Shown in pieces: positions 1 through 64,000 of a DNA stretch of 64,000 nucleotides. Position 1 is the stretch's first letter. Each line of letters opens with the position of its first letter. The DNA comes from Anaerolineae bacterium. GTDB lineage: Bacteria > Chloroflexota > Anaerolineae > Aggregatilineales > Phototrophicaceae. The stretch is taken from assembly GCA_022823945.1 (NCBI GenBank), contig JAJEBK010000012.1, forward strand, positions 1 to 64,000, written 5' to 3'. A program made the translations under genes and the position numbers. The notes under the pieces are model-generated. The model was given only the letters and a program-made list of their open reading frames with translations. It ran no database searches and had not been told where the DNA came from.

Positions 1-132
1 CGAGGTAGTCTACAATCAGCTACGACCGCATAGCGCTCTAGGCTACAAGACGCCGGCAGAAACCGAGGCGCAGTGGCAGCAGCAAAACTCCCTCAAAGTT
101 TCTGAGATTTTGTGTCCAATAAAATAGGACCA
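1..132 (+). mobile_element. right end of an IS3-family insertion sequence
   Basis: The first 127 bases carry the end of an IS3-type transposase, and the bases just after the stop look like the terminal inverted repeat: the complementary strand begins TGGTCCTATTTTATTGGACA near position 132, the TG...CA terminus being usual for IS3 elements. The rest of the element lies outside the window, so the left end and any target duplication cannot be checked. The terminus lies inside the reading frame of the neighbouring GT9 gene, so the element appears to have inserted into its 3' end. Confidence 0.7.
2..127 (+). CDS. IS3-family transposase (orfB/integrase), C-terminal 41 residues
   Basis: Reading frame 2 translates without interruption to a TAG at 125-127. 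It contains YNQLRPHSALGYKTPAE, the hallmark C-terminal sequence of the DDE integrase domain of IS3-family OrfB transposases. The protein would catalyse excision and integration of the element. Only the tail is in the window, so intactness is unknown. The last 35 bases overlap, on the opposite strand, the last codons of the GT9 gene. Confidence 0.85.
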   Translation, partial: EVVYNQLRPHSALGYKTPAETEAQWQQQNSLKVSEILCPIK

Positions 133-1151
133 TTACAGGTAAGCCAGGCGAGGATATCCCGCGCCGCGCTTGCTGGCGATTCGGGTTTGTGCAGCGCCAG
201 GCTGTCGACAGTCCAGGGGGCATAGCGTCGTGGATCGGTGATGCTCATCAGCATGATGGTTTTTGCGCCGCTCGCTGCCGCCAGGTGGGTCAAGCCGCTG
301 TCATTGCCGATGTAAAGCCGGGCCGCCGCCCCCAGCGCGCCGATCTCCGCGAAGCTGAGCGTCCCTGCCCATTGCTGCGCCGGCGTCTGCAAATGCCCCC
401 CGACTGCCGCGACCAGCGCTGTATCGCCCGGACCGCCCAGCAAGATCAGCTCGGAATCGGTCTCTTTGACGAGCGTGTCGAGCAGTTCTGCCATTTGCGC
501 CGGCGGATATTGTTTGGCTGCCAGCTGCGCGCCGGGATTGCTGCCGCCGCCAGGGTGGGCGACGATGAACGATTTGCCGATCCCGGTCGCCCGCAGACGC
601 GCCTGCACTGTCGCCAGCGCCGCTTCATCGAGGGGCAGGTTGGCAAAAGCCTGTAGCCTGGGTCCGGCCGCCGCCCCGGCCGCGCGCAGATAGATCTCGG
701 CTTCGTGCTCGGGGACAGATGGATCGACCCTCACGCGCAAGTTGTAGCCGAAGCCGCGCCCACCGCTGTCCAGCCCCGCTCGTAGTGGAATGCCCGCCAT
801 CCAAACCGCCAGACTCATCACCGGCGAGCGAACGAGCGACACAGCCAGGTCGAAGCGGCCAGCGCGCAGCCGCCTCACCAGCTGCCAAAAGCTGCCGGGT
901 TTGCGGGTGGGCATGTCCGCGCCGGTATCGAGAATGTCGTCCAGGGCGGGATGCCCGGCAATAGCGCGCGCCGACCAGGCACCCGCTGCAAAGCTGATAT
1001 GCGCGGACGGGAAGCGCTCACGCAGGGCAGTCAGCGCGGCGGTGGCCATCACCACATCGCCGATGCAGCAGGGACGCAAGATGACGATGCGCCGCGGCTG
1101 CGCAGGAGAGGCGTCGGCAGGCAAGATGCGCCCCAAGAGCGGATAAATCAT
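93..1151 (-). CDS. glycosyltransferase family 9 protein (heptosyltransferase-like)
   Basis: A 352-residue GT-B enzyme of the ADP-heptose:LPS heptosyltransferase family, expected to transfer a sugar from a nucleotide donor onto a surface glycan at the cytoplasmic membrane. Visible family features are the N-terminal segment RIVILRPCCIGDVVMATAAL (about residues 21-40), a central AHPGGGSNPGAQ segment and the donor-binding GNDSGLTHLAAASG near residue 300. The ATG at 1151 is preferred to an upstream ATG at 1253, which adds a low-similarity extension. The last 13 residues or so (NGPILLDTKSQKL) are encoded by the end of an IS3-type element, so the natural C-terminus has been replaced; the catalytic core is intact. 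Donor and acceptor cannot be told from sequence. Confidence 0.85.
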   Translation of the reverse strand: MIYPLLGRILPADASPAQPRRIVILRPCCIGDVVMATAALTALRERFPSAHISFAAGAWSARAIAGHPALDDILDTGADMPTRKPGSFWQLVRRLRAGRFDLAVSLVRSPVMSLAVWMAGIPLRAGLDSGGRGFGYNLRVRVDPSVPEHEAEIYLRAAGAAAGPRLQAFANLPLDEAALATVQARLRATGIGKSFIVAHPGGGSNPGAQLAAKQYPPAQMAELLDTLVKETDSELILLGGPGDTALVAAVGGHLQTPAQQWAGTLSFAEIGALGAAARLYIGNDSGLTHLAAASGAKTIMLMSITDPRRYAPWTVDSLALHKPESPASAARDILAWLTCNGPILLDTKSQKL

Positions 1152-1257
1152 GGTTGTGCGCTGCTGTGCCTGGGCATACCGCTGATTGTACCCCAGCGCT
1201 TCGACCCGTATAACCAGCGCGAATCCGACCAATCTGCCCACTTCTCCGAGCAAAATG

Positions 1258-1285
1258 TTGCATTCCGATTAAATCATGTTAAGAT
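1258..1285 (+). promoter_or_regulatory. probable sigma-70 promoter of the DUF4013 gene
   Basis: TTGCAT (1258-1263) and TAAGAT (1280-1285) are separated by 16 bases. A strong ribosome binding site AAAGGAGG follows at 1314-1321, 8 bases before the ATG at 1330. The stretch 1265-1315 is markedly AT-rich compared with its surroundings. Confidence 0.5.
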
Positions 1286-1329
1286 AACTTTAAGGTAAAA
1301 AGAAATATCATAACAAAGGAGGTACAGCC

Positions 1330-2034
1330 ATGACCGTTGTACGCGCCTTCACTTATATCTTCAGCGACCATCACTGGCGCAGCAAATTGACCGCAATGGC
1401 TGTTTTTGTGCTGCTGCTGCCCTTCCCCATCATTGGGCTGGTCAGCCTTTGCGTCCTGCTGGGCTACCTGGCCGGGATTATTCACAACATCAGCGCCGAC
1501 TCCGAGCGCCCGCTGCCGGAGTGGGACCATATTGGCGAAAACATCAGCAAAGGCATTCCCGTTTTGCTGGCGATCAGCGTCTATCATTTGCCGCTGCTGC
1601 TGGCTGCCACGCTGCTGGCTGTCTTCCGCGACTCGATTGCGCTGGGTTTGGTTGCCGGCATCGACGCGATCGCTCCGATTGTGCTCTTGCTGTACAGCCT
1701 GGTCGCCTGGTCTTTGTGGATGCTGGGGCTGGTTCGTTATGCAGAAACCTGGGAATCGGAATGCTTCTACCGGTTCGACCAAGAATTGCGTACGCTGCAA
1801 GGCCATGTCCCGCTGGCGCTGGGTTGGCTGGGTTCGTTGTTGATCGCCAATGCGCTGTTGCTGGCGATGCTGCCGGTCTTCCTGCTGGGCGCATTTCTGT
1901 TTGTGCCCGTGCATGGCTATGTGGCTGGCGCTTATGCGCGGCGTCTGCGCGCTGCGCGGCTGGCTGAGCGCCGAGAGCGGGCTGCCGATCCCGCCAGTTT
2001 TGTGCACAGCCGCAGCGCCGAAGCCGTCGTGTAG
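1330..2034 (+). CDS. DUF4013 family membrane protein
   Basis: A 234-residue integral membrane protein. It has hydrophobic segments at about 20-50, 78-125 and 165-205, and between the first two the sequence PLPEWDHIGENISKGIP, typical of DUF4013 proteins (PLPEWDxxG). The function of the family is unknown. The last 25 residues are charged (RRLRAARLAERRERA) and probably cytoplasmic. It is transcribed divergently from the GT9 gene, has its own promoter and a strong ribosome binding site, and is followed by a repeat-filled gap, so it is probably monocistronic. Confidence 0.75.
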   Translation: MTVVRAFTYIFSDHHWRSKLTAMAVFVLLLPFPIIGLVSLCVLLGYLAGIIHNISADSERPLPEWDHIGENISKGIPVLLAISVYHLPLLLAATLLAVFRDSIALGLVAGIDAIAPIVLLLYSLVAWSLWMLGLVRYAETWESECFYRFDQELRTLQGHVPLALGWLGSLLIANALLLAMLPVFLLGAFLFVPVHGYVAGAYARRLRAARLAERRERAADPASFVHSRSAEAVV

Positions 2035-2092
2035 ACGAGCTCATCGCCTCCCGTCTACAACTGTCGATTGTAACTGATTCCCCGCGTGCGTA

Positions 2093-2207
2093 GCTTCCCC
2101 CTGACTCGTCGGGGGGACTGAGGGGGTTGGGCTTCCCCCTGACTCGTCGGGGGGGACCGAGGGGGGTTGGGCTTCTCCCTGACTCGTCGGGGGGACTGAG
2201 GAGGTTA
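2093..2207. repeat. three tandem copies of a 37-40 bp C/G-rich palindromic unit
   Basis: Units at 2093-2130, 2131-2170 and 2171-2207 each read GCTTCCCCCTGACTCGTCGG followed by a G-run, ACTGAG or ACCGAG, and another G-run. The C-rich left half can pair with the G-rich right half around CTGACTCGTC. The copies differ in G-run length and at a few bases. They fill most of the gap between the DUF4013 gene and pepF and belong with the other C/G-rich hairpin elements in this window. Confidence 0.9.
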
Positions 2208-2283
2208 GCTTCCCCTGTCGATTCGCTCATGGGTCTGCTAGCATAGCCGCTATGATCAGCCCACGCGAGCGAAAGAGATTAGG

Positions 2284-4107
2284 ATGTCCGCTGCCCCGCA
2301 AGAACGCCCCACCAGTGCCGAAAATGTAATCTGGGATCTGTCCGTCTTTTACGATGGTTTTGACGATCCGCGTCTCGAAGCTGATATAGAGCGGCTGGAT
2401 GGACTCGCAGAATCTTTCCAATCCAGCTGGCGCGGCAATGTGGCGCAGATGACCGCCAGTGATTTTGTTAAAGCCTATCAGCAGCTGGAAGCCATCTATG
2501 ATTTGCGTGGACGGCTGGGCGCTTTTGCCTTCCTGAACTTTTCGACCGATACAGCGCAACCCGCATACCAGGCGGCGGTGGCTCGCGTCGAAGAGTTGGA
2601 GTCTCGGCTCAGCCAGCAGATGGTATTTTTCGACCTGGAATGGAATGCGCTGGACGACGCCCACGCCAAAGCCATTCTGGATGATCCAGCCATCGCCGAT
2701 TATCGCTATTACCTGGAAGCCGAGCGCCGCTATCGTCCCCACAACCTCAGCGAAGCCGAAGAGCAGATCAGCATAGAAAAGTCCGTGACCGGCAGCAGCG
2801 CCTGGACGCGCTTCTTCACGCAGCTGACCAGCGCCTTTCGCTTCGACTGGCTGGGCGAGCAGGTCAACATGACTTTTGTGCTCAACAAACTGCGCGATGC
2901 CGACCGCGACACCCGCGAAATGGCTTGGCGAAAACTCACCGACAAACTGCACGAAAAGCAGATGGAGCTCACTTTCATCTTCAACACGCTAGCGCTGGAC
3001 AAAGCCAACAGCGACCGCCGCCGCGGCTATGCCAGTTGGGTTTCGGCGCGCAACCTGAGCAACAAAGCCAGCGACGAAGTAGTCGAGGCATTGGTGCAGA
3101 CGGTCACGAGCAACTATGACTTGGTCGCCCGCCACTATCATCTAAAGCGCGCACTGTTGGGTTATGAAGAGCTCTATGACTATGACCGTTATGCCCCGCT
3201 GAATTTGAAAGAAAGCGAGGCTTTCTATACCTGGGAAGAAGCGCGCGATATCGTGCTGGCTGCCTTTGGCAATTTCGACCCGCGCATGCAAGAGGTCGCG
3301 CAGCGCTTCTTCGCTGGCGGCTGGATACACGCGCCGGTGCTGCCCAACAAACGCGGTGGCGCATTCGCCGCGCCGACTGTCGCTTCCGCCAATCCTTTCG
3401 TGTTCCTCAATTATCTGGGCGATGCGCGCGATGTGACGACGCTGGCGCACGAACTGGGACATGGCATACACATGTACCTGTCGGGCAAGGAGAAGGGGCT
3501 CTTCGCTTTGTATACGCCCCTCACAACCGCCGAGATGGCTTCCACCTTTGCCGAGATGCTGGTCTTCCAGGACCTCATGGCGGCGGAAGACGATCCCGAA
3601 ATCAAGCTGTCCATGCTGGTGGAGAAGATCGAAGACACCTTCGCCACAGTCTTCCGCCAGATCTCCATGAATCGCTTTGAAGACAAGATGCACAATGCCC
3701 GCCGCGACGAAGGCGAGCTGACCGCGGAGCGCTTCAATTGCCTGTGGCTGGAAACGCAGCGCGATATGTTCGGCGACAGCCTGACCATCACCGACGAGTA
3801 TGGCAGTTGGTGGAGTTATGTGCCGCACTTTTTGCACACGCCTGGCTATGTCTACGCCTATTCTTTTGGCGAGCTGCTGGTGCTGGCGCTGTACAAAATC
3901 TATCAAGAAGAAGGCGCAGATTTTGTGCCTCGCTACCTCGAGCTGCTGGCGGCTGGCGATTCCGATTATCCCGATCGGCTGCTGGCGCAGGTGGGCGTGG
4001 ATATCAACGATCCGCGCTTCTGGCAAAAGGGCATCGATGTCATCGCCGAGTGGATCGAGGGGGCGCAAACATTGGCGCGGCAACTGTATCCCGACAAATT
4101 TGCTTGA
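2284..4107 (+). CDS. pepF: oligoendopeptidase F family zinc peptidase (M3B)
   Basis: A 607-residue cytoplasmic metallopeptidase expected to cleave short peptides. The zinc motif is HELGH at residues 389-393, with the third ligand probably Glu417 in TAEMAST, an arrangement typical of the M3B branch. Length and full-length architecture match PepF (about 600 residues), with the long helical N-terminal lobe that closes over the active site. The ATG at 2284 is followed by a normal N-terminus; there is a single base between its stop and the ATG of the next gene, so the two are cotranscribed. Upstream lies the tandem palindromic repeat. Confidence 0.93.
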   Translation: MSAAPQERPTSAENVIWDLSVFYDGFDDPRLEADIERLDGLAESFQSSWRGNVAQMTASDFVKAYQQLEAIYDLRGRLGAFAFLNFSTDTAQPAYQAAVARVEELESRLSQQMVFFDLEWNALDDAHAKAILDDPAIADYRYYLEAERRYRPHNLSEAEEQISIEKSVTGSSAWTRFFTQLTSAFRFDWLGEQVNMTFVLNKLRDADRDTREMAWRKLTDKLHEKQMELTFIFNTLALDKANSDRRRGYASWVSARNLSNKASDEVVEALVQTVTSNYDLVARHYHLKRALLGYEELYDYDRYAPLNLKESEAFYTWEEARDIVLAAFGNFDPRMQEVAQRFFAGGWIHAPVLPNKRGGAFAAPTVASANPFVFLNYLGDARDVTTLAHELGHGIHMYLSGKEKGLFALYTPLTTAEMASTFAEMLVFQDLMAAEDDPEIKLSMLVEKIEDTFATVFRQISMNRFEDKMHNARRDEGELTAERFNCLWLETQRDMFGDSLTITDEYGSWWSYVPHFLHTPGYVYAYSFGELLVLALYKIYQEEGADFVPRYLELLAAGDSDYPDRLLAQVGVDINDPRFWQKGIDVIAEWIEGAQTLARQLYPDKFA

Positions 4108-4108
4108 T

Positions 4109-4579
4109 ATGTGGCGACCGCACACGCTGGACGAGGCGCGGCAGCTGCGCGAAAGGCTGCGTCAGGCTGGGGAGACACTCGTCTTCACCAACGGGCACTT
4201 CGACCTGCTGCATGTGGGACATTTGGATTATTTGCAAAAAGCGCGGATGCTGGGCGATGCGCTGGTTATCGGCGTCAATGGCGACCACTCGACCCGCCAA
4301 CTGAAGGGGCAGGGACGACCCTTTGTGCCAGCCGTGGAACGGGCGCGGCTGCTGGCTGGGCTGCGCTGCGTCGATGCTGTCCTGGTCTTCGCAGCCGACA
4401 CAGCGGATGAAGTGCTGCGCGCGCTGCAGCCAGATGTCTATGCCAAGGGCGGCGATTATGCGCACAAGCCACTGCCGGAACGAGCCACTGTCGAGGCTTT
4501 CGGCGGACGCGTCGAGCTGATTGACTTCTTGCCCGGGCACAGCACCAGCGCGCTGATAGCGAAGATTCGCAATTCTTGA
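4109..4579 (+). CDS. RfaE2/HldE-type nucleotidyltransferase (heptose-1-phosphate adenylyltransferase-like)
   Basis: A 156-residue stand-alone cytidylyltransferase-fold protein matching the C-terminal domain of HldE, which makes ADP-heptose from heptose-1-phosphate and ATP. The nucleotide-binding signature is TNGHFDLLHVGH (residues 27-38, with the H35-x-G-H38 motif); most relatives have NGCFD, so His30 replaces the usual Cys. VYAKGGDY near residue 113 is also characteristic. The ATG at 4109 lies one base after the pepF stop. An exact sugar substrate cannot be assigned, but a GT9 gene, whose usual donor is ADP-heptose, lies 3 kb away. The longer frame opening at 3800 inside pepF is not the true start. 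Confidence 0.82.
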   Translation: MWRPHTLDEARQLRERLRQAGETLVFTNGHFDLLHVGHLDYLQKARMLGDALVIGVNGDHSTRQLKGQGRPFVPAVERARLLAGLRCVDAVLVFAADTADEVLRALQPDVYAKGGDYAHKPLPERATVEAFGGRVELIDFLPGHSTSALIAKIRNS

Positions 4580-4657
4580 GCGCGATCCGAACTGGGTGGT
4601 CGCCGATGCTGACGATATAATCCCACGCGACACGCTTCAACAGCAACTTGAGGACGG

Positions 4658-5233
4658 ATGGCGGAAAATCACGAGCGACCTCGAGCGCTGGCCCTGGTCG
4701 GCATGCCTGGCGCTGGCAAGACAATGTGCGCCGAACATCTGGCAGAGCGCGGATACTGGACGCTACGGTTTGGCGCATTGGTGGTCGATGAAGTGCGGCG
4801 GCGCGGTTGGTCAGTCAACGCCGAAAACGAGCGCCTCGTCCGCGAAGAAATGCGCGACCGGCATGGCATGGCGGCGATGGCGACACTCAGTCTGCCGCGC
4901 TTGCAAGCGACTCTCGCCGCAGGACGCCATATCGTTGTCGACGGCCTCTACAGCTTTAGCGAATATCTGTTGCTGCGGGAGAAGTTGGGCGCGCCCCTGC
5001 TGTTGCTCGCCATCGTTGCGCCGCGGAACTTGCGCTATCAACGTCTGGCCAGCCGCCCAATACGCCCCTTGAGCGGGGGGGAAGCCCTGCAGCGCGATAT
5101 CCGCGAGATCGAGCGGCTGGAGAAGGGCGGTCCCATCGCCATGGCGGATTACACCTTGCTCAACGGTGGCACAACTGCGCAGTTGCTGGCGCAATTGGAC
5201 GATCTGCTGCAGAGGCTGGAATTCCTTCCGTAG
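4658..5233 (+). CDS. P-loop kinase-like protein (UPF0200/dephospho-CoA kinase-like)
   Basis: A 191-residue cytoplasmic NTPase. The Walker A motif is GMPGAGKT (residues 15-22); the following LRFGALVVDEVRRRG and NERLVREEMRDRHG segments resemble the UPF0200 group of adenylate-kinase-like proteins annotated as dephospho-CoA kinase-like. The central IVVDGLYSFSEY is the Walker B-like strand. Its substrate is unknown. It starts 78 bases after the nucleotidyltransferase and probably belongs to the same pepF transcript. A GAGG 4-5 bases ahead of the ATG is a weak ribosome binding site. Confidence 0.7.
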   Translation: MAENHERPRALALVGMPGAGKTMCAEHLAERGYWTLRFGALVVDEVRRRGWSVNAENERLVREEMRDRHGMAAMATLSLPRLQATLAAGRHIVVDGLYSFSEYLLLREKLGAPLLLLAIVAPRNLRYQRLASRPIRPLSGGEALQRDIREIERLEKGGPIAMADYTLLNGGTTAQLLAQLDDLLQRLEFLP

Positions 5234-5242
5234 ATTCTGCGC

Positions 5243-5272
5243 TTGCGGCTCGCGTCAATGCTAGACTATAGT
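5243..5272 (+). promoter_or_regulatory. possible promoter ahead of the DtxR-type regulator
   Basis: TTGCGG (5243-5248) and TATAGT (5267-5272) are spaced by 18 bases. The predicted transcription start falls at about 5279, next to an in-frame ATG at 5280; the family-consistent start is the ATG at 5313. Confidence 0.35.
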
Positions 5273-5312
5273 TACGGATATGCTCTGTTGGCTTGCGCAG
5301 GCCGAGGCGCGC

Positions 5313-5996
5313 ATGACAGCGACCGACTCCATGCAGGAATACTTGGCGGAAGCCTGGCGAATCGCCCATTATCAGCCTGATGACCGCTATGTATCGACTT
5401 CGGCGCTGGCGGAAGAAATTGGCGTGTCTGCCCCTGCTGTAACGCGCATGGTGCAGCGGCTCAAGCTGGCTGGCTACCTGGAACACGAACCCTATCGCGG
5501 TATTCGTCTGACGCCTTCTGGCGAACGGGCGGCGCTGGCCAATATCCGCCGGCACCGCCTTGTCGAGCGCTTTTTGGTCGATATTATGGGGTTCGGCTGG
5601 CACGAAGTCCACGATGACGCCGATGTCCTGGGCTTGGTGGTCAGCGATGCGCTGGTTGACAAAATAGACGCCATGAGCGGCTATCCCAAACGTTGTCCGC
5701 ACGGCGAGCCTATCCCCAGCGCCGACCTGGTCATGCCGCGCATCGTCGATTATCCGCTTTCTGATGTAGCTGTGCGCCGCGAATATGTCATCAGCCGCGT
5801 GCACACGCATGACGAGCAGAAACTGCGCTATATCAGCGAGCTGCGCCTGGAACCGGGGGCGCGATTCCGCCTGACGACGCGCGCGCCCTTCAAAGGACCT
5901 TTGCAATTGCGCGTGAATGGGAAGTCACGCCACCTGGGTCATGAGCTGGCGAGCGACCTGCGCGTCTGCAGCGAAGCCGAATATCAGCTAGTTTAG
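5313..5996 (+). CDS. DtxR/MntR-family metal-dependent transcriptional regulator
   Basis: A 227-residue DNA-binding protein. It has an N-terminal winged helix (SMQEYLAEAWRI, then STSALAEEIGVSAPAVTRMV), a central iron-dependent dimerisation domain with metal-ligand candidates (HRLVERFLVDIMGF, and CPHGEPIPS as in other DtxR proteins), and a C-terminal FeoA/SH3-like domain from about residue 150. Family members repress iron or manganese uptake genes when metal-loaded. The ATG at 5313 gives the standard N-terminus; an ATG 33 bases upstream is possible. The kinase-like gene starts 5 bases downstream, so both are one transcript. No metal transporter is in the window. Confidence 0.85.
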   Translation: MTATDSMQEYLAEAWRIAHYQPDDRYVSTSALAEEIGVSAPAVTRMVQRLKLAGYLEHEPYRGIRLTPSGERAALANIRRHRLVERFLVDIMGFGWHEVHDDADVLGLVVSDALVDKIDAMSGYPKRCPHGEPIPSADLVMPRIVDYPLSDVAVRREYVISRVHTHDEQKLRYISELRLEPGARFRLTTRAPFKGPLQLRVNGKSRHLGHELASDLRVCSEAEYQLV

Positions 5997-6001
5997 GCAT
6001 C

Positions 6002-6916
6002 TTGTCCGCCGAGTGGTTTCGCGTCCGCGACAGCTTTGACCACAGCAGAGTTCCGCAGCTGGTGCAAAGGCGCTGGCATGGCGATCCCGCTTCTGTCCGT
6101 TTCATCAGCAGCGCCTACAACATCGTCTTTCGCTTTGAGCGTGACGGGCGCGGCTATTACCTGCGCATCTGCCATGTTGTTCTGCACAGTCTGGCAAAAG
6201 CGCGGCAGGTCATGCACTTTCTGCGCTACCTGGCGGAGCAGGGCGTCCCCGTTGGCGAGCCTGTTCCAGCAGCCAGTGGCGAATTCCTTGAAGTTCTCGC
6301 CGATGGTTACTTCGCGTCCGCCCAAAGCGAAGCCCCAGGCGAGAAACTGTCGGGCTATTTGCACGATGCCACGATTTTTGAAGCATGGGGAAATTCTTTG
6401 GGCAAGCTGCATGCCGCCTCACGCCAGTATCGGGCGGACACAAATATCCCCTATCAGTTCCCCACAGTGCAGACATTCTGGCGGAATATCGCGCCGGCCA
6501 TTTCTACGGCTTCTGTCGATTTGCGGCGAGCCTATGCCGAATTGACCGACTGGATGCGGGGGCTGCCGCCGCATGATTATGGGCTGATCCACGGCGATCA
6601 TCGACCGGGCAATGTCATCTGGGACGGGATGACTGCGCGCGCCATCGACTTCGATGAACCCAACTATCACTGGTATGCGGCGGATATTTCTCGCGCTTTG
6701 CTGGAACTTTGGGATAGAGCGCTGGAAGAACGGCAGGCCCGCCGAAGAGCCTTCATGCGCGGCTACCTGCGCGAGCACAGAATCGACGAGTGGTGGATAG
6801 AAGAACTGCCCTTTTTTGTTCAGCACCGCGCGCTGCTGATGGTCGCGTGGACTTTGCAAGAAGGCGGCAACCCCGGGCGCGCGCTTGAATGGGTGGTCAA
6901 GCGGGTGGGATGGTAG
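6002..6916 (+). CDS. aminoglycoside phosphotransferase-fold kinase
   Basis: A 304-residue protein-kinase-fold phosphotransferase. The catalytic loop is LIHGDHRPGNVIWDG (His197, Asp199) and the metal-binding motif is IDFDE (Asp216). This fold includes homoserine/choline kinases and antibiotic kinases; the wide-open pocket and absence of close resistance signatures make a small-molecule metabolic kinase as likely as resistance. The start is a TTG at 6002, the only start that keeps the N-terminal lobe and leaves 5 bases after the regulator stop. Coexpression with a DtxR-type regulator is implied by spacing; the substrate is unknown. Confidence 0.75.
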   Translation: MSAEWFRVRDSFDHSRVPQLVQRRWHGDPASVRFISSAYNIVFRFERDGRGYYLRICHVVLHSLAKARQVMHFLRYLAEQGVPVGEPVPAASGEFLEVLADGYFASAQSEAPGEKLSGYLHDATIFEAWGNSLGKLHAASRQYRADTNIPYQFPTVQTFWRNIAPAISTASVDLRRAYAELTDWMRGLPPHDYGLIHGDHRPGNVIWDGMTARAIDFDEPNYHWYAADISRALLELWDRALEERQARRRAFMRGYLREHRIDEWWIEELPFFVQHRALLMVAWTLQEGGNPGRALEWVVKRVGW

Positions 6917-6951
6917 CGCCCTTTGATGATGATTGACGCAAAGCCGATGCG

Positions 6952-7578
6952 CTAGGTCAAGCGGTTGTAATATTCGACAACCAACTGGATATCAACCGGC
7001 GTCTGCACTTCGCCTTCTTCTGGCGCGCGGTCGAGCGTGACGCGGAACTGGTCTTTGTCCACCGATAGATAAGGCGGGAAGTAGGCGGCTTGTTGGATCC
7101 ACTCGATGATGTGCACATTCTTCTTCATTTTGTCGCCGACTTCGACGACATCGCCCGCACGCACTTGATAGGAGGGCAGGTCGAGGCGGCGCCCGTTGAC
7201 CAGGATATGCCCGTGACCGACGATCTGCCGCGCCGACCAGATGGTGGCGGCCAGCCCGCTGCGATAGACGATGTTATCCAGCCGCCGTTCCAGCAAGCCC
7301 AACAGATTGACGCCAGTCGGTCCCGCCATCAGCGCCGCTTTTTTGTAATAGTTGCGCAGTTGTCGCTCACGCACATTGTAGATGAAAGCCAGCTTCTGCT
7401 TCTCTTCCAGTTGGATGGCGTAGTTGCTGCGCCGTGACTGCCGGAAAGATTTCTCGCGTCCATGCTCGCCCGGTGGATAAGCGCGCTTTTCCAGTATGCG
7501 CGAATACTTGGGGCGCGGCACGAGCAACTCGCCGAAGCGCCGCTGCTTTTTTGCTTTTGGTCCGTGATACGATGCCAT
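6952..7578 (-). CDS. rpsD: 30S ribosomal protein S4
   Basis: A 208-residue primary 16S rRNA-binding protein of the small subunit. The N-terminal part reads [20 protein letters not shown], with no zinc-binding cysteines (the C-minus form), and the S4 RNA-binding domain spans about residues 97-160 ([20 protein letters not shown]). The C-terminus [12 protein letters not shown] is standard. It is separate from any S13/S11/rpoA cluster, which is not unusual for S4. It has a good promoter on the minus strand about 45 bases upstream of the ATG at 7578. Confidence 0.97.
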
Positions 7579-7621
7579 AGCTAGGAACTGCCTTTGGGCT
7601 GGCTTGCCAATGTAGCACGGC

Positions 7622-7650
7622 AGTATAACAGGTTTGCGCCGCTATGCCAG
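7622..7650 (-). promoter_or_regulatory. sigma-70 promoter of rpsD
   Basis: On the minus strand CTGGCA (7650-7645) and TATACT (7627-7622) are spaced by exactly 17 bases, giving a leader of about 37 bases before the rpsD ATG. Confidence 0.6.
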
Positions 7651-7668
7651 TGCGAATTTGGCGAGTAG

Positions 7669-7707
7669 CCCCCCACCCTAAATCCCTCCCCCAAACTGAG
7701 GGAGGGA
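7669..7707. repeat. C/G-rich hairpin element, type A (single copy)
   Basis: Reads CCACCCTAAATCCCTCCCCC followed by AAACTGAGGGAGGGA, a stem of CCCTCCC with GGGAGGG. It is the reverse complement of the second half of the composite elements at 26981-27090 and 34642-34747, with very few differences. It lies between rpsD and the PhyH gene; the rest of this 200-base gap shows no gene. Confidence 0.85.
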
Positions 7708-7779
7708 CTTTTCAATCCCGGCTGCTGTGGCTTTGCTTGATCTTCCCTGATATTGGGAGAAGAGACCGGAGATGGGAGT

Positions 7780-8625
7780 TCAAGCCGGCTTGTTCTCCAG
7801 CCTGCCCAGCCAGTAATGCACATCAAATTCGTTGTCGCCAGTCAAAAATCGCCACAGCTTGATGCGGTTGACGATCTCCAGGCGTCCGCTGGCCGCTTCG
7901 AACCAGGGCTCGCGCCGGCTGAGAATATCTTGTACGCCGCCATCTCGCGCATTGCGTGTATAAATCTCCCGCTGCGACTGGTAGCCCGGCTCCAGGTCTT
8001 GTGTATTCCACAAGCGCAGTTGGCGTACAGCCGGATTGAGGCGCAGCTTGAACATGTAACGGCGGCGGTCGGTTTTGTTTTGGCGTCCGCAGTGCCAGAT
8101 GCCGTGATGCAGCGCCAGCAGGGTGCCCGCCTTGCAGACCATGGCGATCTGCCCGCGCATATTCTGATAGGCGGCCACATCCATCTCGTTGACGCGGCGG
8201 AAGTGACTGCCGGGCAACAGCAATGTCCCGCCCATCTCCAGCGGCACATCGTGTGGGAAGTACATCAGTTGAATATCAAAATGCGTGCGCAGGTCAATGA
8301 TGGAGTCGGCATGCAAGCCCTGCGCCTTGCCTTCGTTGGGCTCGCGCACATGGATGGCATCGTGATCAAAAAGCGGATCTTCGCCGACCAGGCTTTGGAT
8401 CAAGCCTTGCACCTCGGGCAGGTCGAGCATGTGGCGCAGGGCGGTGCCGGCATAGCACTGTGAAAGTGGCGTACCGGCTGGCGCGCCTTTGATGGCTTGG
8501 CGGTCGATATCGCGCATGACCGCCTCGTTGATTTCCGCCGGCACCAGCTCGTCAAAGCGCAGGAAACCCCGCGCCACGAACTCCGCCATCTGCTGCGAAT
8601 TGAGCAAATGCTGTTTGTCGATCAT
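7780..8625 (-). CDS. phytanoyl-CoA dioxygenase (PhyH) family protein
   Basis: A 281-residue Fe(II)/2-oxoglutarate-dependent oxygenase. The iron-binding facial triad is visible as His105-x-Asp107 (GLHADS) and the distal His178 in GIWHCGRQNKT, followed by an arginine-rich stretch (TDRRRY) that can hold the 2-oxoglutarate carboxylate. Length fits bacterial PhyH proteins that hydroxylate small metabolites; substrate unknown. Its ATG overlaps the stop of an unknown 93-residue gene by 4 bases, which indicates translational coupling and a shared job in a three-gene minus-strand operon (9394 to 7780). Confidence 0.85.
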   Translation of the reverse strand: MIDKQHLLNSQQMAEFVARGFLRFDELVPAEINEAVMRDIDRQAIKGAPAGTPLSQCYAGTALRHMLDLPEVQGLIQSLVGEDPLFDHDAIHVREPNEGKAQGLHADSIIDLRTHFDIQLMYFPHDVPLEMGGTLLLPGSHFRRVNEMDVAAYQNMRGQIAMVCKAGTLLALHHGIWHCGRQNKTDRRRYMFKLRLNPAVRQLRLWNTQDLEPGYQSQREIYTRNARDGGVQDILSRREPWFEAASGRLEIVNRIKLWRFLTGDNEFDVHYWLGRLENKPA

Positions 8626-8903
8626 GCCCCTGTGTCCTCCAGTTTCTCAAATACAAAACCATATTTCATGAACGAAGTGCTGTATTCTTCGCCGGGATAG
8701 GGCGGGATGAGCACGGGCAACTGCAAGAGCCGCCAACCATCACGCAGGGCATCCAGGCCCGTTTCATAGGGTGGTGTGTCGCTGTCGCCGGTAGTATGCG
8801 CCTGGTTGCCAGTGCCATCGTACATCGACCAGCCCAATACGCGGCTGTCCAGTGCCGATGTAGACAGGTAGAGCGTTAAGACCTGCTGTCGAATGGTTGC
8901 CAT
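8622..8903 (-). CDS. unknown 93-residue protein coupled to the PhyH gene
   Basis: I do not recognise this protein. The ATG at 8903 starts MATIRQQVLTLYLS and the stop overlaps the next ATG by 4 bases. It is soluble, without membrane segment or Cys/His metal motif, and contains YDGTGNQAHTTGDSDTPPYE and LPVLIPPYPGEEYST, two proline/acidic loops that look well conserved in type. Translational coupling with the dioxygenase suggests a partner or substrate-handling role, which is inference only. The frame extends further upstream to 9335, but that part lies over the next gene in another frame and is a shadow. Confidence 0.65.
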   Translation of the reverse strand: MATIRQQVLTLYLSTSALDSRVLGWSMYDGTGNQAHTTGDSDTPPYETGLDALRDGWRLLQLPVLIPPYPGEEYSTSFMKYGFVFEKLEDTGA

Positions 8904-8992
8904 CAAACCCCTCTGCTGCGCGCGAATGATTGGCGATGCTAACGCAGGTTGCGCCAAGACGCAATATTTTGCCCGGCGTGTATTCCGATCGT

Positions 8993-9394
8993 TCAGTCGT
9001 CTGTTTCTACCGGGATCGGCACGCGCATATCGGGCAAGTCCGAGCGCTCGCGGAAGTAGCGGATGACTACATCGCCGATGACCTTGGCTTTGGCAGCCAT
9101 CGCCGCGCTTTTGACTGCCCAGCCGGCCAGCGGGATCAAACCAGCCGCCTCGGCAATCACGCCGCCAGCGATCGCGCTGCCCACCGCGCCCGAAAGCGTC
9201 GACAACAGGTGGTCCATCTCGAAGGCATTGACCTCGTAGGCGCTGGATACCTGGTGAATCATGGCGGTATCGGCGGCTGTGAGGAAGAAGGCGCTGCCAG
9301 GAATCCAGCCGGTAAGCGCGGCACCGGTCGTCCAATTCGTGACAAGTTTGCGCGCCTCGCGGTCGGCATCTTGCAGTGATTTGGGCATGGGCAA
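8993..9394 (-). CDS. small hydrophobic DUF697-like protein
   Basis: A 133-residue protein with alternating hydrophobic helices: TTGAALTGWIPGSAFFLTAA (about 22-41), then AVGSAIAGGVIAEAAGLIPLAGWAVK (about 71-96). The helical, Gly/Ala-rich layout resembles the DUF697 domain found with dynamin-like and Era-like GTPases, but the match is by eye and weak. The N-terminus may be the second Met (MPKSLQDADRE). It is the first gene of the minus-strand group that ends with the PhyH dioxygenase, 89 bases upstream of the 93-residue gene. Confidence 0.6.
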   Translation of the reverse strand: MPMPKSLQDADREARKLVTNWTTGAALTGWIPGSAFFLTAADTAMIHQVSSAYEVNAFEMDHLLSTLSGAVGSAIAGGVIAEAAGLIPLAGWAVKSAAMAAKAKVIGDVVIRYFRERSDLPDMRVPIPVETDD

Positions 9395-9480
9395 CTCCTG
9401 CTCGCTCGTGTACTACCCTATACGCAGGACGGTCAAGATGGTTGTCCCCGGACGGGCTATCGCATTTCGTTGTTTGGTTG

Positions 9481-9619
9481 ACACAGAGAACACAGAGGAC
9501 ACAGAGATTGATTTGCTACGGTAGAACATTTCAGAATCTTCGTTGCAATGAGGGCGACATGTCGGTCACTCAAAGTAAGTTTTAAAGCTTTTCTCTGTGT
9601 TCTCTGTGCCCTCTGTGTT
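9481..9619. repeat. inverted CACAGAG/CTCTGTG element in a 330-bp gene-free stretch
   Basis: The left arm (9481-9507) is built of ACACAGAG-type units; the right arm (9591-9619) is its near reverse complement, CTCTGTGTTCTCTGTGCCCT. About 83 bases of more AT-rich DNA lie between. The arms make this a foldback or MITE-like element of about 139 bp. A related CTCTGTG array without partner occurs at 41066-41103. The rest of 9395-9732 holds only the promoter of the next gene. Confidence 0.75.
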
Positions 9620-9696
9620 GAGTCTTGAGTACTTCGGCGCTGTCGTAGCGGTATTATGTTTTGATGCGATTGGCCTGCTTGTCCCGGGGCGTGGGC

Positions 9697-9725
9697 TAGA
9701 CCAGTCACTGGCGCAAGGCTACAAT
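9697..9725 (+). promoter_or_regulatory. promoter of the GT4 gene, giving a leaderless or nearly leaderless mRNA
   Basis: TAGACC (9697-9702), a 17-base spacer and TACAAT (9720-9725). Transcription would start near 9732, immediately at the ATG at 9733. The -10 hexamer covers the ATG at 9724, which argues against that codon as the start. Confidence 0.5.
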
Positions 9726-9732
9726 GCGCACG

Positions 9733-10968
9733 ATGAAGATCCTTCTGCTCAACGACCGCATCCCGCCCGAGGGCAGGGGTGGCGCCGAGGCAGTCGTTTG
9801 GCGTCTGGCAGTGGGATTGCGCGCGCGCGGCCACCAGGTTCATATTGCCGCTGCCACCGGGCGCGATTCCTTTGATGACCTGCGCGCTGGCATTCAGACT
9901 CATCATCTACATTCTCAATATCCCGAACGTTTCCGCAGTTGGTTGTCTCTTTACAATCCGCAGGTAGCGGGGGCTTTTCGGCGCTTGCTGGCGCGCATCC
10001 AACCCGATGTTGTCAATGCGCACAATGTGCATGCCTGGTTGAGTTGGCATACATTGCGTCAGGCGCGGGAATTTGGCTGCAGAGTCGTCTTCAGCGGGCA
10101 CGACTGCATGCCCGTCGTTTATGGCAAAATGAGCTATTTCATAAATCCCGATGGCGGGCGAATGCGCACCCCAGCAGCGTATCGTCTGCCCGAGCTGCAC
10201 AACCTGCGAGAAAATCGCTTTCGCTACAATCCATTTCGCAACCCGCTGATTCGCCGCGCGCTGGGACATGTGCAGGCAGTCACCGTGCCCAGCCAAGCGC
10301 TGGCTGATGTTTATGCAGCCAACGGCTTGCCGCCGGCGCAAGTCGTGCCCAACGGCATTGATATGAATGCCTGGTCCCCCGTCAGCCCCGAAGTGGTGAG
10401 CCGGTTGCGGGAGCGTTACCGCCTGGCGGGCAAGCGTGTCATCTTGGTGGCCGGTCGGATGACCAGGGAAAAAGGCGTGGAGCAGCTGCTGGCGGCGCTG
10501 GACAGGCTGCGAGGGAGCCTGCCGAATGCGCGCTTGCTCGTACTCTCTTCGCGCAGCATCGAGTCGCAAGTCCCGGCGCGATTCCGGCACCTGCTTGGAA
10601 TAGTTGTTGCCGGCGGCTGGCTGGGCGGAGCGGAATTGCGCGGGGCATATCAATTGGCGGATGTTGTGGCTGTGCCCTCGATCTGCTTTGATACTTTTCC
10701 CACCGTCAATCTGGAAGCCATGGCGCTGGGCACGCCTGTGATCGCGACTTGCTTTGGCGGTTCGCGAGAGCTGGTCAAAGACGGCGAAATGGGCTACATT
10801 ATCAACCCGTTTGACACTGAGACATTCGCCCAACGCCTGCAGATTCTGTTGCAGCAGGATGAGTTGCGCGAGCAGATGGGGCGGCGCGCTCGTGAACATG
10901 TCGCCGCGAATTTCCGCCTGGATCAACAAATTTCAACCATGACCGCTCTATACAAGGCAACGATGTGA
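9733..10968 (+). CDS. glycosyltransferase family 4 protein
   Basis: A 411-residue GT-B retaining glycosyltransferase. The N-terminal nucleotide-fold start is MKILLLNDRIPPEGRGGAE, with the glycine-rich acceptor loop; the donor domain shows VPNGIDMNAW, VAGRMTREKGVEQLL and the E-x7-E region in FDTFPTVNLEAMALGTPVIA. It would use a nucleotide-sugar to build a surface polysaccharide or glycolipid. The ATG at 9733 is chosen because the promoter -10 overlaps the ATG at 9724. The stop overlaps the GTG of the next gene (GTGA), so the two are translationally coupled. Confidence 0.88.
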   Translation: MKILLLNDRIPPEGRGGAEAVVWRLAVGLRARGHQVHIAAATGRDSFDDLRAGIQTHHLHSQYPERFRSWLSLYNPQVAGAFRRLLARIQPDVVNAHNVHAWLSWHTLRQAREFGCRVVFSGHDCMPVVYGKMSYFINPDGGRMRTPAAYRLPELHNLRENRFRYNPFRNPLIRRALGHVQAVTVPSQALADVYAANGLPPAQVVPNGIDMNAWSPVSPEVVSRLRERYRLAGKRVILVAGRMTREKGVEQLLAALDRLRGSLPNARLLVLSSRSIESQVPARFRHLLGIVVAGGWLGGAELRGAYQLADVVAVPSICFDTFPTVNLEAMALGTPVIATCFGGSRELVKDGEMGYIINPFDTETFAQRLQILLQQDELREQMGRRAREHVAANFRLDQQISTMTALYKATM

Positions 10969-11873
10969 CTCAAGCGCAAGCCTACCGAAGCTCAGCCGAC
11001 CTGTTTCGCGCGCAAGCCGCTCTGATGCGCTGGGTGAGCGAGCGCGGCCTCGGCTACTACATTCACAAGGGCGATATTGGACATCGTCTCTTCAATGGCG
11101 GCTACAAGTTTGACCCTGTCGAAGTGTTCTTCAGTTGGCTGCGCGGCGGCGAACTGGCCGCATTCGCCATCTTGTGTCCAAATTGGCAGATATACGACCT
11201 GCAAGTCGCGCCTGATTTGCTCTACAGCGACTTGCACAGCCAGGCAATCCGCTTTTGCGAACGCGAAATCCTGCAGCTGGCGCAGCGTCACAAGCTGAGC
11301 CTGAAGAAACTGCTGCTCGAGGTGGGCGAAACTGATCGAGCCTATGCCGACTTTGTCGTTCAGCACGGCTATCAGTACAGCAAACCTTGCGTCTCGGTGA
11401 CCCGCCACGACCTCGCCGAACTGCCGGACAAACCGCTGCCAGACGGTTTTCGATTTCACGATGCCACCGCTGCTGATGCCGCGAAAATGGCCGATGTGCA
11501 CAATCACAGTTTCACGCCCAAGTGGGATGCCGAAACATACGCCGCCGTTTTCAAGGCTCCGCACATGGAGCGCGAGATCGTAGTCGTTGCGCCCGATGGA
11601 CGTTTTGCGGCTTATGTTAATGTCTGGCATGACAGCGTGAATCGCTCGCTGCTTTTTGAACCGGTGGGCACGCACAGCGACTTCCGCCGGCGTGGCTTGG
11701 CCAGCGCTTTGATGACCTACGCGATGCGGCGTATGCAAAACGAATGGGGCATTGAATGCGCCTATGTCTGTCACGAGCCGCTCGCGATGAATGCCGCGTC
11801 AGGACCGCTCTACGCTTCCCTGGGTTTCGTCAAACTGCATGATTTTGACGAATACGCCAAGCCAGTGAGCTAG
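10965..11873 (+). CDS. GNAT family N-acetyltransferase
   Basis: A 302-residue acetyltransferase, twice the usual GNAT length; the C-terminal half (about 150-302) carries the acetyl-CoA site: FEPVGTHSDFRRRGLASALM is motif A with the R/Q-x-x-G-x-G/A pattern (RRRGLA). The N-terminal half (about 1-145) looks like a degenerate second GNAT domain. It starts with GTG at 10965, overlapping the glycosyltransferase stop by 4 bases. The acceptor is unknown; coupling with a GT4 gene would fit acetylation of a sugar or amine in glycan synthesis, by inference. Confidence 0.8.
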   Translation: MTQAQAYRSSADLFRAQAALMRWVSERGLGYYIHKGDIGHRLFNGGYKFDPVEVFFSWLRGGELAAFAILCPNWQIYDLQVAPDLLYSDLHSQAIRFCEREILQLAQRHKLSLKKLLLEVGETDRAYADFVVQHGYQYSKPCVSVTRHDLAELPDKPLPDGFRFHDATAADAAKMADVHNHSFTPKWDAETYAAVFKAPHMEREIVVVAPDGRFAAYVNVWHDSVNRSLLFEPVGTHSDFRRRGLASALMTYAMRRMQNEWGIECAYVCHEPLAMNAASGPLYASLGFVKLHDFDEYAKPVS

Positions 11874-11977
11874 CAGCCGCTTGACGATCTGCGTGAGCAA
11901 TGCCCAGACGCGCGCCGCGTGACAATCTGCTACAATGTCCCCCAGTGACGCAGCTAATCTACAGGACTTCGTCAGCG

Positions 11978-13438
11978 ATGACCTTGCAGCTATTCAATGT
12001 ATTGGGGCGGGAGAAGCAGCCCTTCACGCCGATTATCGATGGTCGCGTCGGCATGTATGTCTGCGGGCCGACCGTCTACGAACATTCGCATCTGGGACAT
12101 GCCAAGACTTATGTGTCCTTTGATGTCGTCGCGCGCTATCTGCGCTGGCGCGGCTATGAGCTGTTATATGTGCAGAATATCACCGATGTCGGGCATCTGC
12201 GCGAAAATGAAGAAGACCGCGTGCTGGTGCGCGCCGCCCAGCTCAATGCCAAGCCCATGCAGGTGGTGGAGACTTATACCCGCAGCTACTTTGAAGATAT
12301 GGACGCGCTGGGTGTGATGCGCCCCGATATCTCGCCGCGCGCTTCCGGTCATGTGCCCGAGCAGATTGAAATGATCGAGACCCTGCTGGCAAATGGCAAT
12401 GCCTATGTAGCCGATGGCAATGTCTATTTTGATGTGCGCAGCGATGAAGATTATGGCAAGCTGTCTAATCGGCGCGTCGAAGAGCAGCAAGACGAATCGC
12501 GCGAGTTGATCGGCAGCGACAAACTTCATCCAGCCGACTTCGCCTTGTGGAAGCGCGCTGAGCCAGAGCATATCCTGCGCTGGAATAGTCCCTGGGGCGA
12601 GGGCTTTCCGGGCTGGCACATCGAATGTTCGGCAATGGCCAAGAAATACCTGGGCGCAAACTTCGATATCCACGGCGGCGGCATCGACAATATCTATCCG
12701 CACAACGAAAACGAAATCGCCCAAAGCGAATGCGCCAATCACGCGGCTTTTGCCAACTACTGGATGCTGACCGGCAGCCTGAATGTGCTCGACCCCGACG
12801 AAGGCATCCCGGTCAAAATGAGCAAGTCGCTGGGCAACTACATCACAATCAAAGACGCGCTAAAAAACTGGAAGCCGCAAACCCTGCGCTACTTCATCCT
12901 GACTTCGCATTACAGCAGCCCGGTCGTCTATGGCGAAGAAGCGCTGGCATCGGCGAAGGCTGGCTGCGAGCGACTGATGAATGCCCGGCAGCTGGTCCTG
13001 CGCCAGTTGAACAGCGCGCCCGCAGGCGGGGCTGGCAATGGCTTCCTGGAGCGCCTGGACAAAGCGCAGACCGACTTCCGCGCGGTGATGGACGATGACT
13101 TCAATTCGCCACGCGGCATTGCTGTGCTGCAAGACCTGACGCGCGATGTCAACAGCCTGCTCAACAGCGCTGCCGAGATCGGCATCGACACCTTGGCGGC
13201 CATCAACGCGACTTATCAGGCTCTGGGCGGCGATGTATTGGGGCTGCTGGGGGACGAAGCGGCTGATGCGGGCGACAGTCAACGCGAGGCGGCGCTCATT
13301 GAATTGTTGGTAGAGATGCGCGCCCAAGCCCGCGCCCAGCGTGATTATGCGCGCAGCGACCAAATCCGCGATCAGTTGCTGGCGCTGGGCATCTCGCTGG
13401 AAGACCGGGCCGACGGCACGCTGTGGAAGCTGGTGTAG
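11978..13438 (+). CDS. cysS: cysteine-tRNA ligase
   Basis: A 486-residue class I aminoacyl-tRNA synthetase that charges tRNA-Cys. The signature HLGH (38-41) replaces HIGH, KMSKS is at 280-284, and Cys29 in YVCGPTVY is the first zinc ligand; the [19 protein letters not shown] zinc/tRNA segment is present, with NIYPHN where most enzymes have LxFPHH. The ATG at 11978 gives the usual N-terminus; the frame extends upstream but without similarity. A TACAAT hexamer at 11931-11936 could be its -10 box, with no convincing -35. Confidence 0.97.
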
Positions 13439-13448
13439 GGGTCTGGTC

Positions 13449-13597
13449 TACCCCCCTCGGCCCCCCATATCAATGGGGGGAAGGTTTCGCCGAGATCGGC
13501 ATCCAGTAGCGGAAACGCAGAGTCCGTGTAGATGTCAACGACCAGGTCGCCCTAGCTCCCCGCTCCGATGCCTCGGGGAGGGGCCGGGGGAGGGGTA
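13449..13597. repeat. composite C/G-rich element (two hairpins, terminal inverted repeats)
   Basis: The left hairpin TACCCCCCTCGGCCCCCCAT pairs its C-run with the ATGGGGGGAAGG that follows; the right hairpin is CTCCCCGCTCCGATGCCTCG with a G-rich arm GGGGAGGGGCCGGGGGAGGG. The outer ends (TACCCCCCTCGG and GGGGCCGGGGGAGGGGTA) are inverted relative to each other. The sequence 13444-13487 recurs inverted at 16713-16755 with one length difference. It fills the gap between cysS and the methyltransferase; no gene is seen there. Confidence 0.85.
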
Positions 13598-13682
13598 GGC
13601 AAAGGGCAAGCAAATCGCATTATGGGACAAACCCAGTTGGAGGCGACTCACTGAAGTCGCCCGCGAAAAGGATGGTCTATTC

Positions 13683-14444
13683 GTGCCAGAATTCCTGTAT
13701 GGACATTGGGCGGTGATCGAAGCGATGCGGTCGCGGCGGCGTCAGTTGGATTCGCTGATGATTCACGAGCGCGCCGACAAACGAGGCTCTATCGGCGATG
13801 CGCTGACGATAGCTGACGAGCTCAATCTGCCCGTGCAGCGCGTACAGCGACGCATCCTCGATGATCTGGCAAAAGGCGGCAATCATCAGGGCATGGTGTT
13901 GCGCGTTGGCGGCTATCCCTATTGTGATCTGGAAGACATCCTCGCGATTGCGGCGCGGCTTGACGAGAAACCCTTCATCTTGCTGCTCGACTTGTTGAAA
14001 GACCCGCAGAATGTCGGCTCGCTGATCCGCGTCAGCGATGCCGTTGGCGTGCATGGCATCGTCATTCAAGAGCGGCGCAGCGTGGCGGTTACGCCGGCCG
14101 TGGTCAATGCCAGCTCTGGCGCGGTCGAGCACAGCCAGGTCGCCCAGGTGCCCAATCTGGTGGCGGCGATGAAACAACTGAAGCAAGATGATGTCTGGCT
14201 GGTGGGCTTGGATGTCGGCGCGAACATCCCGCCGCTGGACAGAACCGATCTCAATATGTCGCTGGGGCTGGTGATGGGCAGCGAGGGCGAGGGCTTGCGG
14301 CGGCTGGTGCGCGATACTTGCGACCTGCTGCTGACGCTGCCCATGCGCGGCGAGGTCGGCAGTCTGAATGTGGCGACAGCGGGCGCGGTTGCCTTGTATG
14401 CCGCCTGGAGCGCGCGCGGCTGGCAGGGCTGGGCGCATGCCTGA
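13683..14444 (+). CDS. rlmB: TrmH/SpoU-family 23S rRNA (guanosine-2'-O-)-methyltransferase (RlmB-like)
   Basis: A 253-residue SPOUT methyltransferase that uses SAM to methylate a ribose 2'-OH in 23S rRNA. The three SpoU motifs are visible: DPQNVGSLIR (motif 1), VMGSEGEGLRRL (motif 2) and SLNVATAGAVALY (motif 3), plus the N-terminal substrate-binding domain (YGHWAVIEAM...VQRRILDDLAKGGNHQG) typical of RlmB. The start is a GTG at 13683. The exact target nucleotide is inferred from family only. Confidence 0.88.
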   Translation: MPEFLYGHWAVIEAMRSRRRQLDSLMIHERADKRGSIGDALTIADELNLPVQRVQRRILDDLAKGGNHQGMVLRVGGYPYCDLEDILAIAARLDEKPFILLLDLLKDPQNVGSLIRVSDAVGVHGIVIQERRSVAVTPAVVNASSGAVEHSQVAQVPNLVAAMKQLKQDDVWLVGLDVGANIPPLDRTDLNMSLGLVMGSEGEGLRRLVRDTCDLLLTLPMRGEVGSLNVATAGAVALYAAWSARGWQGWAHA

Positions 14445-14462
14445 GCGGAAGATATAGGCAAC

Positions 14463-14492
14463 AAAAAAACGACGAGCGGCTATAGAAGCCGC
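14463..14492 (-). terminator. Rho-independent terminator of the HdeD-like gene
   Basis: On the minus strand GCGGCT and AGCCGC form a 6-bp stem with a 5-base loop (14476-14492), followed after 6 bases by seven T residues (the A-run 14463-14469 on the plus strand). It lies 29 bases past the stop at 14521 and also separates the convergent rlmB gene. Confidence 0.65.
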
Positions 14493-14520
14493 CCGCTAAT
14501 GTGGAAAATGAGCCGAGCGC

Positions 14521-15096
14521 TCAAACCTGGGCTTTGCCAAGTTCGTCCCGCCACGAGCGTACTTTCATGCCCAGCGCAATCTGCATGACGCCGGTGACCA
14601 GCAGATAAAAGGGCACAATCAGCAAGAGCGTCGCCACTGTCTCGAAGGTATTAAACAGCAGCAGCAAGCCAAATACCAGTGACACGAAGCCGCTGATGCC
14701 CAGCAGCCATTCGTTGTCAATCTCTTCGCGCAGGCGGAAGGCGCTTATAATCTCGAGTCCGCCGCCGATTATCGCCTTGAATGCGAACAGGTTAATCATA
14801 ATCGCCAAAGTCAATGTGCCAAAGACGACCGGGTTGGCCAGGGCAAATATGCCGGCGACAACGCTGACAGCGCCCACCAGCACCATCAAAACCCAGTGCC
14901 CCTCGCGCTTGCGAATCGCGCCCCACAATGTCGAAAGCCCGTCCACCAGCGCATAGACGCCGAATAGCATCACAAAACTGAAAGCGCCCGCCGCCAGCGT
15001 CACGCCAGGCACAACAATCAGCATCAGAGCAAAAATTATCGCTACAATTCCCCGCAACATCAGCGCCTGCGCGGATTGTTCAAGTACACCTTTCAT
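14521..15096 (-). CDS. HdeD/DUF308 family membrane protein
   Basis: A 191-residue polytopic membrane protein with six predicted helices in three pairs, for example IVAIIFALMLIVVPGVTLAAG and WVLMVLVGAVSVVAGIFALA; the repeated helix-GxxxL-xNP pattern (ALANPVVFGTL) is the DUF308 signature seen in the HdeD acid-resistance protein. Precise function unknown. The ATG at 15096 follows a G-rich ribosome binding site and gives the standard N-terminus; an ATG at 15156 would add an unlikely 20-residue extension. It ends at a good terminator. Confidence 0.82.
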   Translation of the reverse strand: MKGVLEQSAQALMLRGIVAIIFALMLIVVPGVTLAAGAFSFVMLFGVYALVDGLSTLWGAIRKREGHWVLMVLVGAVSVVAGIFALANPVVFGTLTLAIMINLFAFKAIIGGGLEIISAFRLREEIDNEWLLGISGFVSLVFGLLLLFNTFETVATLLLIVPFYLLVTGVMQIALGMKVRSWRDELGKAQV

Positions 15097-15268
15097 GACG
15101 AAGCCCCCCTGTGTTGAGTCTGTCGGCAGTGTAGCACTGCGGATATGCGGCTGCAACAGGCGAAATCACACAATAAGCCGCCGCCTATCGCCTGCGGCAG
15201 ATTTGCCCACATCCGCGCTTTATGCTAGCGTTAAGGGGCAGGGGATTAGGGATTGTACTGGAAAGCAC

Positions 15269-15952
15269 ATGGCAAGTTCCAGGGAGCATGCGCGTTTGCG
15301 CAGCCGTATGGTCGATGAGCAGCTTCGAAAACGCGGCATCCAGGACCGGCGAGTGCTGGGCGCGATGAACGTGCTACCGCGCCATCAGTTTGTGCCTGAC
15401 GAGCACAAGCCGCAGTCGTATGAAGATCGTCCTTTGCCCATCGGTGACGGCCAAACCATCTCCCAGCCCTATATCGTGGCTTTTATGACGGAAAATCTGC
15501 GCTTGAAACCGCATCATAAAGTGCTGGAGATTGGCACCGGCTCGGGCTATCAGACAGCCATCCTCTGCCACCTGGCGGATTATGTCTACAGCGTCGAGCG
15601 CATCCCGCGGCTGGCGGATTTGGCGGGCGCGCGCATCGGCGATCTGGGCTATCGCAACCTGGATATTCATGTCGGCGATGGCAGCCAGGGTTTGCCCGAC
15701 CAGGCACCCTTCGACCGCATCATGGTGACAGCCGCTGTGCCACGCCTGCCCAATGTCTTGTGCGCCCAGCTCAGCCAATTCGGCGGACAACTCATCTTGC
15801 CCATCGGCGCTGCGCCCGCGCAAGAACTCAAGCTCATCACGCGCACAGCCGACCGCTTCACCACGCGCAACTTGCTGGGCTGCCGCTTTGTCCCGCTGAT
15901 CGGGCGTTACGGCTTCGACAGCAAGACCGACAGCACTTCTTTTGTGAGCTGA
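15269..15952 (+). CDS. pcm: protein-L-isoaspartate O-methyltransferase
   Basis: A 227-residue SAM-dependent methyltransferase that repairs isoaspartyl residues in aged proteins. Motif I is VLEIGTGSGYQTAIL, the pre-motif region has the Pcm hallmark PIGDGQTISQPYIVAFMTE, and the post-I motif is VYSVERI. Length is standard for PCMT. The ATG at 15269 fits the family start, although the frame remains open 174 bases upstream. The next gene begins 2 bases after its stop and is probably cotranscribed. Confidence 0.95.
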   Translation: MASSREHARLRSRMVDEQLRKRGIQDRRVLGAMNVLPRHQFVPDEHKPQSYEDRPLPIGDGQTISQPYIVAFMTENLRLKPHHKVLEIGTGSGYQTAILCHLADYVYSVERIPRLADLAGARIGDLGYRNLDIHVGDGSQGLPDQAPFDRIMVTAAVPRLPNVLCAQLSQFGGQLILPIGAAPAQELKLITRTADRFTTRNLLGCRFVPLIGRYGFDSKTDSTSFVS

Positions 15953-15954
15953 CC

Positions 15955-16377
15955 ATGCCCGAGTCACAGCCCAGTGGCGATATCAACCTGGCGCTGATCC
16001 AGATGGTGCAAGACGCGCGTCTGCTGCATGACGAGACGGCTCTGCCCAGTGACTATGCCGCTGTCTATTGGATCGAAGCCAAATGTCCCGATGGCGCTTT
16101 GCCTGCGCCGACCGCCCAGGCTGGCGAATGGCGCGTCTGCTTGCGCGCGGATGAGGTCGACAAAGCCTGGCAAAAAGTCAAAGAGGCGACTGTGGCAGGC
16201 AAACTGGGCTACAAGTCGAAAGTATCGACCCGTCCAGCCGCCGGCCAAGCGCACCCAGACCAGCGAATGCTGTGCGTCCGCACGGGCGATGCTCACGATG
16301 CGCAGGCTGTGGCGCGTATCAAAGCAGTCTTGCTGACGATGGGCCTGCGCGACCTGGTCTATGTGCCAGACAGCTAG
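15955..16377 (+). CDS. putative phosphothreonine-lyase-domain/Bles03-like protein
   Basis: A 140-residue soluble protein. YWIEAKCPDGA, GEWRVCLRADEVDKAWQKVK and GKLGYKSKVST resemble the small family annotated as putative phosphothreonine lyase domain (Bles03-like, DUF1917 group), whose biochemical role is not established. The match is by eye and moderate. The start is the ATG at 15955, 2 bases after pcm, so it shares the pcm transcript. It is followed by a 418-base gene-free stretch of repeats. Confidence 0.6.
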   Translation: MPESQPSGDINLALIQMVQDARLLHDETALPSDYAAVYWIEAKCPDGALPAPTAQAGEWRVCLRADEVDKAWQKVKEATVAGKLGYKSKVSTRPAAGQAHPDQRMLCVRTGDAHDAQAVARIKAVLLTMGLRDLVYVPDS

Positions 16378-16400
16378 CCCCCCTCAATCCCCCCCCCCCG

Positions 16401-16645
16401 ACAGGTCATGCTGAGGACAGGACAGTTTTTTCTACCCCATCCCCGGCCCTTCCCCATATCAATAGGGAAGGGTGACTCGTCGATTAACCTGTGCGATTAT
16501 TGCTAATCTGTAAGAAATCGAGCATCAGCATTTATCTTCTCTGAATGCGCTCCCCCTCCCTGATGCTTCGAGGAGGGGGTTGGGGGGTGGGGTAGACCCT
16601 CACATGCGCGCCCTTGGAACCTGTCCTGTTCTCAGACAGGTCATG
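16401..16645. mobile_element. MITE-like element with 15-bp inverted ends and a 10-bp flanking direct repeat
   Basis: CTGAGGACAGGACAG at 16411-16425 and CTGTCCTGTTCTCAG at 16621-16635 are inverted copies matching at 14 of 15 positions. They are flanked by a perfect direct repeat ACAGGTCATG at 16401-16410 and 16636-16645, as expected of a target-site duplication. Inside, TCTACCCCAT (16431) and GGGGTGGGGTAGA (ending 16596) form a second inverted pair enclosing two C/G-rich hairpins. No reading frame is present, so any movement would need a transposase from elsewhere. The right arm can also fold by itself (ACCTGT...ACAGGT), an alternative reading. Confidence 0.6.
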
Positions 16646-16712
16646 GGGGAGGCAGCTTGCCACAGCGATTGCGACTCTGTACAGGATTCAATGTCTTTGC
16701 GTATGCACGGAC

Positions 16713-16755
16713 AAACCTTCCCCCCATTGATATGGGGGCCGAGGGGGGTAGACCA
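16713..16755. repeat. inverted second copy of the hairpin at 13444-13487
   Basis: AAACCTTCCCCCCATTGATA followed by TGGGGGCCGAGGGGGGTAGACCA is the reverse complement of 13444-13487 except for one G in a run. The hairpin pairs CCCCCCAT with ATGGGGG. It lies just downstream of metY, in the gene-free stretch 16378-16795 that otherwise contains only the MITE-like element. Confidence 0.9.
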
Positions 16756-16795
16756 TTTGCGGGCGACCTGGTAGCGCGCCCATGCCTCGCAATTA

Positions 16796-18070
16796 TCAGC
16801 CGGCGGCAGCCATGGCTTGTTCCAGATCCTCGATGATGTCGTCGATGTGCTCGATGCCGATGCACAGGCGGATCGTCTCGGGCGTGACGCCAGCCGCTGC
16901 TTGTTCGGCCTCGGTCAGCTGGCGATGGGTGGTTGAAGCCGGGTGCGCCGCCAGCGACTTGGCATCGCCGATATTGACCAGCCGCTTGAAGACCTTCAGC
17001 GCGTCATAGAACTTCACGCCAGCCTCGAAGCCGCCCTTGATGCCGAAGGTCAACAGCGCCGAAGGCCGTCCGCCGGTATATGTCTGCGCCAGCTCATAAT
17101 AGGGCGAATCTTCCAAGCCCGGATAGCTGACCCACTCGACCTTGCTGTGCCCTTGCAGATGCCGCGCTACTGCCAGCGCGTTGTCGGTATGCCGCTCCAT
17201 GCGCAGCGAAAGCGTCTGGATGCCTTGCAGGATCAGGAAAGCGTTGAAAGGGCTGAGCGCCGAGCCCGTGTTGCGCAGCGCCACCGTGCGCGCCCGACCG
17301 ATATACGCCGCAGGACCCAGCGCGTCTGCATAGACGACGCCGTGGTAGCTCGGCTCTGGCTCGGTGAACTGATAGAACTTATCGCCATGCGCCGCCCAGT
17401 CGAAGATACCGCCATCGACCAGAACGCCGGCGATGGTCGTGCCCAGCCCGCCCAGGTACTTGGTGGCGGAATGCAAGACGATGTCGCAGCCATATTCCAC
17501 CGGCCGGCAGAGCGCCGGGGTCGGCACGGTGTTGTCGACGATGACTGGCACGCCATGCGCATGCGCCATATCGGCGATGGCAGCCAGGTCGGGGATATTG
17601 CCAGCGGGATTGCCGATCGACTCGCAGTAGACGGCGCGCGTATCGGCGTCGATGTGTTGGGCCAGGCTCTCGGCGCTGTCATCTTCCGCAAAGCGCACAT
17701 CGATGCCCAGCTTGGGCAGCATGTGGCGGAAGAGCGTCCAGGTGCCGCCATAAAGCTGGGGCACAGTGACGATATTATTGCCGGCTTCAGCCAAATTGAC
17801 GATTGCATAATGGATGGCAGCCTGCCCACTTGCCAGCGCCAGCGCCGCCACGCCACCTTCCATGGCGGCCACGCGCTCTTCAAGCACGGCATTGGTCGGG
17901 TTCATAATGCGCGTATAGATATTGCCCGGCACAGCCAGGTTAAAGAGATCAGCGCCGTGTTGCGCATTGTCGAATTCATAAGCGACGGTCTGATAAATCG
18001 GCACCGCCACGGCATTGGTGGTCGGCTCGCTCTGGTAGCCAGCGTGAATGGCGAGTGTTTCTTGCTTCAT
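16796..18070 (-). CDS. metY: O-acetylhomoserine/O-succinylhomoserine sulfhydrylase
   Basis: A 424-residue PLP enzyme of the Cys/Met metabolism family that condenses an O-acylhomoserine with sulfide to form homocysteine. The PLP lysine is Lys204 in HSATKYLGG; the N-terminal YEFDNAQHGADLFNL with NIYTRIMNPTNAVLEER is characteristic of the MetY branch, as is the full length. The ATG at 18070 is 8 bases from GGGAG, better than the ATG at 18076. With metA at 51912-52976 it would complete a direct-sulfhydrylation route to homocysteine, although the genes are not linked. Confidence 0.92.
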   Translation of the reverse strand: MKQETLAIHAGYQSEPTTNAVAVPIYQTVAYEFDNAQHGADLFNLAVPGNIYTRIMNPTNAVLEERVAAMEGGVAALALASGQAAIHYAIVNLAEAGNNIVTVPQLYGGTWTLFRHMLPKLGIDVRFAEDDSAESLAQHIDADTRAVYCESIGNPAGNIPDLAAIADMAHAHGVPVIVDNTVPTPALCRPVEYGCDIVLHSATKYLGGLGTTIAGVLVDGGIFDWAAHGDKFYQFTEPEPSYHGVVYADALGPAAYIGRARTVALRNTGSALSPFNAFLILQGIQTLSLRMERHTDNALAVARHLQGHSKVEWVSYPGLEDSPYYELAQTYTGGRPSALLTFGIKGGFEAGVKFYDALKVFKRLVNIGDAKSLAAHPASTTHRQLTEAEQAAAGVTPETIRLCIGIEHIDDIIEDLEQAMAAAG

Positions 18071-18166
18071 GCACATCTCTCCCGGTTCAATTACATTTCA
18101 TATAGCATACAGATTACTCTGCGACATCGATTCTTACCAGTGCGCGAATGAGGTGTGTGTATCGCC

Positions 18167-19072
18167 CTATACTGCACGATGTCGCCAACGCGCGCGTGTC
18201 TGCTCGTAGGTGACGACGACCACGCCATAAATCACCAGCGCGCTTCCTGCCAACTGGACGACCGATGGCACTTCGCCAAAGACCAGCAGCGCAATCACCG
18301 CGCTCACTACCACGCCGACTTGCAGCAGGATCGCCAACGCCGTCGCCCGCAGGAATTGCAGCGCCAGATTCATGCCCAGATGTCCTAAAACCTGCGCCAG
18401 GATCGTCACCACCAACGCCCACAGATACGCTTCCAGCGAATAGCCGGTGATTGGCGTGCCGGTCGCCGCCACCGCCAGGCTGACACACAGCGCCGCGCTG
18501 AAGAAAACCAGAAAACTATAAAGAAGCGGCGGGATGAGATTGTTCAGTTGCCGGCCAATGAGCAGGTACGCGCCGAAGCAGAACGAGCCGACGAGCGCCA
18601 GCGCGCCGCCGAGCAGAGGATCGCTGCCCGCCTGAACAGCTGTCAATCCACCCAGCCCCACCAGCGCCACGCCCACCAGGGTGACGACCAGGCTGATCCA
18701 AAAGCGCCGCGAGAAAACCACGCCGAAGATCAAAATCTCGGGCAGCACGATCCACATGGGCGTCGTGCGCCGCAGCAGACTGGTCATCAGCACGCTGGTG
18801 TATTCCAGCGACACAAATAGCAGCAGCAAGTTGAGCGCCAGCCAAAAGCCAGCCAAGCCGGCCAGCAGCGCCTGTCGCCGCGTCAGACGAGCCAGGTCTT
18901 GCCGGTAGCGAGTCCACACCAGCGGCAGCAAGCCCAGCGAGACCAGCCACAGTCGCAGCAACACGATCACCAGCGAAGGGATGCCTTCGCCCTGGGCGAT
19001 GCGGATGGCGATGGGCGTTACGCCGGCTGAAAATACCAGCGTCAGCATGATGATGGCGCGTTTGTCACGCAT
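18167..19072 (-). CDS. EamA/DMT-superfamily transporter
   Basis: A 301-residue membrane protein with ten predicted helices in two repeated EamA halves (about 1-140 and 150-290). Members export amino acids, nucleosides or drugs; the substrate cannot be predicted. The N-terminus MRDKRAIIMLTLVFSAGVTP and the second-half GLGGLTAVQAGSDPLLGGAL are typical. The charged C-terminal tail TYEQTRARWRHRAV should be cytoplasmic. A related transporter is at 28245-29147. No good ribosome binding site decides the start. Confidence 0.87.
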   Translation of the reverse strand: MRDKRAIIMLTLVFSAGVTPIAIRIAQGEGIPSLVIVLLRLWLVSLGLLPLVWTRYRQDLARLTRRQALLAGLAGFWLALNLLLLFVSLEYTSVLMTSLLRRTTPMWIVLPEILIFGVVFSRRFWISLVVTLVGVALVGLGGLTAVQAGSDPLLGGALALVGSFCFGAYLLIGRQLNNLIPPLLYSFLVFFSAALCVSLAVAATGTPITGYSLEAYLWALVVTILAQVLGHLGMNLALQFLRATALAILLQVGVVVSAVIALLVFGEVPSVVQLAGSALVIYGVVVVTYEQTRARWRHRAV

Positions 19073-19234
19073 TGCGGAATGCTAGCACAGGCGGTGGGCG
19101 CTGCCTATGATGAGGGGGCGCAAACCAGAGGGGCTCGCAGCTTGCGCGACCCGCTGCCGGTCATCGTGGTGTATTATCTGATGCAAGGTTTCCTGGTCAG
19201 TGGCTTGACGGACGGCACTGTAAGGAGTTAAGGC

Positions 19235-20743
19235 ATGAGCTTGATGGGCGTTGATGTCGGCACGACCGGCTGCAAGGTGGTGGTTTTTGACCATGACGGG
19301 ACTGTTCTGGCGCAAGCCGCGCGCGAATATCCCCTGCTCAGCCCGCAGCCCGGCTGGTACGAGCTCGACCCCGAGCAGGTCTGGTCATTCGTCTGCGATT
19401 GCCTGCGCGAGGTCAATGCCCAGCTGGGGCGAGATCCCGTGTCGGCGCTGGCGCTGTCTTCACAAGGCGAAGCCATGATCCCGGTCGCGCGGGATGGCAG
19501 CGTGCTGGCGAACAGCCCGGTCAGCTCCGACCGCCGCAATGCCAGCCAAACCGCGCGCTTGGAAGCGGCGCTGGGCGCGGAATATATCTATGCCATCACG
19601 GGCCAGCCCATGGACAGCATCTACACCGTGCCCAAAGTCCTGTGGTGGCGCGACCACAGGCCGCATCTGCTGGACGAAAGCTGGAAGATCTTGTGTTATG
19701 TCGACTTTGTGGCTTACCGGCTGGGGGCGCAGGTGGCGATCGACTACAGCATGGCTGCGCGCACCCTGGCTTTTGATGTGCATCGGCTGGACTGGTCGGA
19801 CGAACTGCTGGAAGCTGGTGGATTGCGGCGCGAGCAGCTGGCGACTGCGGTGCCCAGCGGCACGATCATCGGCGAGATCCCCCGGCGGCTGGCGGATGAT
19901 TTGGGGTTCAGCGCTGCGGTGACAGTCGTGACGGGCGGGCACGATCAGCCGGCTGGCGCGTTGGGAGCTGGCGTGCTGGCGCCAGGCCGGGCGATGTTGT
20001 CTATTGGCACTACTGAAGCCATGGTCGCTGTCACCGATGCGCCGCGACCCGAGATGCTGGCTTGTCATGTTTCCTGCTATCCGCATGCCGCGCCGGGCAG
20101 TTTTATCGCGCTGGGCGGCAACCAAACCGGCGGTCGTCTGCTGCGCTGGTATCGTGATGAACTGGCGGCGGCCGAGCGCGCAAAAGCCATCAGTAGCGGG
20201 CGCGATGTGTATGATGTCATTGTCGAGCAGATCGCCGATGCGCCGGGCGATTTGCTGCTGCTGCCCTATTTTGTCGGCAGCGGCACCCTGTATAGCGACT
20301 CGACGGCGACCGGCGCGCTGATTGGCTTGAGCTTCGACAGCAAACGCGCCGATATTGTACGCGCCATATTGGAAGGGTTGTCATTTGAACAAGCGCTGGG
20401 CTTGCGCAAACTGAACGAAATTGGCGTGGAGATAAACGAATTGACGGCTGTGGGCGGCGGTGCTCGCAGTCCGCGCTGGATGCAGATGAAAGCCGATATC
20501 TGTGGAATACCTGTTTCGGTGCTGCATACATCCGAGGCAGCCAGCCTGGGCGTGGCCATGTTGGCTGGCTGGGCAACGGGCGTGTATGCGAGCCTGCACG
20601 AAGCAGCCGACCAGCTCATCCGCGTGCGCAAGACATTCATCCCCCGCCAGGACCGCGCCGAACACTATGGGCGACAGTTGACGCGCTATGTACAACTCTA
20701 CGAGGCGCTGCGACCGATTTACCAAGCCATGGCGCGCGACTAG
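19235..20743 (+). CDS. FGGY-family carbohydrate kinase (xylulokinase-like)
   Basis: A 502-residue sugar kinase. The N-terminal phosphate-binding loop is MGVDVGTTGCKVVVFDHDG, and the catalytic aspartate is expected in VTGGHDQPAGALGAGV; SIGTTEAMVAV and TAVGGGARSPRWMQMKADI are the adenosine-binding segments of the FGGY family. The nearest visible type is xylulose kinase, but sugar specificity is uncertain. AAGGAG lies 9 bases ahead of the ATG. There are no pentose isomerase or transporter genes beside it. The stop overlaps the convergent gene by 4 bases. Confidence 0.88.
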   Translation: MSLMGVDVGTTGCKVVVFDHDGTVLAQAAREYPLLSPQPGWYELDPEQVWSFVCDCLREVNAQLGRDPVSALALSSQGEAMIPVARDGSVLANSPVSSDRRNASQTARLEAALGAEYIYAITGQPMDSIYTVPKVLWWRDHRPHLLDESWKILCYVDFVAYRLGAQVAIDYSMAARTLAFDVHRLDWSDELLEAGGLRREQLATAVPSGTIIGEIPRRLADDLGFSAAVTVVTGGHDQPAGALGAGVLAPGRAMLSIGTTEAMVAVTDAPRPEMLACHVSCYPHAAPGSFIALGGNQTGGRLLRWYRDELAAAERAKAISSGRDVYDVIVEQIADAPGDLLLLPYFVGSGTLYSDSTATGALIGLSFDSKRADIVRAILEGLSFEQALGLRKLNEIGVEINELTAVGGGARSPRWMQMKADICGIPVSVLHTSEAASLGVAMLAGWATGVYASLHEAADQLIRVRKTFIPRQDRAEHYGRQLTRYVQLYEALRPIYQAMARD

Positions 20744-21387
20744 CCGCCACTTTGCAGACGCCGCTGCCGTTCTTCAATCTGCGAAAGCACAGCGCTGGTT
20801 ACTTTTGGCGCTTGCTTCTCTTTTTCTTCTAAGCGCGATAAATCGGGCTGCACGATATCGGCTGCGCTGATAACCACATCGCGGTCTTTGAACTCGACTG
20901 CGCCTTCGGAATTGGTCGCCAGCGCCTGTTTCATCTGGCGGGCTTTGGCAGCGCGATTGTCTGGCTTGGCTGGCGCGGCTGTCGGTTCGTCCGTTGACTG
21001 TGACCGCGCAAAGGGGCGGCGCCGGTGCTTGCGTTCGCGTGGCTGGGGCGTTTCGTCTTTTGCATCGGCTGCTTTGTCTGCAGGTTTGGCGGTCAGATTA
21101 TCCATGACATCCGCAACATCCGCCACTTTCATCGTCGTTTCGACCACTTTCTTTGTGCGGCGGAAGCGGCCGAATAGTCCGCGCGCCTGCTCTTCGACCT
21201 CGTCGGCTGTTGGTGCCGGTGCGTCACTCAATGCCCAGCGATAGCCGGCATAAATCCCCGCGCCTACGATCAGAAAAGGCAGCACGGTATGGATCAACTG
21301 CACCAGGGTGCTCATCACGGCCAGCGCAGCCAGAGTCGCCAAGGCGACGATGATCAGCTTGAGCGCCTTTTCTTTGTCTACAACCAT
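20740..21387 (-). CDS. unknown membrane-anchored protein with long charged tail
   Basis: A 215-residue protein I cannot assign. Two close hydrophobic segments occupy about residues 8-50 (LIIVALATLAALAVMSTLVQ, then TVLPFLIVGAGIYAGYRWAL); the remaining 165 residues are highly charged and Ala/Pro/Lys/Arg-rich, probably cytoplasmic and partly disordered, ending in a short coiled-coil-like SRLEEKEKQAPK...SQIEERQRRLQ. The ATG at 21387 is chosen; the ATG at 21432 adds 15 unlikely residues. It converges on the FGGY kinase, overlapping its stop by 4 bases. Confidence 0.7.
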   Translation of the reverse strand: MVVDKEKALKLIIVALATLAALAVMSTLVQLIHTVLPFLIVGAGIYAGYRWALSDAPAPTADEVEEQARGLFGRFRRTKKVVETTMKVADVADVMDNLTAKPADKAADAKDETPQPRERKHRRRPFARSQSTDEPTAAPAKPDNRAAKARQMKQALATNSEGAVEFKDRDVVISAADIVQPDLSRLEEKEKQAPKVTSAVLSQIEERQRRLQSGG

Positions 21388-21592
21388 GCCCGCTGCTCCT
21401 GTATCACCCAGATGCCGCCCCTGTCCACCCATCTGAATCGACGAGGCTGCATATACTATAGTATGCCATTTGCCGCTGGATAGGACAATGCGGCTTGCTG
21501 TGGCGCGACCATAATTCGCCCGCGCCGGCTGGTGCCTGTGCTACGAAAAAGGGCGGATGAAGCTGTTGTAGCGCGCTTGACGAGGTCTGCCC

Positions 21593-23494
21593 ATGCCCAA
21601 GCAACCCCCTATTTCGCACGCATTTGTCTTGCCCGACCGCGACTTTGACGAGTGGCTGGTTGTGCTGGGTCCGTATCTGAAAGCCTTCCCGCGCGTGGCT
21701 GTGGTGCGCTCGCCAGCTGGCAACAACCTGAACCGCTTCCGCAATGTAACAGCGGTCGAAGCGCCTCTGACCTGGTGGAACGACTCGGCTTTGGCACACA
21801 TTCGGCGCGTCTATCCCTCGGTGGTGATGGTCGATTTGATTGATGTCGCCTCGCCAGCCAGGCTGCGACCGATTTTGCAGCGGCGCATCAAACAAAAAGA
21901 CCGCTATGGCGAGCGCGAAACCGAACCCCGACACATTTTTCACCGCTTCGTGCTGGAATGGCCCACCAACGTGCGTCCCATGCGAGTGCTGGCGCGTTTC
22001 AATGACGATGAAGAAGCCGGCGCATTGCGCTCCAGCCTGGATGTCGCCAGCGAAGCCGGCGCGGATGTGCTCTGTGCCGCGGCGGGAAAGGTCGTTTCTA
22101 CCGGCGCAGAAATCAAAATCGAATCGCTGGTGGAAGGGCGGCGTTATCTCACCAGCTACAGCGGCGTGCAGCAGGCGCGCGCCCGCAATGGGGCAGCGGT
22201 CGAAGCGGGGCAGCAGCTGGGGACGGCTGCGGGCGATCGCCTGAGTTTGACCGTGCAGACGCGACCAGCGGGCGGCATCAACATGGGCGGACTGAACAAC
22301 CTCATGAACCCGCGCGAATACCTGTACATCCCCGGCTTTCGCGTGCGCCCGACTGTCGACAACCTCAATCTGCGCGCGCTGCCCAGCCTGTATGCCGGCA
22401 TCATCGGCCGCGCCTATAGCTGGCAGTTGCTCGAGCCGCTAGAGCATCATGGTCGGGCTTTGGAAAAGATTGGCGAAGATGGCAGTTGGCTGAAGGTGCG
22501 CTCGGCCGGGGGCGTAGAAGGCTATGCGGCAGCCTGGTATCTGAGCGCGACTGCCCTGCACGAGGGCGCTGAAGTCTTTCCCGGCATCAACCCTGTCGGC
22601 GTCAACCTGGATATTTTTCATCCGCGCGGCAAGCCACCTCCATCCCAACTGGGCGGTTTGGGCTGGGTGCGCTTTGGCTACAATGTGTCCAATCGGCGCG
22701 GCTCGGAAGATATCAACGCCGCCTTGCAACGTTATCTGCCGTTTTTTGAGAAGTATCGAGCTGCCGGCTATCGCATCGCCGTCACCACCAGCCACCAGAC
22801 TTATGGCGAAGGAAAGAACGAATTTTGGCCCTGGGAACAGATGACGGACGCCAAGTGGCAGCGTTTGATTGTGCGCTTCGCCGATATGATGCACGACATT
22901 TCTGCGCAGTGGGCTGGGCGCGACCTAATCTCGGCTTGGCAGATCTGGAATGAGCCAGATTCATTGAGCGGGGTGGCGTCTGTGCCGATGCGCGCGCGCA
23001 ATTACGGCTTGATGTTCCGCGATGTCAAACGCGCCATCCGCAGCGCCGACAGCCGCGTGCAGATCATCACAGCTGGTTTCAACAGCGGACCAGGCCGCGG
23101 CAGCGCCTATGCCCGCACCATGCTGCGTAGCCTGCCCGACGATGCCAAGCCCGATGGCCTGGCTTTTCATCCGTATGGGCGCGGCGTCAATGGCCACCCC
23201 TACTACTCCATGTTTGGGCATATTGACGAATCGATCTGGGCCTACAGCAGCGTGATGCCAGACAAGCCACTGTGGATCACCGAATGGGGCGTGCTGGATC
23301 GTGGCAATGACAACCCGACCGATATTGCCCGCTATGCCCTCTCTTTCATCCGCTATCTCAAGCGCCAGTATCCGGGGCGCATCGCTGTGATGATCTGGTA
23401 CGCCTGGGCGCAGGGCATGCACAATGGCTATGGGCTGGTCGACCAGCGTGGCAAACCGCGTCCGCCACTGACCAGAGAATTCTTGTCGATCTGA
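21593..23494 (+). CDS. multidomain protein: degenerate N-terminal region, SH3-like domain, glycoside-hydrolase-like TIM barrel
   Basis: A 633-residue protein. The C-terminal 300 residues form a GH39/GH5-like barrel: the putative acid/base is Glu454 in WQIWNEPD and the nucleophile Glu564 in LWITEWGV. Residues about 260-340 look like a bacterial SH3 domain (RPTVDNLNLRALPSLYAGII ... EKIGEDGSWLKVRSAGGVEGYAAAWYL). An internal stretch (about 155-230, ADVLCAAAGKVVSTGAEIKIESL) recalls a degenerate M23-like fold. No signal peptide is visible, odd for a polysaccharide-active enzyme with an SH3 domain. GAGG precedes the ATG by 7 bases. Substrate unknown. Confidence 0.7.
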   Translation: MPKQPPISHAFVLPDRDFDEWLVVLGPYLKAFPRVAVVRSPAGNNLNRFRNVTAVEAPLTWWNDSALAHIRRVYPSVVMVDLIDVASPARLRPILQRRIKQKDRYGERETEPRHIFHRFVLEWPTNVRPMRVLARFNDDEEAGALRSSLDVASEAGADVLCAAAGKVVSTGAEIKIESLVEGRRYLTSYSGVQQARARNGAAVEAGQQLGTAAGDRLSLTVQTRPAGGINMGGLNNLMNPREYLYIPGFRVRPTVDNLNLRALPSLYAGIIGRAYSWQLLEPLEHHGRALEKIGEDGSWLKVRSAGGVEGYAAAWYLSATALHEGAEVFPGINPVGVNLDIFHPRGKPPPSQLGGLGWVRFGYNVSNRRGSEDINAALQRYLPFFEKYRAAGYRIAVTTSHQTYGEGKNEFWPWEQMTDAKWQRLIVRFADMMHDISAQWAGRDLISAWQIWNEPDSLSGVASVPMRARNYGLMFRDVKRAIRSADSRVQIITAGFNSGPGRGSAYARTMLRSLPDDAKPDGLAFHPYGRGVNGHPYYSMFGHIDESIWAYSSVMPDKPLWITEWGVLDRGNDNPTDIARYALSFIRYLKRQYPGRIAVMIWYAWAQGMHNGYGLVDQRGKPRPPLTREFLSI

Positions 23495-23604
23495 AGGTGC
23501 CGTGCCAGAAACAGCGCGCGCCGACTTCACCCCAATTTTTGCGCCGCCGCTGGCTTTCGCGTTACTATTATGCGCATTGCAGACTGGCCGAAAGAAGAAC
23601 CCGC

Positions 23605-24834
23605 ATGGTCAAGCGATTCCTGTTTGTAGCGCTCAGCCTCATTTTGGTCGTCAGCGCAGCTCCCTTTGCGCTTGCCGATGCCGACTGTGACGCCAATGTC
23701 CCCCACTATGTCCGCGCCGTACAGCTACACGATATGGGCGATTATTCCCGCGCCTTGCACCACTACAATTGCGCGCTCGCGGAGGACCCCGACAACCCCG
23801 CCATTCCTGTGTTGATCGAAAACCTGCACGAAGATATTGCCAGCGCGCCATATGCCTGGTCTGCCGCCACAGCCGAAAAAGACCCCGCCCCGCAAGGATT
23901 TGTCATGCCCGACTGGCTGACACCGTACGAGGTCGTGCCAGCTGTCGGCCAGCCTGTGTCCGCGCCCATCCAACTGCCGCCGCCGCAAGCCAGCACATTA
24001 CCTGGCCTGGGCTTCGCTGATTACATCGACTTCGCCAACTGGTTCAGCAAGCGCGGCGAATGGCAGCGGGCCGCCAAGTCGCTGGAGCGCGCCCTGGAGC
24101 TGCAGCCCTATCATGATGATGTGCGCTGCCGTTTGGGCTCGGTCTACCAATCGCTGGGCGATGACAGCGGGGCGCTGGCGCAATTCGACCATGTGCTTTC
24201 GCGCGACCCCGGCAATATCTGCGCCAACGAGAACCGCCGGGCGATGCTGCGGGCAGCCAATGTCGCTGTGCAGAAAGCCGCGCCGACATCCCAGGCAACC
24301 TCACCCGCCCAGCCCATCGTCGAACGCGCCATGAGCTACCGCGCCGCCAACAAGCTCTTCGCCGCCGCCAATACATTGATTGAAGCGCTGGCTGTAGACT
24401 CCGCGCATAGCCAGGCTCGTTGTGAATTGGCGAAAATCTTCAGCGACTGGTCAAATTATGGTCGGGCATTGCGCGAATTCGAGCGCATCCTGGATCGTCA
24501 GCCAGCCAATGCCTGTGCAATCGGCGGTCGCCTCGCGACTGTCGAGAAGATGCTCGCCATGGTTGTGCCGCTGGTGGTGGACGACTACTTCTTCCATGCG
24601 CGCCAATACCTGCGCATAGAAGCCTGGACCCAGGCGCGCGATGCTCTTGAGCGCGGCTTGGCGCTGGATCCGACGCGTAGTTATCTGCGCTGTCAGCTGG
24701 GCATGGTTGCTTTGCAGCTCGGCGATGCCAGCTTCGCCCTTGCGCAATTCGACCGCGTGCTGGCGAACGACAGCCTCGATGCTTGTGCCCGCTCCAATCG
24801 CGATGCGCTCATGCAACGTCTGCGCGGTGAGTAG
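23605..24834 (+). CDS. secreted tetratricopeptide-repeat protein
   Basis: A 409-residue protein with an N-terminal signal peptide (MVKRFLFVALSLILVVSAAPFALADA, cleavage near residue 26) and TPR-like helix pairs around 32-65, 135-210, 240-290 and 320-405, for example WQRAAKSLERALELQPYHDD and DASFALAQFDRVLANDSLD. TPR repeats mediate protein-protein binding; no enzyme domain is present. The ATG at 23605 is chosen because it directly opens the signal peptide; upstream codons lack similarity. A strong terminator follows at 24907. Confidence 0.85.
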   Translation: MVKRFLFVALSLILVVSAAPFALADADCDANVPHYVRAVQLHDMGDYSRALHHYNCALAEDPDNPAIPVLIENLHEDIASAPYAWSAATAEKDPAPQGFVMPDWLTPYEVVPAVGQPVSAPIQLPPPQASTLPGLGFADYIDFANWFSKRGEWQRAAKSLERALELQPYHDDVRCRLGSVYQSLGDDSGALAQFDHVLSRDPGNICANENRRAMLRAANVAVQKAAPTSQATSPAQPIVERAMSYRAANKLFAAANTLIEALAVDSAHSQARCELAKIFSDWSNYGRALREFERILDRQPANACAIGGRLATVEKMLAMVVPLVVDDYFFHARQYLRIEAWTQARDALERGLALDPTRSYLRCQLGMVALQLGDASFALAQFDRVLANDSLDACARSNRDALMQRLRGE

Positions 24835-24906
24835 GCGTAAGACTTTGGCAAGAAATTTGTTAGCCCCGCTTTAGCAATGACGCGTAAGCTGGGCGCAATC
24901 GCTAAC

Positions 24907-24937
24907 AAAAAAGGGCATACTGGCTATGCTCTTTTTT
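24907..24937 (+). terminator. Rho-independent terminator after the TPR gene
   Basis: GGGCATA (24913-24919) and TATGCTC (24925-24931) form a 7-bp stem with loop CTGGC, followed by TTTTTT; six A residues precede it, so it could work in both directions. The AGGGAGG ribosome binding site of the next gene begins only 7 bases later. Confidence 0.85.
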
Positions 24938-24957
24938 CTTATCCAGGGAGGATGTCC

Positions 24958-26973
24958 ATGAAGAAATTGACAGGTACCGCGCTGATCTTGCTGCTGCTGA
25001 CATTTTTTGCGCAGGCGCAGCGCACGCCAGAACAGTTGTATGAAAACGATTTTCCCGCGCCCGAATTCCCACCCGGCCTGGACTGGATTAATATCGACGA
25101 GCCGCTGACTGTGGCCGGCTTGCAGGGCAAAATCGTCATCCTTGACTTTTGGACTTATGGCTGCGTCAACTGCCTGCACATTATCCCGGTGCTGGAGCAG
25201 GTGGAGACCAAATATGCTGACGAAGTGGTGGTCATCGGCGTACATTCCGCCAAGTTCGCAACAGAGGGCCAGACCGAAAATCTGCGCCAGATCGTCCAGC
25301 GCTATGAGGTGCATCACCCGGTCGTCAACGACAACGAATTCGCCATCTGGCGCAGTTATGGCGTGAATGCCTGGCCCACCGTCGCTCTTATCAATCCGCG
25401 CGGCAATCTGGTCGTCCGTCAGTCGGGCGAGATTCCTTTCGAGGCTTTTGACACCTACCTCAGCGGCATGATCGAGTATTATGACGGGCTGGATGAGACA
25501 CTGATCGACCGCACGCCCTTGCAATTGGCTCTGGAAGGCGCGAGCGACCTCGGCACGCCACTGCTTTATCCAGGCAAGGTGTTGGCGGATGCGGCGAGTG
25601 GTCGTCTATTCATCGCCGACAGCAGCCACAATCGCATCGTCATCGCCGATATAAACACGCACGAGGTGCTGGACATCATCGGTTCCGGCGCGCGTGGTTT
25701 TGCTGGCGGCACATTTGACGAGGCGCGCTTCGACAAGCCGCAGGGCATGGCGCTGGATGGCGACTGGCTCTATATCGCCGATGTCAACAACCATGCCATC
25801 CGCCTGGCAGATCTGGCCGCGCGCGAGGTCATGACTTTGGCTGGCAATGGCATCATGGGCCGCAGTCGCCTGCCCTTTGGGCAAAACATCCCCAACCCGC
25901 TGGGCGTCTCGCTGCGCAGCCCCTGGGATGTCGAACTGGACGATGCGGGCCACCTGCATATCGCCATGGCTGGCACGCACCAGCTTTATGTTTACGAGCC
26001 AGCCACCAACCGGCTCTTTCCGTCGGTCGGCAACGGGCGCGAAGCCAACCTGAATGGCGTCAGCCTGGCGGACAGCGAACTCGCCCAGCCCAGCGGTCTC
26101 TATTATGCCGGCGCGGGCAAACTATATTTCGCCGATAGCGAAAGCAGCACCATCCGCTTGGCCGACTTCGAGGCGGACCTGGTCAGCGTCGTCAGCGGCA
26201 CCACCGAAAACAGCCTATTCGACTTCGGAGACATAGATGGCGAGTTGGGGGCGAATCGCTTGCAGCACGCGCTGGGCATTGAGGGCGCGCCCGATGGCGC
26301 CCTGTATATCGCGGATACCTACAACAGCCGCATCAAGGTCATCCCGGCCGGCGAAACCGGCACGCAGACGCTGGCTGGGCTGGGCGGCGCTGGGGGATAT
26401 GCCGATGGACCTGTCAACCAGGCACAATTCGACGAACCCGGCGGCTTGAGCTTTGCAGAAGGCATCTTGTACATCGCCGATACCAACAACCATGTCATCC
26501 GCCTGCTCGATCTGGAAGCGGGCGCTGTCGACACGCTGCGTTTCCAAAATCCAGAAGCGCTGATCATCGATGCCGAGGCGCTGACCCTGCTGGGCGGAAA
26601 TCAAGGTGATGATGAGCTGACACGACTGGAGCCGCAGCAAGTCGCCGCCGGTGAGGGCGCGCTGAACTTGCAGCTGAGCTTCGCCGACGAGCTGAAGATC
26701 AACCCGCTCATCGACAGCCAGTTGGTGGTTACGCTGGATGGCGAGGCGCAGATAGAAGCTGCAGTGGCGCAGAATGTCTTCAGCCTGCCCATCATTTTTG
26801 TCGAGGGCAGCGGCAACCTGCAAGCCGAACTGACGCTCTACTATTGCCGGGAAGGCGCAGAAGCGCTGTGTTACATCGAAAGCGTCCGCTGGGAGATTCC
26901 TTATGAAACGGCGGAATCGGCAACGCAAAGCGAGATCGTGCTGGCGCGGCAGATCAATGCGCCGGAAGTGTAG
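24958..26973 (+). CDS. NHLRC2-like protein: thioredoxin-like domain plus NHL-repeat propeller
   Basis: A 671-residue exported protein. A hydrophobic N-terminal signal (MKKLTGTALILLLLTFFAQA) is followed by a TlpA/AhpC-like thioredoxin domain with Cys69-Val-Asn-Cys72 (FWTYGCVNCLHIIP), then NHL repeats from about 185 to 545 (IADSSHNRIVIADI, IADVNNHAIRLADL, IADTYNSRIKVI, IADTNNHVIRLLDL), and a C-terminal beta domain. This is the NHLRC2 architecture; bacterial function unknown, probably extracytoplasmic redox. The ATG at 24958 is 6 bases from AGGGAGG, better than the one at 24952 that overlaps it. Confidence 0.9.
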   Translation: MKKLTGTALILLLLTFFAQAQRTPEQLYENDFPAPEFPPGLDWINIDEPLTVAGLQGKIVILDFWTYGCVNCLHIIPVLEQVETKYADEVVVIGVHSAKFATEGQTENLRQIVQRYEVHHPVVNDNEFAIWRSYGVNAWPTVALINPRGNLVVRQSGEIPFEAFDTYLSGMIEYYDGLDETLIDRTPLQLALEGASDLGTPLLYPGKVLADAASGRLFIADSSHNRIVIADINTHEVLDIIGSGARGFAGGTFDEARFDKPQGMALDGDWLYIADVNNHAIRLADLAAREVMTLAGNGIMGRSRLPFGQNIPNPLGVSLRSPWDVELDDAGHLHIAMAGTHQLYVYEPATNRLFPSVGNGREANLNGVSLADSELAQPSGLYYAGAGKLYFADSESSTIRLADFEADLVSVVSGTTENSLFDFGDIDGELGANRLQHALGIEGAPDGALYIADTYNSRIKVIPAGETGTQTLAGLGGAGGYADGPVNQAQFDEPGGLSFAEGILYIADTNNHVIRLLDLEAGAVDTLRFQNPEALIIDAEALTLLGGNQGDDELTRLEPQQVAAGEGALNLQLSFADELKINPLIDSQLVVTLDGEAQIEAAVAQNVFSLPIIFVEGSGNLQAELTLYYCREGAEALCYIESVRWEIPYETAESATQSEIVLARQINAPEV

Positions 26974-26980
26974 GCGCTAT

Positions 26981-27090
26981 ACCCCCATCCCCGGCCCCTT
27001 CCCCCACAAGGAGGAAGGGGAGCTTAGGAATCCGAGATTTGCGCAAAATAAGACCCTCCCTCATTTTGGGGGAGGGGTTTGGGGTGGGGG
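26981..27090. repeat. composite C/G-rich element (type B plus type A hairpins) with a G-quadruplex motif
   Basis: The left half (B) starts ACCCCCATCCCCGGCCCCTT and returns AAGGAGGAAGGGGAGC; the right half (A) starts CCCTCCCTCATTTTGGGGGA and ends GGGTTTGGGGTGGGGG. The outermost ends are inverted relative to each other. The last 23 bases carry four G-runs of 4-5 with loops of 1, 3 and 1, an ideal intramolecular quadruplex motif. Almost the same composite occurs at 34642-34747. It fills the gap between two convergent genes. Confidence 0.9.
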
Positions 27091-27091
27091 T

Positions 27092-28069
27092 TCAGCGCGC
27101 GCCGATGACCACGCTGCCTTCGCGCAATTCGCCGCCGCGCACGAAAGCCATATCGACCGCAGTGCCCACTTTCAGCCGTGCCAGCGCCATCTGCAGTTCA
27201 TCAATATCGGTGATGGCTTCTTTGTCCAGCGCCACCAGGATATCGCCAACCAGCATGCCAGCCGAAGCTGCCGGGCTGTCCGTTTCTACCGAGACGACCA
27301 GCAAACCTGTCTCTTGTCCCAATTGTTCGACGATGGCATCGGGCAATTGCGCCGCCTGCACCCCCACGCCGATATATCCGCTGCGGATCTTGCCATCTTT
27401 CAAGAGCGCCGCGACCGAGCTACGCAAAGTAGACACGGGCACGGCGACGCCGACGCCCCCGCCGAAACCCGATGTAACCATGCCGTGGACGCCGCCATCT
27501 GCGCCGAGCAGGATGCCGCCGGAAAAACCGGGGTACATGGTGAGGTCCAGCTGCAGCAGCCCGTCTGCCAGCATGAAGCGGCCCCATTCTCTCATTCGTT
27601 TTCGCCATTTGTCATGCTGCCTGCGGGGTCGCTTCCTCTTGTGTAATTTTCCCATCCCCATTCGCAACCCCCGCCGGGCAGCTTGCGCCTGAACAATGCC
27701 GCTGACGATGCCGGCGCTGGCCCGGATGCGGCGTGGGCGCGCCACTGCCAATGCCAGATTGCCAACGCGCAAGCCCTCGTCCGTCGCCCAGTTCGCCGGT
27801 TTCAGCGCGCCTTCCACCCGTAGCAGCGCCAGGTCATTGCGCGGATCACGCCCGATCAGCCGGGCATCATGCTGCTCGCCATTCGCTGAACCGATCGTGA
27901 TGCCCTCGTCGCTTTCCACGACATGATGCGCGGTTACGACCAGGTCTTCTGCCCAGGCGATGCCGCTGGCCGGCAAGCGACGCCGTGCATCCACCCGCAG
28001 CACGCTGTCCGCAGCGTTCGCCACCAGGTCCGCCAGGTCGGTAGATAGCGTCTTCAGCGCTTCTGTCAT
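27092..28069 (-). CDS. HtrA/DegP-like serine protease with one PDZ domain and no export signal
   Basis: A 325-residue trypsin-fold protease. The triad is His49 (TAHHVVES), Asp79 (NDLALLRV) and Ser183 in YPGFSGGILL (relatives usually have GNSGG). A PDZ domain covers about 225-325 (GYIGVGVQA ... LVVSVETDSPAASAGMLVGD). Unlike most HtrA proteins there is no signal peptide or membrane anchor at the ATG at 28069, which has GGAGG 5 bases upstream. Residues 132-164 form a strongly basic insertion (KLHKRKRPRRQHDKWRKR) before the serine, absent from ordinary DegP. It probably acts in the cytoplasm. Confidence 0.82.
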   Translation of the reverse strand: MTEALKTLSTDLADLVANAADSVLRVDARRRLPASGIAWAEDLVVTAHHVVESDEGITIGSANGEQHDARLIGRDPRNDLALLRVEGALKPANWATDEGLRVGNLALAVARPRRIRASAGIVSGIVQAQAARRGLRMGMGKLHKRKRPRRQHDKWRKRMREWGRFMLADGLLQLDLTMYPGFSGGILLGADGGVHGMVTSGFGGGVGVAVPVSTLRSSVAALLKDGKIRSGYIGVGVQAAQLPDAIVEQLGQETGLLVVSVETDSPAASAGMLVGDILVALDKEAITDIDELQMALARLKVGTAVDMAFVRGGELREGSVVIGAR

Positions 28070-28244
28070 ACAATCCTCCATTGCTTCATTTGCCTTGCCT
28101 TCATTGTGCCTCGAATAAGCGCGCCGTTGCATTGCACCAATGGCGAGGGGCACCTGTCCATTTGGGCAGGTCGAGGCGCGCATTGGACCGTCTCGCCAGC
28201 CTGTCGCTGTGCTAGAATGGCGCTCTTGGCGATTATAGAAACGA

Positions 28245-29147
28245 GTGATTGTGAGCTTGATTCAGCTGGCGGCGCTGTTGTTGCTGGGCGCGATTTGGGG
28301 CGCGTCTTACATTTTCATTCGCATCGCGGTCGAGCCCTTGGGGCCGCTCTTTTTGATGTTTGCGCGCGTCTTGCTAAGCGGGCTGATCCTGGTGGGGTAT
28401 GCGCGCCTGCGACATGTGTCTCTCAATATCCGCGGGCATTGGCGACAATTTCTGTTGCTGGGCTTTTTGGGTTCTGCCTTGCCATTTTCGCTGATCGGCT
28501 GGGCAGAGCTGACGGTGACGGCATCCATGGCGGCTATTTTGATGTCGACCACGCCGCTATTCACCACCTTTGTCGCGGCGATCGGCCTGGGCGAGCGTCT
28601 GACGGCTGCCAAGCTGCTGGGCGCGCTGCTGGGCATCATCGGCGTTACAATCACGGTGGGCGGCGCAGAAATGGAACTGACGCCCGATGTCATCGCGGCG
28701 ACGTTGGCGCTGCTGACAGCGACATTGAGCTATGCCTGTGGCGGCGTCTTCGCCAAGCGCGCCTTCACTGGCTTGAACAACCTGTCGATGTCTTGTGGGC
28801 AGCTGCTGGCGGCATCGTTTGTGCTTGCGCCGCTGTCCATGCTAGATCCGCCCAGCCACAGCATACCCGAGGCAGCCGTCTGGGCGGTCGTTGCGCTGGT
28901 GGTCGTCTGCACAGCTTTCGCCTATCAGCTGTATTACTATTTGCTCATACACGCGGGTCCCATCAACGCGCTGACTGTCACCTTGCTGGTGCCGGTGTTT
29001 GGCGTGGTTTGGGGCGCGCTGCTGCTGGGAGAACGGATTAGCCCGGGCATGTTGGCCGGGCTGGTCATTGTGCTTTGCAGCGTGGGACTGGTAACGGAGA
29101 TGATCTCGCCACGCAAGCGAAATCTGCGCAGGGCGCAGCCTGCCTGA
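28245..29147 (+). CDS. EamA/DMT-superfamily transporter
   Basis: A 300-residue transporter with ten predicted membrane helices in two EamA repeats. The first repeat opens LLLGAIWGASYIFIRIAVEP, a typical EamA start, and contains TVTASMAAILMSTTPLFTTF; the second ends LLVPVFGVVWGALLLGERIS. Substrate unknown. The start is GTG at 28245 or the second GTG at 28251; a TAGAAT at 28213 could be its -10 box. The C-terminal tail SPRKRNLRRAQPA is basic and cytoplasmic. Confidence 0.87.
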   Translation: MIVSLIQLAALLLLGAIWGASYIFIRIAVEPLGPLFLMFARVLLSGLILVGYARLRHVSLNIRGHWRQFLLLGFLGSALPFSLIGWAELTVTASMAAILMSTTPLFTTFVAAIGLGERLTAAKLLGALLGIIGVTITVGGAEMELTPDVIAATLALLTATLSYACGGVFAKRAFTGLNNLSMSCGQLLAASFVLAPLSMLDPPSHSIPEAAVWAVVALVVVCTAFAYQLYYYLLIHAGPINALTVTLLVPVFGVVWGALLLGERISPGMLAGLVIVLCSVGLVTEMISPRKRNLRRAQPA

Positions 29148-29170
29148 GCCAGACAAACCGCGCCGCAAAA

Positions 29171-29524
29171 TCACATATTCAGCGCGTCGTAGCCAGGTCC
29201 CTGCGTGAAGAAGTCGTAATTGGGCGGGATATCGGGTGTCAGGTCGATGATATCGCCCTCTTCGTGCTCGATGATGACCTTGGCATCGTGGGGCACGCGT
29301 TCTTGCCCCTCCATCATCTCGTATTCGGTCGGCACTTCCTCTTCGACGAAGATGGCTTCAAAGGGGCATTCGGGGATGCATGCGCCGCAGTCGATGCAGG
29401 TATCCGGGTCGATGTAGAACCAGGGCCACTCGTTTTCTGGTTTGCCGCCGATGATGCACTCGACTGGGCAAACTTCAACGCAAGCGCCATCGCGCAGGCA
29501 CAAGCTGGTGATGATATGCGTCAT
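29171..29524 (-). CDS. ferredoxin with two iron-sulfur clusters
   Basis: A 117-residue electron carrier. The first cluster motif is Cys9-x5-Cys15-x3-Cys19-Pro with Cys23 (CLRDGACVEVCPVEC), the spacing of 7Fe ferredoxins, and the second is Cys43-x2-Cys46-x2-Cys49-x3-Cys53 (CIDCGACIPEC). The first is therefore probably [3Fe-4S] and the second [4Fe-4S], with Cys23 completing the latter. A 60-residue acidic C-terminal tail follows, longer than usual. AAGGAG lies 9 bases from the ATG. It stands alone, so its partner is unknown. Confidence 0.93.
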   Translation of the reverse strand: MTHIITSLCLRDGACVEVCPVECIIGGKPENEWPWFYIDPDTCIDCGACIPECPFEAIFVEEEVPTEYEMMEGQERVPHDAKVIIEHEEGDIIDLTPDIPPNYDFFTQGPGYDALNM

Positions 29525-29710
29525 GCTGAGCTTCTCCTTGCTCGTTTCATCAGGCTGGCTGTTCAGCGACGATCTCGAGCCGCTTTGTTTACTTATGCTG
29601 TTATGCTAACGCAGAATGCAGCGCGTTGCCAGCATATTTATCACAACTTGCTCCCCCAAATTCAAGGGTGATTCGCCGCGCCCCTTTCGTTACAATCCGC
29701 CCCAGTCCCG

Positions 29711-29783
29711 GCTCCAGTAGCTCAGGGGATAGAGCATTGGTTTCCTAAACCAAGTGTCGCAGGTTCGAATCCTGCCTGGAGCG
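29711..29783 (+). tRNA. tRNA-Arg (anticodon CCT)
   Basis: Acceptor arms GCTCCAG (29711-29717) and CTGGAGC (29776-29782) pair perfectly. The anticodon stem TTGGT/ACCAA encloses TTCCTAA, anticodon CCT at 29744-29746, reading AGG. GGTTCGAATCC gives a standard T arm. CCA is not encoded. A TACAAT at 29691-29696 is the likely -10 box. The discriminator base at 29783 directly abuts the stop codon of the convergent thrS. Confidence 0.97.
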
Positions 29784-31592
29784 CTAGATAGCCACTGTCA
29801 TGGATTTCGTCCCGATAATTGCCTGTGCGGCAGCGGCGAAGTCTTCTGTGCCCAGCGCGCCGGCGTCTTCGTCGCCCCGCAAGCGCACGCTCACAGTTCG
29901 CGCCGCCACATCGCGGTCGCCCACGATCAGCAGCCAGGGGACGAGCATGGCGCGGTGCTGGCGGATCTTGGAGCGCATGTTGCGGTCTTTCGTATCGGCG
30001 TGCACGCGCATGCCACGCGCTTTCAACAGGCCGGTTACTTCCCGCGCATAGTCGTTGTGCGCCTCGCGGATGGGGATGACAACAGCTTGCAGGGGCGCCA
30101 GCCAGGGGGGGAATGCGCCGGCAAAGTGCTCAATCAGGATGCCGATAAATCGCTCTAGGCTGCCGAAGGGCGCGCGATGGATCAGGACCGGGCGTTTGCG
30201 TGTGTTGTCGCTGTCGACATAGTCCAGGTCGAAGAGCTGTGGCAGGTTGTAGTCGACCTGCACTGTGCCCAGTTGCCATTCGCGCTTCAATACATCGCGC
30301 ACGATAAAGTCCAGCTTGGGTCCATAAAAGGCGGCTTCGCCCGGCTCGATATGATAAGCCAGGTTCAGTTGTTCGCAGGCGCTGATGATGGCGGCGGTGG
30401 CAGCATCCCACTGGCCGCTGTCGCCCACATATTTGTCGCTGGCTGGGTCGCGCGTGCCGAGTCGAGCGCGGAAATCGGTCATGCCCAGCGCGCCAAAGAC
30501 ATCTTGGATCAAGTGCACAACATCTATGAATTCGTCCAGCAGCTGATCGGGCCGCACGAAGAGATGCGCATCGTCGACTGTGAAGCCGCGCGCGCGAGTC
30601 AATCCACGCAACTCGCCCGACTGTTCATAGCGATAGACCGTGCCAAATTCGGCATAGCGCAGCGGCAAATCGCGGTAAGAACGCGGTTGGCTGCTATAGA
30701 TGCGGCAGTGGTGCGGGCAATTCATGGGGCGCAGCAGGAATTCGTCGCCATCCACATCAATGGGCGTGTACTGGCTGTCGGCATAATAGGGATAATGCCC
30801 AGAGGTCTTGTAGAGTTCAATGTTGCCCAGATGCGGTGTGATGATGGGCAGGTAGCCGCGCTCGACCTGGATATCGCGCAGCCACCGTTCCAGCGTATCG
30901 CGCAGGGTCGCGCCGGCTGGCAGCCACAGCGGCAGGCCCTTGCCCACCATGGAGTCGATGATAAATAGCTCCAGCTTTTCGCCCAGGACGCGGTGGTCGC
31001 GCTTGGCGGCTTCTTCGAGCTGTGCGCGGTGTTCTGCCAATTCAGCGGGACTGTGCCAGGCTGTGCCATAAATGCGCGTCAGCTGCTGGCGATTCTCGTC
31101 GCCCCGCCAGTAGGCGCCCGCCGGCGGCCGCAGCGATATGCTGACAGCTTTGGGGTTGATCTCGGCGGTGCTGGCCACATGCGGTCCGCGGCACAAGTCG
31201 GTGAAGCCGCGTTGTGTATAGACGGTTAGTTGAGCGGAATCGTCATCCGCCAGCAAGTCGTCGATCAGCTCCAGCTTGTAGGGCTGGTCGTGGAAGAGTT
31301 CGCGCGCTGTGTCTGGCGCAACTTCGCGGTATTGGAATTCGTGCTTGCCCCCCAGGATCTTGCGCATGCGCCGCTCGACCCACTTGATATCGTCAGCGCC
31401 GATCGGCTGCGGCAGGTCGAAGTCATAATAGAAGCCGTCTTCGATGGGCGGACCAATGGCGGTCTTGGCAGTGGGGAAGCGCTCCAGCATCGCCTCTGCC
31501 AACACATGGGCGGCTGAATGACGCATCTTGTACAACTGGCTGTCTTCATAGTGTTCGTCGGGCATGCGGATATCTCGCTGGCTGCTGAACAT
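29784..31592 (-). CDS. thrS: threonine-tRNA ligase lacking the TGS domain
   Basis: A 602-residue class II synthetase. It begins directly at the N2 editing domain (MRHSAAHVLAEAMLERFP, with TDLCRGPHV containing the editing Cys), has the catalytic domain with the zinc Cys in RPMNCPHHC and motif 2 YRYEQSGELRGLTRARGF, and a C-terminal anticodon-binding domain. The N-terminal TGS domain of longer ThrRS enzymes is absent. Start uncertain: ATG at 31592, or ATG at 31565 (MPDEHYEDS). Its TAG stop directly abuts the tRNA-Arg gene on the other strand. Confidence 0.95.
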   Translation of the reverse strand: MFSSQRDIRMPDEHYEDSQLYKMRHSAAHVLAEAMLERFPTAKTAIGPPIEDGFYYDFDLPQPIGADDIKWVERRMRKILGGKHEFQYREVAPDTARELFHDQPYKLELIDDLLADDDSAQLTVYTQRGFTDLCRGPHVASTAEINPKAVSISLRPPAGAYWRGDENRQQLTRIYGTAWHSPAELAEHRAQLEEAAKRDHRVLGEKLELFIIDSMVGKGLPLWLPAGATLRDTLERWLRDIQVERGYLPIITPHLGNIELYKTSGHYPYYADSQYTPIDVDGDEFLLRPMNCPHHCRIYSSQPRSYRDLPLRYAEFGTVYRYEQSGELRGLTRARGFTVDDAHLFVRPDQLLDEFIDVVHLIQDVFGALGMTDFRARLGTRDPASDKYVGDSGQWDAATAAIISACEQLNLAYHIEPGEAAFYGPKLDFIVRDVLKREWQLGTVQVDYNLPQLFDLDYVDSDNTRKRPVLIHRAPFGSLERFIGILIEHFAGAFPPWLAPLQAVVIPIREAHNDYAREVTGLLKARGMRVHADTKDRNMRSKIRQHRAMLVPWLLIVGDRDVAARTVSVRLRGDEDAGALGTEDFAAAAQAIIGTKSMTVAI

Positions 31593-31644
31593 TTGGCGCT
31601 ATTGTAAACAACATATTGCTGGCGTGTAGGGGAGAACGCCGCCG

Positions 31645-32064
31645 TCAGCCGCTGAGCACCAGCACCTCGTCAATGACGGCTTGGGCGATTTCCTGGGTGG
31701 CGAATTGCTTTGTGTCGGCTGGTTCGTCGTGGGTGACGCGTGTGAACAGGCTCTCGAAGACATCTTGGGCGACCAGGTTGTCGATTGTGTCTTCGATGAT
31801 CTCCAACCGTAGCTGCTCGACGATGATATGTGGCGTATCCAGCACGGCATAACGCACGGGTGGCGTCTCGGGGATGGAACCGGTGACCATCCAGGTCAGC
31901 TGCAGCTGGCGATGAATATAGGCGACAGTGGCGAAGAGCGCGGTATAGACCGTGCCATCTTCCATGCGCACAAGGACATCGCAAGCGTCACCGTCTTCGA
32001 GCGGCTCGCAAAAGACCTCGTCGGGCACAATCATGATCTTTTCAATTGCGTCGGCTGGCATCAT
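31645..32064 (-). CDS. unknown 139-residue protein
   Basis: I do not recognise this protein. It is soluble and acidic, with a first half reminiscent of a small beta barrel (EKIMIVPDEVFCEPLEDGDA, then DVLVRMEDGTVYTALFATVAYI) and a second half mixed (VRYAVLDTPHIIVEQLRLEIIEDT). GGGA lies 6 bases ahead of the first of two adjacent ATG codons. It is 52 bases downstream of... no gene on its strand other than itself, sitting just upstream of thrS, and could be cotranscribed with it. Confidence 0.6.
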   Translation of the reverse strand: MMPADAIEKIMIVPDEVFCEPLEDGDACDVLVRMEDGTVYTALFATVAYIHRQLQLTWMVTGSIPETPPVRYAVLDTPHIIVEQLRLEIIEDTIDNLVAQDVFESLFTRVTHDEPADTKQFATQEIAQAVIDEVLVLSG

Positions 32065-32259
32065 TTCTATCCCGTCTCAACAAGCACTGTTTCTATAGTG
32101 AAGGCAACGATGCGCGTATGCGATTCAGCATAGCACATTGTAACGGACGCTTGCAAATTATTTCACAAAGTTACGCCGCCTGGTAGCGCGGATTTGCCTA
32201 TACGATTCTTGTGCGTCTGGCATAAGATAAGCCAGCAGAATACCCGGCGAGGCAGCCCC

Positions 32260-33054
32260 ATGTCCGAAGGCAAGCACGATCATCCCTTGTATCAGCAGCG
32301 CCCGCAACCCGCAACTGCGCGCAAACCGCCGCCACAACTGCGCGGGCAAAAACCGCTGTTGACCTATCTGCTGGTCGTCCTGTTGGTTGCGATCTATCTG
32401 GCGGGCTGGCTGTTGCCCGAGCTGGGAACGCGGTTGCTCGTGGCTGGCGCGCTGATCCCCGCTGCTGTCATAGAAGGCGGTCAGGTGTATCGCTTGTTCA
32501 CCGCCATGTTTTTGCATGCCAGCCCGGGACACATCTTTTTCAACGCCTATGCCCTCTATATTTTCGGCAGCGGGATGGAACCGCTCTTCGGACGGGCACG
32601 GCTGCTGCTGATCTATTTGCTGGGCGGCATGAGCGGCTCGCTGATGAGTCTGGCGCTGGGCGGGCAGGGCGGCTGGTCGGTGGGCGCGTCGGGGGCGGTC
32701 TTCGCCCTGTTTACGGCACAGGCGCTGCATCTTCACCAGCATCGCGCCCTGTATGTCAATGTGAGCGGCAAGCTGCGTCACATGCTATTTATCATCGGCA
32801 TCAATCTGGTCCTGGGCTTCATGCCCGGTTCGCGCATCGACAACTGGGGACATATCGGCGGCATGCTGGGCGGACTATTGCTGGCCTGGCGGATTGCGCC
32901 GCGCTTTCCTCCGTTGGCGCTGCCCCTGCGCTCGCTGCAAGACCTGGCGCGCACCGATACGAATTCGCTGCGTTTGCAAGCGCCGTTCGTCTTGCTCTAT
33001 TGCGGCGGACTAATCGCTCTCACCGCGCTGGTCATCTTCGTTCGCGCTGCCTGA
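32260..33054 (+). CDS. rhomboid-family intramembrane serine protease
   Basis: A 264-residue membrane protease with about six helices. The catalytic serine is Ser144 in GASGAVFAL and the catalytic histidine His198 in NWGHIGGMLGG; HIFFN (His91, Asn95) is the oxyanion region of helix 2. Rhomboids cleave membrane-spanning substrates within the bilayer. The first 35 residues are polar and proline-rich (cytoplasmic). The ATG at 32260 follows GAGG; upstream codons are not part of the family. Its 3' end overlaps 45 bases of the convergent DUF2304 gene. Confidence 0.93.
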   Translation: MSEGKHDHPLYQQRPQPATARKPPPQLRGQKPLLTYLLVVLLVAIYLAGWLLPELGTRLLVAGALIPAAVIEGGQVYRLFTAMFLHASPGHIFFNAYALYIFGSGMEPLFGRARLLLIYLLGGMSGSLMSLALGGQGGWSVGASGAVFALFTAQALHLHQHRALYVNVSGKLRHMLFIIGINLVLGFMPGSRIDNWGHIGGMLGGLLLAWRIAPRFPPLALPLRSLQDLARTDTNSLRLQAPFVLLYCGGLIALTALVIFVRAA

Positions 33055-33390
33055 CTGCGATATCTGATAGCGCAACAAGGCGATTTGCTGCGCCGCTTCC
33101 TTGTTTTCGCGTGTCAACCGCGTGATGACCATGGAAAAGTACAACTGGATGAATAGCAGAAAGAGCAGCGCCAACAAAAAGAGCAGGTTGGTCGGGTCGT
33201 AGATATTCAGAACCGCCGCCAGCTGATGCAGCAGGTCGCGCCAGATGCCCAGCAACAGCATCACCACCGCTGTGCCCAGCCACAGCAGCGAATACTCCTC
33301 GCTCAGATGCCGTCGTCGAACCAGCTCCAGCACGACCAGCAACGCTACCAGCGCCGCGCCCACTGTGAAAATCATCGAGCGGTCGATCAT
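33010..33390 (-). CDS. DUF2304 family membrane protein
   Basis: A 126-residue membrane protein with three helices (IFTVGAALVALLVVLELVRR; SLLWLGTAVVMLLLGIW; NLLFLLALLFLLFIQLYFSM) and a charged C-terminal coiled coil (TRLTRENKEAAQQIALLRYQ). This is the DUF2304 layout (SEEYSLLWL between helices 1 and 2), often found beside polysaccharide glycosyltransferases; function unknown. The ATG at 33390 has GAGGG about 9 bases upstream; the longer open frame upstream is spurious. Its last 45 bases lie antisense to the rhomboid gene. Confidence 0.82.
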   Translation of the reverse strand: MIDRSMIFTVGAALVALLVVLELVRRRHLSEEYSLLWLGTAVVMLLLGIWRDLLHQLAAVLNIYDPTNLLFLLALLFLLFIQLYFSMVITRLTRENKEAAQQIALLRYQISQSGSANEDDQRGESD

Positions 33391-33535
33391 GGTTTCTGTC
33401 CCTCGCCTTGCCCGCGCATCCACCCAAACTGTAGCGCATAATCGCCAAGCTGCCGCCTGGAATAGCCGGCAGAATCGCTGCGCCGCCACAGCCATTGCAT
33501 ATTCGCCCTCTACGTGCCGCCTAACCGCTTGTACT

Positions 33536-34426
33536 ATGGCGCTTGCCAATCTGTTTGCACTGCAAAAGCCACCCATGCCCCAGCCGATTATCCACCTGTG
33601 TGGAGCGGCCGATGCGCCGCCGCTGCATCTGATGCCAGCCAATGGCTTCCCGCCACAGTGCTATTTGCCGCTGGCGCGAGCGCTGCCGGGTTATCGCGCC
33701 TTCTGCTTGCCGCCGCGCGCCTTGTGGGGTGACCAAGCCGCACCCGATGGCTACCGCGGCTGGGACGAAGCAGCCGATGATTTGCTGGCTGGCCTGGAAG
33801 CGCACGATATCCATGGCAGCGTGGCGATTGGGCATTCGCTGGGCGGCATTGTTTCCATGCTGGCGCTGATGAAGCAGCCTGGGCGTTTCCGCGCTTTGAT
33901 CATGCTCGACCCCGTCTTTCTGCCTCAACACATGGTGGACATGTTCGACCACGCCTGGAAGCACGACATGATAGAAATGAACCCGCTGGTTCAAGGAGCT
34001 CGCCGCCGCCGCCGCAAGTTTGACAACCAGGCCGATGCTTTTCGCCGTTTTCGTGACAAGCCAATTTTCGCAGATTGGACAGACGAAGCGCTGTGGCTCT
34101 ATGTGCGGCAGGGCACGCAAGCGAGCGCGGACGGGACCGGCATTGAGTTGGTTTGGAGCGGAGATTGGGAGGCGCATTATTTTGCCACGGTGTATCGGCG
34201 TACCTGGCAGGATCTACCCAGGCTGAATGGCATTGCGCCCACACTGTTGGTGCGCGCGCGGGGCAGCGATTCTTTCCCCGACTCCGTGCTTGGGCAGGCA
34301 CAAGACATGCTGCCTGCGGCGGACTTCATAAACCTGGACGGACAGGGGCATCTCTTCCCCCTGGCGGTGCCCGAATTGACTGCGCAGGTTATTGCAAAGT
34401 GGCTGGCGAAATGCCGGATCCCTTGA
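33536..34426 (+). CDS. alpha/beta hydrolase
   Basis: A 296-residue alpha/beta-hydrolase-fold enzyme. The nucleophile elbow is GHSLGG (AIGHSLGGIVSML), the catalytic His is in NLDGQGHLFPLAVPE near the C-terminus, and LLVRARGSDSF may position the acid. A short cap with many charges (GARRRRRKFDNQADAFRRFR) sits between. Substrate unknown. Start uncertain: ATG at 33536 or 33575 (MPQPIIHLCG), neither with a clear ribosome binding site. The stop codon lies inside the -35 box of the tRNA-Phe promoter. Confidence 0.82.
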   Translation: MALANLFALQKPPMPQPIIHLCGAADAPPLHLMPANGFPPQCYLPLARALPGYRAFCLPPRALWGDQAAPDGYRGWDEAADDLLAGLEAHDIHGSVAIGHSLGGIVSMLALMKQPGRFRALIMLDPVFLPQHMVDMFDHAWKHDMIEMNPLVQGARRRRRKFDNQADAFRRFRDKPIFADWTDEALWLYVRQGTQASADGTGIELVWSGDWEAHYFATVYRRTWQDLPRLNGIAPTLLVRARGSDSFPDSVLGQAQDMLPAADFINLDGQGHLFPLAVPELTAQVIAKWLAKCRIP

Positions 34427-34451
34427 CAGCGCGCTCTAGCCTCGCTACACT
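34423..34451 (+). promoter_or_regulatory. consensus sigma-70 promoter of tRNA-Phe
   Basis: TTGACA (34423-34428), a 17-base spacer and TACACT (34446-34451). The -35 hexamer includes the TGA stop of the upstream hydrolase gene (34424-34426). Transcription would start near 34458, 14 bases before the tRNA. Confidence 0.8.
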
Positions 34452-34471
34452 GCCAAATTCAATGACATTCT

Positions 34472-34544
34472 GCCGAGATAGCTCAGTTGGTAGAGCATCG
34501 CACTGAAAATGCGGGTGTCCCCAGTTCAAGTCTGGGTCTCGGCA
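34472..34544 (+). tRNA. tRNA-Phe (anticodon GAA)
   Basis: Acceptor arms GCCGAGA (34472-34478) and TCTCGGC (34537-34543) pair perfectly. D arm GCTCAGTTGGTAGAGC; anticodon stem TCGCA/TGCGG encloses CTGAAAA, anticodon GAA at 34505-34507; T arm CCCAGTTCAAGTCTGGG. CCA is not encoded. A consensus promoter precedes it. Confidence 0.97.
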
Positions 34545-34641
34545 CACAAGCGGTCCGCCTGTCCATTCGGCATTTGCCAGTTCGAAATCTTTAGGCGGTA
34601 CTTGTATCGGGAGTGGTGATTGTAGTGGAGTTTACAACCCT

Positions 34642-34747
34642 GCCCCCATCCCCCAGCCCCTTGCCCCCAAAATGAGGGAAGGGGAGCACTACTACGTTTT
34701 GAAGTCCCTCCCTCACTTTGGGGGAGGGATTTAGGGTGGGGGGGGGG
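34642..34747. repeat. composite C/G-rich element (type B plus type A hairpins)
   Basis: Second copy of the composite at 26981-27090: B half GCCCCCATCCCCCAGCCCCT with AAATGAGGGAAGGGGAGC, a spacer, then A half CCCTCCCTCACTTTGGGGGA with a tail of G-runs ending in ten Gs at 34738-34747. It has the same order and orientation as the first copy. The remaining gap 34545-34821 contains no gene. Confidence 0.9.
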
Positions 34748-34821
34748 CATATCCACGATTCTCACCACTCCCCTTGTATCGCCCACAAACTGCCGTGATT
34801 CATCTGTGGTTTAATTGAGTC

Positions 34822-36030
34822 ATGCGGACCCTCCTGCTCATCTCGCGTTGCCCGCCCTATCCTGCGCATCTTGGCGATCGACTCATCATCTGGCATTTGG
34901 CGCGCGAGCTGCACAAACGCGGCATCATCATCGACTTGCTGGCGCTGCACGACTGCGCCGAAGATCTGCAAAACATCCACCATTACTGCGGGTTCTTCCG
35001 TTATATCCAGCTTATTCGCGAGACGCCTCGCAGCAACCTGGACTATTTGCGCCGCTTGTTCTTGCCGGGCGCGCGCTTTGCTTCCTCGTCCGTGTCGAGT
35101 TTTTGCCCAGCGCTTTGGCAGGCAATCGCCAACCGTCTCAGCCGCAATGAATATGATCTTGTGCATTGCTTCGGCAGCGTCACCGTGTATGAGTTCCTGC
35201 CACTTTTCGCCCACTTGCCCAGGCTGATCACGCCTTACGAGTCCCACAGCCTCTATCTGCGTTCTGCCGCGCAACAGGGTGACTTTCGCGCGCGTATCAT
35301 GCTGCCGCTGGTTCGGCGCTTTGAGCGCTTCATGTTCACGCCCTTCGACCGCACGATTGTCATTTCTGATGTTGACGCCGCTATGTTGCGCGACTTGCAA
35401 CCGGCTTTGCGAGTGGAGGTCATTCCCAATGGCATTGAACTCGCTCAATTCCGCCCGACCGCGCCCGACCGCGATAGCAACACATTGATCTTTGTGGGCA
35501 ACTTTGGTTATGCGCCCAATCAGGATGCGGCTCGTTTGTTGACAGCGCAGATTCTGCCAGCGGTGCGCGAGAAGCTGCCCGAGGCGCGATTGCAGCTGGT
35601 CGGCGCAAACCCGCCCGACTGGATGCGCGCGCTGGCGAATGAGCACATCGAAGTCACCGGCCGCGTACCCGACGTCGCCCCCTATCTGGCTGGCGCTGCT
35701 GTATTTGTGTGCCCGTTGCGCATCGGCGCGGGCTTGAAGAACAAAGTGCTGGAAGCGCTGGCTATGGGCACGCCGGTCGCCGCCACGCAGCTGAGCGTCG
35801 ATGGCATCGCAGTCCATCACCAAGAGTCGGCTTTGATTGCGCCGGTCGATCAACTGGCGGAGGCGGTGATTCGCCTGCTGGGCGACGAGGCGTTGGCTGC
35901 CAAATTGTCACAAAACGGCAGGCGACTGATTGAAACCAGCTATACCTGGGCGCGGACAGCGGATGCCTACGAGCGTCTGTATAGCAAGATCTGTCTCAAC
36001 AGACTCCCACCCCAAACCCCTTCCCCATAA
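34822..36030 (+). CDS. glycosyltransferase family 4 protein (PEP-CTERM/XrtA-type sugar transferase)
   Basis: A 402-residue GT-B enzyme: MRTLLLISRCPPYPAHLGDR at the N-terminus, VIPNGIELAQFRP and LIFVGNFGYAPNQDAARLL in the donor domain, and the conserved PLRIGAGLKNKVLEALAMGT loop with the E-x7-E-like glutamate. This start and loop resemble the group annotated as TIGR03087 PEP-CTERM/XrtA-associated transferases, but no exosortase gene is nearby. The last 10 residues (RLPPQTPSP and stop) are encoded by a C/G-rich repeat element, so the natural end may have been displaced. Followed by a repeat-derived terminator. Confidence 0.87.
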   Translation: MRTLLLISRCPPYPAHLGDRLIIWHLARELHKRGIIIDLLALHDCAEDLQNIHHYCGFFRYIQLIRETPRSNLDYLRRLFLPGARFASSSVSSFCPALWQAIANRLSRNEYDLVHCFGSVTVYEFLPLFAHLPRLITPYESHSLYLRSAAQQGDFRARIMLPLVRRFERFMFTPFDRTIVISDVDAAMLRDLQPALRVEVIPNGIELAQFRPTAPDRDSNTLIFVGNFGYAPNQDAARLLTAQILPAVREKLPEARLQLVGANPPDWMRALANEHIEVTGRVPDVAPYLAGAAVFVCPLRIGAGLKNKVLEALAMGTPVAATQLSVDGIAVHHQESALIAPVDQLAEAVIRLLGDEALAAKLSQNGRRLIETSYTWARTADAYERLYSKICLNRLPPQTPSP

Positions 36031-36180
36031 AGAGGGAGGGGCTTTTTGCCACCACCTCAAACCCCTCCCCAGCGCTCTGTGTCTACGCGACCCAAGATGA
36101 GGGAGGAGAATCATTCTACAATCTCGGGTTCCTTAGCTCCTCTTTCCTCCTCGTGGGGGAAGGGGCCGGGGGATGGGGGT
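36005..36180. repeat. inverted composite of C/G-rich elements
   Basis: Order A' (36007-36041, CCCACCCCAAACCCCTTCCC), a second A'-like piece (36053-36110) and B' (36134-36180, GGGGGAAGGGGCCGGGGGAT). The B' part is the reverse complement of the B halves elsewhere. The right end contains four G-runs (5, 4, 5, 5) with short loops. It holds no gene and overlaps the last codons of the GT4 gene. Confidence 0.85.
36017..36047 (+). terminator. Rho-independent terminator formed by the repeat
   Basis: CCCCTTCCC (36017-36025) pairs with GGGAGGGG (36034-36041), with one bulged T, and is followed by CTTTTT. The GT4 stop codon TAA (36028-36030) lies in its loop. Confidence 0.6.
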
Positions 36181-36196
36181 GCGAGCGGCTGCCGCC

Positions 36197-37285
36197 TCAG
36201 ACGATCATCAACTGGTCGCGGGCGGGCAATTGTGGAAAAGGCGCGTGCGGCAAGGTCTGATACCAATAGGCGACCGACGCGATGTCGTCTTGCAAAGGCA
36301 GATAGCGCCGATTGTAGCCCCAGCCCAACGCTTGCATGGTGACGCGCAAGTCCGCCTCGAAGCGGATGGGGTCGGTAATGTGCCAGCGATACATGCCCAT
36401 GCGCAGCTGTGTTTGGTAATCGCCAGCGCCGCGAATGACCTGGTGAAAGCCGGCGTAGGGCGTCGTGAAGGTCACATAGCCTTCGTTGTGGCGAGGGCTG
36501 GGGTCGAAGTTGTACGAGCCGCAGAAATAATCTTCTGTGCCCGTGCCGCAGATGGTCGGATATTCATCGCCATCCAGGTAGAACTTCAACTCGCCTTCGC
36601 CCCACCAGCCGTTGTTGTTCGCGCCCCACGCCACATAAGTGCCTACATAATGCCCGCGCCCGCGAATGCCATCGACGATCGTATACACTTCCTTGTAGGG
36701 CAGGGGATTGACGCGCCGGAATTGCGCATGAAAGTATGCCGCGTCATCCGGCACTTCGGTCAGCGTATAATTGACTTGGTAATAGAGGGTCAGGTCTTCT
36801 TCGGCGATGTTGCTGATGGTCATTCGGCAGTGACGACGGAAAGGCATCTCCCAATAGGAGTTGAAAGCGCTGCCCGGATTGACGCAGATGGGCAGTGATG
36901 ACACCTGGGCGTACTGCCCCCAGCCCACCGCGAAGAAGTCGCCCAGCGGGCATTCCACAGAGGGAATGTCGCTGCCATCCCAATAGATGCGCAGGATGAT
37001 GAAGCGCCAATTGTTGCCGGATGGCGTCATCCACATCTGCTGAATGGCACCCGGACCATCGATATCCGCCATGGTGAAGGTCTCGCCAGCCGCGATGCGC
37101 ACCGACGGCGACACTTTCCAGCCATGCCCCAGATCGCGCGCTGCCTGTTCCCCCGTGCCAGCGTCTGCTCTGCCGCCCGCCCCTTTCGCGCCAGAGAAAT
37201 TCTCCGCGCTGAGCGAGCGAGTCTGCGCATGCGAGAGGCGCGACAGATTGCCCAGGTGCATGCCGAGTCCGTTGAAGCTGGTCAT
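36197..37285 (-). CDS. DUF2961 / GH172-type glycoside hydrolase
   Basis: A 362-residue jelly-roll enzyme of the DUF2961 family, now GH172, whose characterised members act on furanosides such as difructose dianhydride and arabinofuranan. Candidate acidic residues are Glu230/Glu232 in GWWGEGELKFYLDGD and Glu251 in CGTGTEDYFCG; the Glu230-Glu251 spacing of 21 fits the pair used by characterised GH172 enzymes. AAAGG precedes the ATG by 7 bases. No signal peptide. It follows the lipoprotein gene after 35 bases, so the two are cotranscribed. The natural substrate is unknown. Confidence 0.87.
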   Translation of the reverse strand: MTSFNGLGMHLGNLSRLSHAQTRSLSAENFSGAKGAGGRADAGTGEQAARDLGHGWKVSPSVRIAAGETFTMADIDGPGAIQQMWMTPSGNNWRFIILRIYWDGSDIPSVECPLGDFFAVGWGQYAQVSSLPICVNPGSAFNSYWEMPFRRHCRMTISNIAEEDLTLYYQVNYTLTEVPDDAAYFHAQFRRVNPLPYKEVYTIVDGIRGRGHYVGTYVAWGANNNGWWGEGELKFYLDGDEYPTICGTGTEDYFCGSYNFDPSPRHNEGYVTFTTPYAGFHQVIRGAGDYQTQLRMGMYRWHITDPIRFEADLRVTMQALGWGYNRRYLPLQDDIASVAYWYQTLPHAPFPQLPARDQLMIV

Positions 37286-37308
37286 GGTTTACCTTTCTAT
37301 GCTCATTT

Positions 37309-37341
37309 GCCCCTCCCACTTTATGGGGATGGGGTGGGGGT
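37309..37341. repeat. short C/G-rich element overlapping a gene end
   Basis: GCCCCTCCCACTTTATGGGG followed by ATGGGGTGGGGG is a degenerate copy of the A hairpin. The lipoprotein stop and last codons are written in its right arm. Confidence 0.7.
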
Positions 37342-37887
37342 CGCCGCCAGGTTATCGAAATGCAGCTGAAATACCGTGCAGACATCGCTGTGCGAGCCGA
37401 CATAGACATAGCTGATTGTGTCGCCCATATAGGTCAACGAGCCGGCTTCTGCGCAGGGATCAATGCTCACATTCTGGGCGCTGGCATTGCCTTCTTGCCC
37501 GCCCAACGCGCAGTTGATGAGCTCCTGGTTGATGCGCGACTGGTTGATCACCAAGGCTGCGCCGACGCGCGGCGTCAACAGGTTGGAGCTGTCTTCTTGA
37601 TAAAAACGAGCGGCGATCGCGCCTCGATCCTGGAAGCACTGCAAGATCTGCTCCAGCTTGGCGATCGCGGCTGTTACGCCGATTTGCCCGCCGACCAACG
37701 CCGCCCCGCCCACCGCCGCGAACGCGCCATCAATGGTCGTGTCGACATCTGTGGCGCTGTATGCCGCCAGATTGGGCAGCAGACGTTGCGCCGATGTGGC
37801 ATCGTTGGCGACATTGCCCGTCTCGCTGCAAGCCGACAGCATGGGCAGCAGCAGGCACAGCAACGCGAACAGGTGTAGCGGTTTCAA
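37321..37887 (-). CDS. lipoprotein of unknown function
   Basis: A 188-residue lipoprotein. The signal peptide MKPLHLFALLCLLLPMLSAC ends in the lipobox LSAC, so Cys20 should be lipidated. The mature part is Ala/Asn/Thr-rich with further cysteines (Cys114, Cys135, Cys144 region) that may form disulfides; no known domain is visible. It starts with TTG at 37887, 8 bases after AGGAG. The C-terminal TPTPSP and stop are encoded by the G-rich repeat 37309-37341. It is upstream of the GH172-like gene and probably cotranscribed. Confidence 0.78.
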   Translation of the reverse strand: MKPLHLFALLCLLLPMLSACSETGNVANDATSAQRLLPNLAAYSATDVDTTIDGAFAAVGGAALVGGQIGVTAAIAKLEQILQCFQDRGAIAARFYQEDSSNLLTPRVGAALVINQSRINQELINCALGGQEGNASAQNVSIDPCAEAGSLTYMGDTISYVYVGSHSDVCTVFQLHFDNLAATPTPSP

Positions 37888-37956
37888 CAGCCGGTCTCCT
37901 CCCTATGCCAGGCGCGAATGCCAACAAGCGCATTGTAGCAGATTTGTCTTCTGTAT

Positions 37957-38003
37957 GCCCCCATCCCCCGGCCCCTTGCCCCCAAAATGAGAGAAGGGGA
38001 GGC
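37957..38003. repeat. C/G-rich hairpin element, type B
   Basis: GCCCCCATCCCCCGGCCCCT followed by TGCCCCCAAAATGAGAGAAGGGGAGGC, matching the B halves at 34642 and 26981. It lies in the 227-base gap between the divergent lipoprotein and FAH genes, where I see nothing else apart from a possible -10 TACACT at 38070. Confidence 0.85.
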
Positions 38004-38114
38004 TTCGCTAGCGATTCTGTAGCTTGTAAGCTGATCTTGGTGGGGGCACCCCGCCCAGATGCAATGTGCTACACTATCCGCCAGAATCTGCCCGGCGGAA
38101 GCGAGCGAAGACAA

Positions 38115-38921
38115 ATGAAGCTGCTGCGTTATGAAATTGATGGCGAAGTGCATATCGGCATCCTGAACGGCGAGACAATTCAGCGACTGCGGACAAGCGA
38201 CATGCGCGAACTAATGTCTGGCGCGCCGCAAACCACTGGCGATACCGACGAGCCAGGCACCGTGAAGATTCTGCCGCCGCTGCTGCCCGGCAAGATCTTG
38301 GCGATCGGCCGCAATTACGCCGAACACGCGCGCGAGCTGGACAATGAAGTCCCGCAAGAGCCGCTGGTCTTCGCAGTCATGCCCAGCGCGGTCATCGGGC
38401 ATGGCGATACGATCGAATGGGAGCGGGCAATCACCCAGCAGGTCGATTGGGAAGGCGAGCTGGCGGTCGTCATCGGGGCGACGGCGCGCAAGCTCAGCGA
38501 GGCCGACGCGCTGGATGTCGTCTTCGGCTACACGATCGCCAACGATGTTTCGGCGCGGGATTTGCAGACGCGCGACAAACAATGGACGCGCGCCAAAGGC
38601 ATGGACACCTTCTGCCCGCTGGGTCCCTGTGTCGTGACCACCGATGACATCTCCGACCCGCAGGCGCTGCAAATCGTGACGATGGTCGACGGGGTTGAAA
38701 AACAAAATGGTCGCACAGCCGACATGATCTTCAGTGTGCGCCGGCTGATTGCGCATTTGTCGCGCGCTTTCACGCTGAATCCCGGCGACATCATCCTGAC
38801 CGGCACCCCATCGGGCGTGGGCAAGGCGCAGAAGCCGCCACAATTCCTGACCACCGGCAGCGAAGTCAGCATCAGCATCGCGGAAATCGGCAAATTGACC
38901 AATCCCTGCCGCGTGTTATAA
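38115..38921 (+). CDS. fumarylacetoacetate hydrolase family protein
   Basis: A 268-residue FAH-fold enzyme; members are hydrolases, isomerases or decarboxylases of beta-keto or hydroxymuconate-type acids. The fold signature is present: ILAIGRNYAEHARELDNEVP at 65-84, the metal-ligand glutamates in VDWEGELAVVIG, then YTIANDVSARDLQTRD, KGMDTFCPLGPCVV and GDIILTGTPSGVG. The exact substrate is unknown. The ATG at 38115 starts MKLLRYE, the usual opening. The last 85 bases, including a promoter, are duplicated downstream at 39176-39260. Confidence 0.9.
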   Translation: MKLLRYEIDGEVHIGILNGETIQRLRTSDMRELMSGAPQTTGDTDEPGTVKILPPLLPGKILAIGRNYAEHARELDNEVPQEPLVFAVMPSAVIGHGDTIEWERAITQQVDWEGELAVVIGATARKLSEADALDVVFGYTIANDVSARDLQTRDKQWTRAKGMDTFCPLGPCVVTTDDISDPQALQIVTMVDGVEKQNGRTADMIFSVRRLIAHLSRAFTLNPGDIILTGTPSGVGKAQKPPQFLTTGSEVSISIAEIGKLTNPCRVL

Positions 38922-38925
38922 TTGG
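38841..38925. repeat. 85-bp direct repeat, copy 1 (3' end of the FAH gene with promoter)
   Basis: Matches 39176-39260 at 84 of 85 positions (GGAAATCGG against GGGAATCGG). It covers the last 27 codons of the FAH gene and a sigma-70 promoter. Confidence 0.95.
38895..38922 (+). promoter_or_regulatory. promoter embedded in the FAH 3' end, copy 1
   Basis: TTGACC (38895-38900), a 16-base spacer and a perfect TATAAT (38917-38922). The FAH stop TAA (38919-38921) is part of the -10 box. Drives the 65-residue gene 34 bases further on. Confidence 0.8.
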
Positions 38926-38955
38926 TGACAGAATCTACCCTGGGGACAAGATAAC

Positions 38956-39153
38956 ATGGCGAGTCAGCAGAACGTACTGGGCAATGAGCCGGCCATCAGG
39001 GAACGGCTGACGAAGGTGGAAACTCAGGTAGAAGGCATATTGCAGCACTTTACCACCAAGGCCGACCTCGAGCGGCAGACGCGCCTTCTCGTGATGTGGA
39101 TGATAGCAACTCAGCTTGCATTGGCTGCTTTCCTGTATTCCGTCCTGCGGTAA
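38956..39153 (+). CDS. small membrane protein with N-terminal coiled coil, copy 1
   Basis: A 65-residue protein: residues about 11-36 are an amphipathic helix (IRERLTKVETQVEGILQHF), followed by TTKADLERQTRLLVMWMIATQ and a hydrophobic C-terminal segment. It is a predicted tail-anchored membrane protein; function unknown, loosely like phage holin-associated XhlA-type proteins. GGGGA lies 9 bases before the ATG. It has a paralogue next door and shares with it the motif TKADxERQTRLxVMWxIATQ. Confidence 0.7.
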   Translation: MASQQNVLGNEPAIRERLTKVETQVEGILQHFTTKADLERQTRLLVMWMIATQLALAAFLYSVLR

Positions 39154-39175
39154 CTTGGGTAAGTCGCTGTCGCCG

Positions 39176-39260
39176 CAATTCCTGACCACCGGCAGCGAAG
39201 TCAGCATCAGCATCGCGGGAATCGGCAAATTGACCAATCCCTGCCGCGTGTTATAATTGG
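39176..39260. repeat. 85-bp direct repeat, copy 2
   Basis: Second copy of the FAH 3' end; no FAH coding context remains, as the reading frame is cut off upstream. The two copies are much closer to each other than the two small genes that follow them. Confidence 0.95.
39230..39257 (+). promoter_or_regulatory. duplicated promoter, copy 2
   Basis: TTGACC (39230-39235), 16 bases, TATAAT (39252-39257), identical to copy 1. It lies 30 bases upstream of the second small gene. Confidence 0.8.
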
Positions 39261-39287
39261 CGCAAGCCGAAAGATGAGGGACAAGCA

Positions 39288-39518
39288 ATGGCTAGCGCGG
39301 GGAATACCATGCACCAGGAGGCATCGCTGCTTGAAAGGGTGACCAGGCTGGAAATGACCGACGAAAAAGTCCTGCCGCACTTTGCCACCAAAGCAGATAT
39401 GGAGCGGCAGACGCGCCTTATTGTGATGTGGGTGATTGCGACTCAGATTGCGGTTGTCGGCATGATGATTACACTGTTTGGCATTGCTGTTGCCTTGTTC
39501 CTGAACTACGCGCGATAG
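39288..39518 (+). CDS. small membrane protein with N-terminal coiled coil, copy 2
   Basis: A 76-residue paralogue of the previous small protein: helix EASLLERVTRLEMTDEKVLP, then TKADMERQTRLIVMWVIATQ and a 25-residue hydrophobic C-terminus (MITLFGIAVALFLNYAR). GAGGGA lies 6 bases before the ATG. The N-terminal part has diverged, the transmembrane boundary is conserved. Function unknown. It is 32 bases ahead of the methyltransferase gene. Confidence 0.7.
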   Translation: MASAGNTMHQEASLLERVTRLEMTDEKVLPHFATKADMERQTRLIVMWVIATQIAVVGMMITLFGIAVALFLNYAR

Positions 39519-39550
39519 CTTAATCAATCGCCTCGAATGCGCATTTCCCC

Positions 39551-41063
39551 ATGAACCGCACGCTTTTTGCCGCCGACTGCCTGGATATCCTGAACGACAG
39601 CGCCGCGCTGCCAGACGCTTCCATCGACCTCATCTACCTCGACCCGCCTTTCAATTCCAACTCCAAATACAACCTGCCTTTCAAAGGCAAACGCAAAGAG
39701 CACAAGCCGGTCGAAGCCTTCGTCGATATCTGGAAATGGAGCGACCAGGACGCCGAGACCCTGGACGACCTGCAGCGCGACCCGCGCACCCGCTCCCTCG
39801 CCACCATCATCAAATTCGCCCAGGATATAGAACAAATGAGCGGGGGGGGGCAGGAAGGGTACGAGTTTAGCCTCCTACCTGCTGAATATGGCGCTGCGCC
39901 TGCGGGCTATGCGGCGCGTTTTGAAGCCTACAAGCTCGATTTATCTGCACTGTGATCCTTCTGCGGGACACTATTTGAAACTGCTGATGGATGCGGTGTT
40001 TGGGCAGAAAAATATGATTTCCGAAATAATCTACAATTATGGTACGCCATCTGGTGGAAGAACCAGTGGTAAGAAACCAGTGAAAACACATGAAAATATA
40101 TTCGCGTATGCAATGAAGTATGGAGATCATGTTTACAATCGGCAGTTCACACCCTATTCGAAAAAATATATGACCAACTGGTTTCGTCATGTTGATGAAG
40201 ATGGTCGAAAATATCGAACTAGGTCAAGAAAAGGCAAGATTATCCGTCAGTATCTAGACCAAAGCCCTGGCGTTCCCCTGTCTGACACATGGACAGACAT
40301 AATGGCTTTGTACGGTCAATCCGGGTGGTTTCCAGGTACTCAGAAGAAAGAGAATCTCGGCTACCCAACACAAAAACCGCTCGCCCTGATGGAGCGCATC
40401 ATCAAAGCCAGCAGCAACGAAGGCGATACCGTGCTCGACCCCTTCTGTGGCTGTGGCACGACCGCGCACGCCGCCGAAGCGCTGGGGCGAAAATGGATCG
40501 GCATCGACATCTCGAAGTTCAGCGCCGGGCTCATCCGCGACCGCATCCTGCACAATTTCAAATACCTCAACGCCGACGATATCGACCTGCGCGGCACGCC
40601 CGAATCGGTGGCGGAAGCTCGTCATTTGGCGCGGCAGGACCCGTTCGAGTTTGAGAAGTGGGTCTGCGGATTCATCGGCGCCGAGGGCATGTTCCGCGAG
40701 CCCGGCGAAAAAGGCGCGGATGGCGGCGTCGATGGCGTGCTCAAGTTCTACCCCGTGCGCGAGGGGCGCAAGGTCAAGCCCGAATACGCCATCGTGCAGG
40801 TGAAAGGCGGCAATGTGACAGCGGATTCGGTCAAGGCGTTGCATGAAACAGTGCGCCGCTACGAAGCCAGCGCCGGCGTCATGGTCTGCTTCGGAGATCA
40901 GCTGGGCACGGTCGAAAACCAGCGTGTCAAAGCCACCTTCAAGGATGCCTGGGGCAGCTACCCGGTCATTCAAGGCTTCAGTGTTGAGAGTCTGCTGAGC
41001 GATGGACAGCTGGACCTGCCGCTGTATGGCTATAAGCGACGCGGCGCGATGCTGAGTTTGTGA
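39551..41063 (+). pseudogene. DNA methyltransferase fused to Mrr-like nuclease domain, split by a frameshift at a G9 tract
   Basis: Two overlapping frames (39551-39955 and 39888-41063) are one gene. Frame 1 holds motif IV DPPF (residues 31-34, DLIYLDPPFNSN). Frame 2 continues with YLLNMALRLRAMRRVLKP and IYLHCDPSAGHYLKLLMD, as in intact relatives, motif I DPFCGCGTTAHAAE, and a C-terminal nuclease-like domain with GADGGVDG and AIVQVKGG (D...QxK of the Mrr/PD-(D/E)xK fold). Dropping one G from the nine-G run joins them into 503 residues. Motif order (IV before I) is the beta class of N6-adenine/N4-cytosine enzymes. The central part (about 40010-40375) is AT-rich and probably the target-recognition domain. 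The break may be real phase variation, a mutation, or a sequencing error. Confidence 0.85.
39842..39850 (+). repeat. G9 homopolymer at the frameshift of the methyltransferase gene
   Basis: Nine consecutive G residues within ATGAGCGGGGGGGGGCAGGA. Eight or eleven Gs would put the two halves of the methyltransferase in one frame; nine do not. Confidence 0.95.
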
Positions 41064-41065
41064 TA

Positions 41066-41103
41066 CTCTCTGTGCTCTCTGTGGTCTCTGCGCCCTCTGT
41101 GTT
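41066..41103. repeat. CTCTGTG array
   Basis: CTCTCTGTGCTCTCTGTGGT followed by CTCTGCGCCCTCTGTGTT, an imperfect array of the same unit that forms the arms of the element at 9481-9619. It occupies the 52-base gap between the methyltransferase and the next gene. Confidence 0.8.
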
Positions 41104-41115
41104 AGAATCACCCCC

Positions 41116-42321
41116 ATGCCAAAACCAATCACGATAGAAGACATCAAAGTCATCCTGACCCAGCCGGGCAAATCGCGCTTGTGCATCGTCAAGGTCATCA
41201 CTTCCGAGCCGGGGCTGTATGGCTTGGGCTGCGCCACTTTCACGCAGCGCATCTTCGCGGTCGCAGCAGCTATCGAGCGCCACCTGAAGCCTTTCCTGCT
41301 GGGCAGAGATGTCGAGCGCATCGAAGAAATCTGGCGAATGTCCATGGTACATGGTTACTGGCGCAATGGTCCCGTGCTGAACAATGCCATCAGCGGCGTC
41401 GACCAGGCGCTGTGGGATATCAAGGGCAAGCGCGCTGGCATGCCCGTCTGCGTCCTGCTGGGCGGGAAACTGCGCGAAGGCGCCAATGTGTATGTGCATG
41501 CCGATGGCGGCAGCAAAGAAGAAGTCGCTGATAAGGCGCTCGCCTATATGGAACAGGGCTTTCGCTACATTCGTGTACAGCTGGGCGGTTATGGCGGGCA
41601 GGCAAGCCAGCTAATCAAGCCGCGCAACGCTCCGCCCGGCGCTTATTACGACCCGCGCGATTATTGCCGCAACATGCTGGAAATGATCGCCCATGTGCGC
41701 GACCAAGTTGGAGAGGAAGTCGAGCTGCTGCACGATATCCACGAGCGGCTCGCGCCTATCCATGCCCTCGAATTCGCCAAAGATGTCGAGGGGTTCAAGC
41801 TCTTCTTCCTCGAGGATGCGCTTGCGCCAGAGGACATTCACTGGTTCCGACATATTCGCGGACAGTGCGCCACGCCCCTGGCCATGGGCGAGTTATTCAA
41901 CAACCCGCATGAGTGGCAGTTGCTGATTCAAGAGCGGCTGATCGATTTCATCCGCATGCACATCAGCCAGATGGGTGGCATCACGCCGGCGCGCAATGTC
42001 GCCATCTTCGCCGATATGTATGGCGTGCGCACCGCCTGGCATGGTCCCGGCGATACCTCGCCAGTCGGGCATGCCGCCAACTTGCAGCTGGATTTGTGGC
42101 ATCCCAACTTCGGTATACAGGAATGGTATCAGCCTTCGAGTCTGGATTATGAAATGTTTCCCGGTTTGCCGGTTGTGGAAGACGGCTACCTGTATCCCAA
42201 TGACGAGCCGGGGCTGGGCATCGACCTTGATGAGCGGCTGGCGGCGAAGTATCCCTGCCAGGACATCGTGGAAGAATGGACGCAAGCGCGCCTGCCCGAT
42301 GGCACGCCCGTTCGTCCATAA
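41116..42321 (+). CDS. manD: enolase-superfamily D-mannonate dehydratase homologue
   Basis: A 401-residue member of the ManD/RspA group, which dehydrates D-mannonate to 2-keto-3-deoxygluconate. The metal ligands Asp207, Glu233 and Glu259 and the catalytic His209 are in LHDIHER, FFLEDAL and MGELFNN; VHADGGSKEE, NAPPGAYYDP and AWHGPGDTSPVGH are typical of the group. Many homologues are low-activity or promiscuous, so the function needs care. No other hexuronate genes are near. A repeat array sits directly upstream. Confidence 0.88.
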   Translation: MPKPITIEDIKVILTQPGKSRLCIVKVITSEPGLYGLGCATFTQRIFAVAAAIERHLKPFLLGRDVERIEEIWRMSMVHGYWRNGPVLNNAISGVDQALWDIKGKRAGMPVCVLLGGKLREGANVYVHADGGSKEEVADKALAYMEQGFRYIRVQLGGYGGQASQLIKPRNAPPGAYYDPRDYCRNMLEMIAHVRDQVGEEVELLHDIHERLAPIHALEFAKDVEGFKLFFLEDALAPEDIHWFRHIRGQCATPLAMGELFNNPHEWQLLIQERLIDFIRMHISQMGGITPARNVAIFADMYGVRTAWHGPGDTSPVGHAANLQLDLWHPNFGIQEWYQPSSLDYEMFPGLPVVEDGYLYPNDEPGLGIDLDERLAAKYPCQDIVEEWTQARLPDGTPVRP

Positions 42322-42358
42322 TGCCTTATCAATACGAAAATGCAGAGGGAAACCGGCT

Positions 42359-42685
42359 CTAGTCTTCGGGACGACTGACCTGGAGGTGGCTTTCAATGCA
42401 CTTCAGCCGTTCGTTGTGCGCTGCCAGTTGCACTTTGATATCGGACAAATCGGCGCGGATCGCTACATGCGCGGCTTCTGACGCTGCCCGCACTTCTTTA
42501 ATTTCGGCAGAGTGTTCGCGGCGGTTCGCTTCGATAACCCCTGTAAGTTCGCTGCGGTTCGCTTCGATAACCCCCATGAGTTCGCGTCGATTCGCCTCAA
42601 TCTTGCGGTCAAGATAGTATATCGCGCCCAAGACAGTGATAATCGTGGCAGCCACCGATGCGACTGTGCTGATTACGATTTCCAT
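42359..42685 (-). CDS. small membrane-anchored coiled-coil protein with tandem repeats
   Basis: A 108-residue protein: one N-terminal helix (VISTVASVAATIITVLGAIYYL), then a charged coiled coil made of an 11-residue repeat, IEANRRELMGV, IEANRSELTGV, IEANRREHSAE. The C-terminal third continues as helix (VAIRADLSDIKVQLAAHNERL). Function unknown. It resembles, in layout, the small proteins at 38956, 39288 and 60045. Confidence 0.65.
   Translation of the reverse strand: MEIVISTVASVAATIITVLGAIYYLDRKIEANRRELMGVIEANRSELTGVIEANRREHSAEIKEVRAASEAAHVAIRADLSDIKVQLAAHNERLKCIESHLQVSRPED
42521..42600. repeat. 33-bp in-gene tandem repeat
   Basis: Units at 42521-42553 and 42554-42586 begin GCGGTTCGCTTCGATAACCC and differ at only three or four positions; a third, diverged unit starts at 42587. 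The period of 33 preserves the reading frame as an 11-residue coiled-coil repeat. Confidence 0.85.
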
Positions 42686-42796
42686 TTTGTCGCAACCCTA
42701 TCTTTTCATGGCAAATCTTGGCAAAAGCAGTATACCACAGAATTAATAACAGACGAGAACCATGATCAATCCTGCCAGGTGCGTCTCTGTGATGAA

Positions 42797-43744
42797 TCAA
42801 TTGCAGGTGTTTGCCACTTTGCCGTCGAGCAGAAAATCGAGGATCAACTGCGCCGCTTCCACCGCGACAGTCACCTGCGCGTCGGCTGTGCTGGCGGCCA
42901 GGTGCGGCGTGTGGATCACATTGGGCAGCCCCAGCAGCGGATTGTCGGGCGGCGGCGGTTCTTGCGCGTAGACATCCAGCGCTGCGCCAGCCACCCTGCC
43001 ACTTTGCAGCGCATCCGCCAGGTCGGCCTCGTTGATTAGCGCGCCACGAGCCGCATTGATGATGCGCACGTCATCTTTCATCCGCGCGATGCTGCCCGCA
43101 TTGATCATGCCGCGGGTTTCATGGCTGATCAGCGCGTGCAGGGACAAAAAGTCGGCTTGGGCATAGACCTCTTCCAGCCCTAGCAGCGGCACAGCCAACC
43201 CCTGCGCAATTTCTGGCGGCAGGTAGGGGTCGTGCGCCACCACGCTCATCTCGAAGGCTTGGGCACGCAGCGCAATCGCCTGTCCGATGCGCCCCAAACC
43301 GATGATTCCCAGTGTTTTGCCGCGCAGCTCGACGCCGCCAAAGCGCTTGCGATCCCAGCGACCAGCCGCCAGCGAGGCATGCCCTTGCGGAATGTGCCTG
43401 GCCAGCGCCAGCATCAAACCAAGCGTATATTCGGCTGTGGAGATGGTGTTGCCGCCTGGCGTATTCATCACCACCACGCCGCGCGCAGTTGCAGCCGCCA
43501 GGTCGACATTGTCGACGCCCACGCCCGCCCGCGCAATGGCACGCAGCTCATTAGCCGCATCCAGCAACTCGGCATCGGCTGCCACGCCACTGCGGATGAT
43601 CAGCGCATGAACATCGGCGACCGCGCTCAACAGGTCGGCGCGTTCCAATTTGCCGGGCGCGCTTACACGAATGCCTTTCTGTGCGCGCAGGCGGTCTATG
43701 GCGCTCTGATGAACATTGTCCGGCACCAGCACATGGAAGCTCAT
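42797..43744 (-). CDS. serA: D-3-phosphoglycerate dehydrogenase, short form without ACT domain
   Basis: A 315-residue NAD-dependent 2-hydroxyacid dehydrogenase. The Rossmann motif is GKTLGIIGLGRIGQAIALRA; the catalytic Arg is in INAARGALINEADL, Glu in AAALDVYAQEP-type segment, and His in NVIHTPHLAAST. It lacks the C-terminal ASB and ACT domains of long PGDH, so serine feedback is not expected. Its ATG overlaps the aminotransferase stop (ATGA). The pair 3-phosphoglycerate dehydrogenase and class V aminotransferase gives phosphoserine, which is a strong contextual argument. Confidence 0.85.
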   Translation of the reverse strand: MSFHVLVPDNVHQSAIDRLRAQKGIRVSAPGKLERADLLSAVADVHALIIRSGVAADAELLDAANELRAIARAGVGVDNVDLAAATARGVVVMNTPGGNTISTAEYTLGLMLALARHIPQGHASLAAGRWDRKRFGGVELRGKTLGIIGLGRIGQAIALRAQAFEMSVVAHDPYLPPEIAQGLAVPLLGLEEVYAQADFLSLHALISHETRGMINAGSIARMKDDVRIINAARGALINEADLADALQSGRVAGAALDVYAQEPPPPDNPLLGLPNVIHTPHLAASTADAQVTVAVEAAQLILDFLLDGKVANTCN

Positions 43745-44835
43745 TGCGCCCACTCCAGGAAAGCATCCAACCCGCCCAGCACTTCGTTCAGCATGTCCAT
43801 ATCGACATCGCCCATGTGCGGCAGGCGAAAGGTCTGCCCTTTGATCTTCCCATAGCCTGTGTCCATGGCGATGCCGCATTCACGCTGCATAAATTCGTCC
43901 ATGGCGGCTACATCAATGCCGCGCGTGTTGGCGACTGTGGTCACGGTATCGCTGCGATAGCCGGCCTGCGCGTACAAGCCAAAGCCTCGCGATAGCGCCC
44001 ATTCGTGCGTGTGGTCTCGCATTTGCCGGTGGCGCGCCCAGCGATTTTCGATGCCTTCTTCCAGGATGGCATCCAGTTGGGCGTCAGCCGCAAACATCAG
44101 CGCGATCGGCGGCGTCGCTGGCGTGTTGTTCTTCTGCAGCGACTTCTCCAATGTGAGGAAGTCGAAATAATAGCCGCGATTTTCGATTGTATGCGCCCGT
44201 TCCAAAACGCGGTCGCTGACGGCGGCGAAGGCGATGCCAGGCGGCAAAGCGAAGGCTTTCTGGCTGGATGTCAGCCCGACATCAATGCCCCAGTCGTCCA
44301 CGCGCAACTCTGTGCCCAAGAAGCCGCTGACGCTGTCGACGAAGAAGAGCGTGTCTGCATGCTGCCGCACAACCTGGGCGATTTCGCGGATGGGGTTGGT
44401 TACGCCTGTGCTGGTTTCGTTGTGCACGGCGCAAACGGCATCATAAGCCTGCTTGCCCAGCGCCTCTGCCACCATGTCCGGCCTGTGCGCGCAGCCCCAG
44501 GACACCTCCAGGCAGTCGACTTGCTTGCCGTTGACGCGGCTGACCAGCGCCCAACGTTCACTGAATGCGCCACCCACCAGGTGCAGGACCTTCTGATTAT
44601 CGCGGATGCCACAGCGAGACGCGCCTTCCCACAAGCCCGAGCCAGAAGACCCGCAGATGTAAACGCGGTTCTGCGTGAAGAATGCGCTCTTCAGCTTGTC
44701 TTGCAAGCGGGCGAAAAGCGCGGCGAATTCCGGCATGCGATGCCCGATCATGGGCGTGGTCTGCGCGCGCAGAATCTCCTGGCGCACTTCGACAGGACCG
44801 GGCAGAAACAGGCGCTTGTGGTCGGCTCGGCTCAT
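43741..44835 (-). CDS. class V aminotransferase (phosphoserine/alanine-glyoxylate type)
   Basis: A 364-residue PLP enzyme. LFLPGPVEVRQEILRAQTTP at the N-terminus is the sugar-donor-like opening of the alanine-glyoxylate/phosphoserine group; the PLP lysine is in LTSSQKAFALPPG and VDSVSGFLG holds the PLP-binding Asp. GAGGAG precedes the ATG by 9 bases. Translational coupling to a 3-phosphoglycerate dehydrogenase gene suggests that it is the phosphoserine aminotransferase of this organism rather than an alanine-glyoxylate enzyme; that is inference from context. Confidence 0.87.
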   Translation of the reverse strand: MSRADHKRLFLPGPVEVRQEILRAQTTPMIGHRMPEFAALFARLQDKLKSAFFTQNRVYICGSSGSGLWEGASRCGIRDNQKVLHLVGGAFSERWALVSRVNGKQVDCLEVSWGCAHRPDMVAEALGKQAYDAVCAVHNETSTGVTNPIREIAQVVRQHADTLFFVDSVSGFLGTELRVDDWGIDVGLTSSQKAFALPPGIAFAAVSDRVLERAHTIENRGYYFDFLTLEKSLQKNNTPATPPIALMFAADAQLDAILEEGIENRWARHRQMRDHTHEWALSRGFGLYAQAGYRSDTVTTVANTRGIDVAAMDEFMQRECGIAMDTGYGKIKGQTFRLPHMGDVDMDMLNEVLGGLDAFLEWAQ

Positions 44836-45095
44836 TGACGGCGGCTCCTCTTGGGCGCGATTTGTCGCCGCGATTGTAATGATGGGCAGCGGCGAGTAAC
44901 AGGGGCAATGCGTTCGTGTCTCGTTCGGCGCGTTAGCCATATAGCGGGCGACTCGCTGGATCGTCCCCGACAACATGCTAAGCAGATCCGATGCGAACGA
45001 TCCCTCCAACCCGTCGAAGGAGCGAGGGCGCAGACTATGGACATTGCGCTAAATCTGTTATGCTTTCGCCCAGTTTCTTTTTTGTGGAGGTGCCC

Positions 45096-45992
45096 ATGTT
45101 TCAGGTGGCGAACGCGCCCTGCTCCTGGGGCATAATCGAAAATATCGAAGGCGAACGGTATGATTATGCGCGCGTCCTCGACGAAATCGCAGCCAGTGGC
45201 TATGCGGGAACAGAATTGGGCGATTGGGGCTTTATGCCCACCGATCCCGCCCAACTCCGCGACGAGTTGGGGCAGCGCGATCTGCAACTGTTGGGGTCTT
45301 GGGTGAATGTCAGCTTTGAAGACCCAGCCCGTCATGCCGAAAGCACCGAGGCATGCGTGCGCACGGCAAAATTGCTGGCGGCAGTCGGCGGTCCCCAGGC
45401 CATGGTCGTGCTGGGACCCGATCCGTACACCGACCCCATGCGCAGCCTGCATTCCGGGCGCATCAAACCCGAGATGAGCCTGGATGCCGAGGGCTGGCGC
45501 ACTTTCGCAGCTGGCACGACGCTGGCCGCACAGCGGGTTCGCGACGAGACCGGCTTGCGCTGCGTCTTGCATCATCACACCGGCACCTGGGTCGAAACGC
45601 CCACCGAAACCGCGCGCTTGCTGGAGATGACCGACCCCAGGCTGGTCGGCTTGGTATTCGATACCGGGCATTGGTCTTTTGGCGGCGGCGATCCCCTGCA
45701 AGGCATACGCGATCACGCCGAGCGCATCTGGTATGTCCATTTCAAAGATCATGACCCGGCTGTGGCTGCGAAATCGCGCCAGCAGGAATGGGACGGGCCG
45801 ACATCGGTGGGCAAAGGCATCTTCCCCGAGCTGGGGGTGGGCGATGTGGACTTCCCCGCTGTGCTGCAAGCGCTGCAAGAGATCGACTATACGGGCTGGA
45901 TCGTGGTCGAGCAGGATGTGCTGCCCGGCTTGGGCGCGCCGCTGGCATCTGCCCGGCGCAACCGCCAATACCTGCGCAGCATCGGCATTTGA
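45096..45992 (+). CDS. IolE-like sugar phosphate isomerase/epimerase
   Basis: A 298-residue TIM-barrel protein of the xylose-isomerase-like (AP endonuclease 2) family. [20 protein letters not shown] at the N-terminus resembles inosose dehydratase Iol[26 protein letters not shown] and HFKDHD supply metal ligands, and VVEQDVL the last one. Substrate uncertain. GGAGG lies 5 bases before the ATG at 45096. A GTG-started threonine dehydratase gene follows after 3 bases. The 260-base gap upstream (44836-45095) shows no gene. Confidence 0.8.
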
Positions 45993-45995
45993 TTC

Positions 45996-46928
45996 GTGAT
46001 CGGGCTTGACGAGATCACACAGGCGCAGGCACGGATCGCGCCCCATTTGACGCCAACCCCAATCGAAACGACTGCTGCGCTGGGCGAAGATGTCTGGCTC
46101 AAGCTGGAGAACGCCAACAAGACCCATTCATTCAAGATTCGCGGCGCATTGAATGCCCTGCTGGCGCTGGACGAAGCGGCGCGAAGACGCGGCGTCATCG
46201 CGGTATCATCGGGCAATCACGCTGGCGCGCTGGCTTATGCTGCCCAGATGAGCGGCGTTTCGGCGCAGATACTCATGCCCAAAACGACTCCGCAGAAGAA
46301 GATCGCCAATGTGCGGCGCTGCGGCGCGGAAGCCATCCTCTTTGGCGACAATTATGACGAAGCCGAAAGCGAAGCGCTGCGGCGGGCTGGCAATCCGCGC
46401 ACCTGGATATCGCCCTATAACGACCGGGCTGTTATCGCTGGTGCCGGTACGATAGGCTTGGAAATCCTCGACCAGTTGCCGGATGTCGCGCGCGTCATCG
46501 TGCCCGTCAGTGGCGGGGGCTTGCTGGCTGGCGTGGCAACGGCGCTCAAATTGCGGGACCCCGAAATCGAGGTCATCGGCGTAAACGCGCGTTCCGCCCC
46601 GGCCATGTACAACGCGTTTCATTCCCGCCAGCTGCCTCAGGTCTGGGATACGCTGGCGGATGCGCTGTCTGGCGATATTGAAGCCGGCTCGATCACCTTG
46701 CCCATCTGTCTGCGGCGCATGGATGACATCGCGCTGGTGAGCGAAGAACGCATCGCCGAAGCCATGCGCGCAATGCTGGCGGCTGGCTGGGTGGTGGAAG
46801 GCGGTGGCGCGGTGGGGGTTGCGGCTTTGTTGGGCGGTTCTCTGCCACCTGTGGACGGGGCGACCGTCGTGGTGGTCAGCGGCGGCAATGTCGATCTGTC
46901 AGTGCTACGAGGGGTGCTACAATCATGA
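45996..46928 (+). CDS. PLP-dependent threonine/serine dehydratase (short, unregulated form)
   Basis: A 310-residue fold-type II enzyme that would deaminate threonine or serine. The PLP lysine is Lys47 in THSFKIRGA; the asparagine loop SSGNHAGALAYAAQ and the tetraglycine-like VSGGGLLAGVATAL are present. It has no C-terminal regulatory ACT domains, so it resembles the catabolic form. GTG start, 3 bases after the IolE-like gene. Its stop overlaps the ATG of the ankyrin gene (ATGA). Confidence 0.87.
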   Translation: MIGLDEITQAQARIAPHLTPTPIETTAALGEDVWLKLENANKTHSFKIRGALNALLALDEAARRRGVIAVSSGNHAGALAYAAQMSGVSAQILMPKTTPQKKIANVRRCGAEAILFGDNYDEAESEALRRAGNPRTWISPYNDRAVIAGAGTIGLEILDQLPDVARVIVPVSGGGLLAGVATALKLRDPEIEVIGVNARSAPAMYNAFHSRQLPQVWDTLADALSGDIEAGSITLPICLRRMDDIALVSEERIAEAMRAMLAAGWVVEGGGAVGVAALLGGSLPPVDGATVVVVSGGNVDLSVLRGVLQS

Positions 46929-48439
46929 GCCACAATTTCATCACAATGGAAGACAACGCCCGGGCGCTGCTGCAGGCCTTTCAGGCGGGCGAAGACGCGG
47001 CTGTCCAACGCGCCCATGCGCAGCTGCCGCAAGTCAAATATGGCTCGCTGGAAGCGGCGCGCGACTTTCCGCTGTCTCTGGGCGCCGCCCAAACTATCAT
47101 CGCCCGCGAGCACGGCGTGAAAAGCTGGGGCGAGCTGCGACTGCTCTTCAAGCTGCAAATGGCCGATTATGGCGAGGCGCTGGGACAATTCAAAGCGCTG
47201 GTTACTGCTGGCGACGCCGATGGTGTCGCTGCGCTGCTGGTTGAAGAGCCGCGTCTGCGCGAGACGCTGGACGACCCGCATTTTGACTTCGGCTCCACCG
47301 CCATCATCATCGCCAAGCACAATCTCGCTCTGGTCGATACCCTGTTGAAGCACGGCGCGGATATCAATGCGAGGTCGCAATGGTGGGCTGGCGACTTTTC
47401 TGTGCTGGAAGGCGCTTCTGCCAATGCGGCAAGTCAGCTGATCGAGCGCGGCGCGATCATCACAGCGCATGCCGCTGCCGAACAAGGCTGGTTGGACTGG
47501 CTGGATGCTGCCTACCAAAGCGACCGCTCCGTCATTCATGCGCGTGGCGGCGATGGCAAGACCCCGCTGCATTACGCGGCAGAACCGGCGGTCATGGACT
47601 GGTTGCTGGAACGTGGCGCAGACCGGGAAGCGCGCGATATCGACCATGCCTCGACGCCCCTGCAGTGGCAGCTGGCGGCGGGCAATCGCAGCGCGGCGCA
47701 GGCTCTGGCCGAACGAGGTGCCCAGGTCGATCTCTTCGCGGCGATCATGCTGGGCGAGCTGGACATGGCGCAGCGGGCATTGGCGCTGCATCCGCAGGCG
47801 ATTCGCGCGCGCATCAACCAGGCTGGTTATGAGCTTGTGCCCCAGTCCGATGGCTCGCATCAATATGTCTATGCCTTTGAAGCCGCTGGCATGTCGCCTT
47901 TTCAGGCCGCGCTGGCATGCGAGCAAGACGCAATCTTCGACTGGTTGCTGGAGCGAGCGCCTCTCGAAACGCGGCTGCTGGCCCATTGCGCGCGCGGGGA
48001 TGTCGAAGCGGCCCGGCGCATCGCGCAAGCCAACCCGGGCTTGGTCGGCAGCTTGCCCGAATCCGACCAGCGCCAGCTCATTCACGCCGCCTGGACGGAC
48101 AATGCGAAAGTTGTCGCGTTTATGGCGGAGTTGGGCTTCGACCTGCATATCCGCGATGACGACAAGATGACGCCCTTGGACAGCGCCGCCTTTCATGGCT
48201 TCTCCGATGTCATCGCCGTCCTGTTGGCTGCCGATGCTGCCCCGCCGCTGGATTGGCAGAATGGCTATGGTGCCACGCCCCTCGACACCGCGCTGTATGG
48301 CCGGCAACATAGCTGGAGCAAAGGTGACGATTACCCGGCCGCGATCAAACTGCTTGTCGATGCGGGCAGCGAAGTGCGCGCGCAGTGGCTGCCAACGGGC
48401 GATGATGAGATTGACGCTCTGTTGCGGCCGGCGCTATGA
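46925..48439 (+). CDS. ankyrin-repeat protein
   Basis: A 504-residue soluble protein with ankyrin repeats in the middle and C-terminal part, for example GDGKTPLHYAAEPAVMDWLLERGADREA, DDDKMTPLDSAAFHGFSDVIAVLLAADAAP (shown here in family pattern, TPLHxAA and GADxxA). It is cytoplasmic, without enzyme domain; ankyrin repeats bind proteins. The ATG overlaps the stop of the dehydratase by 4 bases, so it is translationally coupled to a metabolic gene, an unusual pairing. GC content is like its neighbours. Confidence 0.85.
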   Translation: MSHNFITMEDNARALLQAFQAGEDAAVQRAHAQLPQVKYGSLEAARDFPLSLGAAQTIIAREHGVKSWGELRLLFKLQMADYGEALGQFKALVTAGDADGVAALLVEEPRLRETLDDPHFDFGSTAIIIAKHNLALVDTLLKHGADINARSQWWAGDFSVLEGASANAASQLIERGAIITAHAAAEQGWLDWLDAAYQSDRSVIHARGGDGKTPLHYAAEPAVMDWLLERGADREARDIDHASTPLQWQLAAGNRSAAQALAERGAQVDLFAAIMLGELDMAQRALALHPQAIRARINQAGYELVPQSDGSHQYVYAFEAAGMSPFQAALACEQDAIFDWLLERAPLETRLLAHCARGDVEAARRIAQANPGLVGSLPESDQRQLIHAAWTDNAKVVAFMAELGFDLHIRDDDKMTPLDSAAFHGFSDVIAVLLAADAAPPLDWQNGYGATPLDTALYGRQHSWSKGDDYPAAIKLLVDAGSEVRAQWLPTGDDEIDALLRPAL

Positions 48440-48454
48440 TTTTCTCTCGATGTT

Positions 48455-48497
48455 GAACCCCCGCCCTTACTCTGATGAGGGAGCCGTGGGGGTGGCA
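48455..48497. repeat. short C/G-rich element at the 3' end of the Usp-DUF389 gene
   Basis: AACCCCCGCCCTTACTCTGA followed by TGAGGGAGCCGTGGGGGTGG is a degenerate A-type hairpin. On the minus strand it supplies the last codons (PTAPSSE) and the stop of the neighbouring gene. Confidence 0.65.
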
Positions 48498-50557
48498 GGC
48501 TGCGTCGGGGTCGGCGCTTCGGCTGCCAATAATTGCTGCCAGGCGATACGCAATTCCACCGGCGCGCCAGCCAACGCGCTCATTTCCAGGCGGAGCTGCT
48601 CGAGCTGTGTTTGACTGGGCGGGGCGAGCGCGCGCGCAGCGGCATGCACCACCAGTGGCTCGCCAGGGTCGATATGGAACTCGCTGATGCTTGCGCCGCG
48701 CAAGGTATCCTGCAGCGCGGTCACCATAGCAGCTGTCATGGCATCCAGTGGGCGCACAATCTGCCGCGAGACCACCGTCAGTTGGATATGCTGCTGATAC
48801 AGCGCATCCAGCAACTCTTGTGCGGCGCTGACCTCGTCTGGCGTGATAGTGTGGTCGGCTTGCACCAACAGCTGCACACCCAGCGGCAAGCTCCTGATGA
48901 CATGGTATTCCACCACTGTTGCGCCGTGGAATGCCTCTGCCTCGAGCCGCGCGCGGATATGCGCCTGATCAATGGCTTGCGAGCCGAGCCTGCCAAAAAC
49001 CAGCAGCACCAGCAGGGCGATCACCGCGAGCATCAGCCGCCAAATCCGCAAATGCCGGCGACTTGCGCCCTCGCGCTCTTGGCTGGGGTGCATGCCCATC
49101 CACAAAAATGTGATGTATTGCGCCGCGATGATGAAGGCGATATTTGCCAGGAAGAGCAGGTTCGCGCCAAAAGCCAGGTCGATATCGCTCAGCGCCAAAC
49201 CCAGCCCAATGGTGCAGATTGGCGGCATCAGCGCAGCCGCGATCGCCACGCCAGCCAAAGCAGCCGGGATGCCTTTGCGCGCTGTGGCATAAGCCGCCAC
49301 CCAGCCTGATACCAGCGCGATAGCCGCATCCAGCAGGTTGGGGCTGCCACGCACCAGCATCTCTTCTGTTGGCGTATCAATGGGCAGCGCCACGCCCATC
49401 ACCAGCGAAATCAGCAGCGCCAGCGTCACCCCTTGGAAGAGCGACACACTGGCGCGCCGAGTCAGCTGCAAGATGCCGCTGGCCATCCCGGTGGAAAAAC
49501 TGGACAAGGGCGACATCAAGGGCGCAACCAGCATCGCTCCGATAATGACCGCCGCGCTGTTGGTCAGCAAACCCAGCGTGGCCAATGCCGCCGAAAGCAC
49601 GATCATCACCAGATAATCCAGGTTGGAGCTGGCGTTCTTTTGCGCGCTCCAGATCATCTCGGTCTGTTCCACCTGCGTGAGTCGTGGATTGAAACGGGCG
49701 ATGCCGTGCTCGATCGTGCCGCGAAGTCCGCGATGCCACTCGATCTGCGAGATCAAAATGACGGGTCCCGGCACCTGATTCAGCAGTTGGTTGCTTACAT
49801 CGTTGGTGATCTGCCGTTCAAAGTCGCTTTTCTGTGAAAAACCCAGCACCAGCAGGTCATCGGCAGTGACCAAGCCCAGGATTTCTTGCGCGGGCTGGCT
49901 GCTGGTGATGATGCGTTTGCTCAGGTCGCGTTGATGGGGCAAACGCGCCTCGTAGCTGGTGATGGCGGCTTCGTGTACGGGGTTGTAATGATAATCGTGC
50001 TGCACATTCAACTGCTTCAGCGGTATGCCGTGCTGGATGGCCAGGCTGACGCCCAGCCGCACCGCATGAGCGGCAGCTAGCCGGCCATCGACCGGGACGA
50101 CCACCTGGTCATAACCGGGAGAGTGCGACTGCCGATAGATCAAGACGCCGCAGGGCGCTGTCGCGATGACATTCTCGACGACTGTGCCCAGCTTGACCTG
50201 CCCTTGAGTCGACTGTTGCACGCCCAGGATAATGACATCCGACCCGCGTTCACGCGCAATATCCAGGATGCCGCGGGATACGCTGTCGGCCATTTCAGTA
50301 ACCAGCTCGACGCGGCGCTCTCCCCCCGTGTGGCTGAATTCATCAATGATTTCTTGCAACTCGTCGCTTACCGTGGCGGTATGTTCGACATTGCCCAGAG
50401 AGATCACCAAAGCGATGACCAGTCCCTCGCCGGGATGCACGATTTCGCCGGCGATGCGCAGCATGTTCACGGCTGTATCGGGTCGTCCCAGCGGAACAAC
50501 CACCGTGCGCGCATAATAATTGTGGACGGGCAGAGGAGTTTCCGGCGTGGCGCTCAT
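48467..50557 (-). CDS. two universal-stress domains fused to a DUF389 membrane domain
   Basis: A 696-residue protein. Residues about 15-145 and 148-265 are UspA-like alpha/beta domains (TVVVPLGRPDTAVNMLRIAG, GSDVIILGVQQSTQ; QVVVPVDGRLAAAHAVRLGV, DDLLVLGFSQKS). Residues about 305-545 are DUF389 (TIGR00341-type), with several helices such as LVMIVLSAALATLGLLTNSA and VIIGAMLVAPLMSPLSSFST. A C-terminal soluble region of about 150 residues ends in a Pro/Thr-rich tail encoded by a repeat element. Function unknown; the fusion suggests a stress- or nucleotide-regulated membrane protein. Confidence 0.85.
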   Translation of the reverse strand: MSATPETPLPVHNYYARTVVVPLGRPDTAVNMLRIAGEIVHPGEGLVIALVISLGNVEHTATVSDELQEIIDEFSHTGGERRVELVTEMADSVSRGILDIARERGSDVIILGVQQSTQGQVKLGTVVENVIATAPCGVLIYRQSHSPGYDQVVVPVDGRLAAAHAVRLGVSLAIQHGIPLKQLNVQHDYHYNPVHEAAITSYEARLPHQRDLSKRIITSSQPAQEILGLVTADDLLVLGFSQKSDFERQITNDVSNQLLNQVPGPVILISQIEWHRGLRGTIEHGIARFNPRLTQVEQTEMIWSAQKNASSNLDYLVMIVLSAALATLGLLTNSAAVIIGAMLVAPLMSPLSSFSTGMASGILQLTRRASVSLFQGVTLALLISLVMGVALPIDTPTEEMLVRGSPNLLDAAIALVSGWVAAYATARKGIPAALAGVAIAAALMPPICTIGLGLALSDIDLAFGANLLFLANIAFIIAAQYITFLWMGMHPSQEREGASRRHLRIWRLMLAVIALLVLLVFGRLGSQAIDQAHIRARLEAEAFHGATVVEYHVIRSLPLGVQLLVQADHTITPDEVSAAQELLDALYQQHIQLTVVSRQIVRPLDAMTAAMVTALQDTLRGASISEFHIDPGEPLVVHAAARALAPPSQTQLEQLRLEMSALAGAPVELRIAWQQLLAAEAPTPTQPATPTAPSSE

Positions 50558-50645
50558 AATTGAGAACCTTGGCGGACCTTGCCGGCTGTGGGCAGCGCAA
50601 TTCAGGAGGCTGCTGTGTGGTCCGCGCTCCTTGCCACAGCAGCGC

Positions 50646-51056
50646 TCAATCGAGGATGACCGGCTCTCCCGTGAATTGCGTGCTGTTTTCGCTGTATTGC
50701 ATGAGTTCGATACGCACGCCGCTGGGGTCGGTCAGCCAGGCTTGCCAATTGTTGTCGGCACCCATTTTCTTTGGCTCGACAGCAACGCCGCGAGCCGTCA
50801 ATGCCGCGATCGTTTGGTCGATATCGGCGACTTCCAGACAGAAATGCTTCATGATGGGTCGTTCATGATTGGGCGCTGCGCCTTCTGCGAAGATCTCGAT
50901 GAAAGTGGTTTCGCCAGCTTTGACATAGAAGCCGAAGCGCTCGTCCCTGCGGATGAAGTCAAAGGCTTTTTCCATGCCCAACCCCTCGACATAGAAGCGC
51001 TCGGACGCAGCCAAGTCGGTCGCCCCGATGCAGACATGCGCCAATCGTGTGAACAT
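50646..51056 (-). CDS. VOC-superfamily (glyoxalase-like) protein
   Basis: A 136-residue vicinal-oxygen-chelate protein with two beta-alpha-beta-beta-beta units. Metal-ligand candidates are His8 (RLAHVCIGATDL), Glu54 region (TFIEIFAEG), His71 (KHFCLEVADID) and Glu118 (GVRIELMQYS), the usual four-position pattern. Members are glyoxalase I-like, epimerases or dioxygenases; substrate unknown. AGGAGG lies 9 bases before the ATG, a strong site. Probably cotranscribed after the hydrolase (gap 28 bases). Confidence 0.87.
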   Translation of the reverse strand: MFTRLAHVCIGATDLAASERFYVEGLGMEKAFDFIRRDERFGFYVKAGETTFIEIFAEGAAPNHERPIMKHFCLEVADIDQTIAALTARGVAVEPKKMGADNNWQAWLTDPSGVRIELMQYSENSTQFTGEPVILD

Positions 51057-51084
51057 ATTGTTTTGCCTCCTGTCTGATTAAATC

Positions 51085-51915
51085 CTAACCTGTTGCGCCC
51101 GCAGTCGCAAGCTGTTGCAGTGCGCCGCAAACCATTCGCCATGCTGCTGACCTCACGGCGACGACTTCAAAATGACCGGCCTCGGGCACGACCAGCAACT
51201 GCGCCTGGTCGCCATGTTGCGCCGCCGCCTCGGTATATTGGCGGGCTTCTTGCAGGATGTCGCTGTCATGCTCGCCAACCAGGATCATCTGTCGCGCGCC
51301 CAGCGGCAGCAGTTGCGCAGGTGAACCAGCTCGGTAATTCGCGGCAGCCTCTTCCGGAGAGCCGCCCATGACATCCAGCAGCGCCTCGCCACAAGCACCC
51401 CTCCGCCAGCCGCTCGCGATATCGGTCAGCGGTGCCAATGCCAGCACGGCCTGTATCGGGGTGGGATCTGCGCTGTACAAGGGGTTGTCAGCTGGAATGC
51501 GCATTCGCCCGGCCAGCCACAGCGCCAGGTGTCCGCCCGCCGAATGCCCGGCGCTGATGACACGGTCCAGATCAAGTTCATGCTCCACCGCGATCTGCCG
51601 CAAAAAGTCGACCGCCGCAGCCGCATCCAGAAACATGCGCGGGAAGCCGCCATCGCAGCCATGCCGCCGATATTCGATATTCCAAACGGCGTAACCCCTG
51701 CCGACCAGATCCGCGACAAGCGAGCTCAAGGGCCGCAAATCGTAGAGCTCGCGATAGCAGCCACCATGGATCAAGCTGATGACCGGGTGGGGCGGCAGAG
51801 ATTCTGGCAGGCTCAGTTCAGCGAATTGCAGGGGATGCGCGCCATAGGCATAGCGAAAGTCACCTGCCTGCTGCGGGAAACGCAGATAATCTTCAGCGCT
51901 CAGCAGCTCGCTCAC
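51085..51915 (-). CDS. alpha/beta hydrolase (esterase/kynurenine-formamidase-like)
   Basis: A 276-residue serine hydrolase. HGGCYRELYD provides the oxyanion-hole HGG, GHSAGGHLALW the nucleophile elbow, and EHDSDI plus EAGHFEVV the acid and base, matching the HSL/formamidase-like BD-FAE group. Substrate unknown. The start is GTG at 51915 and overlaps the metA stop by 4 bases (GTGA), so translation is coupled to metA. The VOC gene follows after 28 bases. Confidence 0.85.
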   Translation of the reverse strand: MSELLSAEDYLRFPQQAGDFRYAYGAHPLQFAELSLPESLPPHPVISLIHGGCYRELYDLRPLSSLVADLVGRGYAVWNIEYRRHGCDGGFPRMFLDAAAAVDFLRQIAVEHELDLDRVISAGHSAGGHLALWLAGRMRIPADNPLYSADPTPIQAVLALAPLTDIASGWRRGACGEALLDVMGGSPEEAAANYRAGSPAQLLPLGARQMILVGEHDSDILQEARQYTEAAAQHGDQAQLLVVPEAGHFEVVAVRSAAWRMVCGALQQLATAGATG

Positions 51916-52976
51916 AAGATATTCAGCGGGTCGCGCGGGTCGATGTCTTCGTCGAAGGGGAGATGCCGAACCACATTGGTCACCTGGTATACCGAGCCCA
52001 GCCAGTTGTTGAAGATGGCTCTGGCGGTATCGCCCCAGGTGTTGTCCAGATGAGGCAGAAATTGCTCTTCGGGGAAGTCGGGCAGGGGCTCGTTGTTTTC
52101 CAGAGCCAGCTGGGCGCGCACGAGGTATCGCTCGGCGATTTCTCGGGCTGGCAGCGAGAAGTAATTGTCAGGGTAGGGCGGTTGGGCATTTTTCCCGTTC
52201 AGATAGTCCAACAAGTCGCGCTTGTATTCCTTGAGCAGGCTGTTGATGTCGTATTCGGGATGCCCCTGAAAGTAGACCATGCGCAGCTGATCGGGGCTGA
52301 CCGCCATGTGCACATCGCCATTGAAGCTTTGGATCAGCACAGTCAAGCCAGCCGCTTCGATCTGCGCGCGGCTGATGTCGTTCCAGCGCGAATGCGGCAC
52401 ATCAAAGCGCGTGTTAATCTCGCGCAGCAGCGGGTGACTGGGCTGGGTTACGCGATGCTCAAACACGCCCCACTTTTTGTCAGGGCGTTTGACGCGGTCA
52501 ATTGAGTGCAGGTATTTCAACAGCGCGTGCGTGGCCAAACAACTGCACAGGGTCGAAGTTACATGCTGGCGCGCCCAGCCAATCACCTCGGTCAAGGGCT
52601 GCCAAAAGGCTTCCTGGTCGAGGCTGGGGTTGGCGACATTGGCACCGGTGATGATCAGCGCGTCCAAGCCTTCTCGTTTGACCTGCTCGAAAGTCGTGTA
52701 ATACCGGTCGATATAGGCTTGCGTATCGGCGCTGCGTCCCAAGCCCGGCACAGAAAATACATGCACATAAAATTGGGCGATCTGGTTGCAATTGCCGACC
52801 AGGCGCATGAACTGGCGCTCGGTGATCTGCAGCGCGGCATCGGGCATCATATTCAGCAAGCCGATATGCAGTTCGCGGATATCCTGGCTTAGCGCGCGGC
52901 GCAATGTCAGCACTTCTTGCCCGCGTTGGCGCAGGCGGTCGAAGCTGGGCAAGGGCGTGTGGGCGACCAAAGGCAT
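51912..52976 (-). CDS. metA: homoserine O-acyltransferase, MetA type
   Basis: A 354-residue class-I-glutamine-amidotransferase-fold enzyme that acylates homoserine with succinyl- or acetyl-CoA, the first step of methionine synthesis. The acyl-accepting Cys should be Cys146 (CSCLATHALLKYL, where most MetA enzymes have CWGAQA), and His239/Glu241 are in FQGHPEYD. LNMMPDAALQITERQFMRL is a typical MetA N-terminal segment. AGGAG precedes the ATG at 52976. The changed Cys neighbourhood leaves the acyl donor open. The product would feed metY. Confidence 0.87.
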   Translation of the reverse strand: MPLVAHTPLPSFDRLRQRGQEVLTLRRALSQDIRELHIGLLNMMPDAALQITERQFMRLVGNCNQIAQFYVHVFSVPGLGRSADTQAYIDRYYTTFEQVKREGLDALIITGANVANPSLDQEAFWQPLTEVIGWARQHVTSTLCSCLATHALLKYLHSIDRVKRPDKKWGVFEHRVTQPSHPLLREINTRFDVPHSRWNDISRAQIEAAGLTVLIQSFNGDVHMAVSPDQLRMVYFQGHPEYDINSLLKEYKRDLLDYLNGKNAQPPYPDNYFSLPAREIAERYLVRAQLALENNEPLPDFPEEQFLPHLDNTWGDTARAIFNNWLGSVYQVTNVVRHLPFDEDIDPRDPLNIL

Positions 52977-53080
52977 GAGCCACTCCTGGTAACATGCAAC
53001 GCTGGTTCGGGGAGCAGTATAGCAGATGCGCAGGCGTATACTATGCTTGGGGCAGGTGGTGCGGCGGCCGCGCGCCTGGC

Positions 53081-53833
53081 TCAGCGCAGGTGTTCGCCGG
53101 CGTTTACTTGCAGCAATGTGCCGGTGATGTAGTCTTCGCGACACAAATAAGCCACCGCTCGCGCCACATCTTCTGGCGTGCCGGTCTTCTGCAAAACGCT
53201 GCGCTGTCCGACGCGAGCCCAGTCTTCATCGCTGATATCGCGCCCGGCTGTTTTCATGACTGGTCCCGGCGCGATGGCATTGACGCGGATGGAAGGACCC
53301 AGCGAAAGCGCGCTAACCTGAGTCAGCATCCACAATGCCGATTTGCTAATGCCATGATGAGGATATTGCTGCCAGGGATCATTGGCACCGGCATCGCAGA
53401 TATTGATGATGACGCCGCCGGGCAGGGCATTCTGTGCCATCAGACGCGCCGCATGCTGCGTGACCAGGAAGGGCGCGCGCAGATTAACCGCCATTGTCGT
53501 GTCCCAATCTGCCAGCGACACCTCCAGCAGGTCCCGCGCTTGAAAGACGGCAGCACTGTTGACCACAATATCCAGCCGCCCAAAACGTTCTCGAAGCGCT
53601 ACAAACAAGGCCTCGATCTCGGCGGGTTTGGCAAGGTCAGCGCGCACGCTGTGTGCCGCCACGCCGCTGGACTTGATTTCTCGCACGGCATCGCGCGCCA
53701 GTTCGTCGCCGGCGCTGTGATAGTGCACCAGGATGTCTGCGCCCTGCCGCGCCAGCTCGACTGCGATCGCCCGCCCGACACGATGCGCCGCGCCAGTAAC
53801 CAGAACCACCTTGCCGCTCAAATCGACTTGCAT
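53081..53833 (-). CDS. SDR oxidoreductase, pteridine-reductase-like, with catalytic Tyr replaced by His
   Basis: A 250-residue short-chain dehydrogenase. The cofactor loop is VTGAAHRVGRAIA (NADPH type). The PTR1-like Asp147 (NICDAG) and Lys164 are 17 apart, as in pteridine reductases, but the position of the usual Tyr (K-4) is His160 in YPHHGISK. Normal features otherwise: NVNLRAPFLVTQ and IRVNAIAPGPV. The change could make it inactive, slow or specialised. AAGG lies 7 bases before the ATG. It follows the TlpA-like gene after 16 bases. Confidence 0.82.
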   Translation of the reverse strand: MQVDLSGKVVLVTGAAHRVGRAIAVELARQGADILVHYHSAGDELARDAVREIKSSGVAAHSVRADLAKPAEIEALFVALRERFGRLDIVVNSAAVFQARDLLEVSLADWDTTMAVNLRAPFLVTQHAARLMAQNALPGGVIINICDAGANDPWQQYPHHGISKSALWMLTQVSALSLGPSIRVNAIAPGPVMKTAGRDISDEDWARVGQRSVLQKTGTPEDVARAVAYLCREDYITGTLLQVNAGEHLR

Positions 53834-53849
53834 GGCAGCACCTTCCGAA

Positions 53850-54449
53850 TTAACCTGCGTCCGCTAGGGCATCCAGGTAGACGCCCATTTCATCGTAGCG
53901 CATTTCGCCCAGTTTCATGTGCCGCACTGTGCCTTCGCCATCAATGACAAAAGTGGTCGGCAGGTTTTGCACACCATAATCGCGCTTGACGACCTGGTTG
54001 ATATCCAGCGCCACGGGCAGATTTTGCAAGCCGATTTCGCGCAAGAAGCCTTCGACCTGCGCGCCTGTTTCACCCAGATTGATGGTGAGCAGGGCGGGTC
54101 CAGCCGGGTTGGCGCTGTGCTCGGCGGCGAATTCTGCCAGGGCGGGCAGCTCGCGGACGCAAGGCGCGCACCAGGTCGCCCAGAAATTCAGGAAGAGTGG
54201 CCGCCCGGCATAGTCGCCTGGCGAAACCAGGGTCGTGCCAGCCAGCCGCGGCAGTCGAAAGTCCGGCGCGGGAAAGTCGAGCACGCTGCGCGGTGGAGCA
54301 GGCGCAAAAGTCGGGGTCGGGGTCGCACCCGGGCGGATCTCCAGCGCGAGCATCATCAGGGCCACGAGGATCGCCAGCAGCGGCAGAATCAGCAGGACGA
54401 GCAGGGTTGGTGAGGGGGCAGCGCCCGCATCTGTAGGCTGGTCACTCAT
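53850..54449 (-). CDS. membrane-anchored TlpA-like thiol-disulfide protein
   Basis: A 199-residue thioredoxin-fold protein. One N-terminal helix (PTLLVLLILPLLAILVALMM, about 14-33) anchors it, a Pro/Thr-rich linker follows, and the redox motif is Trp93-Cys94-Ala-Pro-Cys97 (NFWATWCAPCVRELP), with the cis-Pro in QNLPTTFVID. It should face the outside of the membrane and reduce or exchange disulfides, for example in cytochrome maturation. GAGG lies 5 bases before the ATG. The DUF4411 gene ends 10 bases upstream. Confidence 0.88.
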   Translation of the reverse strand: MSDQPTDAGAAPSPTLLVLLILPLLAILVALMMLALEIRPGATPTPTFAPAPPRSVLDFPAPDFRLPRLAGTTLVSPGDYAGRPLFLNFWATWCAPCVRELPALAEFAAEHSANPAGPALLTINLGETGAQVEGFLREIGLQNLPVALDINQVVKRDYGVQNLPTTFVIDGEGTVRHMKLGEMRYDEMGVYLDALADAG

Positions 54450-54459
54450 GACTGCCTCG

Positions 54460-54927
54460 TCAGAATACCCAGCCTTCGTTCTTCATCAGCGTCGCTAAGT
54501 TCATGAATTGGATTCCGAATTCCTTGCAGATATTGGGTATCTTTGCCGCATTTGGTTTCTCAACTTCCTCTGTTACCACGGACCAATTCAGAATCTTGGC
54601 GCGGGCAATGACCAAGGCATCTGCATTGATGCCGCCTTTCAGTAGGGTTTGTCTTGAGATATTGTGTTGGAAATGTTGATTGGAGAATATGGTAGTAACA
54701 AAATCCTCTTCTTGCGCAGAAGGTATCTCGAACAGTTTCTTGTACCTGCTCATTCCATCGGCTATCAATGAATTTCTGTACGCTTGCAATTCCCTCCTTA
54801 CTTCTCTTGTCGATGTAACGCGATTCTCAAGAACAAGATTGTCGAAGGCCGCCCAAAGTGTAGGAAAGGTTTCAATGTAGTAGAACCGAAATAACTGGGA
54901 CCAAACATTCGTATCAAGAACATACAC
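54460..54927 (-). CDS. DUF4411 PIN-like protein
   Basis: A 155-residue protein with PIN-like signs: LDTNVW at the N-terminus (Asp5), Glu residues in TSTREVRRELQAY, and an acidic cluster DALVIARAK with VVTEEVEKPNAAKIPNIC, matching DUF4411. Such proteins are thought to act as RNases or toxins beside ImmA/IrrE-type proteins. Starts with GTG, one base overlapping the ImmA stop (TAGTG). Composition is AT-rich (about 40% GC in places) against about 60% outside, so it was probably acquired together with its partner. Confidence 0.82.
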   Translation of the reverse strand: MYVLDTNVWSQLFRFYYIETFPTLWAAFDNLVLENRVTSTREVRRELQAYRNSLIADGMSRYKKLFEIPSAQEEDFVTTIFSNQHFQHNISRQTLLKGGINADALVIARAKILNWSVVTEEVEKPNAAKIPNICKEFGIQFMNLATLMKNEGWVF

Positions 54928-56084
54928 TACGCGCTGCTCCTGATTAGATAATCTTCAAGGCGTTCCAGGTTGCCTGGTTTTATATCCAGGTATTCTCCAA
55001 GTTCTTCCCATGTGATTGCATTCTGATAGTATCGTTCAAACGCCAGCGAAATGTATTCGCGACCCAAGTACGATGTCCACGAGTAGTACTTGTTGCCTCC
55101 GCTGCCACCTGCTTTGCGCTGCGCCTTCCATTCATCAGACGCGAGCTGATATTCTTCCTGCGTGATCATTCCGCGTCTTAGCATTTTTCTGTACATCACT
55201 TCTCGGCTCACACTAAACATTGCCGCCATCCGTATCGCGAGCTTGCGGGACGCACTTTGAACAAGCGCCGATCCATCCAACTCGTCAAACACTTCGTCAA
55301 AGACGCGATCGGGCGCGAGAGTTTCGGCAGCCATGGCATTACACAAGACTTCAATGCGGCGCGGCGCACCGATTAAGTCGTCCAGGAAGTCATCTTCACG
55401 CGTATCGATTCCGCTGGTATCAAGCAGTAAGTGAGCAAGTTCGTGAAAGAGCGTGAATATCTGCCGAGTGGCAGTCGTGGAATTGTTCACAAAAATGATA
55501 GGAAATTCGGGGTCATGCAGACTGAACCCTGAATACTCTTCATTTTCTTTTCCGAAGGCATCTTTGAAGACATAAATGCCTGACTTGTAGAACGCCCGGC
55601 GCCATGCCTTGAAGGCATCATCGGGTTTCCTCCAGCTAAACTGCTCTTCAAAGTCGATACCGAGCAACCTTCGAGCCTCTGTCGCCACCTTATCGACCGA
55701 GTCCGTTGCGGATACTGATGCTTCTCGCGTGATAAGTCGCGAGGCAGGATTGCGCCCGCCGTTCAATTCTGAAAGGCTGATTTGAAACGCTTGACCTTTG
55801 CGAATTAGCAAGCGAATCTTGGGTGGGATCGCATCAAAATGGCTCGTATGTAATGTGCGAAACGACTCCCTCGCGTCTGGAACTATCGGAATTTCTGGAA
55901 AGTAAAAGACCACAAGCGGAACTTTCAGCTTTTCAGATAGCCGTTCCAACTGCGGGTACGATGGGCGCGATGTACCGGCCTCCCATTCTGCTAAACGAGG
56001 AAACTGTTTTAGGATGCGTTCGTCGTTAGGCTGAAAACCTGCTCGCTGCCGCGCCCAAGCTATGATGTCAGCATTCACTGGCAT
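54927..56084 (-). CDS. XRE HTH / ImmA-IrrE family metallopeptidase
   Basis: A 385-residue protein of the COG2856 group. Residues about 5-60 resemble an XRE helix-turn-helix (IIAWARQRAGF ... LAEWEAGTSRPSYPQLERLS); the zinc motif is His214-Glu-Leu-Ala-His218 (FTLFHELAHLLLD). Relatives cleave a cognate repressor or antitoxin after a signal. It has a C-terminal extension of about 130 residues including another helical region. Together with the DUF4411 protein it forms a toxin-antitoxin-like cassette. AT-rich relative to neighbours; no clear promoter was found. Confidence 0.87.
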   Translation of the reverse strand: MPVNADIIAWARQRAGFQPNDERILKQFPRLAEWEAGTSRPSYPQLERLSEKLKVPLVVFYFPEIPIVPDARESFRTLHTSHFDAIPPKIRLLIRKGQAFQISLSELNGGRNPASRLITREASVSATDSVDKVATEARRLLGIDFEEQFSWRKPDDAFKAWRRAFYKSGIYVFKDAFGKENEEYSGFSLHDPEFPIIFVNNSTTATRQIFTLFHELAHLLLDTSGIDTREDDFLDDLIGAPRRIEVLCNAMAAETLAPDRVFDEVFDELDGSALVQSASRKLAIRMAAMFSVSREVMYRKMLRRGMITQEEYQLASDEWKAQRKAGGSGGNKYYSWTSYLGREYISLAFERYYQNAITWEELGEYLDIKPGNLERLEDYLIRSSA

Positions 56085-56189
56085 TATTGCGACTCAGCCT
56101 CTTGTGTTCACCAGAAGCAATACGCTACTCTCGGTACCATATCAGTCCATGGCGATAGTAGCATTAGCATCTGCCAAGGTCAAACACCC

Positions 56190-56642
56190 CTACTCAAACA
56201 CCCAGCCATCCACATCGCGCGACCAGCCGCTGTACAACTCGCTATCCGCAAAGAAGTTCGCCACTTCGATCTCGCCATTTTCGACGCTGTCGCTGCCATG
56301 CACCAGGTTGCGTCCGATCTCCAGCCCATAATCGCCGCGTATCGTGCCGGCCGCCGCTGCCGATGGCTTGGTCGCGCCGATAGTCATGCGCGCTGCCGAA
56401 ACTGCGTCTGTGCCTTCCAGCGCCATCACAACCACTGGTGCCGAGATGATATAGCCCACCAGCCCGCCGAAGAAAGGCCGCTCGCGGTGGACAGCATAAT
56501 GCCGCTCCGCCAATTCGCGCGAGATTTGCAGCAGCTTCATGCCGATGATTTTCAAGCCGCGTTGTTCAAAGCGCTTGATGACTTCGCCAGTCAGACCGCG
56601 CTGCATGGCATCCGGTTTGACGATGATCAGTGTGCGTTCCAA
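56190..56642 (-). CDS. ndk: nucleoside diphosphate kinase
   Basis: A 150-residue enzyme that balances NTP pools by phosphotransfer through a histidine. The active-site His is in NLVHGSDSVE; RTLIIVKPDAMQRG, YAVHRERPFFGGLVGYI and GATKPSAAAAGTIRGDYG are standard. The start is best taken as the TTG at 56642, 7 bases after AAGG and giving the family N-terminus (LERTLIIVKPD), rather than the ATG at 56690. It is transcribed divergently from the fucose synthase gene. Confidence 0.95.
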   Translation of the reverse strand: MERTLIIVKPDAMQRGLTGEVIKRFEQRGLKIIGMKLLQISRELAERHYAVHRERPFFGGLVGYIISAPVVVMALEGTDAVSAARMTIGATKPSAAAAGTIRGDYGLEIGRNLVHGSDSVENGEIEVANFFADSELYSGWSRDVDGWVFE

Positions 56643-56791
56643 GAGATTGCCTTTCTGTCGCTGTAGATGCTGTTGATGCCCGCTAATCATACTGTGGCGC
56701 GCGCGAAATGTGTATGCACAGCCTCGCCAGCGTCAGCCTGACACATCGGCGCACGCTCTGCTATGATGCGCGGGCAGGGAAAGGAAAAAGC

Positions 56792-57751
56792 ATGAGCGCG
56801 GATTTTTGGGCGGACCAGGTCGTCATCGTCACGGGCGGCGCAGGTTTTTTGGGGCGGCATGTTGTCGAAGAGCTGCGGGCGCGGGGGGCGGAAGCTGTCA
56901 TCATCGTGCGCAGCGCCGATTATGACCTGCGCCAGCAAGCGTCGGTCGCGCAGCTGGTTGCCGACCATCCCGCCGCTAGCATGGTCATTCATCTGGCGGC
57001 CAATGTCGGCGGCATCGGCATCAACCGCGAACATCCTGGCTTGTTCTTTTATGAAAATCTGATGATGGGAACGCTGATGCTGGAATACGCCCGGCGGGCT
57101 GGCGTGGGTAAATTCGTGGGCATCGGCACGATTTGCAGCTACCCCAAGTTCGCGCCCATCCCCTTCCGCGAAGATGACATCTGGAATGGCTACCCCGAAG
57201 AAACCAACGCGCCTTATGGCCTGGCGAAAAAGATGCTGCTGGTACAAAGCCAAGCCTACCGTCAGGAATACGGCTACAACGCCATTCACCTGCTGCCGGT
57301 CAACTTGTATGGACCGCACGACAAGTTCGACTTGCGCGCTTCGCATGTTATCCCAGCCGTCATCCGCAAGATGGTCGCTGCACAAGAAAGCGGCGCTTCC
57401 TGTGTGACACTTTTTGGCGATGGCAGCCCGACGCGCGAGTTTCTCTTCGTGCGCGACGCGGCCGAGGGCATCGTGCTGGCAGCGCAGCGCTACAACGGGT
57501 CCGAGCCAGTCAACCTGGGCAGCGCCTGCGAAATCAGCATCCGCGAGCTGGTACGGTTGATTGCGGAGGAAGTCGACTTCCGCGGCGAGCTATTTTGGGA
57601 CACAAGCAAACCCAACGGCCAGCCGCGCCGCAAGCTGGATGTATCGCGCGCCGAGCGAGACTTCGGGTTTGTGGCGCGCACTGACTTCCGCGAGGGCTTG
57701 CGCGAGACGATAGCCTGGTATCGTGCCAATCGAGAAGTTGCGGATAGCTAA
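56792..57751 (+). CDS. GDP-L-fucose synthase-like NAD-dependent epimerase
   Basis: A 319-residue extended SDR. The cofactor loop is [12 protein letters not shown], the catalytic Ser is in GTICSYPK and the Tyr-x3-Lys is [24 protein letters not shown] and [17 protein letters not shown] resemble GDP-fucose synthase (Fcl), which converts GDP-4-keto-6-deoxymannose to GDP-fucose. Specificity is not proven. AAGGA precedes the ATG. No gmd gene is in the window; the product would serve surface glycans. Confidence 0.88.
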
Positions 57752-57801
57752 CCTGCGCAGGCATAACGAATATCTCGCTGCCAAGTTCCCATTGCGCCAT
57801 T

Positions 57802-57831
57802 TTGGTCAATTTGGGCGTTATTTGCTATACT
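57802..57831 (+). promoter_or_regulatory. promoter ahead of oppD
   Basis: TTGGTC (57802-57807), 18 bases, TATACT (57826-57831), leaving a leader of about 76 bases before the TTG start at 57914. AGGGGGTG is the ribosome binding site. Confidence 0.5.
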
Positions 57832-57913
57832 TGCATCACATCTGCTACTATTTGTTCATCGCGTCTGCGACCAACTGTAGTCGAGCGCCACTGTCGCGCA
57901 AGGGGGTGACACT

Positions 57914-58933
57914 TTGAGCGTGCTATTGGAAGTCAAGGATCTGGTCGTCAGGTTCTATACGCAAGAAGGCACTGTCTTTGCGGTCAATGGCGTGTCATTC
58001 GACCTGGAAGAAGGCGAGACGCTGGGCATCGTTGGCGAAAGCGGCAGCGGCAAAAGTGTCAGCTCGCTCGCGCTGATGGGCTTGATCCCCAGCCCGCCTG
58101 GCAAGGTCGAAAGCGGCACGGTCATATTTGAAGGGCGCGACTTGCTGCAGCTAAAGCCGGATCAAATGCGCCTCATCCGTGGCAAGGAGATCGCCATGAT
58201 CTTCCAGGACCCGATGACCTCGCTGAATCCGGTCTTGACGATCGGTACGCAGATTACCGAATCGCTGAAGCTGCACGAGGGTATGAACACCTCGCAATCT
58301 CGCAAGCGCGCGGCCGACCTGCTGGACATGGTGGGCATTCCCGATGCCTATCGCCGCCTGGATGATTATCCGCATCAATTCTCCGGGGGCATGCGCCAGC
58401 GCGTCATGATCGCCATGGGCTTGTCCTGCAATCCCAAATTGCTGATCGCCGACGAGCCCACCACCGCCCTTGATGTAACCATCCAGGCGCAGATTATTGA
58501 ATTGGTCAAGCAGCTAAAAGACGAATTCAACATGGCGATGATCTGGATCACCCACGATCTGGGCGTGGTCGCTGGCATCGCCGACCGCATTCAGGTGATG
58601 TATGGCGGGCGCATCATGGAGTCTGGCTCTTCGCACGAGGTGTTTGGCGACAGCCGCCACCCCTATACAGTCGGGCTGCTGGGCTCGCTGCCGCGCCTGG
58701 ATTCCAGCGGAGAAGAGAAACTGACGCAGATCGAAGGTTCGCCGCCCGATATGCGCAACGAACCCGAAGGCTGTCCGTTTGCGCCGCGCTGCGACACGCG
58801 CGAGTTGCTGCAGCTGGACAAATGCTGGGATCAACGTCCGCCGCTGGAGATCGTTCCCGATTCCTCTGGCATTGTTCAACATGTCATGTCCTGCTGGGCA
58901 GATATCCGCGAAGGGGTAGCCGAACATGTCTAG
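57914..58933 (+). CDS. peptide ABC transporter ATP-binding protein (OppD/DppD family)
   Basis: A 339-residue ABC ATPase. Walker A is GESGSGKS (41-48), the signature is FSGGMRQRV, Walker B ends [13 protein letters not shown], and the C-terminal [19 protein letters not shown] is the cysteine-containing region found in OppD/DppD, which can bind an iron-sulfur cluster. Starts at TTG 57914, well placed behind AGGGGGTG. Its stop overlaps the next ATG by 8 bases. No permease or binding-protein gene is adjacent on either side. Confidence 0.92.
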
Positions 58934-59954
58934 TCAAGTGATGGAACACACAACGCGCAAAAGCCAGGCCGATGGCGATATCATCCTGGAAGTCAAAGGC
59001 TTGAAGAAGCACTTCCCCATCTCGTCTGGCATCGTTTTCCAGCGCCAGGTCGGGGCAGTGCGCGCTGTTGATGGCATCAGCTTCGATGTCGTGCGTGGCG
59101 AGACACTGGGCTTGGTCGGCGAATCTGGCTGTGGTAAAAGCACAACCGGGCGCACCATTTTGCAGCTCTACCGCCCGACCGAAGGCAGCGTCAAGTTTGA
59201 AGGGCAAGAACTTTCCACCATGGCCGGCAACGACCTGCGGCAGATGCGCCGGCGGATGCAGATTATCTTTCAAGACCCGTTTGCCTCGCTCAACCCGCGC
59301 ATGACCGTGGGCAGCATCGTCAGCGAACCGCTGCAAATCCACAACATCTACAGCAACAAAAAAGAGCGGCAGCAATATGTCGAGCAGTTGATGGAAAAGG
59401 TGGGGCTGAACCCCTACTTCATCAATCGCTATCCGCACGAATTCAGCGGCGGTCAGCGGCAACGCATCGGCATCGCGCGCGCGCTGGCTCTGGAGCCCAG
59501 CTTCATCGTCGCCGACGAGCCTATCTCGGCGCTGGATGTATCAATCCAGGCGCAAGTCGTCAACCTGATGGAAGAACTGCAAGACGAACTAAACCTGACT
59601 TACCTCTTCATCGCCCATGACTTGAGCATGGTGCGGCATATCTGCGACCGCGTGGCTGTGATGTACCTGGGCAAAATCGTCGAGCTGGGTCCCGTAGACG
59701 CTGTCTATGACAATCCGCAGCACCCCTACACGCAAGCGCTGCTGTCGGCTGTGCCCGTGCCCGACCCAGGCGTCGAAGAAAGCCGCCAGCGCATCATCAT
59801 CAGTGGCGACCTGCCCAGCCCGGCGAATCCACCGACCGGCTGCAACTTTAACACGCGCTGCCCAGTGGCTTTTGACCTCTGCTACCAAGAGCCCGATCCG
59901 CCGCTGGTCGAGGTGCTGCCCAACCACTTCGTGAGCTGTCATCGGGTGACTTAG
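58926..59954 (+). CDS. peptide ABC transporter ATP-binding protein (OppF/DppF family)
   Basis: A 342-residue ABC ATPase, partner of the previous gene. Walker A is GESGCGKS, the signature is [15 protein letters not shown], Walker B ends [13 protein letters not shown], and the C-terminal [18 protein letters not shown] is the OppF cysteine region. It would form a heterodimer with OppD and power peptide or nickel import through a permease encoded elsewhere. The 8-base overlap with oppD makes translational coupling likely. Confidence 0.92.
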
Positions 59955-60044
59955 GCGATCCAATTTGTGTTATACTGGCTATCGGGATGTGAGGTATTGC
60001 GGATACGCCCCCGCCTGGTCAATTCGGACAAATAGGCAAATGCC

Positions 60045-60251
60045 ATGGATTGGGAACAAATTGCTACAATTGCGATATTGATCGCTACACAGGCTGGGTT
60101 ATTCCTTTGGCTTAGAAATGATATTCAGCAACTTCGTAAAGATATGGACGAACGTTTGCGTACGGTTGAGAAGGAACAGGCTCGAATGGCCGGTTTGCTG
60201 GAAGGAATGGGCTTTACAAATCGTGTGACAGCAAACGAATCGCGTACTTGA
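60045..60251 (+). CDS. small membrane protein with C-terminal coiled coil
   Basis: A 68-residue protein: residues 5-23 are a hydrophobic helix (QIATIAILIATQAGLFLWL), followed by a charged helix (RNDIQQLRKDMDERLRTVEKEQ). Unknown function. AGG lies 8 bases before the ATG and a TATACT at 59971-59976 is the probable -10 box. It has the helix order reversed relative to the proteins at 38956 and 39288 but the same scale and sort of sequence. Confidence 0.65.
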   Translation: MDWEQIATIAILIATQAGLFLWLRNDIQQLRKDMDERLRTVEKEQARMAGLLEGMGFTNRVTANESRT

Positions 60252-60359
60252 CGACACTGACCACCTCTACCGAGCGATTTCCCAATGAAATCGTTATGGG
60301 CAGACTGGGCATTAGGCTGGTTGGAAGTTTGTCTTTTGCGACGTACGGAAAACGCGCCA

Positions 60360-60584
60360 CTAATCAGTCTCGGTCCGGCATTTGGTCTTGTACGCCTGCA
60401 GGTGCTGAAAGAGCTGCTGCGCGGCAGCTTCATTGCCGTAGGGCGTAGCGATCTCATAGACTGCCCCAGGTGACAAGCTGCCAGCGTCTTCCGCTGACAA
60501 ATCATCTACCAGGAATTGGATGACCTTCAGTTTGTTCTCACGGTCTAGCGTGTGAAGTTCTTCAAGCAACGCATGTGGAGGCAT
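60360..60584 (-). CDS. small unknown protein, antitoxin-like N-terminus
   Basis: A 74-residue protein. MPPHALLEELHTLDRENKLK and VIQFLVDDLSAE form a helical pattern resembling small DUF2281-type proteins and antitoxins; the second half, YEIATPYGNEAAAQQLFQHL, resembles small proteins of cyanobacteria and Chloroflexota of unknown role. AAAGGGG lies 8 bases before the ATG, which supports a real gene. No toxin partner is adjacent. It stands upstream of ftsH on the same strand... in fact downstream of it, by 107 bases. Confidence 0.5.
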   Translation of the reverse strand: MPPHALLEELHTLDRENKLKVIQFLVDDLSAEDAGSLSPGAVYEIATPYGNEAAAQQLFQHLQAYKTKCRTETD

Positions 60585-60691
60585 ACTTGCGCCCCTTTCG
60601 CGCCATCATCACGCGCATTATATGCTATCACATTTCTGTCAGCAGTTGGGCGAGTTGCCGCCTCACCCCTACACCGTGCATCGTGCGGAGA

Positions 60692-62608
60692 TCAACCCGC
60701 CACAGCCCCATCCACGATCGCCACGAACTCATCGGCGTTGAGCGTCTCTTGCTCGATCAGCACCGCCACCAGCTCTTCCATTTTCTCGCGCCGCGCGGTC
60801 AGTAGATCCTTCGCGCGTTGGTAGGCTTGCTGCAAGATGCGCTTCACTTCGTCATCAATCTGCTGGGCATAGTGCTCGCTATAATCGCGCTGTTCGCTGA
60901 TTTCGCGCCCGAGGAAGACCGCCCCGCCACCATTGCCATACGCTCGCGGTCCCAACAGGTCGCTCATGCCAAACTGCGTCACCATCGCCCTCGCCATCCG
61001 CGTCGCCTGTTGCAGGTCGTTGCTGGCGCCCGTGGTGAACTGATTGTAGATGATCTCTTCGGCTGCGCGCCCGCCCATAGCCGCCACGATGTCGTCCTCA
61101 AACTTTTCGCGTGTGATCAACATGTCATCGCCATCGGGCAGCGGCATGACATATCCACCGGCCCGCCCGCGTGACACGATGGTGATCTTGTGCACCGGGT
61201 TGGTGTTTTCCAGCAGATGAAAGAGCAAGGCGTGCCCGGCTTCATGATAGGCGACCTTCTCTTTTTCTTCGGGCGTGATGACACGGCTGCGGCGTTCAGG
61301 ACCCATGACCACGCGCTCCATCGCCTCTTGCATCTCGGTCATGGCGATCTTGTTCTGGTCGCGCCGCGCAGCCAGGATAGCCGCCTCGTTGACCAGATTC
61401 TCCAGGTCTGCGCCGCTGAAGCCCGCGGTGATCTTCGCCAGCGCTTCTACATCAACATCGCCAGCCAGCGGTTTGCCGCGCGAATGCACCTTGAGGATGT
61501 CTTGCCGTCCGCGAACATCGGGATTGTCCATCACCACCTTGCGGTCGAAGCGCCCCGGACGCAGCAACGCCGGGTCCAGAATATCCGGGCGGTTGGTGGC
61601 CGCGATGATGATGATGTTGGTATCGTTGTCGAAGCCGTCCATTTCCACCAGGATCTGGTTGAGCGTCTGCTCGCGTTCATCGTGGCCCCCGCCCAGCCCA
61701 GCGCCACGATGCCGCCCGACCGCGTCGATCTCATCCACGAAGACGATAGCCGGCGCTTCGGCTTTGGCGCGCTCGAACAAGTCACGCACACGGCTGGCGC
61801 CCACGCCAACGAACATTTCAACAAACTCTGAACCGGAGATGCTGAAGAATGGCACACCCGCCTCGCCAGCTACAGCGCGAGCCATCAAGGTCTTGCCAGT
61901 GCCGGGTGGTCCGACCATCAGCACGCCTTTGGGCACGCGCGCGCCCAGGCGAATGAACTTCTCTGGCTCTTTGAGGAACTCGACGATTTCCTTGAGGTCT
62001 TCTTTGGCTTCGTCTGCGCCGGCGACATCTTTGAAAGTAACCTGCGGGCGTTCCATATCGCGGGCGACGCGTGGTTTGCTGCGCCCAAAGCTCATAGCCT
62101 GGTCTTGTCCGGCGCGCATGGAACGCATCATACGCCACAAGAACCAGACGATGATCAGAATTGGCACCACGCCCAGCAAGATCTGAAAAATGATGCTGGT
62201 GGTCTCATCAGCCGGCTCATAATAATAGTCGATGCGGTCGCGCGTGCTGGCAGAAACGCCCAGGGTCTCCATGACAGTGAAAAAGTCCGATGTCGGGTTC
62301 TTGTAGACGACTTCGCTGCGACCATCGGTATAGGTCACTTGCAGCTCCATGCCGCCTCTTTCGATAACGCGCTCGACACTGCCGCGCCGAATATCGTCTA
62401 CCAGCCGATTCATAGGCGTGTTGTTGCCAAATTGCACCGCCGCGCGGCTGTTGAAAGCCAGCAAGAACATCGCCAACACGACCACGCCAACCACGATCCA
62501 GATGCGCTGATTGGGGCTGCCAAAAGGCGACTTGCCGCCATCGTCGTTCCTCTTGCTGTCTTTGCCGCCTTCCGAAACATGCCGAGGTGGCTCTTGTCGA
62601 TTGTTCAT
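60692..62608 (-). CDS. ftsH: ATP-dependent zinc metalloprotease FtsH
   Basis: A 638-residue membrane-anchored AAA+ protease. Two N-terminal helices (about 36-52 and 139-160) flank a periplasmic domain; Walker A is GPPGTGKT (233-240), Walker B is [11 protein letters not shown], and the zinc motif is His455-Glu-x2-His459 ([13 protein letters not shown]). It degrades misassembled membrane proteins and short-lived regulators. The first 30 residues are a polar Gly/Lys-rich extension. The ATG at 62608 is the natural start. No direct operon partners. Confidence 0.97.
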
Positions 62609-62785
62609 GGGTTAGGCTCCGTCTGCGCGCGCGGGCATTATACACACCGCTTCAATAACAATGACCCAATCGCGGCGCAACAGGTGATAAATCTTATGCC
62701 ATCTTAATGCCTTCGCCACTGATTTTCTGCCCCGCTTTCGCTATGATTGGCGGCCAAGCTTCCCATAGCAACTTGAAGATTCTGC

Positions 62786-63433
62786 ATGAGCGAGCGCAGC
62801 AACGACGACTGGCTGGCAGCCCTCCACGACCCGACAGCGCAAACGGCTGCACTCGGCGACCTGCGGGCGCGTCTGCAACGCAGCATCTATTTCTACCTCA
62901 GCCAAGACCGCAGCGACTTGCGCGGATTGGCAGCGCAGGAATTGACGCAGATGGCGGAAGACCTGGCGCAAGACGCCACCCTGCGCGTGATGGACAATCT
63001 GCACAAGTTCCGCGGAGAAAGCCGCTTTACCACCTGGGCGACCAAGATCGCCATCCGCCTGGCCATCAGCGATCTGCGCCGCGCCCGGTATAAAGACTTC
63101 AGCCTCGAGCAACTGACCGTCGATGGCGAGCTGCTGCCAGGCCGTGCCCGTTTGACCAGTCCGTCTGCGCCCACGCCCGAACGAGCCGCCGAACGCGACG
63201 ATGTGCTGCAGAAGATCGAGCTGGCGCTGCGAGAGGCGCTGACCGAGCGGCAGTATCAGGCGCTGGTGGCTGTGGCGCTGAAAGGCGTGCCCATGGATGT
63301 GCTGGCCCAGCGAATGGACAGCAACCGCAACGCGCTCTACAAGCTGATTCATGATGCCCGCCGCAAGCTGAAAGCGCACCTGGAAGAGCAGGGCATGTCG
63401 ACCGACTACATGATGAACTTGTTTGGCGATTAG
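62786..63433 (+). CDS. ECF-like RNA polymerase sigma factor
   Basis: A 215-residue sigma-70-family factor. Region 2 (about 50-100) reads LAQDATLRVMDNLHKFRGES and RFTTWATKIAIRLAISDLRR; region 4 (about 150-205) reads LTERQYQALVAVALKGVPMD and VLAQRMDSNRNALYKLIHDA. The long first region before the region-2 motif and the loop between 2 and 4 fit an ECF type. No anti-sigma gene follows within the window; the next gene is a DNA methyltransferase. Target promoters are unknown. Confidence 0.9.
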   Translation: MSERSNDDWLAALHDPTAQTAALGDLRARLQRSIYFYLSQDRSDLRGLAAQELTQMAEDLAQDATLRVMDNLHKFRGESRFTTWATKIAIRLAISDLRRARYKDFSLEQLTVDGELLPGRARLTSPSAPTPERAAERDDVLQKIELALREALTERQYQALVAVALKGVPMDVLAQRMDSNRNALYKLIHDARRKLKAHLEEQGMSTDYMMNLFGD

Positions 63434-63509
63434 AGGCTAGTGCTTCTGCAAATGCCTCAATTTGGGCAATTGCTTGTGTCAAGGGCTTTCATACTGTAAA
63501 ATTGATGTT

Positions 63510-63552
63510 ACAATACAAACAGATGTTCGTATTGTGGCGAACTACGATAGTT
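63510..63552. promoter_or_regulatory. two palindromes upstream of the methyltransferase start, candidate operators
   Basis: ACAATAC (63510-63516) and GTATTGT (63529-63535) are perfect inverted repeats around CAAACAGATGTTCG, which fits the Gram-positive-type LexA box CGAAC-N4-GTTCG with one change. A second perfect 13-base palindrome AACTACGATAGTT lies at 63540-63552. Both are between the sigma gene and the methyltransferase ATG at 63581, where a regulator would bind. A LexA or restriction-modification C-protein role is inference. Confidence 0.5.
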
Positions 63553-63580
63553 GTGGTATGGTTCAGAGAGGCTCGTCTCA

Positions 63581-64000
63581 ATGAGTGAACCATCCTATCT
63601 GAACTGTGTATTCTATAAGAACGCGCAGGCTATGGATGAAGTACCGGACGAAGCAGTTGACCTGATCGTCACTTCCCCTCCTTACTTCAATGTCAAAAAC
63701 TACGCTTTGGACGGCTTTCAACGCAATAGTCACAGTGCAAAGCGCTCGGGACAGTTGGGTGACTTGCACTATTACCCAGAGTTCATTTCCGAGCTTCTTG
63801 TGGTTTGGCGAGAGTGCGAGAGGGTGCTAAAGCCAAACGGCAAGTTGGTTATAAACTCGCCGCTGATGCCGATGAAGAAGTCCGAATACCGAACACATTA
63901 TAACCGACACATTTTTGACTTGAATGCCGACATACAGCACTCCATCTTGTATCAGAATAGCACAGACCTCTACCTGTACGATGTGTTCATATGGGACCGT
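63581..64000 (+). CDS. DNA methyltransferase, N-terminal 140 residues (cut by window end)
   Basis: The ATG at 63581 opens a frame to the window edge: MSEPSYLNCVFYKNAQAMDE, then VDLIVTSPPYFNVKNYALDG with motif IV TSPPY (an N4-cytosine or N6-adenine catalytic motif), and ECERVLKPNGKLVINSPLMP. Beta-class order (motif IV first) is likely. Motif I should follow outside. Its AT-rich composition (about 47% GC) differs from neighbours, suggesting transfer. It may be part of a restriction-modification or defence locus beginning here. Confidence 0.85.
   Translation, partial: MSEPSYLNCVFYKNAQAMDEVPDEAVDLIVTSPPYFNVKNYALDGFQRNSHSAKRSGQLGDLHYYPEFISELLVVWRECERVLKPNGKLVINSPLMPMKKSEYRTHYNRHIFDLNADIQHSILYQNSTDLYLYDVFIWDR

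Follow-up and report, generated by a model that had tools for sequence, protein, structure and literature searches.

Palindromic, quadruplex-capable repeats of an Anaerolineae genus, partly carried by IS1-family MITEs and found at gene ends and in frame within genes

The repeats described here are best explained as a genus-specific palindromic family of about 100 bases, capable by sequence of forming G-quadruplexes. In the reading that we prefer, to which we give a probability of roughly 0.7, part of the family is carried as cargo by an IS1-family MITE, while naked cores lie in frame within genes or at gene ends, where they would serve as interchangeable hairpins. The window, by which we mean the whole stretch of 64,000 nucleotides analyzed, comes from a genome of 3.51 Mb in 55 contigs that is 94% complete; its genes were taken from a simple codon-usage caller, and 86% of the window is coding. 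An earlier note on this DNA had described dispersed double hairpins bearing quadruplex motifs and had interpreted them as a mobile or MITE-like family that may act on transcription ends or replication. The observation as a whole is confirmed and the interpretation as a whole is partly supported. No report of this repeat family was found in the open-access literature searched.

All 11 intervals that had been described as hairpins were read and folded, and each proved to be a C/G-rich hairpin or hairpin pair where it had been placed. The claimed association with G-quadruplex (G4) motifs was also borne out, with 11 of the 13 motifs in the 64-kb window (type G3-5/N1-7) lying inside the listed elements, whereas 20 first-order Markov sequences with the composition of the window gave a mean of 1.1 motifs and at most 4. 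It is on the 11 folded intervals and on this G4 excess that the observation stands. The elements have the four G-runs and short loops of a quadruplex-forming sequence; when RNA folding took quadruplexes into account, the quadruplex won in only one of six strands. Most G4 motifs of the window derive from one repeat superfamily, and G4 counts here therefore need not imply G4 function.

In the core of the family, a short spacer separates two C/G-run halves in inverted orientation; each half measures about 40 nt and combines a hairpin with a quadruplex-capable tract. The composites at 26981-27090, 34642-34747 and 36005-36180 are, as had been claimed, a B-half (CCCCCATCCCCCGGCCCCTT-CCCCC..GGGAAGGGGAG) followed by an inverted A-half (CCCCCACCCCAAACCCCTCCCCC..GGGAGGGGCTT), although the second of these is the interior of a longer element at 34609-34772. 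Repeat elements are on the plus strand unless marked otherwise. The gap between the convergent stop codons at 26973 and 27092 is taken up by a naked core (26982-27090), and an inverted, enlarged composite core occupies a convergent junction at 36006-36178 (minus strand), where the genes abut in most congeners. This composite carries the new stop of the gene at 34822-36030 (TAA, 36028-36030), and its insertion has replaced a glycosyltransferase end, which now reads ...CLNRLPPQTPSP within the element and ...CAPT in the congener G341. Two further intervals are related composites, again as claimed: a longer one at 16431-16596 (HMM and folding), flanked by convergent genes whose ends lie at 16377 and 16796, and one with a CCCCCCATATCAATGGGGGG hairpin at 13449-13597, downstream of the gene at 11978-13438.

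The intervals that had been listed as single halves fared unevenly. Two belong to the family by HMM: a single A-half (7669-7707; 7669-7710 in our delimitation), 72 nt downstream of the stop of the gene at 7780-8625 (minus), and a single B-half at 37957-38003 between divergent genes, which is absent in the congeners G003 and G341. The half at 37309-37341, a near match recognized by its inverted repeat, supplies the gene at 37321-37887 (minus) with its C-terminal PTPSP and its stop; two window elements in all overlap coding sequence in this way, providing a gene's C-terminus and stop. The other three intervals belong to other hairpin families. At 2093-2207 a direct-repeat search found three tandem copies (CCCCCTGACTCGTCGGGGGGACTGAGGGGG) in units of 38-40 bp, between flanking genes that end at 2034 and start at 2284; 16713-16755, found by inverted-repeat search, is a single inverted hairpin of the type seen at 13452-13492; and 48455-48497, in a convergent-gene gap (48439, 48467), is a weakly related hairpin with no half-element HMM match. 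A search of known RNA families returned only the two tRNAs. Elsewhere in the window, next to the gene at 38115-38921, a local tandem duplication is seen at 38836-39451; its direct repeats, spaced by about 335 bp, match at 98% identity over 90 nt and at 84% over 79 nt.

A separate small structure lies within the composite at 36006-36178, namely a constant-loop micro-hairpin (GGGTCGCGTAGACACAGAGCGC; 36072-36093, minus strand). Micro-hairpins of the form xxxx-GCGTAGACAC-N-x'x'x'x' are found inside palindromes of several unrelated families, in their loops, and are sometimes self-nested; apart from the window, they were seen at loci L285, L286, L290, L178, L180, L190, L247 and others. The 4-bp stem covaries (GGTC/GACC, GGGC/GCCC, CCGC/GCGG, CTGC/GCAG, GTGC/GCAC, GGTT/AACC, GCGC/GCGC), and pairing reaches 3.64 of 4 over 11 distinct stems, compared with 2.33 for shuffled partners (largest of 5000, 3.36). 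The open-access literature searched held no report of this motif.

A genome-wide search with the two halves, which the earlier note had proposed, found the family dispersed well beyond the window. BLAST with the 112-nt core (26981-27092) gave at least 46 matches in the 3.51-Mb genome, 40 of the 209 first-look candidates having been scored. The exact B-half pattern gave 70 listed matches, which include double counts from an optional base and correspond to 53-54 distinct sites, against none for the reversed pattern. For the G-strand of the A-half, with up to two mismatches, there were 104 matches and 52 in a reversed-pattern control; a pattern so close to a palindrome does not give a clean control. 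A half-element HMM run over 484 kb found 241 halves in 136 clusters, counts that cover about 0.48 Mb of one genome in stretches picked for containing the element. A converging pair was present in 99 of the 100 multi-half clusters, and clusters of exactly two halves were almost uniform (94 of 95 converging, one tandem, none diverging). The cores form length classes according to their spacer, which mostly measures 18, 25-29 or 75-81 nt.

The distribution among genomes points in the same way to a family of the genus. The core (E < 1e-5) was found in 25 of the 25 genus genomes first searched and in 6 of 13 other genera sampled in the order, whereas 4 of 300 other Chloroflexota genomes had matches, and these were of half size. 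Among 84,980 species, the exact composite pattern occurred in 50 contig stretches, all of them from Chloroflexota/Anaerolineae MAGs. Some of their isolate names (COS, RHO, CAR) appear to resemble those of sponge metagenomes, for example those of a study of coral-reef demosponges (PMC8163846).

Evidence of mobility comes from a subset of copies with the outer inverted ends GGGAGTGG(T/C)GA, seen in the flanks of full-length copies. The window element at 34609-34772 (164 bp) is an IS1-family MITE with GGGAGTGG ends and a perfect 8-bp target duplication, CTTGTATC, at 34601-34608 and 34773-34780. Its left terminal inverted repeat (34609-34639, GGGAGTGGTGATTGTAGTGG...) agrees with the IS1 left end at 18 of 26 positions and is identical over the first 11; its right terminal inverted repeat lies at 34743-34772 (minus strand, reverse complement GGGAGTGGTGAGAATCGTGG...), and between the two sits a double-hairpin/G4 core at 34644-34742 (B-half 34644-34686, A-half 34705-34742; HMM and folding). 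The congener G003 has a precise empty site, GGCGGTA-CTGGTATC-GTCCACAA, with a single copy of the target, where the window reads CTTGTATC-[164 bp]-CTTGTATC. Across 31 candidate copies, some of whose end placements are probably false, the 8-bp flanks agreed with a mean identity of 0.488, compared with 0.256 (sd 0.031, largest 0.363) in 2000 re-pairings of left and right flanks. The signal was strongest at 8 bp and weaker at 7 bp, with other lengths within the re-pairing range, and four copies, the window copy among them, have perfect 8/8 flanks.

A plausible parent is also present. At the end of contig C17 (G000:C17:95658-96451; loci L081/L146) lies a 794-bp IS1-family element with the same GGGAGTGG ends, arranged in two frames as in IS1 and interrupted by one in-frame stop, whose product matches the IS1 transposase model NF033558 in two parts, the N part at E = 3e-26 and the C part at 5e-9, both short of the curated cut-off. 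The end of this element recurs twice more at contig breaks (L162, L165), which makes it probable that the element is multi-copy. In an order-mate genome, IS1 elements have ends of a related type and are flanked by duplications of 8-9 bp. The MITE ends share their first 11 bases with those of the IS1 element and agree at 16-20 of 26 positions with its left end, the better of the two. It is plausible that an IS1-family transposase, acting in trans, moves the MITE form. The description of the family as mobile or MITE-like holds for the GGGAGTGG-ended copies, which have 8-bp duplications, a precise empty site and, in the same genome, an IS1-family partner that shares their ends; for the naked cores it is no more than possible.

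These naked cores, which make up 57-58 of the two-half clusters, have no outer end. In 57 of them no consistent target duplication was seen (best z 3.5 over 275 combinations), and we reject core-only transposition with a fixed duplication length on this ground; nor does IS1-type transposition account for the naked cores, given this lack of a consistent duplication. Another group of cores is flanked by a second outer-end type, around GGCTTGTCCGCTA, with no duplication seen by eye in several copies, so the core exists in at least three settings: within IS1-type ends, within GGCTTGTCCGCTA-type ends, and naked. Ends of the GGCTTGTCCGCTA type also bound coreless elements at L056:2525-2940 and L113:9747-10019, the former holding a transposase-like 460-bp relic with no Pfam or NCBIfam match.

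That all elements lie between genes or at gene ends is true of the window and not of the genome as a whole. For nine clusters, more than half of the length falls inside a predicted gene, and five naked cores lie in frame well inside four conserved genes: aldehyde/xanthine-oxidoreductase-like (L084, two cores), sulfatase (L073), hydantoinase-like (L055) and sortilin/BNR-repeat (L143). The inserted peptide is of the type PHPKSLPQNEGGTS...SPSL..GEGAGGWG, and both inserts of the L084 protein fall outside the aligned parts in its best solved relatives. When joined flanks were compared with those of four congeners, length modulo 3 was equal in all species at all five coding sites, unlike at three intergenic sites. 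The core is shared by G003 at three coding sites and by G014 at one, with sequence differences that make an assembly error unlikely. At other coding sites G014, G341 and G343 are empty, and at some, G341 and G343 have a different hairpin family where the core would be, down to the codon position. In L073, species without the core have five native codons (e.g., ETAHE, KTEQE) where filled species have it, which looks like replacement and not duplication. Twelve more cores lie inside predicted genes among 197 loci of relatives, not a random sample, some being orthologues of the four genes; they include further in-frame cores from other congeners. In one related MAG (L174:3602-5783, minus strand), the core peptide fuses two ABC-transporter ATPases into a single 727-aa reading frame.

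These insertions count in favor of a reading of the family as selfish palindromes like those of Rickettsia, in which the naked core would itself be the mobile unit, inserting with no target duplication, and the IS1 and 'GGCTTGTCCGC' outer ends would be later captures. All five internal cores, in unrelated enzymes, run A-half first in an identical reading frame, the same core occurs in two outer-end types and alone, and a 91% identical core was found in an unrelated context. However, no naked core had an unambiguous empty site from which its ends could be defined, and non-coding copies keep that frame open at 0.53 compared with 0.46 for shuffles, which is not beyond chance. The same comparison showed no sign that selection keeps a reading frame open in every copy. 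We regard this reading as possible but unlikely, at about one chance in four.

Gene ends are the other recurrent location, and they invite a reading of the elements as ordinary bidirectional terminators under selection, similar to one another through recombination and mobile only incidentally. GC hairpins next to stop codons were indeed found. In tandem gaps (29 cases), the median distance of a naked core is 15 nt to the stop codon before it and 76 nt to the start codon after it (p = 0.014). Of 55 typed cases, 38 have the A-half turned towards the upstream stop (p = 0.006), and an element is present in 16 of 22 convergent gaps compared with 100 of 212 others (Fisher p = 0.026), an enrichment biased by the choice of loci that hold elements. 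IS1-type copies, with their own ends subtracted, show a like 3' tendency (16 cases, p = 0.022), and since they share the bias of the naked copies, selection against upstream insertions could explain the position without any terminator role. The hairpins are poor in T-runs, those downstream being weak and inconsistent with no conserved run seen; the T fraction after the A-half is 0.32 downstream and 0.25 upstream, and the B-half has no excess. Furthermore, perfect duplications, a clean empty site, cores within IS1-type ends and copies inside genes all count against terminators as a full account, which we consider improbable and somewhat behind that of selfish palindromes.

One junction nevertheless speaks for such a use, its hairpin being conserved in presence and changing in identity. 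The element at 26982-27090 separates a thioredoxin/NHL protein gene from a trypsin-PDZ protease gene, which are convergent in congeners also. At the corresponding junction, most species have a GGGCGACnCA..TGnGTCGCCCCTAC palindrome; G003 has the core with one additional half, G012 has one A-half alone, and G341 has a hairpin of the form CCCCC-TGACTTTTCG-GGGGG. Over 21 such gaps from 21 species, the median folding z was -2.7, with 14 below -2. This exchange of families suggests turnover of interchangeable hairpins and, as far as sequence comparison can indicate, a terminator-like use. The junction loci with the GGGCGACnCA..TGnGTCGCCCCTAC palindrome are L273, L275-L277, L280, L282-L286, L289, L291, L293, L296 and L297, and the same palindrome occurs in the window's own genome (G000, loci L113 and L118). 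Conversely, the site of 36006-36178 has abutting genes without any hairpin in most congeners, which counts against hairpin necessity. The suggestion that the elements may act on transcription ends thus draws indirect support from stop-codon proximity, orientation bias and hairpin turnover at this one convergent junction, the T-runs being weak. No result of the analysis spoke for or against a role in replication.

Far less probable is an origin as REP/BIME-type repeats mobilized by a REP-associated tyrosine transposase (RAYT), although the palindromes are short, intergenic, high in copy number and paired in opposite orientation; we reject it on the missing Y1_Tnp (PF01797) protein, not found in this 94% complete genome while control genomes gave matches, and the mobile copies have 8-bp target duplications and DDE-type inverted ends. 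Independent origin of low-complexity C/G runs by replication slippage, to which only the extreme composition lends itself, has a negligible probability and is refuted by the shared loops and spacers, the fixed inverted order, the target duplications and the empty site.

Returning to the preferred reading of a palindromic family that is partly MITE cargo, we propose that insertions would survive where they are harmless, directly after stop codons and in permissive protein loops. Gene-end hairpins may then act as interchangeable, often two-way transcription-end structures, and this interchangeability would let one hairpin family replace another at one spot, while insertion into coding sequence appears to replace a few native codons rather than duplicate a target. 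A bolder and doubtful extension, which we hold at rather long odds, is that fixed positions such as gene junctions and codon positions in enzymes are sockets that exchange palindromic families without target duplication, perhaps through recombination templated by hairpins or quadruplexes; copies would be seeded by IS1 transposition and then relocated by a second process, in frame within genes.

The MITE form resembles IS1-family insertion sequences and the MITEs derived from them in its inverted ends, common to an IS1-family element of the same genome, its 8-bp duplication, its non-coding length of about 160-180 bp and its precise empty site. Unlike IS-derived MITEs, the bulk of it is an unrelated double-hairpin core that exists outside MITEs too, and its ends follow those of the IS1 element closely over 11 bases only. 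We found no described family of this kind from Chloroflexota in the literature searched. The MITE part would thus be a further member of an already known class, and what appears to be new is its combination with naked, family-swapping and partly in-frame copies.

Other known repeats share single features with the family. REP/BIME sequences with their RAYT (PMC2817692, PMC3733652) are likewise dispersed, paired palindromes of high copy number, but here no RAYT was found and mobile copies have 8-bp duplications. Quadruplex-forming repeats of Xanthomonas and Nostoc (PMC4692102) are also dispersed, G4-capable and bacterial; those, however, are simple sequence repeats, whereas the G-tracts here are arms of a structured, partly mobile palindrome. 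The SPRITE and RUP elements of Streptococcus pneumoniae (PMC10969869) are similarly small, terminator-like, clustered and nested. The repeats of the present family differ from them in having no canonical T-run. The two are not known to be related in sequence.

In-frame palindromic insertions are best known in Rickettsia and its kin. The Rickettsia palindromic elements (RPE; Ogata et al. 2000, 2002), summarized in PMC10969869, are like the present repeats in being palindromic, about 100-150 bp long and in frame in unrelated metabolic genes, with several families per genome and a conserved inserted peptide. As a kind, the defining feature is found here as well, a palindromic repeat in frame in protein genes with a preferred frame (five sites, four genes). 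The likeness is one of kind, and it is limited by the other phylum, the G4 capability, the small share of clusters well inside genes (5 of 136), the part that is IS1-type MITE cargo, and sites that change family between species. This would be a second, apparently unrelated case of in-frame palindromes, in an uncultured Chloroflexota genus with more than 30 congeneric genomes, alignable sites and a plausible parent transposon, and such a system would allow us to ask how repeats enter genes, whether the peptides are tolerated or used, and whether gene-end repeats become interchangeable terminators.
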